Below are positions 1 through 40,076 of a stretch of DNA of 40,076 nt, in pieces. Source of the DNA: Eubacterium sp. (GTDB lineage: Bacteria; Bacillota; Clostridia; Lachnospirales; Lachnospiraceae); contig JAFZRN010000018.1 in NCBI GenBank assembly GCA_017619835.1, positions 1 to 40,076 of the forward strand. The letters run 5' to 3'. The first letter of the stretch is position 1; every line of letters starts with the position of its first letter. The position numbers were made by a program, and so were the translations under genes. The notes beneath the pieces were generated by a model. The model was not told where the DNA came from. It searched no databases and saw nothing but the letters and a program-made list of their open reading frames with translations.

Positions 1-1
1 C

Positions 2-436
2 AAGCTGGAATATATAATGACTCTCGAGAATCCGTCGGCAAAGAGCTATACGGTCAAGGGTCTTAAGAAGGGTACTTACTACAAGTATGTAGTAGTAGCT
101 TATAAGATAACCAGCGCAGGAGACAGAGTAGTAACAACCTCCAAGTCGGTCCATGTAGTGACAGACGGCGGAAAGAAGGGTAATCCTACATCCCTTAAGG
201 TTAAGAAGTCGAAGCTTACGGTCAAGAAGGGTAAGACCGTCAAGATCAAAGCAAGCTTCAAGAAAAAGAAGAAAGTGGCAACACACATTGCTAAGTTCCG
301 TTACGAGAGTACCGATACTTCTATCGCAACCGTTGATAAGAACGGCAAGGTAAAAGGTAAAGGAAAAGGTAAGTGTAAGATCTATGTATACACCCAGAAC
401 GGAATATGCAAGACAGTCACTGTAACAGTTAAATAG
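2..436 (+). CDS. C-terminal end of a surface protein with Fn3-like and BIG2 domains (5' partial)
   Basis: The reading frame is open from the left edge of the window, so this is the tail of a larger protein; the internal Met at base 17 is probably not the start. About 45 residues resemble the end of a fibronectin type III domain (KSYTVKGLKKGTYYKYVVVAY). A lysine-rich bacterial Ig-like group 2 (BIG2) domain follows, with the typical DTSIATVDKNGKVKGKGKG core and a final TVTVTVK strand. Such domains are stalk or adhesion modules of exported proteins in Clostridia. No sortase motif is visible; the protein simply ends after the last beta strand, so any anchoring or catalytic part must lie upstream. 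A strong terminator follows directly. The domain call is firm; the function of the whole protein cannot be known from this piece. Confidence 0.75.
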   Translation, partial: KLEYIMTLENPSAKSYTVKGLKKGTYYKYVVVAYKITSAGDRVVTTSKSVHVVTDGGKKGNPTSLKVKKSKLTVKKGKTVKIKASFKKKKKVATHIAKFRYESTDTSIATVDKNGKVKGKGKGKCKIYVYTQNGICKTVTVTVK

Positions 437-444
437 TATTACTT

Positions 445-477
445 TGAGGCACTGCAAAAGCGGTGCCTCATTTTTTT
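445..477 (+). terminator. Rho-independent terminator
   Basis: An 11-bp stem (445-455 with 460-470, one T-G wobble) closes an AAAA loop and is followed by seven T residues. It ends the transcript of the surface protein before the lysA promoter, which begins inside the T run. Confidence 0.9.
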
Positions 478-504
478 GACATAAATCACATTAAATGGTA
501 AAAT
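476..504 (+). promoter_or_regulatory. Sigma-A-type promoter of lysA
   Basis: A perfect -35 TTGACA (476-481), a 17-base spacer and a -10 TAAAAT (499-504) that also carries an extended -10 TG one base upstream. It lies 40 bases before the lysA start codon, leaving no room for a riboswitch, so lysine control through a long leader is unlikely here. Confidence 0.8.
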
Positions 505-543
505 ATACAAGTTATCGTATGAATTATAAAAAAAGGAAAAATT

Positions 544-1848
544 ATGAAGACACCATTTATCACAAAGGCTCAGGTTGAGGAGATCGTAAAGACCTGGCCA
601 ACCCCGTTTCACATCTATGATGAAAAAGGTATAAGGGAGAATGCACGTGCGCTTTACAATGCATTTTCCTGGAATAAAGGATTCAAAGAATATTTTGCTG
701 TTAAGGCTACCCCCAATCCCTCAATAGTAAAGATCCTTCATGAGGAGGGCTGCGGCACAGACTGCTCATCCATGGCAGAGCTTATAATCTCCGAGAAGAG
801 CGGAGTTGTAGGACGTGACATCATGTTTTCGTCAAATGACACGCCTGCAGAAGAGTTCATAAAGTGTGCCGAGCTTGGCGGAATCATCAACCTGGATGAT
901 ATCACTCATGTGGATTTTGTATATGAGGCTCTTAAGGATGCAAAGATAGCGGAGCCTTGTGCTTCGGGCAGAATGCCCAGGGTTATGTCCTGTCGTTTCA
1001 ATCCGGGCGGAGTTTTCACTCTCGGCGAGAGCGGAGAAGGCTTCCAGGTTATGGATACTCCCGGAGATTCCAAGTACGGAATGACAGAGGATCAGATTAT
1101 CGAAGCATATAAGAAGCTTAAAGAGCTGGGTGTTGAGGAGTTCGGAATTCACAGCTTCCTTGCCAGCAATACAGTGACAAATGATTACTATCCGACACTT
1201 GCCGGAATCCTTTTCGGGCTTGCCGTAAGGATTCAGGAGAAGGCCGGTATCAATCTTTCATTTATCAATCTTTCAGGCGGTGTGGGTATCCCTTACGATC
1301 CCGATACTGCTCCGAATGACATTGCCAAGATCGGTGATGGCGTTCGTATGAAATTTAATGAGATAATGGTACCTGCAGGACTGGGTGATGTTGCTATCTA
1401 TACCGAACTCGGAAGATATATGCTCGCTCCTTTCGGACATCTTGTTACGAAAGCTATCCACGAGAAACACATTTACAAGGAATACATCGGTGTGGATGCA
1501 TGCGCAGCTAATCTTATGCGTCCCGCAATGTATGGTGCATATCATCATATAACTGTTCTCGGTAAGGAGGATGCTCCGCTGGATCATGTATATGATGTTA
1601 CCGGTTCTCTTTGTGAGAATAATGATAAGTTTGCAATAGACCGTAAGCTTCCGAAGATCGATAAGGGTGACTATCTTGTTATCCATGATACCGGAGCGCA
1701 TGGTCATTCAATGGGGTATAATTATAACGGACGTCTCTGGTCATCTGAGCTCCTTCTTCGCGAGGACGGCTCGGTGGTAGAGATAAGACGAGCCCAGACG
1801 CTAGATGATTATCTTGCTACTATAAATGATTTCTGGGACGTTATATAA
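544..1848 (+). CDS. lysA: Diaminopimelate decarboxylase (PLP-dependent, fold III)
   Basis: Decarboxylates meso-diaminopimelate to L-lysine, the last step of lysine synthesis, in the cytoplasm. The 434 residues show the group IV decarboxylase landmarks. FAVKATPNP carries the PLP lysine (K54), HSF around H203 stands where the family has HxGS, a glycine-rich LSGGVGIPY (about 243-251) binds the cofactor phosphate, ELGR (288-291) replaces the usual EPGR, and GSLCENND (354-361) supplies the catalytic Cys from the partner subunit. The motifs deviate somewhat from the textbook enzyme (LGR for PGR, GAHGHSM for the usual GAY), marking the divergent branch; a related carboxynorspermidine- or ornithine-type decarboxylase is a less likely alternative. 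An AAGGA site precedes the ATG. The GH25 gene starts 10 bases after the stop, so the two are likely co-transcribed. Confidence 0.85.
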   Translation: MKTPFITKAQVEEIVKTWPTPFHIYDEKGIRENARALYNAFSWNKGFKEYFAVKATPNPSIVKILHEEGCGTDCSSMAELIISEKSGVVGRDIMFSSNDTPAEEFIKCAELGGIINLDDITHVDFVYEALKDAKIAEPCASGRMPRVMSCRFNPGGVFTLGESGEGFQVMDTPGDSKYGMTEDQIIEAYKKLKELGVEEFGIHSFLASNTVTNDYYPTLAGILFGLAVRIQEKAGINLSFINLSGGVGIPYDPDTAPNDIAKIGDGVRMKFNEIMVPAGLGDVAIYTELGRYMLAPFGHLVTKAIHEKHIYKEYIGVDACAANLMRPAMYGAYHHITVLGKEDAPLDHVYDVTGSLCENNDKFAIDRKLPKIDKGDYLVIHDTGAHGHSMGYNYNGRLWSSELLLREDGSVVEIRRAQTLDDYLATINDFWDVI

Positions 1849-1857
1849 GAGGGTTTT

Positions 1858-3477
1858 ATGAAAAAAAGACAGTTGATAACAATTATAGCAGCCTGCCTTC
1901 TCATGTGCGTTGTTCTCTTTGTTTCGAACACGAACAGTGAAGCTGCCGAATGGAGACAGAAGGGTACCAAGTGGCAGTACGTTAAGGATAACGGAAAGGT
2001 TGTTAAAAAGAAGTGGAAAGAGATCGACGGCAGATGGTACTACTTCGATAAGAAGGGTTACATGGTGACCGGTCTTCAGACCATTGGCGGCAAGAAGTAT
2101 TACTTTGCGCCGAAGACCAAGGGCAGCTGGCGTATCGGTCAGAGGATGTATGGATGGCAGCTGGTTGATGGAAAGTATATGTACTTCAGCATCAACGGTG
2201 AGTATCTGCCTGAGTGCTCGTCCTATGAATCCGGAACCATAAAGGGTATTGATGTTTCCCAGTATCAGGGAAGCATGAACTGGTCAAAGGCCAAGAAGCA
2301 GGGCATCGAGTTTGCCATTATCCGTGTGGGTCACGGCAAGCATAACGTGGATCCTTACTTCAATACAAATATGATAAATGCAAATGCTGTCGGTATCAAA
2401 ACCGGTATCTACTTCTACAGTACGGCTAAGACCGAGAGTGCTTCGAGAAAGGATGCCCAGTGGGTTATCCAGCAGCTGAGAGGTCATAACGTAACTTATC
2501 CCGTTGCACTGGATATGGAGGATAACTCCCAGATCTCACTTGGACGTACCAAGATCACTAAGATTGCGAAGGCATTTCTTGATGAGATAGCTGCTGCAGG
2601 TTATACACCGATGATCTATCTGAATGAGAACTGGGCTATCAACTATGTTGATCTTTCCAAACTGCCCGGAGTTTACAGATGGGTTGCACGTTACAACGGC
2701 TCTTTCAATACTTCTATATCAAGAGATATCTGGCAGGCCGGAAGTACTGTATTGCTTGACGGAATAGATGTTAACTCGGTTGATATAGATTTCTGTTACA
2801 GAGATTTTTCAAAGATCGTTACTCCGAGAACAAAGCCTATATCATCCTATAAGACACATGTTAAGGGCTTTAAGAAATGTGCTCTTGGTATATGGTATGA
2901 TAAGGGCGACGGCACATTCCCTTATAGCTGCTGGATGACGATAGGAGATAAGACTTATTACTTCAATGATGAAGGCTATCTGACAAAAGGCTGGCTAAAG
3001 ACTACGACAGGAATTTATTTCCTTAATGATGACGGAACGAGAGCTGAGAGCCAGTGGATCACAGATGACGGACTTTACTATTGTGGTAAGGACGGACGAC
3101 TGGTTACAGGCTGGAATGATATAAACGGCAAGACCTATTACATGAACGCAATCGGAAAGGTTCAGACAGGATGGGTTGAAGCTGATGACGGAATATATTA
3201 CCTGAATCTTTCGGGAACACTTGTCAGAAACAAGTGGATCACCTATGAGGGCGACAAATACTATATCACAAGTGACGGAAAGCCTGCTGTAGGCGAGTAT
3301 GTGGTCGATGGTAAGACCTATGTATTCGATGATAACGGTGTGCTTCTGTATGAGGCAGAGAATAAGCCGGATCAGACGGATGAGACTAATCAGAGTGATG
3401 ATCAGAATTCGAATGATCAGACGAATACAAATGATACAACCGATTCGCCGGATCAGAATCAGATGTCTGAACAGTAG
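1858..3477 (+). CDS. Secreted GH25 lysozyme flanked by choline-binding-type repeats
   Basis: Exported muramidase that would cleave N-acetylmuramic acid-N-acetylglucosamine bonds in peptidoglycan. An N-terminal signal sequence (about residues 1-29, cleavage near SEAA) is followed by aromatic/glycine cell-wall-binding repeats (about 31-118). The GH25 domain (about 128-320) has GIDVSQYQG with D132, DMED with D219 and E221, and VDIDF near 309-312, the acidic residues of the family active site. At least five further wall-binding repeats of roughly 20 residues (GW...G.YY...G pattern, about 340-500) follow. The last 40 residues are a disordered Asp/Asn/Gln/Thr tail. The repeats resemble choline-binding modules, but the ligand in this organism is unknown. 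It is likely translated from the lysA transcript (GAGGG site overlapping the lysA stop region) and is ended by a bidirectional terminator. Confidence 0.9.
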   Translation: MKKRQLITIIAACLLMCVVLFVSNTNSEAAEWRQKGTKWQYVKDNGKVVKKKWKEIDGRWYYFDKKGYMVTGLQTIGGKKYYFAPKTKGSWRIGQRMYGWQLVDGKYMYFSINGEYLPECSSYESGTIKGIDVSQYQGSMNWSKAKKQGIEFAIIRVGHGKHNVDPYFNTNMINANAVGIKTGIYFYSTAKTESASRKDAQWVIQQLRGHNVTYPVALDMEDNSQISLGRTKITKIAKAFLDEIAAAGYTPMIYLNENWAINYVDLSKLPGVYRWVARYNGSFNTSISRDIWQAGSTVLLDGIDVNSVDIDFCYRDFSKIVTPRTKPISSYKTHVKGFKKCALGIWYDKGDGTFPYSCWMTIGDKTYYFNDEGYLTKGWLKTTTGIYFLNDDGTRAESQWITDDGLYYCGKDGRLVTGWNDINGKTYYMNAIGKVQTGWVEADDGIYYLNLSGTLVRNKWITYEGDKYYITSDGKPAVGEYVVDGKTYVFDDNGVLLYEAENKPDQTDETNQSDDQNSNDQTNTNDTTDSPDQNQMSEQ

Positions 3478-3503
3478 CGGAATGACTTAGATAATAAAAA
3501 AAT

Positions 3504-3537
3504 AAGACGGTGGAAATCTTACGATTTCCGCCGTCTT
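3504..3537. terminator. Bidirectional terminator between convergent genes
   Basis: A 15-bp stem (3504-3518 with 3523-3537, one T-G wobble) with a TTAC loop, an A-rich left flank (3491-3503) and T residues on the right. It serves the GH25 lysozyme on the plus strand and the AICAR transformylase on the minus strand. Confidence 0.9.
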
Positions 3538-3548
3538 TTGATTTGTTC

Positions 3549-4727
3549 TTAGTGATGGAATAATCTGATTCCCGTGAAGCACATTACGATTCCGTACTTG
3601 TTGCAGGTCTCGATTACGTTATCATCTCTGATTGAGCCGCCGGGCTGTGCAATATATTCAACACCGCTTCTGTGAGCTCTTTCTACGTTATCACCGAAGG
3701 GGAAGAATGCATCTGAACCTACGGAAACTCCGGTGTTCTTCTTGAGCCATTCCTTACGCTCTTCTCTTGTGAATACTGCAGGCTGCTCTGTGAAGTATTT
3801 CTGCCACTCGCCTTCACCGATAACATCTTCATAATCATCGCTGATATAAACGTCAATCGTGTTATCTCTGTCTGCACGTCTGATGTCCTCTTTGAAAGGA
3901 AGGTTCATAACCTGAGGTGACTGACGGAGGAACCATTTATCTGCCTTATCTCCGGCAAGTCTTGTACAGTGGATACGTGACTGCTGTCCTGCACCGATAC
4001 CGATTGCAGCGCCGTTCTTAACGTAGCATACTGAATTGGACTGTGTATATTTAAGAGTGATCATTGAGATAGTAAGATCGATGATCGCTGACTCGGGAAG
4101 CTCCTTAGCGTCTGTTACGATATTTGAGAAGAAGTTCTCATCGATAACCAGCTCATTTCTTCCCTGCTCAAATGTCACGCCGTAAACATCCTTTGTCTCT
4201 GAAGGAGCGGGAGTGTAATCGGGATCGATCTGGATAACGCAGTAGTTACCGTTCTTTTTAGCTTTGAGGATCTCAAGAGCTTCATCTGTATATCCTGGAG
4301 CAACGATACCGTCGGAAACCTCTCTCTTTACAAGCTTAGCTGTATCAGCATCGCAGATATCTGAAAGTGAGATGAAATCACCGAAGGATGACATTCTGTC
4401 AGCACCTCTTGCTCTTGCATAAGCAGAAGCGAGCGGGCTTAAATCACCCATGTCATCTACCCAGTAGATCTTCTTTTCAACGTCTGTGAGCGGAAGACCG
4501 ACTGCAGCACCTGCAGGAGATACGTGTTTGAAAGAAGTTGCTGCCGGAAGGCCTGTTGCCTTCTTAAGCTCCTTTACAAGCTGATATCCGTTAAATGCAT
4601 CCAGAAGATTGATATATCCGGGCTTGCCGTTCACAACTGTGAAAGGAAGCTCTCCGCCGTCCTTCATATAAACCTTTGAAGGCTTCTGATTGGGGTTACA
4701 TCCGTACTTAAGTTCAAGTTCGTTCAT
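3549..4727 (-). CDS. purH: Stand-alone AICAR transformylase (PurH C-terminal activity only)
   Basis: Transfers a formyl group from 10-formyl-tetrahydrofolate to AICAR to give FAICAR, the ninth step of IMP synthesis. The 392 residues correspond to the transformylase part of PurH: KYGCNPNQKPSKVY at the start, SFKHVSPAGAAVG with the catalytic Lys-His pair (about 65-77), then SDAFFPFGDNVERAH and AQPGGSIRDD near the end. The N-terminal methylglyoxal-synthase-like IMP cyclohydrolase domain of ordinary PurH is absent. The start was set at the ATG giving MNELELKYG; the longer open frame upstream overlaps the neighbouring gene and has no homology-like sequence. It lies 16 bases downstream of the PurO-type cyclohydrolase gene, which performs the next step. 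The symbol is used loosely because only half of PurH is present. Confidence 0.9.
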   Translation of the reverse strand: MNELELKYGCNPNQKPSKVYMKDGGELPFTVVNGKPGYINLLDAFNGYQLVKELKKATGLPAATSFKHVSPAGAAVGLPLTDVEKKIYWVDDMGDLSPLASAYARARGADRMSSFGDFISLSDICDADTAKLVKREVSDGIVAPGYTDEALEILKAKKNGNYCVIQIDPDYTPAPSETKDVYGVTFEQGRNELVIDENFFSNIVTDAKELPESAIIDLTISMITLKYTQSNSVCYVKNGAAIGIGAGQQSRIHCTRLAGDKADKWFLRQSPQVMNLPFKEDIRRADRDNTIDVYISDDYEDVIGEGEWQKYFTEQPAVFTREERKEWLKKNTGVSVGSDAFFPFGDNVERAHRSGVEYIAQPGGSIRDDNVIETCNKYGIVMCFTGIRLFHH

Positions 4728-4743
4728 TTCTTTTTCCTTTCTC

Positions 4744-5466
4744 TTACTTATTCTTATTAACGATGCGGCTCTCAACTTCGCCGCTTTCAACATCGATAAA
4801 TCTCGTGAAAAGTGAAACCTTGTTTTCCTCGTCAAGAGCGTTCCAGATGGTCTCTGTAAATTCATCGAGATCATTTGTCTCTATCTCAACAGGAGTGGGC
4901 TCGCCTTCAAAGCTGGGAAGCGGGTTCCCATCGCCCATATATGTGTGCAGGAAATGAGCCTCTCCCTTAAGAGGTACATCATATGAGAATGTGTATCTGT
5001 TACATGCTGTCGGATCACCGTTGTTGCTCTTTAAGATCGACATTTCATAGCTGTAGTTATTTGTGTCAGCCGGGATGTGAAGAATTCCTGAGATACGAGG
5101 GGTATAGTTGGGGCCGTCCGGCTCGAACTCTCTTGTTCTCAGTGACTCCTCGAAGGTCTTGCCTTCCGCCATCAGATCATAGATAGTATCGGTCTGATCT
5201 CCGTTAGTTACAATGGTGTCATTTCCCCTGACCCTTACGGGTGCATAGATGATGAGACTCGGATCCTCCAGCTTGGATGGATCAAATGCCTCGGTCCTGA
5301 TGCCTTCGCCTTCTGTTACGAAGACTCTGTTGCGGCTGTTGGTAGAACGGCCCATGATGAAGTAGCCGATTGCTGCCTTTTTGCCGTCAGGTGTGAGCCC
5401 GATCACGATTCCTCTTCCGGGATAGGATGTGGCTCCGATCTCTGATGCCATAGATACTCTTTTCAT
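4744..5466 (-). CDS. purO: PurO-type IMP cyclohydrolase
   Basis: Would close the ring of FAICAR to IMP. The 240-residue protein resembles the archaeal-type IMP cyclohydrolase family: YPGRGIVIGLTPDGKKAAIGYFIMGRS near the N-terminus, then SRNRVF, and an acidic C-terminal half. The family call rests on this pattern plus its position just upstream of an AICAR transformylase that lacks its own cyclohydrolase domain. The start is taken at 5466, six bases after an AGGAGG site. A second in-frame ATG at 5511 also has a perfect AGGAGG six bases upstream and would add 15 basic residues (MKQRVKNAFSFRRII), so both forms may be made. The two purine genes form an operon on the minus strand. Confidence 0.8.
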   Translation of the reverse strand: MKRVSMASEIGATSYPGRGIVIGLTPDGKKAAIGYFIMGRSTNSRNRVFVTEGEGIRTEAFDPSKLEDPSLIIYAPVRVRGNDTIVTNGDQTDTIYDLMAEGKTFEESLRTREFEPDGPNYTPRISGILHIPADTNNYSYEMSILKSNNGDPTACNRYTFSYDVPLKGEAHFLHTYMGDGNPLPSFEGEPTPVEIETNDLDEFTETIWNALDEENKVSLFTRFIDVESGEVESRIVNKNK

Positions 5467-5558
5467 AATTATCCTCCTGAATGAAAATGCATTTTTGACT
5501 CTTTGCTTCATTAATAACCTCCTGCACGGGCGCACCTTAATACGACCGTACAGATGAT

Positions 5559-5587
5559 ACTTTAACATAAAACACGGCTCTAAACAA
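5559..5587 (-). promoter_or_regulatory. Possible promoter of the purO-AICAR transformylase operon
   Basis: Read on the minus strand: TTGTTT (5587-5582), 17-base spacer, TAAAGT (5564-5559), about 90 bases before the chosen purO start. The match to sigma-A consensus is moderate only. Confidence 0.35.
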
Positions 5588-5619
5588 ATACTTTATTGTG
5601 AATTTTGGGGTCTGAATCT

Positions 5620-5883
5620 TTACAGACTTTTCAGCTCTCTCAAGGTGGTGCTGAGAGCCTCGAGGCAGGAAGCCATTTCCATTAAAAGAAGGTCCATTTT
5701 AAGTATCTCGGGGCGTATCGCATCGTATCTCTCGATGTAGCTTTGGGACAGCTCGCTGTGCCAGGCATCTTTAAGATGTCTCATGGTGTCATCAGTGCTG
5801 CATAGACAACAGGAAAGCTCGTATTGGCGCTCATTTATCTCGCGCGACAGAGCTTCCAGGTCGTCATATTTGATTCGTACCAT
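5620..5883 (-). CDS. Small WXG100-like helical protein
   Basis: An 87-residue protein, all predicted helix, with a central LKDAWHSELSQSY turn between two heptad-rich helices. This resembles the WXG100/ESAT-6 layout, in which a Trp-x-Gly turn separates two helices; here the Gly is replaced by Ser (W-H-S), so the match is to the fold pattern rather than the strict motif. Such proteins are often substrates of type VII secretion, but no EssC-type ATPase or other secretion gene is in the window. GGGAGG sits seven to eight bases before the ATG. It ends about 150 bases before the purO start. Two cysteines (SCCLC) in the first helix are unusual for the family. Any helical-hairpin protein could look like this, so the family call is tentative, but the gene itself looks real. 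Confidence 0.55.
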   Translation of the reverse strand: MVRIKYDDLEALSREINERQYELSCCLCSTDDTMRHLKDAWHSELSQSYIERYDAIRPEILKMDLLLMEMASCLEALSTTLRELKSL

Positions 5884-5924
5884 AGCGCGTTCCTCCCATA
5901 TGGAACCTGATAAGCTACATCTAC

Positions 5925-5930
5925 ATTATA
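5925..5930 (-). promoter_or_regulatory. Possible -10 box (TATAAT) of the WXG100-like gene
   Basis: A perfect TATAAT on the minus strand 41 bases before the gene. No good -35 is visible at the right distance. The region is shared with the divergent cyclophilin gene. Confidence 0.35.
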
Positions 5931-6014
5931 CAATAGTATGTGAATTAGCGCTTTATGAAATATACATATTATGGTAGGATAAGATTATATTTTACCAGAA
6001 AGGAAATTAAGAAT

Positions 6015-6533
6015 ATGGCAAATCCGATTGTTACATTTACAATGGAGGATGGCGGGGTTATAAAGGCTGAGCTTTATCCTGAGATCGCTCCCAACACAGT
6101 TAATAATTTTATCTCTCTTGTGAAGAAGGAGTTCTACAACGGACTTATCTTCCACAGAGTTATTCCCGGCTTCATGATCCAGGGCGGAGATCCGGACGGA
6201 CGCGGAACAGGCGGCCCGGGATATTCCATAAAGGGAGAGTTTTCGGCAAATGGTTTCGAGAACAATCTCAAGCATACGGTAGGAGTGCTTTCAATGGCAC
6301 GTTCAATGATGCCTGACAGCGCAGGCTCACAGTTCTTCATCATGCATGCCGATTCACCTCACCTTGACGGTCAGTATGCTGCATTCGGCAAAGTCATCGA
6401 AGGACAGGAAGTAGTTGATGCGATTGCAATCACTAAGACCGGCTGGGCTGACAAGCCCATCGTACCGCAGGTGATGAAAACCGTGACAGTCGACACCATG
6501 GGCGTTGACTATCCGGAACCTGAAACTTTGTGA
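6015..6533 (+). CDS. Cyclophilin-type peptidyl-prolyl cis-trans isomerase
   Basis: Catalyses cis-trans isomerisation of peptide bonds before proline, assisting folding. The 172 residues contain the cyclophilin core [21 protein letters not shown] with the catalytic Arg, then SAGSQFFI and [12 protein letters not shown], all in the expected order and spacing. There is no signal peptide, so it acts in the cytoplasm. The start is the ATG giving MANPIVTF, behind an AAAGGA site; a longer open frame from 5955 lacks conserved sequence. A weak promoter-like pair, TTAGCG (5945-5950) and TATTAT (5967-5972) with a 16-base spacer, lies upstream. It appears to be a single-gene unit, closed by the hairpin at 6541. 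Confidence 0.92.
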
Positions 6534-6540
6534 AAATTCT

Positions 6541-6565
6541 GTGACGGGGGTCTGACCCCCGTCAC
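6541..6565 (+). terminator. Perfect hairpin with GGGTCTGACCC core, probable terminator
   Basis: A perfect 10-bp GC-rich stem (6541-6550 with 6556-6565) around the loop TCTGA, just after the cyclophilin stop codon. The T tail is poor (ATTTACATTTT), so this may be a repeated palindromic element acting as a terminator rather than a classic intrinsic terminator. Confidence 0.6.
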
Positions 6566-6607
6566 ATTTACATTTTGGGCAAAATGGCAAAAATTCATAA
6601 AAACAAT

Positions 6608-6635
6608 TTGTATTTTTTGTGAAATATGGTAAAAT
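6608..6635 (+). promoter_or_regulatory. Promoter of secreted-protein pair 1
   Basis: TTGTAT (6608-6613), a 16-base spacer with TGTGAAAT, and TAAAAT (6630-6635) with an extended -10 TG. The promoter before the second pair (9206-9233) has the same layout and spacer length. It leaves an untranslated leader of roughly 70 bases. Confidence 0.6.
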
Positions 6636-6712
6636 GAAATAGTAATTTTTCATCCATTTGGCATCATGAGATACATATGAATGAAATGCAAAAAATATAA
6701 GGAGGTATTGGG

Positions 6713-7645
6713 ATGAAGAGAACTTGTAAGAAAATCCTGGCGCTTATTCTGGCGGCAGTGATATGCGCATCAACATTATCATTTAGCTCGTATGCTGTAA
6801 CATTCCAGCCAAAAGCTGATGATACGCTTTATGTGGGTGCAAAACAGAATGCAAAAGGTGGATGGTCTAACATCTCTAAAGTAAGAATGGAGGTATTCTC
6901 CACAAAACAGTTAAATTTTGAATACCTTGGTAGTGCACAAGTATCGGTAAAGAGTAATAAACCGGCCGGACTTAAAGTTACTATTAACGGATACTATGAT
7001 GATAAGTATGAGTATGATCCAAAGACTAATTCATATAAAGGTGTGGTAGATGGCTGGATCAATATGTATGCATTAAAGACAGGAACATATACAGTTACTG
7101 TTACTGCAACTCTTTCAAACGGAAGCAAGAAGGAGCAGAAGATAAGTGTACTTGTTGGAACACAGACCGGTGTCATGAAGACAGCTAAGCTCGGCAAGAA
7201 GACTATCTATAATAATGTAGGAAAAGTTAAGAAGGGGGAGCTTATCAGTACATATTCGACAAATGATTATATTACTGCCAAGTCAGGTAAATTAAAGATA
7301 ACACCGAATACAAAATATAAGATTACAGGCATGGTAGTTGTAAGTGTTAATGCAAAAGGCAAAGTCTCTTACAAGAAAGTTAAGAACGGAAAGAATATAA
7401 CTCTGTCAAGAGGCTATCAAAGTAAAAGTTCTGATGCAATAGATGAAAGCAGTTATAAGTCATGTAAGAAGCATACATATATCTATGTTTCATATAAGGA
7501 CACATTTACTGGTGACAGCGTTACTTATTCTGTTTCCACTAAGCGCGGTAAAAAAGAGATAAAGGCTGTATATTTTGATAAGCAGACAGGATTTAAGACA
7601 GTAGGATACCAAGATACAGCTACATTCGATCTTTGGAATTACTAA
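6713..7645 (+). CDS. Secreted protein of unknown family, pair 1 member A
   Basis: A 310-residue exported protein. A signal peptide (1-28, cleavage after SYA) precedes a region with no recognised domain. An Ig-like strand with GTYTVTVTA (124-132) follows. Then comes a module (about 156-276) that starts KTAKLGKKTIY, passes through SGKLKITPNTKYKITGMVVV and ends THTYIYVSYKD-like (KKHTYIYVSYKD, 252-263). The same module is recognisable in the next three secreted genes. The protein ends in FDLWNY, nearly the FTLWNF end of its full-length paralogue at 9269, which also has exactly 310 residues. A GGAGG site precedes the ATG. Its partner gene starts 19 bases downstream. I recognise no enzyme motif; an adhesive or structural surface role is a guess. 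Confidence 0.8.
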   Translation: MKRTCKKILALILAAVICASTLSFSSYAVTFQPKADDTLYVGAKQNAKGGWSNISKVRMEVFSTKQLNFEYLGSAQVSVKSNKPAGLKVTINGYYDDKYEYDPKTNSYKGVVDGWINMYALKTGTYTVTVTATLSNGSKKEQKISVLVGTQTGVMKTAKLGKKTIYNNVGKVKKGELISTYSTNDYITAKSGKLKITPNTKYKITGMVVVSVNAKGKVSYKKVKNGKNITLSRGYQSKSSDAIDESSYKSCKKHTYIYVSYKDTFTGDSVTYSVSTKRGKKEIKAVYFDKQTGFKTVGYQDTATFDLWNY

Positions 7646-7664
7646 GGGATAGGAGGGGAATGAT

Positions 7665-9107
7665 ATGAGATTTAGTAAAATCAAACTAACTATCGCCGCT
7701 GTAGCGCTAGCTGCTTCCTTCTCTATGTTCGGATCTGTAGCAAATGCAGAAACAATTGATAATGGAACAGTTACTACATATGTCGGTGATTCGATTTCTA
7801 AGAGTACATCAAATCTTAAAATAAACGGAAAAGCATATAAGAAGCAAAAGTCTAAGGTTAAGACTATTGTAGTTGAAAAGCATGCTCAGAATTCGATGTA
7901 TCGTACTAAAGATTATTATACAACGAGTGGTGCATATGATACTTATAGTGCTTATGCAGCAGAGAACGAAGATGAGGCATATAAGTTTTATCCCAAAGAA
8001 ACTACTTATACAATGATCTTTAAAAAAGCAGGTTCTTATAAGATAAGCGTCGAAGACTATGTTTCGGATTTTTATGACTATGAATATGATGATTATGATT
8101 ACGATAATGGTGTATACGTTTATGATATTTACAAGCTTGACATACAAACCGGATATTTGGAGGATATTACAAAGGCTTACAGGATTACCGGATATGATTA
8201 TTATGACGATGATGACTATGATATCAGCGATACTGTAACTATAAATGGAAAAACTTATCAAAGAGCAGTTGAGACTTACTATGCTGGTTTTGATGGTTCT
8301 ATTTATGCTTATGGTGATGAATTTGTTCCTGCCAAAATAAATAAATGTAGTGATGGTCGTTTCCATGTAAGATATTCTGCTAATAAACCTAGAAAGGTTA
8401 ATTATGTTACAACCTATAAAGTTCTTGCCTGTGATGCTATTATTAAATCGGTAAAGCTTGGAAAGGCAAAGCAAACTTATAGTAACAAGCATAAAGTTGG
8501 TGGATATTCATATAAAGCTACCCGTGGTAAATTCCTTACAGGAAACAGCGGAAAACTTGAAGTTACTATGGGAGACAAAAACTTTAAGCTTGGTGGAAAT
8601 ATAATTGTTGAAACATCTGATGAAAAGAGCAGAACAGTATATAACCAGGTAGGAAACAAGAAAACAGTGACCTATGGTAATTATCTGTATAATCAATTTG
8701 CAAATTATACGTATGATGATGGAAAAAAATGGGGCTATCAATATGTAGATCCGTTTAAGGCTACTACACTCCATATACCTTTTACTGTAGTATCTGATGA
8801 ATGCGGAACAACAGTATCCGGTTCAGGAGACAGCTATGTTATTACAAATTATTATCAGGAAATAATAAAAGGAAAAAAGTATAAGCATCAGACAGTATAT
8901 AATATAAATATTGTAAAAGAAACTTTTGATGACGGAAGTTTTGAGTATCAATTTAAGTATAAGTATACAGTTACTGATCCTTACTATGACTCTGCTACTA
9001 AGACAGTAAAGACAGACACTATAGTTTCAGATGATCTTACAAAAACGGCAAATGATATAACTGATTTTATGAGTTATTATCATACATATGTATTCTATAA
9101 AAACTAA
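7665..9107 (+). CDS. Secreted protein of unknown family with Asp/Tyr-rich insertion, pair 1 member B
   Basis: A 480-residue exported protein with a signal peptide (cleavage near VANA, about residue 28). An Ig-like strand KKAGSYKISVEDYVS leads into an insertion dominated by Asp and Tyr (FYDYEYDDYDYDNG, later YDYYDDDDYD; about residues 130-185). The chain then returns to the shared module at IIKSVKLGKAKQTY (about 265) through NSGKLEVTMGDKNFKLGGNIIVET. A long further beta-rich tail follows, ending HTYVFYKN. The acidic stretch could bind calcium, but no EF-hand or RTX repeat is present. By eye the gene is more AT-rich than its neighbours. AGGAGGGG sits before the ATG, and the gene ends at a strong terminator, so pair 1 is a two-gene operon. 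Function unknown. Confidence 0.75.
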   Translation: MRFSKIKLTIAAVALAASFSMFGSVANAETIDNGTVTTYVGDSISKSTSNLKINGKAYKKQKSKVKTIVVEKHAQNSMYRTKDYYTTSGAYDTYSAYAAENEDEAYKFYPKETTYTMIFKKAGSYKISVEDYVSDFYDYEYDDYDYDNGVYVYDIYKLDIQTGYLEDITKAYRITGYDYYDDDDYDISDTVTINGKTYQRAVETYYAGFDGSIYAYGDEFVPAKINKCSDGRFHVRYSANKPRKVNYVTTYKVLACDAIIKSVKLGKAKQTYSNKHKVGGYSYKATRGKFLTGNSGKLEVTMGDKNFKLGGNIIVETSDEKSRTVYNQVGNKKTVTYGNYLYNQFANYTYDDGKKWGYQYVDPFKATTLHIPFTVVSDECGTTVSGSGDSYVITNYYQEIIKGKKYKHQTVYNINIVKETFDDGSFEYQFKYKYTVTDPYYDSATKTVKTDTIVSDDLTKTANDITDFMSYYHTYVFYKN

Positions 9108-9120
9108 CTGATATTATTTG

Positions 9121-9151
9121 TTCAGCAGGCCTTGTGCCTGCTGAATTTTTT
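9121..9151 (+). terminator. Rho-independent terminator after pair 1
   Basis: A perfect 10-bp stem (9121-9130 with 9136-9145), CTTGT loop, then six T residues. It separates the two secreted-protein pairs. Confidence 0.92.
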
Positions 9152-9205
9152 ATATCAGAATTCAGATATATATATTATGTATATGTCTATTTTGCTTAAA
9201 AAACA

Positions 9206-9233
9206 TTGCTTAAATTGTGAAATGTGTTAAAAT
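9206..9233 (+). promoter_or_regulatory. Promoter of secreted-protein pair 2
   Basis: TTGCTT (9206-9211), a 16-base spacer containing TTGTGAAATGTG, and TAAAAT (9228-9233) with an extended -10 TG. It closely resembles the promoter of pair 1 in sequence and spacing, suggesting the pairs are expressed together. Confidence 0.65.
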
Positions 9234-9268
9234 ATTTTCTATCCAAATACAAAAAAGGAGGGAGAGAG

Positions 9269-10201
9269 ATGAAGTATTCTCTGAAAAAAGTATTGGCGCT
9301 TTTACTTGCAGCTGTTATCGCTATTTCCGTATTTAATGCTTCCCCTGCTGCAAATGTAGAAGCAAAGTCGACTAAGTATAAGGCCGGTGCTGTTTATGTT
9401 ACTCCGTATTCTCTTAACAGAAATGATCCTAACGAGATATGGAAGAGCGTTAACAAGATAAGAGCTACGGTTTATAACGTAAATTCAATGTGTGTTTACA
9501 AGTCAGATCTGGCTGCTATAGTTGACGTTAAGGTTAAAGGTAAGGGGCTTGCTGCTGCAGCTTCCAGCTATGTTGACAGGACCGGAGATTGCAGGATAGG
9601 ATATGTTGATTTCGAAGCTAAAAAAGCCGGAACATATACCGTATCCTTCAAGATAAGGACAACATCAGGAGCAATAACCAAGAAGTATTCATTTAAGGTA
9701 TTTGCTACCATCAGTGGTGAAACGTATAAGTCTGTTAAGTTTGGCGGACAGACAATATTCAGCAGCAGTGCAAAATTAAAGAAGGGTGTTCGTACTATCA
9801 AGAATTCAAATAATTATAAGATTTCCAAGAAGTCCGGAAGACTCTATGTAAAGCCAAACAGTGGTTATAAAATAACCGGTTTAGTTGTTGTTACATCTAA
9901 TGGGAAGAATGGTGCGCCTGTTGCCAAATCTTATAAGAATGGCGCAAATATTCAGACTTCTTCAAAGTATTCTTATAAATATTCCAGCGCAGGAAGTTCT
10001 TCACGTTCAGTTGAAAAATATACTGCGATATATATTTCATATAAGGATACCAAGATGGGAACATATGTTAAATATTCCGTAACAAAGAAGCACGGGACTC
10101 AGGAGATAAAGCGTGTATCAAAGTATGCTGACGGTTCGGTTTATACCAGCTATATCTATCCGAGCACAGGCGGCGGAAACTTTACTCTTTGGAATTTCTA
10201 A
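9269..10201 (+). CDS. Secreted protein of unknown family, pair 2 member A
   Basis: A 310-residue exported protein, a clear paralogue of the gene at 6713 with the same length. A signal peptide (1-32, cleavage near VEAK) is followed by an unassigned region. Then come an Ig-like strand AKKAGTYTVSFKI (117-129) and the shared module from YKSVKFGGQTIF (153-164) through SGRLYVKPNSGYKITGLVVV (189-208) to YTAIYISYKD (251-260). It ends in FTLWNF. The start was set at the ATG giving MKYSLKK behind AAGGAGGG; the open frame upstream (from 9224) overlaps the promoter and has no SD. The partner gene begins 18 bases downstream. No catalytic motif seen. Confidence 0.8.
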   Translation: MKYSLKKVLALLLAAVIAISVFNASPAANVEAKSTKYKAGAVYVTPYSLNRNDPNEIWKSVNKIRATVYNVNSMCVYKSDLAAIVDVKVKGKGLAAAASSYVDRTGDCRIGYVDFEAKKAGTYTVSFKIRTTSGAITKKYSFKVFATISGETYKSVKFGGQTIFSSSAKLKKGVRTIKNSNNYKISKKSGRLYVKPNSGYKITGLVVVTSNGKNGAPVAKSYKNGANIQTSSKYSYKYSSAGSSSRSVEKYTAIYISYKDTKMGTYVKYSVTKKHGTQEIKRVSKYADGSVYTSYIYPSTGGGNFTLWNF

Positions 10202-10219
10202 GGAAGGAGGAAATAAATT

Positions 10220-11092
10220 ATGACACAGTTTAAAAAATCAAAAGTATTAGCATATGCTTTAATTTTAGCTTTTGTTGTTAGTCTTTTCTCTTTCTCAAGT
10301 ATTCCGGTAGAGGCTAAGGCTAAGAAGACAAAAGTTGCAACCGTTAAGACTACTTCATCCATAGGTGGAGGAATAATATTTTACGGTGTTACCGATATCA
10401 AGGTAAAGAAGAGCAAGGGAACAAAAAAGAAAAAGATTGAGACTCACAGAAATTCTGTTAAGCTGAGAACAGGCGGATATTATACAAGTTCTTCAAATTA
10501 TAAGAGCCAGAAGAAGTATGAGAAGGCCAGAGATCAGTATAAGTATAAGACGACCTATGACTATGTTGTTTACTTCCTTAAGGCCGGAACATATACGGTT
10601 ACATATAATACTTATGTATCTTCAGAGTATAAATATGTTGACGGTAAGGGCGGATATTATGGCCCCGGAAAGATTGTTAAGCATACAGTTAAGGTTACTG
10701 TAAGTCAGCCCGGATACGGTGTAAAGTCTGTTCAGTTTGGCAAGGCGATAAATTCATATTCTGTCACTCAGAAGAAATTTAAGAAAACATCTGTATCCAA
10801 GTATAATCCTTATGTAACTTCAAGTTCTGCCAAGCTTACGGTTAATATGTTTAAAGGGTTCAAGATCCAGAAGATTGAGGTAGATATAAGGAATGCAAAC
10901 GGAGGATGGCAGACTTTTACATATAATGGAAATAATAAGACTAAGCAGGTTGTAAAGGGTGTTCCTGTTAATACCTATAAACCGGCATCTGCAGGTTCCA
11001 GTTATGCGCCTGCAACATATATTTCTGTGTATTATAAGACTCCTTCGGGAGGTACCGAATACGATTCATATAGGTTCTATTACGGCAGGTAA
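10220..11092 (+). CDS. Secreted protein of unknown family, pair 2 member B
   Basis: A 290-residue, strongly basic exported protein. A signal peptide (about 1-34, cleavage near VEAKA) precedes a lysine-rich N-terminal part and the Ig-like strand LKAGTYTVTYNTYVS. The shared module follows, beginning VKSVQFGKAINSYS (about 169), continuing SSAKLTVNMFKGFKIQKIEVDI and ending TYISVYYKTPSGG before a short tail (YRFYYGR). It lacks the acidic insertion of the pair 1 partner and is much shorter. AAGGAGG lies before the ATG; a terminator follows the stop. Function unknown. The repeated A-B organisation of the two pairs suggests duplication of a two-gene unit followed by divergence of the B members. Confidence 0.75.
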   Translation: MTQFKKSKVLAYALILAFVVSLFSFSSIPVEAKAKKTKVATVKTTSSIGGGIIFYGVTDIKVKKSKGTKKKKIETHRNSVKLRTGGYYTSSSNYKSQKKYEKARDQYKYKTTYDYVVYFLKAGTYTVTYNTYVSSEYKYVDGKGGYYGPGKIVKHTVKVTVSQPGYGVKSVQFGKAINSYSVTQKKFKKTSVSKYNPYVTSSSAKLTVNMFKGFKIQKIEVDIRNANGGWQTFTYNGNNKTKQVVKGVPVNTYKPASAGSSYAPATYISVYYKTPSGGTEYDSYRFYYGR

Positions 11093-11105
11093 ATATGCTC
11101 TTAAG

Positions 11106-11133
11106 ACGGACGGGTTTTCCCGTCCGTTTTTTT
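11106..11133 (+). terminator. Rho-independent terminator after pair 2
   Basis: A perfect 9-bp stem (11106-11114 with 11119-11127), TTTT loop, seven T residues in all at its end. Confidence 0.92.
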
Positions 11134-11134
11134 C

Positions 11135-11163
11135 TTGACGAAAAAAAGAAATTAGTGTAAATT
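11135..11163 (+). promoter_or_regulatory. Promoter of the sulfatase-fold enzyme gene
   Basis: TTGACG (11135-11140), a 17-base A-rich spacer and TAAATT (11158-11163), immediately after the preceding terminator and 70 bases before the start codon. Confidence 0.6.
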
Positions 11164-11233
11164 TTATAAGGTTACATATGTTTAACCGCTTATAAAGTTC
11201 CACCAATTTTCATGAAAGAGGTACACAAAGCAA

Positions 11234-13300
11234 ATGGAAGAGTATTCTTTGAAGACCAAATTAAAACTGGGCTTATGCTTAGCTCTGTTTTTTGTTTTTA
11301 CGGTATTCTTTTACGGCCCAATAAGTATATATCTGTCAAATGCCGACGAGCTTAAATTCGGACTCGGAATAGTAATGAAGGATGTTGCAATAGTATCGAT
11401 CGTAATGTTCATCCTGATCGCAGGCTTCAGCCTCATAGTTCCGAAAAAACTTTTCAAATGGTACATGCTGCTTCTTCTCGGCGTCGGAATAGGCTTCTAT
11501 GTTCAGGGAAATTATATAAACTATAACTACGGCGTTCTGGACGGAAAGGAGATCAACTGGTCAAAGTATACAGGCTATGGATTTATCAATACAGCTATCT
11601 GGGCTGTTTGTATTCTGGTTCCATTTATCATTTATCTTGTGATCAGGAAGAAGGGCGATGCTCTGATCAATAAGGTGGTGGTGGCTATATGTCTCTTCCT
11701 CGTAGCGATTCAGATCCCCGCATTTATTTCACAGGCAGTATCCTATAAGAAAAAGGACACCGAAGCGCTTGTGATCACCGATAATGAGATGTTTACCTAT
11801 GCTCCCGATGATAATATCGTTGTTTTCCTGCTTGACTGCATGGATGAGGTATATTATCAGGATTATCTTACGAGACATCCCGAATTTGAGGCTGAAAATC
11901 CGGGCTTTGTACATTATGATAATGCCATGGCCGGTGGAGCAAGAACCATGCTTGCAATGCCTGTATTCTACACTGGTCAGACCTATGAAAGACAGAACAG
12001 CTACAGCGATTATATAAAAGAGATTTTTAAAGGCGATGATAACCTTCTCAAGAAAATGAGTGACGCCGGATATGATGTAAGAGTATACTCTGAATCATTA
12101 TTCTTCCCGGGCTATACTTCGGAATATGTTTCAAACTTTGAAACAGTTACCGATCCTGTTACCTCGGAAAACATTTTAACAAGAAAGCTTTACAAGCTTT
12201 CACTCTTCAAGTTTGTGCCTCATTTCCTGAAGCCTAGATTCTGGATGATGACCTCAGATTTCGAGCAGGCAATGAAGAGAGATAATACTTACGAATTCAA
12301 TGATCCCCAGTTCTATGACAAATACTATCATCAGCATATGACGATAGATAAGTCTAAGAAGAAGACATTTACCGTATACCATCTGGAGGGTAACCACAGG
12401 CCGTTTGATATGGACGAAAATTGTGCCGCTATCGAAAAGTCCGCACGTAAGAAACAGATGGCCGGAGTTTTCAGGATCGTTAAGGAAATGCTTGATGAGA
12501 TGAAGGAAAAGGGAATCTATGATTCATCGACGATCCTTATCACGGCAGACCACGGCGACTTTAAGCAGTGCCAGTGGATGATGTGTATGCTTAAAGAGGC
12601 GGGGGCTGAGGGCGAGTGCAGATATTCTCACGCACCCATTTCCGCTTTTGACTATTCAATCTATCTTGCCGGACTTGCTGGTCAGACCATGACTAATAAG
12701 TACGGAGTTGATATGCTGAGTCTTGCCGAGGATGAAAAGAGAGAAAGACACTTATTCCGTAATACTACGGACAACAGTAAGCCTGTTGTTATGGAATTTG
12801 TGACAAACGATGATGTAAGCAAATATAAGAAGCTGAAAAAAGTGAACGAATATGTTGATGACGGAGAGGTGGTTCCGTACATACTCGGAGACAGACTGGG
12901 CTTCGATGCGGATGACACCGGTAACCCATATGCTGTGGAGGGCTTTGCCGATAACCACGGTTTCAGGACAAGACTGAGAGGTCCACGTGCAACCCTTGTG
13001 ATCCCATTTGCGGAGAAACCTGATAAGAAGCTGACCTGCGATATTGAGATCCACGAGCGTACAGAGCAGAGCTATGGAATGAACTGTGTCATCAAGGCCA
13101 ACGGAGTAGAAGTTTACAGAGGAGTTGCGGACGATACTATGATCGAGAAGGGTATATCCTTTGATCTTGACAAATCTATCTTCAAGGATAATACTTTGCA
13201 GCTTGACTTCGAATTCCCCGACCTTCCGGAGGAAGAAATGAATCTGGAGCTCACTCAGCGTACGACGACAATATCGATCGTTTCGATCGTAATCGAGTAA
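11234..13300 (+). CDS. Membrane-anchored sulfatase-fold (LTA-synthase-like) transferase or hydrolase
   Basis: A 688-residue membrane enzyme. About four or five hydrophobic segments lie in the first 170 residues, followed by an extracellular alkaline-phosphatase-superfamily domain. Landmarks are DDNIVVFLLDCMDE (192-205, first metal-binding Asp), AMAGGARTMLAMPVFYTG (231-248, with T238 in the place of the nucleophile), EGNHRPF (385-391) and ITADHGD (436-442, metal-binding Asp-His). A beta-rich C-terminal part of about 150 residues is unassigned. Relatives transfer phosphoglycerol or phosphoethanolamine to lipids and glycans, so modification of a wall or membrane polymer is likely; the exact substrate cannot be read. 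The ribosome site is weak (GAAAGAGG, 12 bases away). proC follows after 40 bases. Confidence 0.8.
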   Translation: MEEYSLKTKLKLGLCLALFFVFTVFFYGPISIYLSNADELKFGLGIVMKDVAIVSIVMFILIAGFSLIVPKKLFKWYMLLLLGVGIGFYVQGNYINYNYGVLDGKEINWSKYTGYGFINTAIWAVCILVPFIIYLVIRKKGDALINKVVVAICLFLVAIQIPAFISQAVSYKKKDTEALVITDNEMFTYAPDDNIVVFLLDCMDEVYYQDYLTRHPEFEAENPGFVHYDNAMAGGARTMLAMPVFYTGQTYERQNSYSDYIKEIFKGDDNLLKKMSDAGYDVRVYSESLFFPGYTSEYVSNFETVTDPVTSENILTRKLYKLSLFKFVPHFLKPRFWMMTSDFEQAMKRDNTYEFNDPQFYDKYYHQHMTIDKSKKKTFTVYHLEGNHRPFDMDENCAAIEKSARKKQMAGVFRIVKEMLDEMKEKGIYDSSTILITADHGDFKQCQWMMCMLKEAGAEGECRYSHAPISAFDYSIYLAGLAGQTMTNKYGVDMLSLAEDEKRERHLFRNTTDNSKPVVMEFVTNDDVSKYKKLKKVNEYVDDGEVVPYILGDRLGFDADDTGNPYAVEGFADNHGFRTRLRGPRATLVIPFAEKPDKKLTCDIEIHERTEQSYGMNCVIKANGVEVYRGVADDTMIEKGISFDLDKSIFKDNTLQLDFEFPDLPEEEMNLELTQRTTTISIVSIVIE

Positions 13301-13340
13301 TAACATAGCTTTAAAGATGTTTTGAAAAGGAGGCTATAAG

Positions 13341-14135
13341 ATGAAATTAGGTATCATTGGTGCCGGAAATATGGCTAGCGCCATCATCGGCGGAATCATT
13401 AATAACAAGGTGATCCCGGCTGACGAGATCATATGTTCTTCTCCTGTTGAAAGTGAAAGAACTCGCGTAAAGGAAAACTTCGGAATATCCGCAACTGCAG
13501 ATAATAAGGAAGTGGTATCGGGCTCAGAGATAATTCTTCTTGCAGTTAAGCCTCAGGTCATTCCCGTAGTTGTCGAGGAGATCAAGGATACGGTAAAGGC
13601 TGATCAGCTCATAATATCTATCGTTGCCGGAAAATCTATCGACTGGTACAGGCAGGCATTCGGAAAAGAGATTAAGCTTATCAGGACAATGCCCAACACA
13701 CCTGCCCTGGTAGGTGAAGGCATGACCGGAATCAGCCCCAATGCAAATGTCGGCGACGAAGATATCCAGAATGCTCTCGCTATCTTCTCATCCTTCGGAA
13801 AGGCAGAGGTTGTTCCGGAAAAGCTGATGGACAGTGTCGTTGCAGTATCAGGCAGCTCACCTGCATACGTATTCATGATGATAGAAGCTATGGCAGACGG
13901 AGCGGTCAAGCTCGGAATGCCCAGAGCACAGGCCTACAAATTCGCCGCTCAGGCAGTTCTCGGAAGTGCCAAGATGGTACTTGAGACCGGAAAGCACCCG
14001 GGAGAGCTTAAGGATATGGTATGCTCACCTGCGGGAACCACGATAGAAGCAGTAAGGGTTCTCGAGGAAGCCGGCTTCAGGGCAAGCCTCATAGATGCAA
14101 TGGAAGCCTGCGCCGAAATCTCAAGAAGCCTCTAA
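13341..14135 (+). CDS. proC: Pyrroline-5-carboxylate reductase
   Basis: Reduces 1-pyrroline-5-carboxylate to L-proline with NAD(P)H. The 264 residues start with the dinucleotide-binding loop GIIGAGNMASAI. They contain AVKPQV, the RTMPNTPALVGEGMTG segment, and the C-terminal helical dimer domain with AVSGSSPAYVF and the PROSITE-type end DMVCSPAGTTIEAVRVLEEAGFRA, split here only by normal spacing. AAGGAGG lies before the ATG. It probably reads from the sulfatase gene promoter and is closed by a terminator at 14167. Confidence 0.95.
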   Translation: MKLGIIGAGNMASAIIGGIINNKVIPADEIICSSPVESERTRVKENFGISATADNKEVVSGSEIILLAVKPQVIPVVVEEIKDTVKADQLIISIVAGKSIDWYRQAFGKEIKLIRTMPNTPALVGEGMTGISPNANVGDEDIQNALAIFSSFGKAEVVPEKLMDSVVAVSGSSPAYVFMMIEAMADGAVKLGMPRAQAYKFAAQAVLGSAKMVLETGKHPGELKDMVCSPAGTTIEAVRVLEEAGFRASLIDAMEACAEISRSL

Positions 14136-14166
14136 AATATCCAAATCATTTTAAACAAAATGTACC

Positions 14167-14206
14167 ACTACCCATGTTTTCTCCTTGAAATATGGGTAGT
14201 TTTTTT
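14167..14206 (+). terminator. Rho-independent terminator of proC
   Basis: A perfect 9-bp stem (14167-14175 with 14192-14200) with a 16-base loop and a run of seven T residues. Confidence 0.85.
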
Positions 14207-14252
14207 GTAACATTTTTGTAATGGTGCCTGACCCCATTACAAAAGTGTTACA
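14206..14252 (+). repeat. Nested palindrome with GGTGCCTGACCCC core
   Basis: An outer stem (14206-14212 with 14246-14252) and an inner nine-base stem (14216-14224 with 14234-14242) enclose the core. The inner part resembles the palindrome at 6541. The element stops only four bases before the first possible start codon of the next gene, so it may also influence that gene's translation. Confidence 0.55.
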
Positions 14253-14255
14253 AAG

Positions 14256-15107
14256 ATGAGGATGAGTATGCTGAGATATGAGGATATAAACCAGATATCG
14301 GATGGAAAGATATATGCGGCTGATGATATGGTGCCGGCCGGGACCAACGGCTGCGCGGGCTGCAGCAGGTGCTGTGAGTCGGATATGGGTAATACCATCG
14401 TGCTTACACCCTACGATATGTACGAGCTGACGAAGGCAACGGATAAGACCTTTGACGAGCTCCTGACCGAGTTTAAGATCGAGCTTTCGATGATGGATGG
14501 GATCATCCTTCCCAATCTCAAGATGGACGAGGGCTGCGGCTTTCTTAAGGACGGGCGCTGCACTATCCATGCCCACCGCCCTGGTATCTGCAGGCTTTTT
14601 CCTCTCGGCAGGATCTACTATGACAGCCTGAAGGATCCCTCGAAGGATAAGAAGGACGGCTTCGGCTACTTTCTTCAGACCGGCGAATGTCCCGTGCCTG
14701 ATAAGTCCGATGTAAAGGTCAGCGACTGGCTCGGGATAGAAAACCTTGACCGGAACACCGCCTTTATCAACAAGTGGCATAACTTCCTTAAATTCGAAAA
14801 AAGAAAAGTGGGCGAAGTAAGGTCCCGTGCCGAAAATGAGATCAAACGCCTCAGCACCATAAGTGAGACTGACCTCGAGGTCTACGCAGGCATCATCGGC
14901 GAAAAGGAGATCTACGACGAAAAGGGCTTCAAAGCATATAAAAAGGAAAAACAGGATCAGCAGAAGGAAACTTCTGACGAAAAGGTTAAAGGAATAATAA
15001 AAACAGTTATTGCATACTTTTATCTGGACAAGTATGATATAGAGAGTGACTTTTATCAGCAATTTGATGAGCGTATGAAAAAATGTCTCGCAGCGCTGCG
15101 AAAATAA
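14256..15107 (+). CDS. YkgJ-type cysteine-cluster protein (Fe-S or zinc binding)
   Basis: A 283-residue cytoplasmic protein with the CxxCxxCC signature near the N-terminus (C33, C36, C39, C40) and CGFLKDGRCTIHAHRPGICRLFP (C94, C102, C112), the pattern of the YkgJ/CxxCxxCC family. Relatives bind zinc or an iron-sulfur cluster; their reaction is mostly unknown. The C-terminal 100 residues are Lys/Glu-rich and likely helical. Three in-frame Met codons compete as start (14256, 14262, 14268). The one at 14268 (MLRYEDINQ) has GAGG at a better distance, so the first four residues given here may not be translated. mnmA begins 30 bases downstream. Confidence 0.8.
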   Translation: MRMSMLRYEDINQISDGKIYAADDMVPAGTNGCAGCSRCCESDMGNTIVLTPYDMYELTKATDKTFDELLTEFKIELSMMDGIILPNLKMDEGCGFLKDGRCTIHAHRPGICRLFPLGRIYYDSLKDPSKDKKDGFGYFLQTGECPVPDKSDVKVSDWLGIENLDRNTAFINKWHNFLKFEKRKVGEVRSRAENEIKRLSTISETDLEVYAGIIGEKEIYDEKGFKAYKKEKQDQQKETSDEKVKGIIKTVIAYFYLDKYDIESDFYQQFDERMKKCLAALRK

Positions 15108-15137
15108 ACGACCCCAAAGTATTACAAGAGGAAACAG

Positions 15138-16253
15138 ATGACCGGAACCGAAGCGACAACAAAAAAAGCACTTGTAGCCATGAGCGGCGGAGTGGACAGC
15201 TCCGTAGCAGCCTATCTTATGAAGGAAAATGGCTTCCTTCCGGTAGGTGTTACAATGATGCTTCATGAAGAAGATGCCGCATCGATAGTCGGAACACATT
15301 CCTGCTGTACTCCCGATGACATAGAGGACGCGCGGGTTGTGGCTTCCACACTGGGGATATCGTTTCATGTGGTTAATTTTCTCGAAGGCTTCAGGGAGTG
15401 CATAATCACTGATTTTATCGAGACTTATATGCGCGGGGAGACTCCGAATCCCTGTATAGAATGTAACAGATATATGAAGTTCGGAAGGCTTTTCGAAATG
15501 GCCGAAAAGGAAGGCTGCGAAAAGGTCGTGACCGGACATTACGCAAGGATAGAATATGACGAAAAGTCAGAGATATACAGACTGAAGCGGGCGGTCGATA
15601 AGACAAAAGATCAGACCTATGTTCTTTATTTTCTGGATCAGCAGCAGCTCTCGAAGCTTGCCTTTCCCGACGGGGAATACGAAAAGACAGAGATCCGCGA
15701 GATTGCAGAAAGAGAGGGGCTCTTCGTTGCATCAAAGCATGACAGTCAGGATATCTGTTTTGTTCCCGACGGAGATTATGCAGGCTTCATTGAAAGAAAC
15801 CGTGACGATCTCCCCGGTGAAGGCGATTTCCTTGATATGGATGGAAATGTCATCGGTAAAAGTAAGGGTTATTTCCATTATACTATCGGTCAGCGTAAGG
15901 GGCTCGGCATATCCTCGACAGCACCCCTTTATGTAACAAAGATAATACCGGAGAAGAATCAGGTCATACTAGGATCGAATGACGACCTTTTTACAAGAGA
16001 GGTTCATGCCATTAATTTCAATCTGATCAGTATGCCCGAAAATGTGACTTATCAGGGTGACGATATTCTGATGCATGTCACTGCTAAAGTAAGATACAGG
16101 GCCAAAGACACTTCGGGTGTTCTGACTCTTCATGGTGACAAAACAGCGACCATGCTTTTTGACGAACCTGTAAGAGCCGTAACGCCGGGACAGAGTCTTG
16201 TGGTATATGACGGCGAATATTGTGTGGGAGGAGGTATCATTAATGAAGGCTAA
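15138..16253 (+). CDS. mnmA: tRNA-specific 2-thiouridylase
   Basis: Thiolates U34 in the wobble position of tRNA-Lys, -Glu and -Gln. The 371 residues show the PP-loop SGGVDSS (16-22) for ATP binding, TPNPCIECN with catalytic C106, HDSQDICF with the second catalytic C207, FHYTIGQRKGLG, and the C-terminal YCVGGGII end. All features of an active enzyme are present. A GAGGAAA site precedes the ATG. The citrate synthase start codon lies inside its last codons (11-base overlap), so the two genes are translationally coupled. Confidence 0.95.
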   Translation: MTGTEATTKKALVAMSGGVDSSVAAYLMKENGFLPVGVTMMLHEEDAASIVGTHSCCTPDDIEDARVVASTLGISFHVVNFLEGFRECIITDFIETYMRGETPNPCIECNRYMKFGRLFEMAEKEGCEKVVTGHYARIEYDEKSEIYRLKRAVDKTKDQTYVLYFLDQQQLSKLAFPDGEYEKTEIREIAEREGLFVASKHDSQDICFVPDGDYAGFIERNRDDLPGEGDFLDMDGNVIGKSKGYFHYTIGQRKGLGISSTAPLYVTKIIPEKNQVILGSNDDLFTREVHAINFNLISMPENVTYQGDDILMHVTAKVRYRAKDTSGVLTLHGDKTATMLFDEPVRAVTPGQSLVVYDGEYCVGGGIINEG

Positions 16254-17601
16254 AGAAGTTCTGGAGTACATGGAAAAGGGGGAAAAGCTGTGTCGCTCCG
16301 TTGATGTGGTTAATGAAAAACTTTACGATGAATTCGGTGTAAAGAGAGGACTTAGAGATCTGGATGGACATGGTGTGCTTACCGGTGTCACCAATATATC
16401 CAAGATCGTTTCATCCAAGATCATAGACGGTAAAGAGGTTCACTGTGATGGTGAGCTCTGGTACCGCGGCTATAATGTTATAGATATGGTCAAGGATTTT
16501 GGTTTTAAGCGTTTCGGCTTCGAAGAGGTTGCATATCTCCTTCTTTTCGGAAAACTTCCGAATAAAGATCAGCTGAAGGAATTCAGGGCTGTACTCGGAA
16601 AGCTGAATCACCTTCCGACTAATTTTACAAGAGACGTTATCATGAAGGCTCCGAGTAAGGATATCATGAACACCATGACAAAATCCGTACTCACCCTTGC
16701 ATCCTATGATGATTATGATGTTTCGGATCTTTCAATCCCGAATGTTCTTCGCCAGTGCATGGCTCTCATCAGTGAGTTTCCGATGCTGGCGGCTTACGGT
16801 TACTGCGCCTATAATCATTATGAAAAAGATGAGAGTATGTATATCCACAGACCCGACATCAAGCTCAGTACTGCCGAGAATTTCCTTAGAATGGTAAGAC
16901 CCGACAAACAGTATACCGAGCTCGAGGCTCAGGTTCTTGATGCTGCACTTGTCCTTCATATGGAGCATGGCGGCGGTAACAACTCCACCTTTACAACGAG
17001 AGTTGTATCCAGTGCGGGTTCGGACACTTACTCTGTTGTTGCGGCAGCTCTTTCATCCCTTAAAGGACCGAAGCACGGCGGTGCTAATATCAAGGTTATG
17101 GAAATGATGGAAGACATCAGAAAGCATATTTCGGATTACAATGATCTGGATGCTCTGAAGGATTATCTGGCTAAGATTGTCGATAAGAAGGCATTTGACA
17201 ACAGAGGACTCATTTATGGAATGGGTCATGCCATCTATTCGGTTTCAGATCCCAGAGCAAGAGCCTTTAAAAAGTTTGTGGAAACTCTTGCGGTTGAGAA
17301 AAATATGGAGAAGGAGTACGAACTCTACTCCAATATCGAGAAGCTTGCTCCTGAGGTCATTGCCGAAAAACGCCGTATCTACAAGGGCGTCAGCGCAAAT
17401 GTCGACTTCTACAGCGGCTTTGTATACAGCATGCTTGGTATCCCGACCGAGCTCTATACTCCGCTTTTTGCCGTTGCCAGGATAGTAGGCTGGTCGGCTC
17501 ACAGAATAGAGGAGCTGATAAATGTGGATAAGATAATCCGTCCGGCATATATGAGCGTCATGAAAGAGAAAAAATATAAAACTCTTGAAAAAAGAAAATA
17601 G
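16243..17601 (+). CDS. gltA: Citrate synthase
   Basis: Condenses acetyl-CoA and oxaloacetate to citrate. The 452 residues carry the family centres: HMEHGGGNNSTF (H242), GPKHGGAN with catalytic H278, GMGHAIYSVSDPRA with H329, and SANVDFYSG with catalytic D388. The start was chosen at the ATG (MKAKEVLEYM) behind GGAGGAGG; a longer open frame to 16198 lies inside mnmA. Length and motif style fit the type I enzyme used by Clostridia to make 2-oxoglutarate for glutamate. The Por complex, which makes acetyl-CoA, and an aconitase-family enzyme lie just downstream but behind a terminator and a separate promoter. A methylcitrate synthase role is possible but not suggested by neighbours. Confidence 0.92.
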   Translation: MKAKEVLEYMEKGEKLCRSVDVVNEKLYDEFGVKRGLRDLDGHGVLTGVTNISKIVSSKIIDGKEVHCDGELWYRGYNVIDMVKDFGFKRFGFEEVAYLLLFGKLPNKDQLKEFRAVLGKLNHLPTNFTRDVIMKAPSKDIMNTMTKSVLTLASYDDYDVSDLSIPNVLRQCMALISEFPMLAAYGYCAYNHYEKDESMYIHRPDIKLSTAENFLRMVRPDKQYTELEAQVLDAALVLHMEHGGGNNSTFTTRVVSSAGSDTYSVVAAALSSLKGPKHGGANIKVMEMMEDIRKHISDYNDLDALKDYLAKIVDKKAFDNRGLIYGMGHAIYSVSDPRARAFKKFVETLAVEKNMEKEYELYSNIEKLAPEVIAEKRRIYKGVSANVDFYSGFVYSMLGIPTELYTPLFAVARIVGWSAHRIEELINVDKIIRPAYMSVMKEKKYKTLEKRK

Positions 17602-17614
17602 AAATAGTAAATTT

Positions 17615-17645
17615 TGAAGGGTCTGATACGGACCCTTCATTTTTT
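17615..17645 (+). terminator. Rho-independent terminator of citrate synthase
   Basis: A perfect 9-bp stem (17615-17623 with 17631-17639), seven-base loop, then TTTTTT. The left arm includes GGGTCTGA, a string seen in other intergenic hairpins of the window. Confidence 0.9.
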
Positions 17646-17669
17646 CTTTTATTATAGGTAGAAATGTGC

Positions 17670-17675
17670 TAAAAT
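17670..17675 (+). promoter_or_regulatory. Extended -10 promoter element of the por operon
   Basis: TGC-TAAAAT, an extended -10, 31 bases before the porG start; the -35 region (TTTTAT around 17647-17652) is poor. The block GAAATGTGNTAAAAT is also found in the promoter at 9228. Confidence 0.45.
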
Positions 17676-17706
17676 ATTGAAGTGTGTTTTTTGTAGGAGG
17701 TTTATT

Positions 17707-18279
17707 ATGAGCAAGACAATTGAAATCAGATGGCACGGCCGCGGAGGCCAGGGTGCCAAAACTGCCGCACTGCTTCTGGCAGATGTGGCATTTAATACGG
17801 GAATGTACGTACAGGGCTTTCCCGAATACGGTCCGGAAAGAATGGGTGCCCCAATCACCGCCTATAACAGGCTGAGTGACACCGAGATAAGGAATCACTC
17901 CAATATCTATAATCCGGATTATGTTGTAGTGGTTGATGAAACACTGCTTCACAGTGTTGATGTGACTGCCGGTCTTAATAAGGACGGAGCCATCGTGATC
18001 AACACAACAAAACCCAAGGAGGAGATAATCCCGCTCCTTAAGGGTTATGAAGGCGAGGTATATACTATCGATGCCAGAACCATTTCCATGGAAACTCTCG
18101 GTAAGTACTTCCCCAATTCGCCGATGCTTGCTGCAATAGTAAAGGTATCGGGCGTAATGTCAAAGCAGGACTTTTTAGAACAGATGAGAGGCTCATATCA
18201 GCATAAGTTTGCTAAGAAGCCCGAAGTAATTGACGGAAATATGCAGGCTCTCGAGCGCGCATTTGAGGAGGTGCAGTAA
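17707..18279 (+). CDS. porG: Pyruvate:ferredoxin oxidoreductase, gamma subunit
   Basis: The 190-residue gamma subunit of a four-part 2-oxoacid:ferredoxin oxidoreductase, which binds coenzyme A in the complex. It opens with IEIRWHGRGGQGAKTAA, the family signature, and contains FPEYGPERMGAP. The start is the ATG giving MSKTIEIRW directly after TAGGAGG; ten extra residues upstream in the open frame have no support. Its stop overlaps the start of porD by one base. Gene order gamma-delta-alpha-beta is that of archaeal and Thermotoga pyruvate enzymes. Confidence 0.92.
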   Translation: MSKTIEIRWHGRGGQGAKTAALLLADVAFNTGMYVQGFPEYGPERMGAPITAYNRLSDTEIRNHSNIYNPDYVVVVDETLLHSVDVTAGLNKDGAIVINTTKPKEEIIPLLKGYEGEVYTIDARTISMETLGKYFPNSPMLAAIVKVSGVMSKQDFLEQMRGSYQHKFAKKPEVIDGNMQALERAFEEVQ

Positions 18280-18593
18280 TGGCTAACAATAAGAGACTTG
18301 ATATATCAAGAATTACGGAAAAATCCCCATACCAGGATATCACTCCGGGTAATGCGGTTTACGGAGGCGGCGGTGCCGTTACCTTCAATACAGGAGAATG
18401 GAGAACACAGACTCCCGTCATCGACTGGGATAAATGCGTTCAGTGTCTTATCTGTGCTCCCATGTGTCCCGACTCATCTATTCCCGTTGAGGATGGAAAG
18501 AGACTTGATTTTGATTATGACCATTGCAAGGGCTGCGGTATCTGCGTAGGCTGCTGTTCCTTCGGTGCAATAACAATGAAGGAGGGACTGTAG
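18279..18593 (+). CDS. porD: Pyruvate:ferredoxin oxidoreductase, delta (2x[4Fe-4S]) subunit
   Basis: The 104-residue ferredoxin-like subunit that passes electrons from the thiamine site to ferredoxin. Two CxxCxxCxxxC motifs are present: C53, C56, C59, C63 and C83, C86, C89, C93. The second lacks the usual proline after its last Cys (CCSFGA) and has one extra Cys (C92). It is translationally coupled to porG through a TAATG overlap, and carries the AAGGAGGG site for porA within its last codons. Confidence 0.93.
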   Translation: MANNKRLDISRITEKSPYQDITPGNAVYGGGGAVTFNTGEWRTQTPVIDWDKCVQCLICAPMCPDSSIPVEDGKRLDFDYDHCKGCGICVGCCSFGAITMKEGL

Positions 18594-18594
18594 G

Positions 18595-19998
18595 ATGTCA
18601 GATATGAATAATCATGTACGTCCCATCGACGTACCTGCAAGAGAGAGCAAAAGCCCTTACGATGCAGAATATAATGAGCACAAAAGAGAAGAGATCAAGA
18701 GGAAGGTTCAGGGAACAGCCATGAAGCGTAGAGACAGGATGTCCGGAAATGAGGCCGTTGCTCTGGCGATCAAGCAGGTTAATCCCGATGTTATGCCGGC
18801 ATTCCCGATCACACCTTCGACTGAGCTTCCTCAGATAGTTTCAACATATATTTCAAATGGCGAGATTGACACGGAGTTCATCCCCGTTGAGTCCGAGCAC
18901 AGCTCGATGAGTGCTGCGATCGGAGCATCCGCCGCAGGTGCAAGAGCCCTTACGGCTACATCATCCGCGGGTCTTGCATTCATGTGGGAAGAGCTTTATA
19001 TAGCTGCTTCCGACAGACTTCCGCTGGTTCTCTGTCTCGTAAACAGAACACTTACCGGACCGCTTAACATCAACTGCGACCACTCCGACAGTATGGGCGC
19101 AAGAGACAGCGGCTGGCTTCAGGTTTATGCAGAGACTAACGAAGAAGCATATGACAATTTCATCATGGCTTACCGTGTAACTGAGCATCCCGATGTAATG
19201 CTGCCTATGATGGTATGCTACGACGGATTCATCACAAGCCATGCTGTTATGAATATCGAAACACTCGATACACCTTCTGTAAGAGATTTCGTTGGTGAGT
19301 ATCATCCCGACAACTTCCTTCTCAATAAGGAAATGCCTATGGCAGTCGGACCTTATGCCAACTCTCCTTACTATATGGAGACGAAATTCTCACAGAGAGC
19401 AGGAATGAAAAACGCAAAGAAAGTCATCCTCGAAGTATGTGAAGAGTACGAAAAGATATCCGGACGTAAGTACGGCCTTATCGAAGAGTACAGAATGGAG
19501 GATGCTAAATATGCCATAGTTATCATGGGCTCCGCCGCAGGACAGACAAAGGATGCGGTTGATAAGCTTCGTGAGTACGGCATCCATGTAGGTATGATAA
19601 AGGTACGTGTATTCAGACCTTTCCCGGGAGAAGAGCTTGCAGAGGCACTCAAAAAGTGCAAGGCTGTAGCAGTCCTTGACAGAGCAGAGAGCTTTTCGGG
19701 AATGGGCGGACCTCTCGGATCAGAGCTGAAAGCAGCTATGTACGATGCGGGGATCAAGATACCGGTTGTCAACTATTTCTATGGTCTCGGCGGACGTGAC
19801 TACACTGTTACCGAGGCAAGAGATGTCTTCAAGGACATTCGTGAGATAGTAAAACGTGGAGCCGAGCCCGAGCAGTTCAAGTATGTAGGCCTTCGTGATG
19901 CTGACGCAGACGAAAGACCCGAAGTATTTGAGTTCAAGGGACCCGATCAGATGGACATTCGTCTTTCAGGTGACGGTGTCAAAGTGGAAAATGTATAA
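18595..19998 (+). CDS. porA: Pyruvate:ferredoxin oxidoreductase, alpha subunit
   Basis: The 467-residue alpha subunit, forming half of the thiamine-diphosphate active site. The core starts near residue 48 with MSGNEAVALAIKQVNPDV and includes AFPITPSTELPQ, PVESEHSSMSAAIGASAAGARALTATSS and NINCDHSDSMGARDSGW, all typical of PorA rather than the 2-oxoglutarate (KorA) type. A charged N-terminal extension of about 45 residues (ESKSPYDAEYNEHKREE...) precedes the core. Because PorA, KorA and VorA are related, 2-ketoisovalerate could also be a substrate, but pyruvate is the best reading. Confidence 0.9.
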   Translation: MSDMNNHVRPIDVPARESKSPYDAEYNEHKREEIKRKVQGTAMKRRDRMSGNEAVALAIKQVNPDVMPAFPITPSTELPQIVSTYISNGEIDTEFIPVESEHSSMSAAIGASAAGARALTATSSAGLAFMWEELYIAASDRLPLVLCLVNRTLTGPLNINCDHSDSMGARDSGWLQVYAETNEEAYDNFIMAYRVTEHPDVMLPMMVCYDGFITSHAVMNIETLDTPSVRDFVGEYHPDNFLLNKEMPMAVGPYANSPYYMETKFSQRAGMKNAKKVILEVCEEYEKISGRKYGLIEEYRMEDAKYAIVIMGSAAGQTKDAVDKLREYGIHVGMIKVRVFRPFPGEELAEALKKCKAVAVLDRAESFSGMGGPLGSELKAAMYDAGIKIPVVNYFYGLGGRDYTVTEARDVFKDIREIVKRGAEPEQFKYVGLRDADADERPEVFEFKGPDQMDIRLSGDGVKVENV

Positions 19999-20016
19999 GT
20001 TTAGGAGAATAAAACA

Positions 20017-20949
20017 ATGGCATATAATTTAAAAGAAGTAATGAGTAAGCCCGATCGTCTTACTCCCGGCCACAGACTCTGTGCCGGCTGCGGTGCTGCC
20101 ATCACGGTAAGGACCGTACTCCGCGCACTTAAGGAGGAGGATAAGGCTGTTATAGGAAATGCAACCGGATGTCTTGAGGTTTCAACATACCTCTATCCCT
20201 TCTCTGCATATCAGGACAGCTATATCCACAATGCATTTGCATGTGCGGGAGCAACACTTTCAGGCGTTGAGACAGCATATAATGCATTAAGAAAAAGAGG
20301 ACGTATCGATGATACAACCTATAAGTTCATTACCTTCGGTGGTGATGGAGGTACCTATGATATAGGTTTCCAGTCACTTTCAGGTGCTATGGAAAGAGGT
20401 CATGATATGGTCTATGTATGCTACGATAACGGCGCATACATGAATACAGGTATCCAGAGATCTTCGGCTACACCGAGATTTGCGGATACAACGACAACAC
20501 CCGTAGGAAGAGTCAGCAATGGTAAGGTACAGTCACGTAAGGACCTTGCAGCTATCATGGCTGCACACAATATCCCTTATGTAGGACAGTCTACCTTCAC
20601 TTCCGGAATGAAGGATCTTTATGAAAAGTCCGAAAGAGCCATTTATACAGAAGGCCCGGCTTTCTTAAATGTCATGGCTCCGTGTCCGAGAGGCTGGAGA
20701 TTCGATGCCGCAGATATGGCTAAGATCTGCAAGCTCGCAGTGGATACCTGCTACTGGCCGCTTTTCGAGGTTATTGACGGTAAATGGATCCTAAGCTATG
20801 AGCCTAAGAATAAGCTTCCTATCGAAGACTTCCTTAAGCCTCAGGGCCGCTTCAAGCATCTCTTCAAGCCGGGTAACGAGCACCTTCTTGAAGAATTCCA
20901 GGCAGAAGTAGATAAGCGCTGGGAAGAACTTCTTAAGAAATGCAATTAA
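20017..20949 (+). CDS. porB: Pyruvate:ferredoxin oxidoreductase, beta subunit
   Basis: The 310-residue beta subunit, which binds thiamine diphosphate and one [4Fe-4S] cluster. GHRLCAGCGAAI (C22, C25), GNATGCLEV (C52) and APCPRGWR supply the cluster cysteines. FGGDGGTYDIG (about 108-117) to YDNGAYMNTG (136-145) is the TPP/Mg motif. An AGGAG site lies before the ATG. The AAA+ ATPase gene follows after 13 bases, which places it in the same transcript. Confidence 0.93.
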   Translation: MAYNLKEVMSKPDRLTPGHRLCAGCGAAITVRTVLRALKEEDKAVIGNATGCLEVSTYLYPFSAYQDSYIHNAFACAGATLSGVETAYNALRKRGRIDDTTYKFITFGGDGGTYDIGFQSLSGAMERGHDMVYVCYDNGAYMNTGIQRSSATPRFADTTTTPVGRVSNGKVQSRKDLAAIMAAHNIPYVGQSTFTSGMKDLYEKSERAIYTEGPAFLNVMAPCPRGWRFDAADMAKICKLAVDTCYWPLFEVIDGKWILSYEPKNKLPIEDFLKPQGRFKHLFKPGNEHLLEEFQAEVDKRWEELLKKCN

Positions 20950-20962
20950 TGACGAGGAACCC

Positions 20963-22765
20963 ATGATTACCAGAGACGTTTCTGCGATGATAACTTACTC
21001 TCTCTCTTACGCGGATGAGATCGGCCGTAAATTAAACGGGTCTTATCCGCGTAACTCAGAGATTACTTTACGAGACCAGCTGAAGGATGATCTGCTGGTT
21101 TTCTTGGGTTACATTTATGATGCAAGTAGCAGTGACAACCGCGCTCAGATTGAATTTATCAACGAAAGTCTGAACATAATAATCAGCGAAGAAAACTTCA
21201 TGAGGTTCCGACAGGACAAGAGTCTTCGTCCCGACCTTCTTGAAAAAGCACCGCTTTCTCTTCAGTATTTTGTAAGCGATGACACCTCGCCCTTCTCCAG
21301 AAGATCGGGCTACGGTATCTCTCTTGCAAAATATCTTGTGAATACATTTAACGATGTGGGCTGCTACTTTGCGGCCTTCAACGGTATCAGCGATTATGAG
21401 GCTGAAAGGATAGCCGAGTATATCGGCATGATGAATAACTATCTCGACAGCTTCGGACTTCTGGAACTTTCACCCGCTGAGGTGCGTGCCTCAATGGGAA
21501 TAGTCGATAAGCCCGAAAAACGTCCCGAGAGCCGTCCCGACACCAGCAGAAGTTATTATGCCGACAAGAATATCGGCATGACAGCAAGACCCTCCTCAGC
21601 AGGAGCATCGGTCATCGGCGGTGCCGTAAGCTCACTCTTCGGACACTACAATAAAAACACACTCGGCAGTCTTATCTGGGGTAATGCATACAGAGGAAAC
21701 GAAGAAAATACCCCGTATTCATCCGCCCAGGCGGATATGGATACAATGATAATGATGGCCAATTACAACATGCAGCATGCCGAGGCCGGAACAGGCTTCG
21801 ACGAGAAACTGCTGCATAAGACCCCCTCCGGTGCAGTTGACAGGAGCATGGTAGTAGAACAGACTTCTTCGGGTGAAAGGATAGCAGAGCCGGATGCGGC
21901 TGAAAAGTATAAGCCGGCTTCTTCTGAAAGCACCACTTCCCGCAAGGCAAATGACACCGAAAAGCTCGACTCTCTCATGGAAGAACTGAATTCGCTGATC
22001 GGCCTTAAGTCGGTAAAGAAGAATCTCAGCAATCTTATCAATCTTGTTAAGATCCGTAAGCTCCGTGAAGAAATGGGCTTAAAGACTCCGGATATGTCAC
22101 TTCACCTTGTATTCTCGGGTAATCCCGGAACAGGAAAGACAACTGTCGCAAGACTTCTTGCAAGGATATATCACCAGCTGGGTGTTGTAAGCAAAGGACA
22201 GCTTGTGGAAGTTGACCGCGCAGGACTTGTGGAAGGCTATGTGGGTCAGACCGCGCAGAAGACCTCCAAGGTCTGCGACGAAGCGATGGGCGGAATCCTT
22301 TTCATAGACGAAGCCTATACACTTACCAATTCCGAGGGCCAGGACTTCGGTCAGGAAGCAGTTGACACCATCCTTAAGAGAATGGAAGATAACCGTGCCG
22401 ACTTTGTTGTTATCGTGGCCGGCTACACCGACCAGATGCAGGACTTCATCGAGTCCAACCCCGGTCTTAAATCAAGATTCAATAAGTTCATCGAATTCCC
22501 GGATTATACGGGAGAAGAGCTTTATAAAATATATGATCTTATGTGCCTCAGTCAGGATTATCTGATGACAAAAGAGGCAGATGAATACGTAAAGAAGCAT
22601 CTCGCCGAGATAGCCGAGGCAAGTGAAGAAAACTTTGCAAACGCAAGAGAAGTACGTAACTACTTCGAACGCTGCGTTGAGCGCCAGGCTTCCCGTGTCG
22701 TTACTGAGGACGTGATCGATGCCAACTCCCTCACCACTTTACGTATCGAAGACGTAACCGAATGA
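20963..22765 (+). CDS. CbbX/SpoVK-type AAA+ ATPase with an unrecognised N-terminal half
   Basis: A 600-residue protein whose C-terminal 265 residues are a CbbX/SpoVK/EccA-type AAA+ module. It has GLKSVKKNL (347-355), Walker A GNPGTGKT (386-393), the EGYVGQT loop (424-430), Walker B LFIDE (446-450), an AGYTD sensor region (486-490) and arginine finger GLKSRF (R505). The first 330 residues match nothing I recognise: a helical part to about 180, then a Ser/Ala/Gly-rich low-complexity linker. Relatives remodel protein complexes, such as inhibited Rubisco (CbbX), or serve type VII secretion (EccA). Its place between porB and the HAD/aconitase genes suggests a client among these metabolic enzymes, perhaps repair of an Fe-S or TPP complex; that is inference. 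Confidence 0.8.
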   Translation: MITRDVSAMITYSLSYADEIGRKLNGSYPRNSEITLRDQLKDDLLVFLGYIYDASSSDNRAQIEFINESLNIIISEENFMRFRQDKSLRPDLLEKAPLSLQYFVSDDTSPFSRRSGYGISLAKYLVNTFNDVGCYFAAFNGISDYEAERIAEYIGMMNNYLDSFGLLELSPAEVRASMGIVDKPEKRPESRPDTSRSYYADKNIGMTARPSSAGASVIGGAVSSLFGHYNKNTLGSLIWGNAYRGNEENTPYSSAQADMDTMIMMANYNMQHAEAGTGFDEKLLHKTPSGAVDRSMVVEQTSSGERIAEPDAAEKYKPASSESTTSRKANDTEKLDSLMEELNSLIGLKSVKKNLSNLINLVKIRKLREEMGLKTPDMSLHLVFSGNPGTGKTTVARLLARIYHQLGVVSKGQLVEVDRAGLVEGYVGQTAQKTSKVCDEAMGGILFIDEAYTLTNSEGQDFGQEAVDTILKRMEDNRADFVVIVAGYTDQMQDFIESNPGLKSRFNKFIEFPDYTGEELYKIYDLMCLSQDYLMTKEADEYVKKHLAEIAEASEENFANAREVRNYFERCVERQASRVVTEDVIDANSLTTLRIEDVTE

Positions 22766-22772
22766 GGTTTAT

Positions 22773-23423
22773 ATGAAAACAGTATTATTCGACATGGACG
22801 GAACGATCCTTGATACCGAAAGGATCTACCAGAAATACTGGTATATAGCGGCTCACGAGCTGGGCTATGATCTTACGCATGAGGATTTCCTCGAGTTCAG
22901 AAGCCTGGGACACACCTTCGGAATGAAGCTGATGGAAAAAAAGACCGGCGACCCAGAAGCTTACGTTAAGATAAGAAACTATCGTAAGCAGATGATGGAG
23001 CCGATTCTTGAAGAAACTGAGATACCGCTTAAGCCCAATGTAAAAGAAGCGCTGGCCCTTCTTAAGGCAAATGCCTTCCACCTTGCTATCGCAACAGCCA
23101 CGAAGACCGACAGGACGGAGCATTATCTTAAAAGAGTGGGCCTGATAGACTACTTCGATAAGCTGATAAGTGCCCGTGAGGTAAAGGAAGGAAAGCCTTC
23201 TCCGGATGTTTATCTCTATGCTCTTAAAGAGATGAATACCGATGCCGCAGATGCCTATGCGGTTGAAGATGCACCGAACGGAGTTCTATCCGCCCATGCG
23301 GCAGGCATAAAAACGATAATGATACCGGATCTTACCGAGCCGGATGAAGAGCTGATGAGCCATCTCGTCTATCGTGCAGACGACCTTTTGGACGCAGCAG
23401 GTTATATAATAAAAAACAGATGA
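22773..23423 (+). CDS. HAD-superfamily phosphatase (subfamily IA)
   Basis: A 216-residue cytoplasmic hydrolase. [11 protein letters not shown] (D7 nucleophile, D9 acid/base) is motif I, ATATKTD motif [13 protein letters not shown] motif III and [11 protein letters not shown] motif IV, with a helical cap between motifs I and II. This set fits the beta-phosphoglucomutase/phosphoglycolate phosphatase group. The substrate cannot be fixed from sequence. It starts eight bases after the AAA+ gene behind GAGG, so it shares the transcript. CbbX-type proteins and phosphoglycolate phosphatases are neighbours in autotrophs, but there is no Rubisco here. Confidence 0.85.
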
Positions 23424-23463
23424 CAGAGAGTCATCTTCAGAAACTATAAATCAGGAGGAAAAT

Positions 23464-25770
23464 ATGGTAAAATTATATGATACGGGAGCATATCTCCTTA
23501 ATGGAAATGAGCTGGTTGAGGACACACAGGATGTGGCAGCAGTCCTTGCTTCCAAAGGAGTGACTACGACTAAGGAAGAGGCTAAGAAAGGAACCATCGC
23601 ACATGGTATCCTTACAAGCCACAATACATCCGGTGATCCGGAAAATCTCAAGATTAAATTCGACAAGATGACATCCCACGATATCACATTCGTAGGAATC
23701 ATCCAGACAGCTAGAGCATCGGGACTTACAGAGTTTCCGATCCCTTATGTGCTTACGAACTGCCATAATTCCCTCTGTGCTGTAGGCGGAACCATCAATG
23801 AAGACGATCATATGTTCGGTCTTTCCGCAGCAAAGAAATACGGCGGAATCTATGTTCCTCCTCATCAGGCAGTTATCCATCAGTATGCCCGTGAAGAGCT
23901 GGCAGAGTGCGGTGCAATGATCCTCGGCTCCGACAGTCATACACGTTACGGTGCACTTGGAACAATGGCAATCGGTGAAGGCGGCGGTGAGCTTGCTAAG
24001 CAGCTCCTCGGAAGAACCTATGATGTTAAGTCTCCGAAGGTTATCGCAATCTACCTTGACGGCGAGATCAAAAAGGGCGTAGGTCCTCAGGACGTAGCAC
24101 TTGCTCTTATCGGTGCAACCTTTAAGAACGGCTATGTCAAGAACAGTGTAATGGAATTCGTCGGTCCCGGCGTTGATAAGCTTTCAAGCGACTTCCGTAT
24201 CGGAATAGATGTAATGACAACAGAGACAACCTGTCTCTCATCCATCTGGAAGACAGATGATAATACAAAGGACTGGTTCGAGACTCACTACAGACCCGAA
24301 GCTTATAAGGCACTCAGTCCTGCAGACGTAGCATATTATGACGGTGTGGTTTATGTGGATCTTTCACAGATCAAGCCTATGATCGCTCTTCCATTCCACC
24401 CTTCGAATACATTTACCATTGAAGAGCTTAATGCAAATCTTAAGGATATCCTTCACGAGTGTGAGGAAAACGGACGTAAGCAGCTCACAGGTGATGTTGA
24501 GTTCAAGCTTACAGATAAGATCCGTGACGGAAAGCTCTATGTAGAGCAGGGAATCATCGCCGGCTGTGCAGGCGGCGGCTTCGAAAATATCTGTGACGCA
24601 GCCGATATCCTTAAAGGCCATTATATCGGAAATGACGAGTTTACTCTCGACGTTTATCCTGCAAGTATGCCGGTCATGATGGAGCTTGTTAACAACGGAC
24701 GAGCAGCTGACATTATGAAGACAGGTGCTATCATCAAGACAGCATTCTGCGGTCCCTGCTTCGGTGCAGGAGATACACCTGCCAACAATGCTCTTTCAAT
24801 CAGACATTCGACACGTAACTTCCCGAACCGTGAAGGATCAAAGATCCAGAACGGCCAGATCAGTTCGGTTGCACTTATGGATGCACGTTCCATCGCAGCT
24901 ACAGCTGTTAACAAGGGCTTCCTTACACCTGCGACCGATATAGATGTAGAGTATACAGGACCGAAGTATTACTTCGATAAGTCCATTTATGAGAACAGAG
25001 TTTATGACGGCTGGAAGAAAGCAAAGCCCGAAGAAGAACTTAAGCAGGGACCTAACATCAAGCCATGGCCCGCTATGCCGGCTCTTACCGAGAATCTTCT
25101 TCTCAAGGTATGCTCCGTTATCACAGATCCTGTTACAACAACAGATGAGCTCATCCCTTCGGGAGAGACTTCATCCTTCAGATCTAATCCAATCGGACTT
25201 GCAGAGTTTACTCTTTCACGTAAGGATCCCGAGTACGTAGGACGCGCAAAGGAATTCCATGCTGTTGAGATCGCAAGAGAAGAGGGCGGACATCCTTGTG
25301 AGATTTATCCTGAAATCAAAGAGGTTATGCCGAAGGTTAAGGAGAAGTTCGAAGGCGTAGATAAATCCAATACCGGCTTCGGAAGCACGATATATGCAGT
25401 TAAGCCGGGTGACGGCTCTGCCCGTGAGCAGGCAGCTTCCTGTCAGAAGGTACTTGGCGGCTGGGCTAATATCGCACGTGAATATGCTACCAAGAGATAT
25501 CGTTCTAACCTTATCAACTGGGGCATGCTTCCTTTCGTAATGGATGAAGCCGATGTGGATGCATCCGAGAATCCTTACGGATTTGAAAACGGAGATTATA
25601 TCTTTGTTCCCGGAATAAAGAAGGCTGTTATCGAGAAGGCCGAGGTTATAAAGGGCTACATCGTTAATAAGGATATGAAAGAGATCAGCCTCAAGCTGGG
25701 AGACCTTACTGATGATGAGAGAACGATAATCACAAGCGGATGCCTCATCAATTACTATAGAGATAACTAA
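23464..25770 (+). CDS. Aconitase-family hydratase
   Basis: A 768-residue [4Fe-4S] hydratase, probably interconverting citrate and isocitrate. [20 protein letters not shown] is the family substrate and cluster region. Cluster ligands are visible as C368 (AGCAGGG) and C429/C432 ([11 protein letters not shown]), with spacing like that of mitochondrial aconitase. NFPNREG follows, and the C-terminal swivel domain begins near 570. The sequence type is closer, in my judgement, to the YbhJ-like 'hydratase' group than to AcnA or AcnB, so a different hydroxy-acid substrate is possible. The presence of citrate synthase in the neighbourhood favours aconitase. A strong AGGAGG lies eight bases before the ATG. 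Confidence 0.82.
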
Positions 25771-25938
25771 AAAGATGACCGAAAAGGCTATTTCTCCTTT
25801 TTAGAAAAATAGAAATAATTATTTTACCCCGAATAATATTCATGTATTTAACCCTTTTTGATAACATATTGGGAAACTGAATGTCATCCGGAGCTAAGTT
25901 GCGAAGGATCTTACATGAGTTAGAAGGAAGGTGGCGTT

Positions 25939-26394
25939 ATGAGTTACGGTACATTTTGGGTAATAGTTGCGGCGGTTGCGCTGGTTGCCGAGATCGTGTC
26001 TCTGGGACTTACGACGATCTGGTTTACCGGAGGCGCGATAGTTGCAGCGATAATAGGATATATGGGCGGACCTCTATGGGCGCAGGTTGCTGCGTTTATA
26101 GTCGTATCGACAATACTTCTTCTGGTCATGAGGCCAATAGCAAAGAAGTATCTTGCAATAGGGCAGGAAAAGACCAATACCGACAGCCTTATAGGGCGGA
26201 TCGAGAAGGTATTGGTGGAAGTAGATAATAATGCCGGAACGGGAAAGATAAAGCTTGGCGACGTCGACTGGCGTGCCGTATCCGAAGACGGAAGCGTTAT
26301 CCCGGAAGGCACTCTCGTCAAGATAGAACGTATAGAAGGTACAAAGCTATACGTCAGACGGGAAATAGATGGCGTAGACAATATAAATGCATAA
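25939..26394 (+). CDS. NfeD-like membrane protein
   Basis: A 151-residue protein with two or three transmembrane segments in the first 75 residues and a C-terminal OB-fold-like beta domain (SLIGRIEKVLVEV ... GDVDWRAVSEDGSVIPEGTLVKIERIEGTKL, interrupted here for brevity). This is the short NfeD form, lacking the ClpP-type protease domain. It stands 14 bases before an SPFH-domain gene, the standard NfeD-SPFH partnership, thought to organise or monitor membrane proteins. GAAGGAAGG lies upstream of the ATG. The 168 bases before it show no clear promoter or terminator. Confidence 0.88.
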   Translation: MSYGTFWVIVAAVALVAEIVSLGLTTIWFTGGAIVAAIIGYMGGPLWAQVAAFIVVSTILLLVMRPIAKKYLAIGQEKTNTDSLIGRIEKVLVEVDNNAGTGKIKLGDVDWRAVSEDGSVIPEGTLVKIERIEGTKLYVRREIDGVDNINA

Positions 26395-26408
26395 GGAGGT
26401 ATAGTATT

Positions 26409-27383
26409 ATGCCAGGATTAATCATTGTTTTAGTTATTGCAGTCATTTTACTTTGCAGCTCACTCAGAGTTGTTAGGCAGGCAAATGCGTACGTTATCGA
26501 GAGACTCGGTACCTACACAGCTACATGGGGAGTTGGTCTCCACATGAAGATGCCTATCATTGATAAGGTTGCAAGACGTGTATCCCTTAAAGAGCAGGTT
26601 GCGGACTTCCCGCCTCAGCCGGTTATCACAAAGGATAACGTTACAATGAGAATAGATACGGTTCTCTTCTTCCAGATCACAGACCCGAAGCTTTACTGCT
26701 ACGGTGTTGAGAATCCTCTGGCAGCTATCGAGAATCTTACAGCTACAACACTTCGTAATATAATCGGTGATCTTGAACTTGACCAGACACTTACATCACG
26801 TGAGACGATCAACTCCAAGATGAGAGCTACACTTGATGAAGCTACAGACCCTTGGGGAATCAAGGTTAACCGTGTAGAGCTTAAGAACATCATGCCGCCT
26901 GCAGCTATCCAGGAATCAATGGAGAAGCAGATGAAGGCAGAGCGTGAGAGACGTGAGCAGATAATCAGGGCAGAAGGTGAGAAGCAGGCTGCCATCACAG
27001 TATCCGAAGGTGAGAAGGAAGCTAAGATCCTTCGTGCAACAGCTGATAAGGAAGCAACGATCCTTGCCGCTGAAGCTAAGAAGCAGGCAGCAATCCTTGA
27101 AGCTCAGGCACAGCGTGAAGCTGCTATCCAGAGAGCACAGGGTAATGCAGAAGCTATCCGTCAGGTACAGCAGGCTGAGGCCGATGCAGTTAAGATGATG
27201 AATGAAGCATCGCCTTCACAGAGCACGATAGCAGTTAAAGGACTTTCGGCATTTGAAAGAGCTGCACAGGGCCCTGCAAACAAGCTCATTATTCCTTCAG
27301 AGCTTGCAGGTGTTACCAGCGTAGCAACAGCTATCACCGAAGCTATCAAAACAGGCAAGCAGGACGCTGCCAAAACTGAATAA
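26409..27383 (+). CDS. SPFH/band 7 (stomatin/QmcA-like) membrane protein
   Basis: A 324-residue membrane-scaffold protein. One N-terminal hydrophobic segment (about 3-18) is followed by the band 7 domain (RQANAYVIERLGTYTATWGVGLHMKMP to about 175). A long Ala/Glu/Arg-rich coiled coil (about 175-265) leads to a Gly/Ala-rich tail with PANKLIIPSEL, typical of the QmcA/stomatin branch. Such proteins oligomerise into rings on the membrane and partner with the NfeD protein encoded just upstream. AAGGAGG precedes the ATG. An imperfect hairpin follows the stop. Confidence 0.92.
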   Translation: MPGLIIVLVIAVILLCSSLRVVRQANAYVIERLGTYTATWGVGLHMKMPIIDKVARRVSLKEQVADFPPQPVITKDNVTMRIDTVLFFQITDPKLYCYGVENPLAAIENLTATTLRNIIGDLELDQTLTSRETINSKMRATLDEATDPWGIKVNRVELKNIMPPAAIQESMEKQMKAERERREQIIRAEGEKQAAITVSEGEKEAKILRATADKEATILAAEAKKQAAILEAQAQREAAIQRAQGNAEAIRQVQQAEADAVKMMNEASPSQSTIAVKGLSAFERAAQGPANKLIIPSELAGVTSVATAITEAIKTGKQDAAKTE

Positions 27384-27400
27384 TCATATTATAATTCCTG

Positions 27401-27436
27401 AGCCGAACCCTGACTCTTATGAGTCGGGGTCCGGCT
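27401..27436 (+). terminator. Imperfect hairpin, possible weak terminator or attenuator
   Basis: A 16-base stem (27401-27416 with 27421-27436) with one mismatch and one T-G wobble and a TTAT loop. The T run after it is interrupted (AAAGGTCTTTTA), so read-through into the transporter genes is plausible. Confidence 0.55.
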
Positions 27437-27466
27437 AAAGGTCTTTTATCTAGGAGGAAAAAATAA

Positions 27467-28309
27467 ATGTTTAAGAAGTTTTTAGCTATTATAGTGACAG
27501 CCATAATGACTATCGGACTTGTGGCATGTGGCGCCGAAAAGGGTGAAACTATGGAAGGAGAGCTTGTTTCTCTGGATGATAGTTCGGCAGCAGTTGTTGA
27601 AGATATCAAGGCAGTTAAGGAAAAAGGTAAGCTTGTAGTCGGTATCACAGACTTCGAGCCTATGGATTTTAAGGATGAGCATGGTGACTGGATCGGTTTT
27701 GATGCCGAGATGGCTCAGGCATTTGCAAGCGAAAGCCTCGGAGTTGATGTAGAGTTTGTTGAGATCGAGTGGGATAACAAGGCACTTGAGCTCAGCTCCG
27801 GTAATATCGACTGTGTGTGGAACGGTATGACTCTTACAGATGAAGTTAAGAGTGCAATGGACTGTTCAAATCCTTATTGTAACAATGCTCAGATAGTTAT
27901 CGTTCCGAAGGATAAGGCTGATAAGTATCAGGATGTTGAAAGCCTTAAGGACCTTAACTTTGCTGTTGAAGTAGGTAGTGCAGGTGAGGAGCAGGCTAAG
28001 GAAAACGGCCTTAACTATACTGCTGTTCAGAATCAGGCAAATGCACTTATGGAGGTTGCTGCAGGCACTTCAGATGCAGCCATCATCGATTCACTCATGG
28101 CAGCTGCCATGGTAGGTGAAGGCACAAGCTATTCGGATCTTACTTATACAGTTAAGCTTAACAGCGAAGAATACGGCGTAGGCTTCAGAAAGGGTTCTGA
28201 CCTTACAGAGGAGCTCAACAAGTTCTTCAAGAAGTTCTATGATGAAGGCAAGATGCAGCTTACAGCTGATGTTTACGGTGTATCCGCAGCTCTTATCGAG
28301 CAGAAATAA
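27467..28309 (+). CDS. Polar amino-acid ABC transporter, substrate-binding lipoprotein
   Basis: A 280-residue lipoprotein of the family 3 extracellular solute-binding proteins. The signal sequence ends in the lipobox LVAC (lipidated Cys at about residue 21). The mature protein begins binding-domain sequence at KLVVGITDFEPMDFKDEHGDWIGFDAEMAQAFA-like text (split here: KLVVGITDFEPMDF, then DEHGDWIGFDAEMA). NIDCVWNGMTLTDE and DAAIIDSLMA are further family marks. It would catch an amino acid such as glutamine, cystine or an arginine-type ligand at the outer face of the membrane. AGGAGG lies before the ATG. Permease and ATPase genes follow. Confidence 0.9.
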   Translation: MFKKFLAIIVTAIMTIGLVACGAEKGETMEGELVSLDDSSAAVVEDIKAVKEKGKLVVGITDFEPMDFKDEHGDWIGFDAEMAQAFASESLGVDVEFVEIEWDNKALELSSGNIDCVWNGMTLTDEVKSAMDCSNPYCNNAQIVIVPKDKADKYQDVESLKDLNFAVEVGSAGEEQAKENGLNYTAVQNQANALMEVAAGTSDAAIIDSLMAAAMVGEGTSYSDLTYTVKLNSEEYGVGFRKGSDLTEELNKFFKKFYDEGKMQLTADVYGVSAALIEQK

Positions 28310-28331
28310 ACTTTGACCGGGAGACTATAAA

Positions 28332-29018
28332 ATGGATCTCTTCCTGAAACAGTTACCAATAGTAATCAATGCACTTAATATAGGCTTTTTACAGACGTTG
28401 AAGCTGTTCTTTGTAACGCTTCTCGGAGCGCTTCCTCTGGGACTTCTGATATCATTCGGTTCCATGTCAAAGGTGCGCCCCGTAAAGTATGTATTTAAAA
28501 TCTTAATCTGGATCATAAGGGGTACTCCCCTTATGATTCAGCTTCTTATCATATATTATTTTCCGGGACTTGTTCTTAAGAGAAATATATGGGGAGGAGA
28601 CGAAACAGGAAGATTCATTGCGTCTGCCGTGGCATTTATAATCAATTATGCATGCTATTTCTCTGAAATATACAGAGGTGGTATAATTAGTATACCGGTG
28701 GGCCAGGACGAAGCAGGTCATGTCCTGGGTATGACGAAGAGCGAGGTTTTCTTCAAGGTCAAGCTGCTTCAGATGATCAAGAGGATACTGCCTCCGATGT
28801 CAAATGAGGTCCTGACACTGGTGAAGGATACTTCCCTTGCGAGGATAATCGCACTTCAGGAAGTCATCTGGGCAGGACAGGCATTCATGAAGGGCTCACA
28901 GGGAATATCGGGTGCGATATGGCCGCTCTTTTTTACGGCAGTCTACTACCTGATATGTAACGGACTTCTCTCACTGCTTCTCGGCGGTCTTGAGAAGAAA
29001 CTCGACTTTTTCAGATAA
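28332..29018 (+). CDS. Polar amino-acid ABC transporter, permease
   Basis: A 228-residue membrane protein of the HisM/GlnP type with about five transmembrane segments. TLKLFFVTLLGALPLGLL near the start, IWIIRGTPLMIQLL, and the EAA-like loop (YRGGIISIPVGQDEAGHVLG) that contacts the ATPase are visible. Only one permease gene is present, so it would act as a homodimer. A GGGAGA site is seven bases before the ATG. Confidence 0.92.
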   Translation: MDLFLKQLPIVINALNIGFLQTLKLFFVTLLGALPLGLLISFGSMSKVRPVKYVFKILIWIIRGTPLMIQLLIIYYFPGLVLKRNIWGGDETGRFIASAVAFIINYACYFSEIYRGGIISIPVGQDEAGHVLGMTKSEVFFKVKLLQMIKRILPPMSNEVLTLVKDTSLARIIALQEVIWAGQAFMKGSQGISGAIWPLFFTAVYYLICNGLLSLLLGGLEKKLDFFR

Positions 29019-29033
29019 GGATCGGAGGATGAT

Positions 29034-29807
29034 ATGAGTATATTAGAGGTGAGTCACCTGGGAAAATCCTTCGATAAGACAGAGGTTCTTAAGGACATCT
29101 GCTTCGATCTGGAAAAATCACAGGTGCTTTCGATAATCGGTTCATCGGGAAGCGGCAAGACTACGCTTCTCAGATGTTTAAACTTCCTTGAATTCGCAGA
29201 TAAGGGAACCGTGAAGGTTGCGGGTGAAACCGTCTACGATGCTGCGGACAAAGAATTCCGAAAGGAAGCGGTAATAAGGAAAAATATTCTCCATTTCGGA
29301 CTTGTATTCCAGTCCTTTAATCTGTTCCCGCAGTATACGGCACTGGAAAATGTCATGCTGGCCCGTCAGCTTCAGGCAAAGAGAATGCCTGACTTTAAGG
29401 CCAACAAAAAGGAGATACTTGAAGGTATTAAAAATGATGCCGAAGAGCTTCTTAATCAGATGGGGCTCTCGGACAGAATGGGTAACTATCCGCACCAGCT
29501 GTCGGGCGGACAGTGTCAGAGAGTAGCCATAGCCAGAGCTCTTGCAATGCAGCCTGAGATACTCTGCTTTGACGAACCCACATCGGCTCTGGATCCGGAG
29601 CTTACAGGTGAGGTTTTAAGAGTTATCAAGGAGCTGGCTGAAAAGAAGATGACCATGATAATCGTTACACACGAGATGTCATTTGCAAAAGACGTATCTG
29701 ACAAGGTTATCTTCATGGATAAGGGTGTAGTACTCGAACAGGGTACTCCTGAGGAAGTTTTTGAACATCCCAAGGAGGAAAGAACCAGACAGTTTATCGG
29801 TTTATGA
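29034..29807 (+). CDS. Polar amino-acid ABC transporter, ATP-binding protein
   Basis: A 257-residue ATPase with Walker [10 protein letters not shown] (about 37-45), Q-loop at [19 protein letters not shown], signature [15 protein letters not shown], Walker [15 protein letters not shown] and the switch His in IVTHEMSFA. It belongs to the GlnQ/HisP group. The signature helix carries a Cys (GGQCQR) where Gln is usual. The large EAL-protein gene begins only seven bases after the stop, so transporter and signalling protein are probably co-expressed. Confidence 0.93.
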
Positions 29808-29814
29808 TCTGTAG

Positions 29815-32800
29815 ATGGTAAAGGGAAAACTGGCACTGCTTCTGGGGCAGGCAGATGAAAATTATCAGAGTGAATTCATTCGCGGAGTCATGTCGCGCGG
29901 TTTTGAACTGGGATATGACGTCTGTGTTTTTTCCATGTATATAAAGTACCAGAACAATAAGGACAGGGAGACCGGAGACTCCAATATCTATAATCTCATC
30001 AATTATGATATGTTCGACGGAGTGATCATCCTCTCGGATACCATTCAGACTCCCGGAGTCAAGGATCAGATCGAGGAGAAGATCAGCCAGGTTTATAACG
30101 GTCCTGTGGTATGCGTTGATACCGACAGTAAGTTTTTCTACAGCTTCTGGACAGACGGATATGATCTGGTCTATAAGCTGATGGAGCATGTGATAAAGCA
30201 TCACGGCATGAAGGATATTGCATTTCTTACAGGCCGTAAGACACATAAGCACTCACAAAGACGACTTGAGGCATATAAAAATGCCCTTACCGATAATGGT
30301 ATAGATATAAGAGAAGACAGGATCTTTTACGGAGATTTCTGGTATACGAGCGGTAACAGTACCGCCGAGATTCTTCTTCGTGACAGGGAGGATTTTCCCG
30401 AAGCGATAGTATGTGCCAACGACTGTATGGCGATCGGCTTTGCCGAGGAAATGGAAAGAAGAGGTCTCACGGTTCCCAAGGATATCGCGGTTCTGGGTTA
30501 CGGTACCAGCGAGGAAGGACAGCTCTGTCCGAGACCGCTCACCTCGACCTATGTTCCCGCGTCGGATTACGGAATCTACTCTGTAGATACGATCATGAGA
30601 TTAAAAGATTCTCTCGAACCGGAGAAGCCGACCTACGAAACCAGATTATTCATAGGTGAAAGCTGCGGATGTGAGTCAGAGACTCCGGATAAGAATCTTG
30701 ACAGACGACTCAGCTGGCAGTCCAACAATTCCGAAGAAGGATATTATTCCATTCATAACTATATGATGGATGATCTCAGCGGAAGTGATAACCTGGGAGA
30801 GCTTTTATCCAGCATATTTGAAAATATATTCCAGCTCAGAGGAGTTCAGAGATTCAATATCTGTCTGAATGACCTGTGGCTTAATCCCGGCAAGATGATC
30901 TCCACGGAGTTTCAGGAAAAGGGATATTCGGATATGATGGTGAATGCCATTTCCTACAATGCTTCGAAAATGTCCGAAAGTGTGATAGGAACCGAAAAGG
31001 TTTTCGAAAAGGATGACCTGCTTCCCGAATTTGATAAAGAAAGACCTCACGGCTATATCTTTACGCCGATCTATATAGAGAGCAAATCCTTCGGTTATGC
31101 CATGGTCAGCTATGGTGACAGGCCGAGCAGCTATGATGAGGTCTACAGGCTCTGGATAAGGGACGTTGCCAGAGGCTTTGAAAGCCTGCGCCGTCTCATG
31201 ATAATGAGAGAATTTGAAAAGAGGAGAATGGAGTTCATCAACTCCAAGGTGGTTCTTGGTCCTGAGGATAAGGAACTAAGCGAGGTTGAAAAGATCCTCG
31301 ATAATAATCTCCTTACATATCATTTCCAGCCTATCGTAAATGCTGCTGACGGCGAGATATATTCCTACGAGGCTCTGATGAGATCAGCCTCCGAATGGAA
31401 GATACCGCCGATACAGATAATAAAGCACGCGGATGCCCTTAACAGGATAAGCGATGTAGAGCGTGCAACCTTCGTAAATGTCCTCGAGATCGTTGATCAG
31501 AATACCGAGCTTTTCGAAGGGAAAAAGGTCTTTATCAACAGTATTCCGGGCTCCAAGCTCGAGTATAACGACTTCGTTGCTGTCGAAAAGATGCTTAAAA
31601 AGTATAATAATATAGCTGTTGTTGAACTTACGGAACAGGCCGAGATGAGTGACAAGGACTTAGAAGAGCTTAAGGACCAGTTCAGAAGATACGGTATCGG
31701 TATTGCCGTCGATGATTACGGCACAGGCTATTCCAATATAACCAATCTTCTCAGATACATGCCCGAATACGTTAAGATTGACAGAGCGCTCCTTACCGAG
31801 ATACAGACCAGCGCCCAGAAGCAGCATTTTGTAAGAGAGGTCATCGAATTCTGTCATGCCAACAATATTATGGCACTTGCTGAAGGTGTTGAGACCTCGG
31901 AGGAGCTGAGAACAGTCATCAAGCTCGGCGCCGATCTGATCCAGGGCTACTATATCGCCCGTCCGTCGGCACGTATCGTCCAGGCGGTTGATACAAATGT
32001 CAGGATGGAGATCAGCAGATATCACCGTGAGAGAGAAGACGGAACCTCCGACAGGTCCTATATTGCCGGCCGTGTGGGCAGGGTTTCGATAAGTAATCTC
32101 ATCAAGGAAGATACGACGACCATCGTTATCGGAGAAAAGGATGTAACCTTCAGGGACATCACGATAGTCGGTACTCCCGGCATAAGATCCGATATCCATA
32201 TAGAGGTTCTGGAAGGCTTTGACGGCAGGATCACACTTGAAAATGTCTCGCTTTCCAACATAAAGAACCGCCCATGCATAAGGATGGCGGAGAATTCAAA
32301 TGTGACCTTAAGCCTTGTGGGAGAGAACTTCCTTCAGGGCGGCGGGATCAAGGTTCCCGAGGGTTCGAGTCTTACCATCGAGGGAGACGGAAATCTGAAG
32401 ATAATCCTTTCCGCATCGGAGAATTACGGAATCGGCAATACCATCGACAGCCGCCACGGACTTATCGAGTTCTATCAGGATGGCGAGGTTCATATCGAAT
32501 CCAATGGCAAGACCTGCGTGGGAATCGGTTCCGGTGAAGGCGGCGAGATAAAGATCCACAAGGGCAAGTATATAATTCTCGTTAACGGTGATGAAGGAGT
32601 CGGCATAGGCTCCCTTAAGGGAAATGATTCCATTATCATTCATGATGTGGATATGAGACTGGATGCCACACTCTATAAGGGTGTCTGCATCGGTAATGTA
32701 GAAGGCCCTGCCGATATTGACATGTGGAGATCCCTCGTTAAGTGCCATGGCTCCGGAAAGACAATGACCATGATCGGTACCATAGACGGAGATAATGCCA

Positions 32801-33102
32801 AGGTTTATATCCATGACATGAGTCTTAATCTGAACCTAAGAGCGGATTATTCCACCGGTCTGGGAAGCTACGCCGGACATACTGATTTTACGATAGATGC
32901 TTCTTCGCTCAGATATAACGGAATGGGAAGAAGCGCGCTTGTATACGGAGGCTGCACCGAAGACTCCGATATAGTAGTCGATCATTCACACGTGATCGTA
33001 GATATTGTCTGCGATAAACGTAAAATAACAAATGCTCCGACTGACAGGATCAAAACGGTATTAAGCCGCTATGATCTTACGATAAACGGAGAAAAAGCTT
33101 AG
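29815..33102 (+). CDS. LacI-fold sensor / GAF-like / EAL c-di-GMP phosphodiesterase with a beta-helix-like tail
   Basis: A 1095-residue protein without signal peptide or membrane segment, so cytoplasmic. Residues 3-282 are a LacI/periplasmic-binding-type fold without a DNA-binding helix-turn-helix (KLALLLGQADENYQSEF; VCANDCMAIGFAEEM; DIAVLGYGTS). Residues 310-460 look GAF-like, followed by a short helical linker. Residues 500-725 are a full EAL domain: Y-EAL-M-R (E519), N575, E604, D633-D634 in DDYGTG, K654, E690/E693 in AEGVE, Q710. All catalytic and metal residues are present, so c-di-GMP hydrolysis is expected. Residues 760-1095 form a beta-helix-like tail with GIGS/GIGN-type turns about every 28 residues (874, 905, 932, 960, 988, 1017). 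No convincing ribosome site lies at the start; coupling to the ATPase stop seven bases upstream is likely. Confidence 0.85.
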   Translation: MVKGKLALLLGQADENYQSEFIRGVMSRGFELGYDVCVFSMYIKYQNNKDRETGDSNIYNLINYDMFDGVIILSDTIQTPGVKDQIEEKISQVYNGPVVCVDTDSKFFYSFWTDGYDLVYKLMEHVIKHHGMKDIAFLTGRKTHKHSQRRLEAYKNALTDNGIDIREDRIFYGDFWYTSGNSTAEILLRDREDFPEAIVCANDCMAIGFAEEMERRGLTVPKDIAVLGYGTSEEGQLCPRPLTSTYVPASDYGIYSVDTIMRLKDSLEPEKPTYETRLFIGESCGCESETPDKNLDRRLSWQSNNSEEGYYSIHNYMMDDLSGSDNLGELLSSIFENIFQLRGVQRFNICLNDLWLNPGKMISTEFQEKGYSDMMVNAISYNASKMSESVIGTEKVFEKDDLLPEFDKERPHGYIFTPIYIESKSFGYAMVSYGDRPSSYDEVYRLWIRDVARGFESLRRLMIMREFEKRRMEFINSKVVLGPEDKELSEVEKILDNNLLTYHFQPIVNAADGEIYSYEALMRSASEWKIPPIQIIKHADALNRISDVERATFVNVLEIVDQNTELFEGKKVFINSIPGSKLEYNDFVAVEKMLKKYNNIAVVELTEQAEMSDKDLEELKDQFRRYGIGIAVDDYGTGYSNITNLLRYMPEYVKIDRALLTEIQTSAQKQHFVREVIEFCHANNIMALAEGVETSEELRTVIKLGADLIQGYYIARPSARIVQAVDTNVRMEISRYHREREDGTSDRSYIAGRVGRVSISNLIKEDTTTIVIGEKDVTFRDITIVGTPGIRSDIHIEVLEGFDGRITLENVSLSNIKNRPCIRMAENSNVTLSLVGENFLQGGGIKVPEGSSLTIEGDGNLKIILSASENYGIGNTIDSRHGLIEFYQDGEVHIESNGKTCVGIGSGEGGEIKIHKGKYIILVNGDEGVGIGSLKGNDSIIIHDVDMRLDATLYKGVCIGNVEGPADIDMWRSLVKCHGSGKTMTMIGTIDGDNAKVYIHDMSLNLNLRADYSTGLGSYAGHTDFTIDASSLRYNGMGRSALVYGGCTEDSDIVVDHSHVIVDIVCDKRKITNAPTDRIKTVLSRYDLTINGEKA

Positions 33103-33119
33103 AAACCAAGAGGTAGAAA

Positions 33120-33890
33120 ATGCTGCAGAAGCTGAAGGAAAACCAGTTTCTTTTCGAAGAGCTGGTCAAGAGAGATTTTAAGAAAAAGTATAAGAGAACG
33201 GTACTGGGAATGGTATGGAGCATGTTGAATCCGCTCCTTAACCTGCTTGTAATGGCGCTGGTATTCACCCAGTTCTTCGGCCGAAATTCACCGCACTATA
33301 TCATTTATCTTTTCAGCGGCAACATTATTATGGCTTATTACAAGGAATCTACCAAGGGAGGAATGTCCTCGCTGGTGGGTAATGCTGGAATCTTCTCAAA
33401 GATCAATGTTCCGAAATATCTCTTCGTTTTTTCGAAAAATGTTTCGGCGCTGATCAATTTCGGACTCACGATCGTAATCTACTTTTTATTCGTCATTATC
33501 GATAGGATACCATTTCACATTAACTTCTTCTGCCTGATAATTCCGGTATGCTGTCTTGTGGTAATGAATGTAGGTATCGGAATGATCCTTTCCGCACTGT
33601 ATGTTTTCTTCAGGGATATCGAATATCTTTATGATGTATTCCTTACGCTGCTGACCTATACATCGGCTATATTCTACTATGTCGACAGATTTAAGAATCC
33701 GTGGGTACAGAGAGCATTTCTCTGTAATCCGGTATATGTTTATATAAAGTATTTCAGGACCATAGTAATAGACGGCAATATACCGAGTCTTCCTTATCAT
33801 GGACTCTGCCTCTTTTATGCACTGGTATTCTTCGGTCTGGGAAGCTTTATCTATAAGCATTATAATCAGAAATTCTTATACTATATCTAA
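33120..33890 (+). CDS. ABC-2-type polysaccharide/teichoic-acid exporter, permease
   Basis: A 256-residue membrane protein with six transmembrane segments, of the TagG/Wzm/RfbA type. The amphipathic start LFEELVKRDFKKKYKRTVLGMVWSMLNPLLN (shown only in part: VKRDFKKKYKRTVLG, then WSMLNPLLNLLVM) is the family hallmark. GMILSALYVFFRDIEYL and the last helix before YNQKFLYYI also fit. It forms the channel for a lipid-linked polymer across the membrane with the ATPase encoded next. GAGGT lies before the ATG. Confidence 0.92.
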   Translation: MLQKLKENQFLFEELVKRDFKKKYKRTVLGMVWSMLNPLLNLLVMALVFTQFFGRNSPHYIIYLFSGNIIMAYYKESTKGGMSSLVGNAGIFSKINVPKYLFVFSKNVSALINFGLTIVIYFLFVIIDRIPFHINFFCLIIPVCCLVVMNVGIGMILSALYVFFRDIEYLYDVFLTLLTYTSAIFYYVDRFKNPWVQRAFLCNPVYVYIKYFRTIVIDGNIPSLPYHGLCLFYALVFFGLGSFIYKHYNQKFLYYI

Positions 33891-33899
33891 GTTGGGAAA

Positions 33900-34865
33900 A
33901 TGTCTATGAACGCTGTAGAAGTTAAAAATGTATCCATCGCCTACATGACGGGCGACTTCAGGAATATAGGTTTTAAAGAGTTTCTCGTTCGCAAGATAAA
34001 GGGAAACTACGAGGTTCAGAAATTCTGGGCGGATAAGGATATTTCTTTCGTTCTCGAGAAGGGAGATATGCTCGGTATCATCGGAACCAACGGAGCCGGA
34101 AAGTCGACTCTCTTAAAAGCCATAACCGGAATAATGGTCCCCACCGAAGGGACAGTTAAGACCAAGGGAAAGATAGCGGCTCTTCTGGAGCTTGCATCCG
34201 GCTTTGACGGAGACCTGACTGTAAAAGAGAATACGTACCTTAGAGGTGCACTCCTCGGTTACACCAGGGAGTTCATGAATGAAAAATATGATGAAATAAT
34301 CGAGTTTGCCGAGCTTGAGGAGTTTCAGGACAGAATGTTCAAGCAGCTCTCCAGCGGTATGAAGAGCCGTCTCGGATTCTCAATCGCATGTCTCATCAAT
34401 CCCGACATCATAATCCTCGATGAGGTATTAAGTGTCGGAGACGGTGCCTTCAAAAAGAAGAGCCGTGACAGGATGAGAGAGATACTCGACAGAGGTGTTA
34501 CCGGAATGCTCGTATCACATTCCGTAAGCCAGGTAAGAGATATGTGCAATAAGGTTTTATGGCTTGACCATGGAAACCAGATTGCATTCGGAGAAACCAA
34601 AGTTTTATGTGATGCTTATGAGGTATTCCTTTCTATACCGAAGAAGAAGCGTAAGGTTCCTTCGGGAATGGATGAGATTACCGAGTGGTCACGAAGATAT
34701 AATCTTTATATCAAGATGTCCGAGAAAGAGAGGGTCGAAAATCATACGGACGAAATGATAATGGACGAAGCAGTAATGGACAGACAAAAGAGGTGGCTTA
34801 AGAAGATTGACGCAATGACAGATGAAGAAAGGTCATCTCACTATAAGGAGTTTAATATAAAATAA
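33900..34865 (+). CDS. ABC exporter ATP-binding protein (TagH/Wzt-like)
   Basis: A 321-residue ATPase. The family-typical N-terminal segment (GFKEFLVRKIKGNYEVQKFWADKDISF in part) precedes Walker A GTNGAGKSTL. Signature LSSGMKSRLGFSIA, Walker B IIILDEVLSVGD and the switch His in VSHSVSQV follow. After about residue 240 there is a charged helical extension (KKKRKVPSGMDEITEW to the end) with no carbohydrate-binding domain as in some Wzt proteins, so the polymer is probably not recognised by its end cap. A second Met two codons later is an equally possible start. Confidence 0.92.
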   Translation: MSMNAVEVKNVSIAYMTGDFRNIGFKEFLVRKIKGNYEVQKFWADKDISFVLEKGDMLGIIGTNGAGKSTLLKAITGIMVPTEGTVKTKGKIAALLELASGFDGDLTVKENTYLRGALLGYTREFMNEKYDEIIEFAELEEFQDRMFKQLSSGMKSRLGFSIACLINPDIIILDEVLSVGDGAFKKKSRDRMREILDRGVTGMLVSHSVSQVRDMCNKVLWLDHGNQIAFGETKVLCDAYEVFLSIPKKKRKVPSGMDEITEWSRRYNLYIKMSEKERVENHTDEMIMDEAVMDRQKRWLKKIDAMTDEERSSHYKEFNIK

Positions 34866-34868
34866 GTT

Positions 34869-36242
34869 ATGAAGTTTTTTAAGAAATGCATCAGAAGATG
34901 GACAGTAATAGTTTTAGCAGTAACCATAGTGATTTCTTCCGCAAAGATCAATACATTTGCGGAAGGTGAGACAACAGAGACGCCGGTGGAACAGACTACA
35001 GAGGATCCGACAACAGAGCCAAGCCCCGCACCGACTACTGAGTCTACGCCGACTCCCGAAGTTACACCGACTCCCGAAGCTACACCGACACCGACAGCGG
35101 TACCGACGGTGGCACCGACTCCGGACCCCAATATGCCGCCTACATATGTTCTTCCTGCCGATACAATGCAGGCAGGTAAACAGTTTACCTTTACCGGTAT
35201 GCCTTATAACGGAAAGTACAGCCCTGTAAGATGGCTGAACGGTAAGAAGATCAAGCCGGGAACAACACAGAACTTTGCGTATACACCTGATGGTAAGTAT
35301 GTATTTGCCACATGTCAGGGAATGTGCGGAACAGGGCGACATACAATCTTGTCAAGGTGTTCACTTCCCAAGAAAAAGAACAAGGATGCCAAAGCTGAAT
35401 TTCAGGATGGTCTGATTCTTCAGGGATACGGACATGGAGAGACTCTTGATGTCACTCAGGCGGATCTGAAGAAGGAAGAATATGACATCTGGGTTGCTAC
35501 CAAGCCTACAGGCGGATTTTACGGGCTCCAGATTGCAAGGATCACTTACAGGGTCGAACCAAGCGGAATGGGTTCGATAGTCAAGATCGTTAGGCTCGGA
35601 AACTTTAAATGGACCAATGTAAATAAAAAAGGAAAAGCCGACAAGTTCAGAGAAGGTACTGAAGTATTCAATGTAAACAGAGTAAATGTCTCCATCGATA
35701 AAGACAATAATCAGATATGCTTCAGACTCGAATTTACAAATGATCAGATCAGGTATGTCATATATGATTTTAAAAAGATAAACAAAGCACTTAATAAGCT
35801 TGATTATGGTCAGTGTTTTAACATGAAGGGCGCTGCGAAGTGGCAGGTTGCCAATCTTAAGATTAATGCTTATCCTTACAAGACATTTCAGAGCTTCTGC
35901 ATAATGGATAATACACTTTATCTCTGCGGCGGCTATCTTAATAAGGGTGCCCAGATATATGTAGTAAAGTATAAGACTCAGAAACGTGGCAAGACAAAGG
36001 AAGTTAAGATAGTCAAGAAACAGTATGAAAGATTTGTTAAGATCGAAACGCAGCTCAAGATCGGGAAAAAGACTCTCGGAAAAGATCGTCTTGAGATAGA
36101 AGGCATGAAGGTCTATAAGAACAAGAAGGGTAAAAAGGAGTTTTTCATCAACTTCTATCAGAAGGATATCCCCATAACAAGCAGTGTAGGGGTATATAAA
36201 TTTAAGATGAATCAGACCGTTCCCGAGACTGAAATGGAGTAA
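34869..36242 (+). CDS. Secreted helveticin-J-like protein with Pro/Thr-rich linker
   Basis: A 457-residue exported protein. A signal peptide (about 1-31, cleavage near TFAE) is followed by a Pro/Thr/Glu repeat linker (about 35-88, TPTPE-type units) and a roughly 360-residue domain. That domain follows the order of conserved features in the helveticin J bacteriocin family: NFAYTPDGKYVF, YGHGETLDVTQ, DIWVATKP, LQIARITY, DNNQICFRLEF, VIYDFKKINKALNKLD, FQSFCIMDNTLYLCGG, QIYVVKYKT, EIEGMKVYKNK. The family link is from memory of these patterns, not a search. Its close paralogue is at 36738, with a GtrA-like gene between. It may be a surface-attached binding protein or a bacteriocin-like effector. 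The start lies three bases after the ABC ATPase stop. Confidence 0.75.
   Translation: MKFFKKCIRRWTVIVLAVTIVISSAKINTFAEGETTETPVEQTTEDPTTEPSPAPTTESTPTPEVTPTPEATPTPTAVPTVAPTPDPNMPPTYVLPADTMQAGKQFTFTGMPYNGKYSPVRWLNGKKIKPGTTQNFAYTPDGKYVFATCQGMCGTGRHTILSRCSLPKKKNKDAKAEFQDGLILQGYGHGETLDVTQADLKKEEYDIWVATKPTGGFYGLQIARITYRVEPSGMGSIVKIVRLGNFKWTNVNKKGKADKFREGTEVFNVNRVNVSIDKDNNQICFRLEFTNDQIRYVIYDFKKINKALNKLDYGQCFNMKGAAKWQVANLKINAYPYKTFQSFCIMDNTLYLCGGYLNKGAQIYVVKYKTQKRGKTKEVKIVKKQYERFVKIETQLKIGKKTLGKDRLEIEGMKVYKNKKGKKEFFINFYQKDIPITSSVGVYKFKMNQTVPETEME
35033..35133 (+). repeat. In-gene Pro/Thr-coding tandem repeat
   Basis: Imperfect copies of a CCGACTCCCGAAG(T/C)TACA-type unit encode TPTPEVTPTPEATPTPT. Such repeats vary easily in copy number and here set the length of the linker between signal peptide and folded domain. 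Confidence 0.7.
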
Positions 36243-36243
36243 T

Positions 36244-36696
36244 ATGGATAAGATTAAAGAGTTATATCTGAAATATAAGGAAATAATTAATTATTTTATC
36301 GTAGGAGTACTTACCACTCTGGTCAATTTTGTAGTATACTATGGGTGTGTATTTACAATCCTGGATCCGAACGATGGCTTTCAGCTGCAGGTGGCTATAG
36401 TACTTGCCTGGATAGCAGCCGTGGCATTTGCGTATTATGCTAACAGAAAATACGTGTTTGAAAGCAAAAATCCTGATATAATAAAAGAAGGAGCTGCATT
36501 CTTTGCAGCCAGGATCGGAACACTCCTGCTTGAGGCGGGAATGATGGCGCTGTTTGTAACACTCCTGGGCTTTAACGATAAGGTGATGAAGCTTATTGTT
36601 CAGGTTTTAGTTATGATCGCAAATTATGTATTCAGCAAGTTTTTCGTATTTACTAAAAAGAAAACAGAAGTAATTGAAACAGAAGTAACAGAATAA
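36244..36696 (+). CDS. GtrA-family membrane protein
   Basis: A 150-residue protein with four transmembrane segments: NYFIVGVLTTLVNFVVYY, VAIVLAWIAAVAFAYYANRKYVF, ARIGTLLLEAGMMALFVTLL and a last segment ending NYVFSKFFVF. This is the GtrA/DPMS-associated pattern of proteins that help move lipid-linked sugars across the membrane or act with glycosyltransferases. It begins two bases after the preceding stop and lies inside the export cluster, in keeping with a role in decorating the exported polymer. The C-terminus is a short Glu/Thr/Val tail. Confidence 0.9.
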   Translation: MDKIKELYLKYKEIINYFIVGVLTTLVNFVVYYGCVFTILDPNDGFQLQVAIVLAWIAAVAFAYYANRKYVFESKNPDIIKEGAAFFAARIGTLLLEAGMMALFVTLLGFNDKVMKLIVQVLVMIANYVFSKFFVFTKKKTEVIETEVTE

Positions 36697-36737
36697 GTAA
36701 CTGAAGAATATTGACTTACGAAAGGAGAGGGAGTAGT

Positions 36738-37949
36738 ATGGCAAACTCAAGGAAAAAAAGATTTGTAAAGATCATTTCCATGGTTCTTGTTATGGCAATG
36801 GTTTTTACGGCAGCACTAAGCGTTGAAGCAAAGACCAAGAAAACAAAGATCTCTGCTTCTAAGCTTCAGGATGGACAGCAGTTTACGATGATCGATATGC
36901 CTTATAACGGCGCAAAGAGTATCATCAAGAAGTATAATGGAACAAAGCTTTCAATAAGCTCTGTTCAGAACTTTGCATATACACCGGATGGAAAGTATCT
37001 CTTTACAACCTCCGAGTGCAGAACAGGTTCTACAAAACACACAATGCTCTGCAGAGTTGAGATTCCGGAAAAGACCGGTCCTGATGCAAAAGCACAGTGT
37101 GTTGAGGCAGTGGTTCTCGGAAAGCACGGACATGGTGAAGCAATCGAGATCACACAGCCCGATCAGGATAAGGAAGAGTATGACATCTGGGTTGCTACAA
37201 AGCCTTATAAGAATAAGTATGGTGTCAACATCGAAAGAAATACCGTAAAGATCAAAGACGGTAAGATGAAGATCACGAAGAGCGTTACCATCAAGGACTT
37301 TGATAAGGCAAATGTTGTTAATGGTAAGGCCTGCAAGTTTGAAGCCGGTTATCCGCAAAGACGTATCGGTCTTGCAATCGATGAAGATAATAATCAGATA
37401 GTTTTCAGAGTTCAGTTCATGTCAGGCGTTAACTATGTTGCTTATGACTTTGGAAAGATCAATGACGCTCTTGATAATCTTGATGACGGAAAGAGCTTCA
37501 GTATCAAGAAGGCAAGGAAATGGCAGACGGCTAACCTTAGAACAAACCTTGTTCCTTTTAACAACTTCCAGAGCTTCCAGGTACATGACAATAAGCTTTA
37601 TGTATGCGGAGGACATTTCAATAAGGGTACTCAGATCTATGTTATGAAGCTTAAGACCTATAAGCAGGGTAAGGCTCAGCTGGATCAGAAGTATGATACA
37701 AAGGATCTTACAAGAATCATCACAGTTGATACCAAGTTCAGCGTTAAGCCGGATGATTCCGAGAAGTCGATTTCCTTTAATAAGAGCAATCTCGAGGTTG
37801 AGGGAATGAAGCTTATGGAGAATGAAGACGGTAATCTTGATATATATATTAACTTCATGATGGAAGGTAAATACAAGAACGTTAAAGGCTATAAGATGGG
37901 CTTCCAGAATAACTGCCTGGGAATTTACAAATTTGAAATAAAGCCATAG
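36738..37949 (+). CDS. Secreted helveticin-J-like protein, paralogue
   Basis: A 403-residue exported protein. A signal peptide (about 1-32, cleavage near VEAK) leads directly into the same domain as the gene at 34869, without the Pro/Thr linker: QNFAYTPDGKYLFTTSE, GHGEAIEITQ, EYDIWVATKP, DEDNNQIVFRVQF, VAYDFGKINDALDNLD, FQSFQVHDNKLYVCGG, QIYVMKLKT, LEVEGMKLMEN, ending LGIYKFEIKP. The start is the ATG giving MANSRKK behind AAAGGAGAGGG; a TTG further upstream at 36711 is not needed. The two copies differ over most of their length, so the duplication is old and both are probably maintained for use. Function not established. Confidence 0.75.
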   Translation: MANSRKKRFVKIISMVLVMAMVFTAALSVEAKTKKTKISASKLQDGQQFTMIDMPYNGAKSIIKKYNGTKLSISSVQNFAYTPDGKYLFTTSECRTGSTKHTMLCRVEIPEKTGPDAKAQCVEAVVLGKHGHGEAIEITQPDQDKEEYDIWVATKPYKNKYGVNIERNTVKIKDGKMKITKSVTIKDFDKANVVNGKACKFEAGYPQRRIGLAIDEDNNQIVFRVQFMSGVNYVAYDFGKINDALDNLDDGKSFSIKKARKWQTANLRTNLVPFNNFQSFQVHDNKLYVCGGHFNKGTQIYVMKLKTYKQGKAQLDQKYDTKDLTRIITVDTKFSVKPDDSEKSISFNKSNLEVEGMKLMENEDGNLDIYINFMMEGKYKNVKGYKMGFQNNCLGIYKFEIKP

Positions 37950-37959
37950 GTCAGGTAAC

Positions 37960-39495
37960 ATGTCGTTTATTTCACTATCGTTTTTTGTTCTTTTAATAAT
38001 ATCCTTTGCCCTGTATTTTCTGATACCGAAAAGGTTTAGATGGATGGTTCTTCTTGTGAGCAGTCTTGCCTTCTATGTATGTGCCGGAAAGCTAAAGATA
38101 CTCTTTGCTTTTGTCGGAGTCATAGCGGCATATCTTGCTTCGGGAAGAATCTCATCCATTTACAGTGATGACAGCCTGGATAAACAGGCTCAGAAGAAAA
38201 AGGCAAAGCCATATCTGGTAGCAGGGGTCATAATCCTTGTACTCCTGCTGCTTTTCTTTAAGGTCGCTCAAAGGACCTTTTCTTCGCTTTATATGGTTTT
38301 ATTAGGAAAGACCATAACTATCAGCATGCTGGTCCCGCTCGGTATATCTTACTATACATTTTCCCTTATCGGATATATGGCAGATGTATACTGGAGAAAG
38401 ACGAGCCATGAAAAAAATATCCTTCACCTTCTGCTATATGCAATCTACTTCCCGCAGATCGTGGAAGGACCTATCCCGAGACATAAGGCGCTAATGCCGA
38501 AGCTTCTCGAGGGACATGATTTTGACTATAACAGAGTAACCTTCGGGCTCCAGAGAGTCCTTTGGGGACTCTTTAAGAAGATGGTGATAGCCGACAGAGC
38601 AGCACTCATGACTGCCGAGGTTTTCGGAAATCATCTCGCATATTCAGGAATATTCTATCTCCTCGCTGTACTTGCATCTGCAATCCAGCTCTATGCGGAT
38701 TTCTCCGGATGTATGGATATAGCACTCGGTGTATCCGAAATGTTCGGAATAGAACTGACCGAGAACTTTAAGAGGCCATTTTACAGCACTTCGGCTGCGG
38801 AGTTCTGGAGAAGATGGCACATCACACTAGGAGCATGGTTTAAGGACTATGTATATATGCCGCTTGTAATCAGCCCATGGCTTCTTAAGATAAGCAAGAA
38901 GTTCAGAGATAAATGGGGTATAAGAGCAGGTAAAAATGTAATGACCGTTATCCCGCTTTTCATTGTCTGGATTCTTACGGGACTCTGGCACGGAACGGGA
39001 CTCGGATATATAATCTGGGGACTTTACTGGGGACTTATCATAATCCTGTCCACAGTACTTGAACCGGAGCTAAAGAAACTAAATGGAATTCTGCATATAA
39101 ATGCCGAGTCTTCAGGCTGGAAAAGATTCCAGAGGATAAGGACCTTCCTTATATTCAGCGGAGGACGTCTCCTTACCGCACCCGGAAGCTTAAGAGTGAG
39201 CGGTGCGATGGTCAAGTCCTTCTTCAGAGACTTTAATCCATGGATCTTCGCAAGTAAAGAAATCTATAATGCCGGACTTTCAGCTCAGAATATGTGGTGT
39301 CTCATAATAGCGCTCCTTGTCATGGCATTTGTAAGCTATAGGCAGGAATGTGGGGTTAAGATAAGAGAGAGAGTAGCATCTTATCCGATCGCACTGAGAT
39401 GGATAATATATTTCGCACTTATATATGCGATAATCATTTTCGGAATTTACGGACCGGGTTACAGCTCGAGTGCGTTTGTATATTCACAGTATTAG
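37960..39495 (+). CDS. MBOAT O-acyltransferase (DltB/AlgI-like)
   Basis: A 511-residue protein with about ten or more transmembrane segments. PLGISYYTFSLIGYMADVYW, YFPQIVEGPIPR and AEFWRRWHITLGAWFKDYVYMPL are the MBOAT core. GLWHGTGLGYIIWGLYWG carries the conserved catalytic His. The C-terminus GPGYSSSAFVYSQY resembles the FIYFQF-type end of DltB. It would take an acyl or D-alanyl group from a carrier protein inside and pass it to a surface polymer or an outer partner. The gene for a carrier protein is immediately downstream. No DltA ligase or DltD partner is inside the window, so D-alanine is not certain; acetylation is an alternative. Confidence 0.9.
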   Translation: MSFISLSFFVLLIISFALYFLIPKRFRWMVLLVSSLAFYVCAGKLKILFAFVGVIAAYLASGRISSIYSDDSLDKQAQKKKAKPYLVAGVIILVLLLLFFKVAQRTFSSLYMVLLGKTITISMLVPLGISYYTFSLIGYMADVYWRKTSHEKNILHLLLYAIYFPQIVEGPIPRHKALMPKLLEGHDFDYNRVTFGLQRVLWGLFKKMVIADRAALMTAEVFGNHLAYSGIFYLLAVLASAIQLYADFSGCMDIALGVSEMFGIELTENFKRPFYSTSAAEFWRRWHITLGAWFKDYVYMPLVISPWLLKISKKFRDKWGIRAGKNVMTVIPLFIVWILTGLWHGTGLGYIIWGLYWGLIIILSTVLEPELKKLNGILHINAESSGWKRFQRIRTFLIFSGGRLLTAPGSLRVSGAMVKSFFRDFNPWIFASKEIYNAGLSAQNMWCLIIALLVMAFVSYRQECGVKIRERVASYPIALRWIIYFALIYAIIIFGIYGPGYSSSAFVYSQY

Positions 39496-39503
39496 GTCAA
39501 CAG

Positions 39504-39551
39504 TAATAAGACGTAAGAATAATAAGAAGTAAGAATAATAAGACGCAAGAA
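39504..39551 (+). repeat. Three tandem copies of a 16-base unit
   Basis: Three adjoining copies of TAATAAGACGTAAGAA (second with A for C at position 9, third with C for T at position 11), followed by a partial fourth (ATAATAAACG). They fill the gap between the MBOAT gene and the carrier protein gene. Confidence 0.85.
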
Positions 39552-39583
39552 ATAATAAACGTTTTTGAAAGGACTTTAGAAAA

Positions 39584-39811
39584 ATGTTAGAAGAAAGAAT
39601 ACTCAGCTTACTGGAAGAGGAATTCCCCGATATCGATTTCGAGTCATCAGATGAACTCGTAGATGACGGTATCCTCGATTCACTTACGATCACAGGAATA
39701 ATCGCAGCTCTTACAATGGAATTCGGGATCACCATCCCTTATGAAGAGATTGTTGAAGATAACTTTAATTCCATCCGCGGCCTTGCCGAGATGGTAGAAA
39801 GACTTTCATGA
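39584..39811 (+). CDS. Acyl carrier protein (DltC-like D-alanyl carrier)
   Basis: A 75-residue four-helix carrier protein. LVDDGILDSLTI places the phosphopantetheine-accepting Ser (about residue 33) in a D-S-L motif, with helix II MEFGITIPYEEI and a last helix GLAEMVERLS. Length, acidity and position after a DltB-like MBOAT gene argue for a DltC-type carrier rather than the fatty-acid AcpP. AAAGGA lies 11 bases before the ATG. The partner ligase that would load it is not in the window. Confidence 0.88.
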   Translation: MLEERILSLLEEEFPDIDFESSDELVDDGILDSLTITGIIAALTMEFGITIPYEEIVEDNFNSIRGLAEMVERLS

Positions 39812-40076
39812 TAAAGTGAAGCTTAATTTGGAAAAATATAATTGTTGAATAATTGGCTTCGGCAATAAAAATCATTGGAAAATCGGTAATTATAGCCTAA
39901 AAAGTTGAAAAATAAAGGATATAATGACAACGTTTGGTCAAGTCCTAAATGTGGTGTAAATTCTCCTTTAGGTAATAAACGAATGTTAAGCTGCAAGTAA
40001 TCGTTGTTGTTCCTTCGCAATTATTATAAGCTTTGAGGTACATTCTTCTAACTGAGACATGCTGTTTTTTCCGATG
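39812..40076. other. AT-rich end region, no convincing gene or terminator
   Basis: The last 265 bases differ in texture from the coding DNA before them: AT-rich with frequent stops in all frames. TATAAT occurs at 39920-39925 but without a good -35. No hairpin terminator after the carrier gene was found, and the only coding-like text is the short reverse-strand frame listed separately. Confidence 0.4.
39986..40076 (-). pseudogene. Possible 3' end of a reverse-strand gene running out of the window
   Basis: Read on the minus strand, a frame open from the right edge gives IGKNSMSQLEECTSKLIIIAKEQQRLLAA and then a stop. The heptad-like, charged helix looks protein-like, but only 29 residues are visible. 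It could be the end of a longer gene, a 24-residue frame from the internal Met, or chance. The frame after the stop is open in another register (LLPKGEFTPHLGLDQ), so a frameshifted remnant is also possible. Confidence 0.25.

What the first reader, a model, noticed from the sequence alone, without database searches (positions are those of the whole stretch)
6713..11092. Tandem duplicated pairs encoding four secreted proteins with a shared, unrecognised C-terminal module
Seen: four consecutive genes, all with signal peptides, arranged as A-B, A-B with 19- and 18-base gaps, each pair with its own promoter and terminator. All four have an Ig-like strand (AGTYTV, TGTYTV or AGSYKI) followed by a module that opens K(S/T)(V/A)(K/Q)(L/F)G and contains S(G/A)(K/R)L.(V/I). 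The A members, both exactly 310 residues, and the shorter B member then end the module in (Y)I.(V/Y)YK. I know of no family with this layout. Inference: an unnamed surface or secreted family that grew by duplication of a two-gene unit, perhaps with A and B proteins interacting.
Basis: partly seen in the sequence, partly recalled or inferred. Interest (0 to 1): 0.75.

Follow-up and report, generated by a model that had tools for sequence, protein, structure and literature searches.

The report
Paired secreted proteins sharing one module
Some gut bacteria, mostly Lachnospiraceae, carry an unnamed family of small, mostly strongly basic secreted proteins that share one tail module and are often encoded as two adjacent genes, perhaps working together in the cell wall, though this has not been tested.

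Summary
In detail: coordinates, lengths, gaps, motifs and terminators check out. The four proteins match no Pfam model above its cut-off. Profiles show one C-terminal module shared by A, B and further relatives. A's N-terminal Ig-like domain is also in the relatives; B's N-terminal half is different except for one strand of about 20 residues. B follows A in 10 of 10 cases with readable downstream DNA (one B is broken). Pairs of other family members also occur, so pairing arose at least twice. The window pairs are not a recent duplication: A1-B1 is closest to a pair of another lineage, while A2 and B2 are far from both. Yet the two pairs share a 19-bp promoter element with no other genomic match at 2 or fewer mismatches. 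The proteins have signal-like N-termini, no recognised anchor, and pI 8.9-10.0 in 39 of 40. At 4 of 26 loci a peptidoglycan hydrolase is the next gene, more than expected but noticed before it was tested. Best reading: a non-covalently wall-retained two-protein surface unit that works like, but is not, the WxL/WxLIP system. A-B binding is inferred. The family is new; clustered Ig-like surface proteins are a known kind.

The parts
6617..6635 (+). promoter-like element of pair 1, TTGTGAAATATGGTAAAAT (contains a TG-extended -10-like hexamer)
   Evidence: 17 of 19 identical to the element of pair 2; no other site in the genome at 2 or fewer mismatches
6713..7645 (+). A1: signal peptide, N-terminal Ig/PKD-like domain, C-terminal shared module, C-terminal FDLWNY
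   Evidence: nearest relative L039_A, 49%
7665..9107 (+). B1: signal peptide, unrecognised N-terminal half with acidic Tyr-rich stretch, C-terminal shared module, C-terminal VFYKN
   Evidence: nearest relative L039_B, 43%, support 99/99
9120..9146 (+). terminator-like hairpin after pair 1
9215..9233 (+). promoter-like element of pair 2, TTGTGAAATGTGTTAAAAT
9269..10201 (+). A2: same architecture as A1; AlphaFold2 model all-beta after the signal helix, C-terminal strand ending LWNF
   Evidence: (pLDDT 84, pTM 0.77)
10220..11092 (+). B2: short B, C-terminal shared module, C-terminal RFYYGR
   Evidence: (pLDDT 65, weak model)
11103..11130 (+). terminator-like hairpin after pair 2
11234..13300 (+). 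neighbour, probably not part of the unit: membrane protein (hydrophobic N-terminal part, by eye) with a sulfatase domain (lipoteichoic-acid-synthase-like: label recalled); two homologues stand at the same locus of genus-mate G827

Best explanation
A and B are Sec-secreted, unanchored, mostly basic beta-sandwich proteins made from one two-gene transcript. After export they stay in the cell wall non-covalently, most likely by charge on its anionic polymers, and they work as a pair: each uses the common C-terminal module to dock onto the same partner (the wall, or each other), while the different N-terminal halves face outwards or bind each other. They form a wall-associated surface layer or adhesive unit. 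Shown here: signal-like N-termini, absence of the anchors tested, the shared module, conserved tight pairing, joint inheritance of A and B, and a promoter element common to the two window pairs. Inferred: one transcript, wall retention, A-B contact, and the role.
For: Signal peptides (heuristic passed by 42 of 49 members). Of 43 members, 0 have LPXTG, the distal WxL motif, a lipobox or a further TM-like stretch. pI is 8.9-10.0 in 39 of 40 members (B1 is 7.1), against a median of 5.0 for 22 other secreted-looking ORFs of the loci. B follows A in 10 of 10 with readable downstream DNA, gaps 14-24 bases with the starts I chose (window gaps). Distances of A and B correlate over 9 pairs (r 0.74, p 0.0002), so they are inherited as a unit. 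Pairing arose at least twice: C1 and C2 are separate clades of 7, while the L015 pair is its own tandem duplication (100/99). Every A ends with a W within its last six residues (11 of 11) and every B with F-Y or F-N there (9 of 9). Of 48 immediate flanking genes at 26 loci, 4 encode peptidoglycan hydrolases above Pfam cut-off (GH25, two Amidase_3, CHAP) and a fifth matches NlpC/P60 below it. For GH25, Amidase_3 and NlpC/P60, counted over 8 genomes, 0.20 was expected; 3 seen above cut-off, P about 0.001 (assumes 0.93 genes per kb). In the window and in G827 the next gene is a sulfatase-domain protein; a paralogue elsewhere in the own genome stands in a phosphonate-type gene cluster.
Against: No interaction, localisation or binding evidence exists. 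The neighbour enrichment was noticed before it was tested; 19 of the 48 neighbours were scanned against Pfam and 29 judged by eye from their first residues, and 22 of 26 loci have no hydrolase next door above cut-off. Basic pI (above 8.5) also occurs in 9 of 22 control ORFs, and B1 is not basic. Seven loci have a single member with no partner, so the family can work alone. The correlation of A and B trees follows from linkage and does not prove contact. The A-module profile hits 15 of 21 C/S members at E<0.001, not all. The promoter-like element is AT-rich and was not tested for activity.
Confidence: 0.4

Rival explanations
1. Secreted carbohydrate-binding adhesins or scaffold modules that attach these gut bacteria to plant or mucus glycans. 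The module is a CBM-like beta-sandwich, and A and B are two specificities expressed together.
For: All-beta model rich in Tyr. Weak Foldseek hits include the cohesin-FN3 construct of a glycoside hydrolase, CbhA FN3-like modules and a surface glycan-binding protein. Four of 13 record titles name goat, roe deer or rumen. A GH9 and Ig-repeat protein stands two genes from the pair in L040.
Against: No CBM family among the Pfam matches listed (25 of 31 A-set families shown). The named Foldseek hits have query TM-scores of 0.13-0.27, so they are generic tandem Ig/FN3 hits. Apart from L040 I saw no polysaccharide-utilisation genes in the flanks read by eye.
Confidence: 0.25
2. Ordinary tandem paralogues: secreted adhesins that diversify by duplication, with adjacent copies but no physical or functional coupling beyond one transcript.
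For: The L015 pair is plainly a tandem duplication (100/99) with a 159-base gap. Single members exist at 7 of 26 loci. Divergence is high: 34-39% identity among most A.
Against: The A-then-B order, 14-24-base gaps and class-specific C-termini are kept across deep divergence. C1-C2 shows the same ordered pairing with 12-31-base gaps in another branch.
Confidence: 0.25
3. A secreted antagonism pair (toxin with partner) or a bacteriocin-like system.
For: Paired, secreted, patchy distribution (11 of 397 family genomes by my reading). Two weak NCBIfam matches in one member each: an ocin family (E 0.03) and a toxin-antitoxin toxin (E 0.094).
Against: Both partners have signal peptides, so B is not a cytosolic immunity protein. 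Those two matches are at chance level among 18 members, and no PADLOC match at E<=0.1 was found for the four window proteins. No relatives in viral contigs (A, B and C profiles), nor of A1 in plasmids or phages.
Confidence: 0.05
4. Genuine members of the WxL/WxLIP wall-binding system, diverged.
For: Clustered secreted Ig-like proteins; weak Pfam WxLIP_HBD matches in 2 of 18 A-type members (best E 0.005); the WxLIP structure 9i1y appears at rank 17 for the weak B2 model (E 0.041, probability 0.15).
Against: 0 of 43 have the distal WxL motif, or any W.L in the last 190 residues, and 0 of 43 a later TM-like stretch; no WxL or DUF916 match in the listings.
Confidence: 0.05

Closest known systems
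WxL / WxLIP clusters (DUF916-DUF3324) of Lactobacillales and Bacillales
   Same: Clustered genes for secreted proteins, partly with IgG-like folds, that are proposed to form a complex on the wall without covalent anchoring (abstract and outline of PMC10599100; passages of PMC5817068).
   Different: No WxL motif, no transmembrane protein in the unit, no DUF916/DUF3324-type match better than E 0.005, other host bacteria.
Bacterial Ig-like / PKD / FN3 domains (Big_2, PKD, fn3)
   Same: A's N-terminal domain has a (K)xGTYTV strand; the PKD model matches 7 of 18 A-type members weakly (best E 0.00028).
   Different: No match above the curated cut-off in the four window proteins; for relatives the cut-offs were not shown. 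The PDB profile hits lie in the Ig part only, best E 0.0018.
CshA-type fibril repeat
   Same: A weak match to A2's module (E 0.05); a fibrillar adhesin repeat.
   Different: 14 bits against a cut-off of 60; one of 18 members; two-gene unit of short proteins rather than a long repeat protein.
GW (SH3-8) modules, wall binding via peptidoglycan and/or lipoteichoic acid
   Same: Non-covalent wall retention of secreted proteins (passages of PMC5817068); that GW modules are basic is recalled.
   Different: No sequence match listed; the model is an Ig/FN3-like sandwich.

Membership tests
WxL proteins | distal motif Y...(L/I/V)TW.L...P near the C-terminus | tested here: not met
   0 of 43 members; motif as printed in PMC5817068
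WxLIP | C-terminal transmembrane helix after DUF916-DUF3324 | tested here: not met
   0 of 43 members with a 19-residue stretch of hydropathy above 1.6 after residue 60; WxLIP_HBD in 2 of 18, best E 0.005
Sortase-anchored Ig-like adhesins and pilins | C-terminal LPXTG-type signal | tested here: not met
   0 of 43 in the last 60 residues (motif recalled)
Sortase-anchored Ig-like adhesins and pilins | intramolecular Lys-Asn isopeptide bond | not testable with these tools
   K88, K119, K223 and N224 (P0003 numbering) are invariant in 18 A-type rows, but no coordinates were available to measure distances
Bacterial Ig-like (Big_2) / PKD | Pfam model above gathering score | tested here: not met
   none above cut-off in the four window proteins; in relatives best PKD E 0.00028, cut-off not shown
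This unnamed family (A/B/C/S) | shared C-terminal module detected by profile | tested here: met
   A-B 99.2%, A-C/S 98.8%, B-C/S 99.1%; by single sequence 9 of 9 B and 15 of 21 C/S at E<0.001
This unnamed family (A/B/C/S) | signal peptide and no anchor | tested here: met
   (42 of 49 by a heuristic, not SignalP)

The most novel reading that the evidence does not exclude
The C-terminal module is a new, convergently paired wall- or self-docking domain. A and B (and, in another branch, C1 and C2) co-assemble through it into a two-component, unanchored surface layer or fibre of Lachnospiraceae, with the class-specific C-terminal strands (A ...LWxY, B ...FYKK) as the pairing code that keeps A from pairing with A.
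Probability: 0.2. Interest if true: 0.65.

Novelty: new variant of a known kind. Interest (0 to 1): 0.45.

Why it matters
How Lachnospiraceae, common gut anaerobes, dress their surface with proteins is, to my knowledge, poorly described. This family gives a defined two-gene unit with clear architecture, ordered pairing that evolved at least twice, and short testable constructs. If the reading holds, it is a non-covalent wall-retention or surface-assembly module outside the LPXTG, SLH, LysM and WxL classes. If A and B do not interact it is an ordinary unnamed adhesin family.

Tried and rejected
Recent duplication of the two-gene unit: rejected, since A1-B1 and A2-B2 have different nearest relatives and A1/A2 are 39% identical.

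Mobile or phage origin: no relative in viral contigs (3 scans: A, C and B alignments), and none of A1 in plasmids or phages (the other three proteins were not searched there).

Defence system: no PADLOC match for the four proteins at E<=0.1.

Same Ig domain in A and B: the KxGTYT strand is common, but the A N-domain profile hits 0 of 9 B and 20 of 21 C/S, and the B N-half aligns over 21 residues only (68%).

Wide spread: with the 18-row profile at E<=1e-5, 1 of 398 genomes drawn from the phylum matches, the window's own; in its genus 3 of 61 (own, G824, G827). In the family 20 of 397 match at E<=0.001; I count 11 as true members (G000, G112, G142, G144, G147, G166, G177, G188, G200, G268, G306). 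The nine dropped, judged from the table and ORF lists: G002, G119, G129, G164, G171, G191, G284 and G346, with weak hits around the Ig-like part, mostly in long frames or with stops, and G143, a stop-broken remnant (E 1.3e-11).

Fold naming by Foldseek: only generic tandem Ig/FN3 hits with low TM-scores and mixed viral hits. The B2 model (pLDDT 65) is too weak to superpose on A. An A+B complex could not be predicted.

GH25-A-B operon in G824: a terminator-like hairpin stands between GH25 and A (read by eye in the alignment), so not claimed. The start of a possible B in G824 (63 residues at the contig end) fits the B profile only at E 0.059, best of 1000 shuffles 5.9 bits against 8.4, and is not counted.

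A conserved promoter in other A loci: the upstream alignment shows no common element over 8 sequences.

Literature: four searches (1, 53, 17 and 0 papers, listings seen) showed no description of this family in what was listed (15 of 53 and 10 of 17 rows seen).
Full report
Observation. The four genes are as described: A1 310 aa, B1 480 aa, A2 310 aa, B2 290 aa, gaps of 19 and 18 bases, terminator-like hairpins after cyclophilin, B1 and B2. All listed motifs are present. The two pairs are preceded by a 19-bp promoter-like element, 17 of 19 identical, with no other match in the window at up to 3 mismatches (0.04 expected) and no other in the 2.75 Mb genome at 2 or fewer (five more at 3 mismatches; the backwards control pattern gave 4). 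The two pairs are probably switched on together (inference). Eight upstream regions of A genes show no common element.

Family. None of the four matches a Pfam family above its cut-off. Among 18 A-type sequences the best Pfam match is PKD, E 0.00028 (25 of 31 families shown, cut-offs not shown) and the best NCBIfam match E 0.015; among 9 B sequences the best Pfam match is E 0.02 and NCBIfam gives none at E<=0.1. Genome searches found relatives in the same family: with A1 alone 6 of 299 genomes, with an 8-row profile 20 of 397, of which I count 11 as true. The B profile rings in 7 of 397; B proper is in three of these (G000, G188, G200), the others are hit through the shared module. In the phylum sample 1 of 398 matches, the window's own genome; in the genus 3 of 61. 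A scan of named genome contigs gave 13 loci, 9 of them titled Lachnospiraceae, four titles naming goat, roe deer or rumen. That the window's family f1 is Lachnospiraceae is inferred from contigs of equal length (L043 and G200:C30, L048 and G268:C37). No relatives were found in viral contigs, nor of A1 in plasmids or phages. In the own genome the family is seen only in this window.

Architecture. Split profiles give a clean result. The C-terminal modules of A, B and the C/S group are homologous (98.8-99.2% profile-profile). The N-terminal domains of A and C/S are homologous (99.2%). B's N-terminal half matches neither beyond one strand (68% over 21 columns with A, 19% over 20 with C/S). By single sequences the A-module profile hits 9 of 9 B and 15 of 21 C/S at E<0.001; the A N-domain profile hits 20 of 21 C/S and 0 of 9 B; 0 of 3030 controls reach E<1. 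B is therefore the module on a different front half. AlphaFold2 gives A2 an all-beta model at pLDDT 84; B2 is weak (65). PDB fold matches are generic tandem Ig/FN3 proteins with low TM-scores.

Pairing. Over 26 loci, ten carry A. B follows on the same strand in 10 of 10 A genes with readable downstream DNA, gaps 14-24 bases (the window gives two; in L038 the B frame is broken). In the eleventh A, at a contig end in G824, a signal-peptide frame starts 17 bases downstream and fits B only weakly (E 0.059). Seven loci carry C1-C2 pairs (gaps 12-31), two more carry other pairs (L081 = L015, L085 = L025), and seven carry a single member. In the tree A is one clade (100/100), C1 and C2 are separate clades of 7, and the L015 pair is its own duplication (100/99), so adjacent pairing arose at least twice. 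B was not in that tree, so whether A-B and C1-C2 pairing share one origin is open. Over 9 complete A-B pairs the A and B distances correlate (r 0.74, p 0.0002), which shows joint inheritance and does not prove contact.

History at this locus. A1 and B1 are both nearest to the L039 pair; A2 groups with the A of G824 of the same genus (83/84) but has its highest identity, 39%, to L038_A; B2 has no supported place. The chromosomal site is shared by three genus members. Window, G827 and G824 all have the CxxCxxCC gene followed by mnmA (window mnmA by Pfam; CxxCxxCC; the other mnmA genes by eye). In G827 a single family member stands between cyclophilin and two sulfatase-domain proteins, with a GH25 gene further out. 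In G824 the A gene stands beside a GH25 lysozyme next to the CxxCxxCC gene; the window has a GH25 at 1858-3477. This looks like an old, changing surface-protein site rather than a fresh duplication.

Mechanism. The proteins look exported. Of 43 members none has LPXTG, the distal WxL motif, a lipobox or another TM-like stretch. They are basic (39 of 40 with pI 8.9-10.0; B1 7.1), against a median of 5.0 for 22 other secreted-looking frames, 9 of which are also above 8.5. Four of 48 immediate neighbours are peptidoglycan hydrolases above cut-off and a fifth is below it; 0.20 is expected for three of the families from counts in 8 genomes, 3 seen, P about 0.001. This test was made after seeing the pattern, 19 of the 48 neighbours were scanned, and 22 of 26 loci show no such neighbour above cut-off. 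A second copy of the neighbouring sulfatase-domain protein lies in a PEP mutase / TPP enzyme / iron alcohol dehydrogenase cluster, which fits surface-polymer decoration with phosphonates (inference). The simplest model is non-covalent wall retention with A and B acting together. Each A ends with W and each B with F-Y or F-N in the last six residues (11 of 11, 9 of 9), a candidate pairing strand. Confidence is 0.4.

Comparison. The WxL/WxLIP clusters work alike (abstract of PMC10599100; passages of PMC5817068), but their defining motif and membrane helix were tested and not met. The literature searches listed no description of this family; the library holds open papers only.

Verdict. Real, unnamed and conserved; a new family of a known kind; moderately interesting, with a cheap decisive test (A-B binding).

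Noticed in passing
L042 666-3428 and A proteins of L041, L039, L045: The signal peptide of an fn3/Ig-repeat secreted protein (..FAFCFMFANVITVNA) is nearly the same as that of A proteins, above all L041_A (..LAFCFLFANVITVNA), although its Pfam matches differ; may mark exchange of signal peptides or a special export signal.
   Followed up: no
L040 8223-9734 (-), L041 8292-9863 (-), L042 3549-5066 (-): The same kind of 503-523 aa protein (hydrophobic N-terminus, very acidic; pI 4.1 in L040 and L041) stands beside the A-B pair in three loci; Pfam gives nothing for L040, Prok_Ub without a single passing stretch for L041, and matches below cut-off for L042.
   Followed up: partly
G000:C28 (L075 880-8508): A paralogue (55%) of the window's sulfatase-domain protein lies in a cluster with PEP mutase/cytidylyltransferase, a TPP enzyme, Fe-alcohol dehydrogenase and a transglutaminase-like protein: looks like phosphonate decoration of a surface polymer.
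   Followed up: partly
window 5620-5883 (-): WXG100-like small protein (E 1.6e-5, 25.5 bits against a cut-off of 27.3) between IMP cyclohydrolase and cyclophilin; an 87-aa frame is at the same place in G827 (L074 13749-14012).
   Followed up: partly
L040 (JAMPFJ010000018.1): The record is titled Bacteroidales, but the contig of the same length, G188:C9, is placed in the window's family f1; the title is probably wrong.
   Followed up: partly
L038 1666-2808: The B partner of the roe-deer MAG is broken into two frames; assembly error or real decay cannot be told.
   Followed up: no
L019 (G143:C68) and L049: Both lie upstream of an rpsO-like gene (by eye); L049 holds a single family member, L019 only a stop-broken match, so the same site may hold a living and a decayed copy.
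   Followed up: no
L074 10340-12679 (-): A 779-aa secreted-looking protein with YTYDKKGRVKK-like repeats and no Pfam match at E<=0.001 stands, with the single family member, in the place that A1-B2 take in the window.
   Followed up: no
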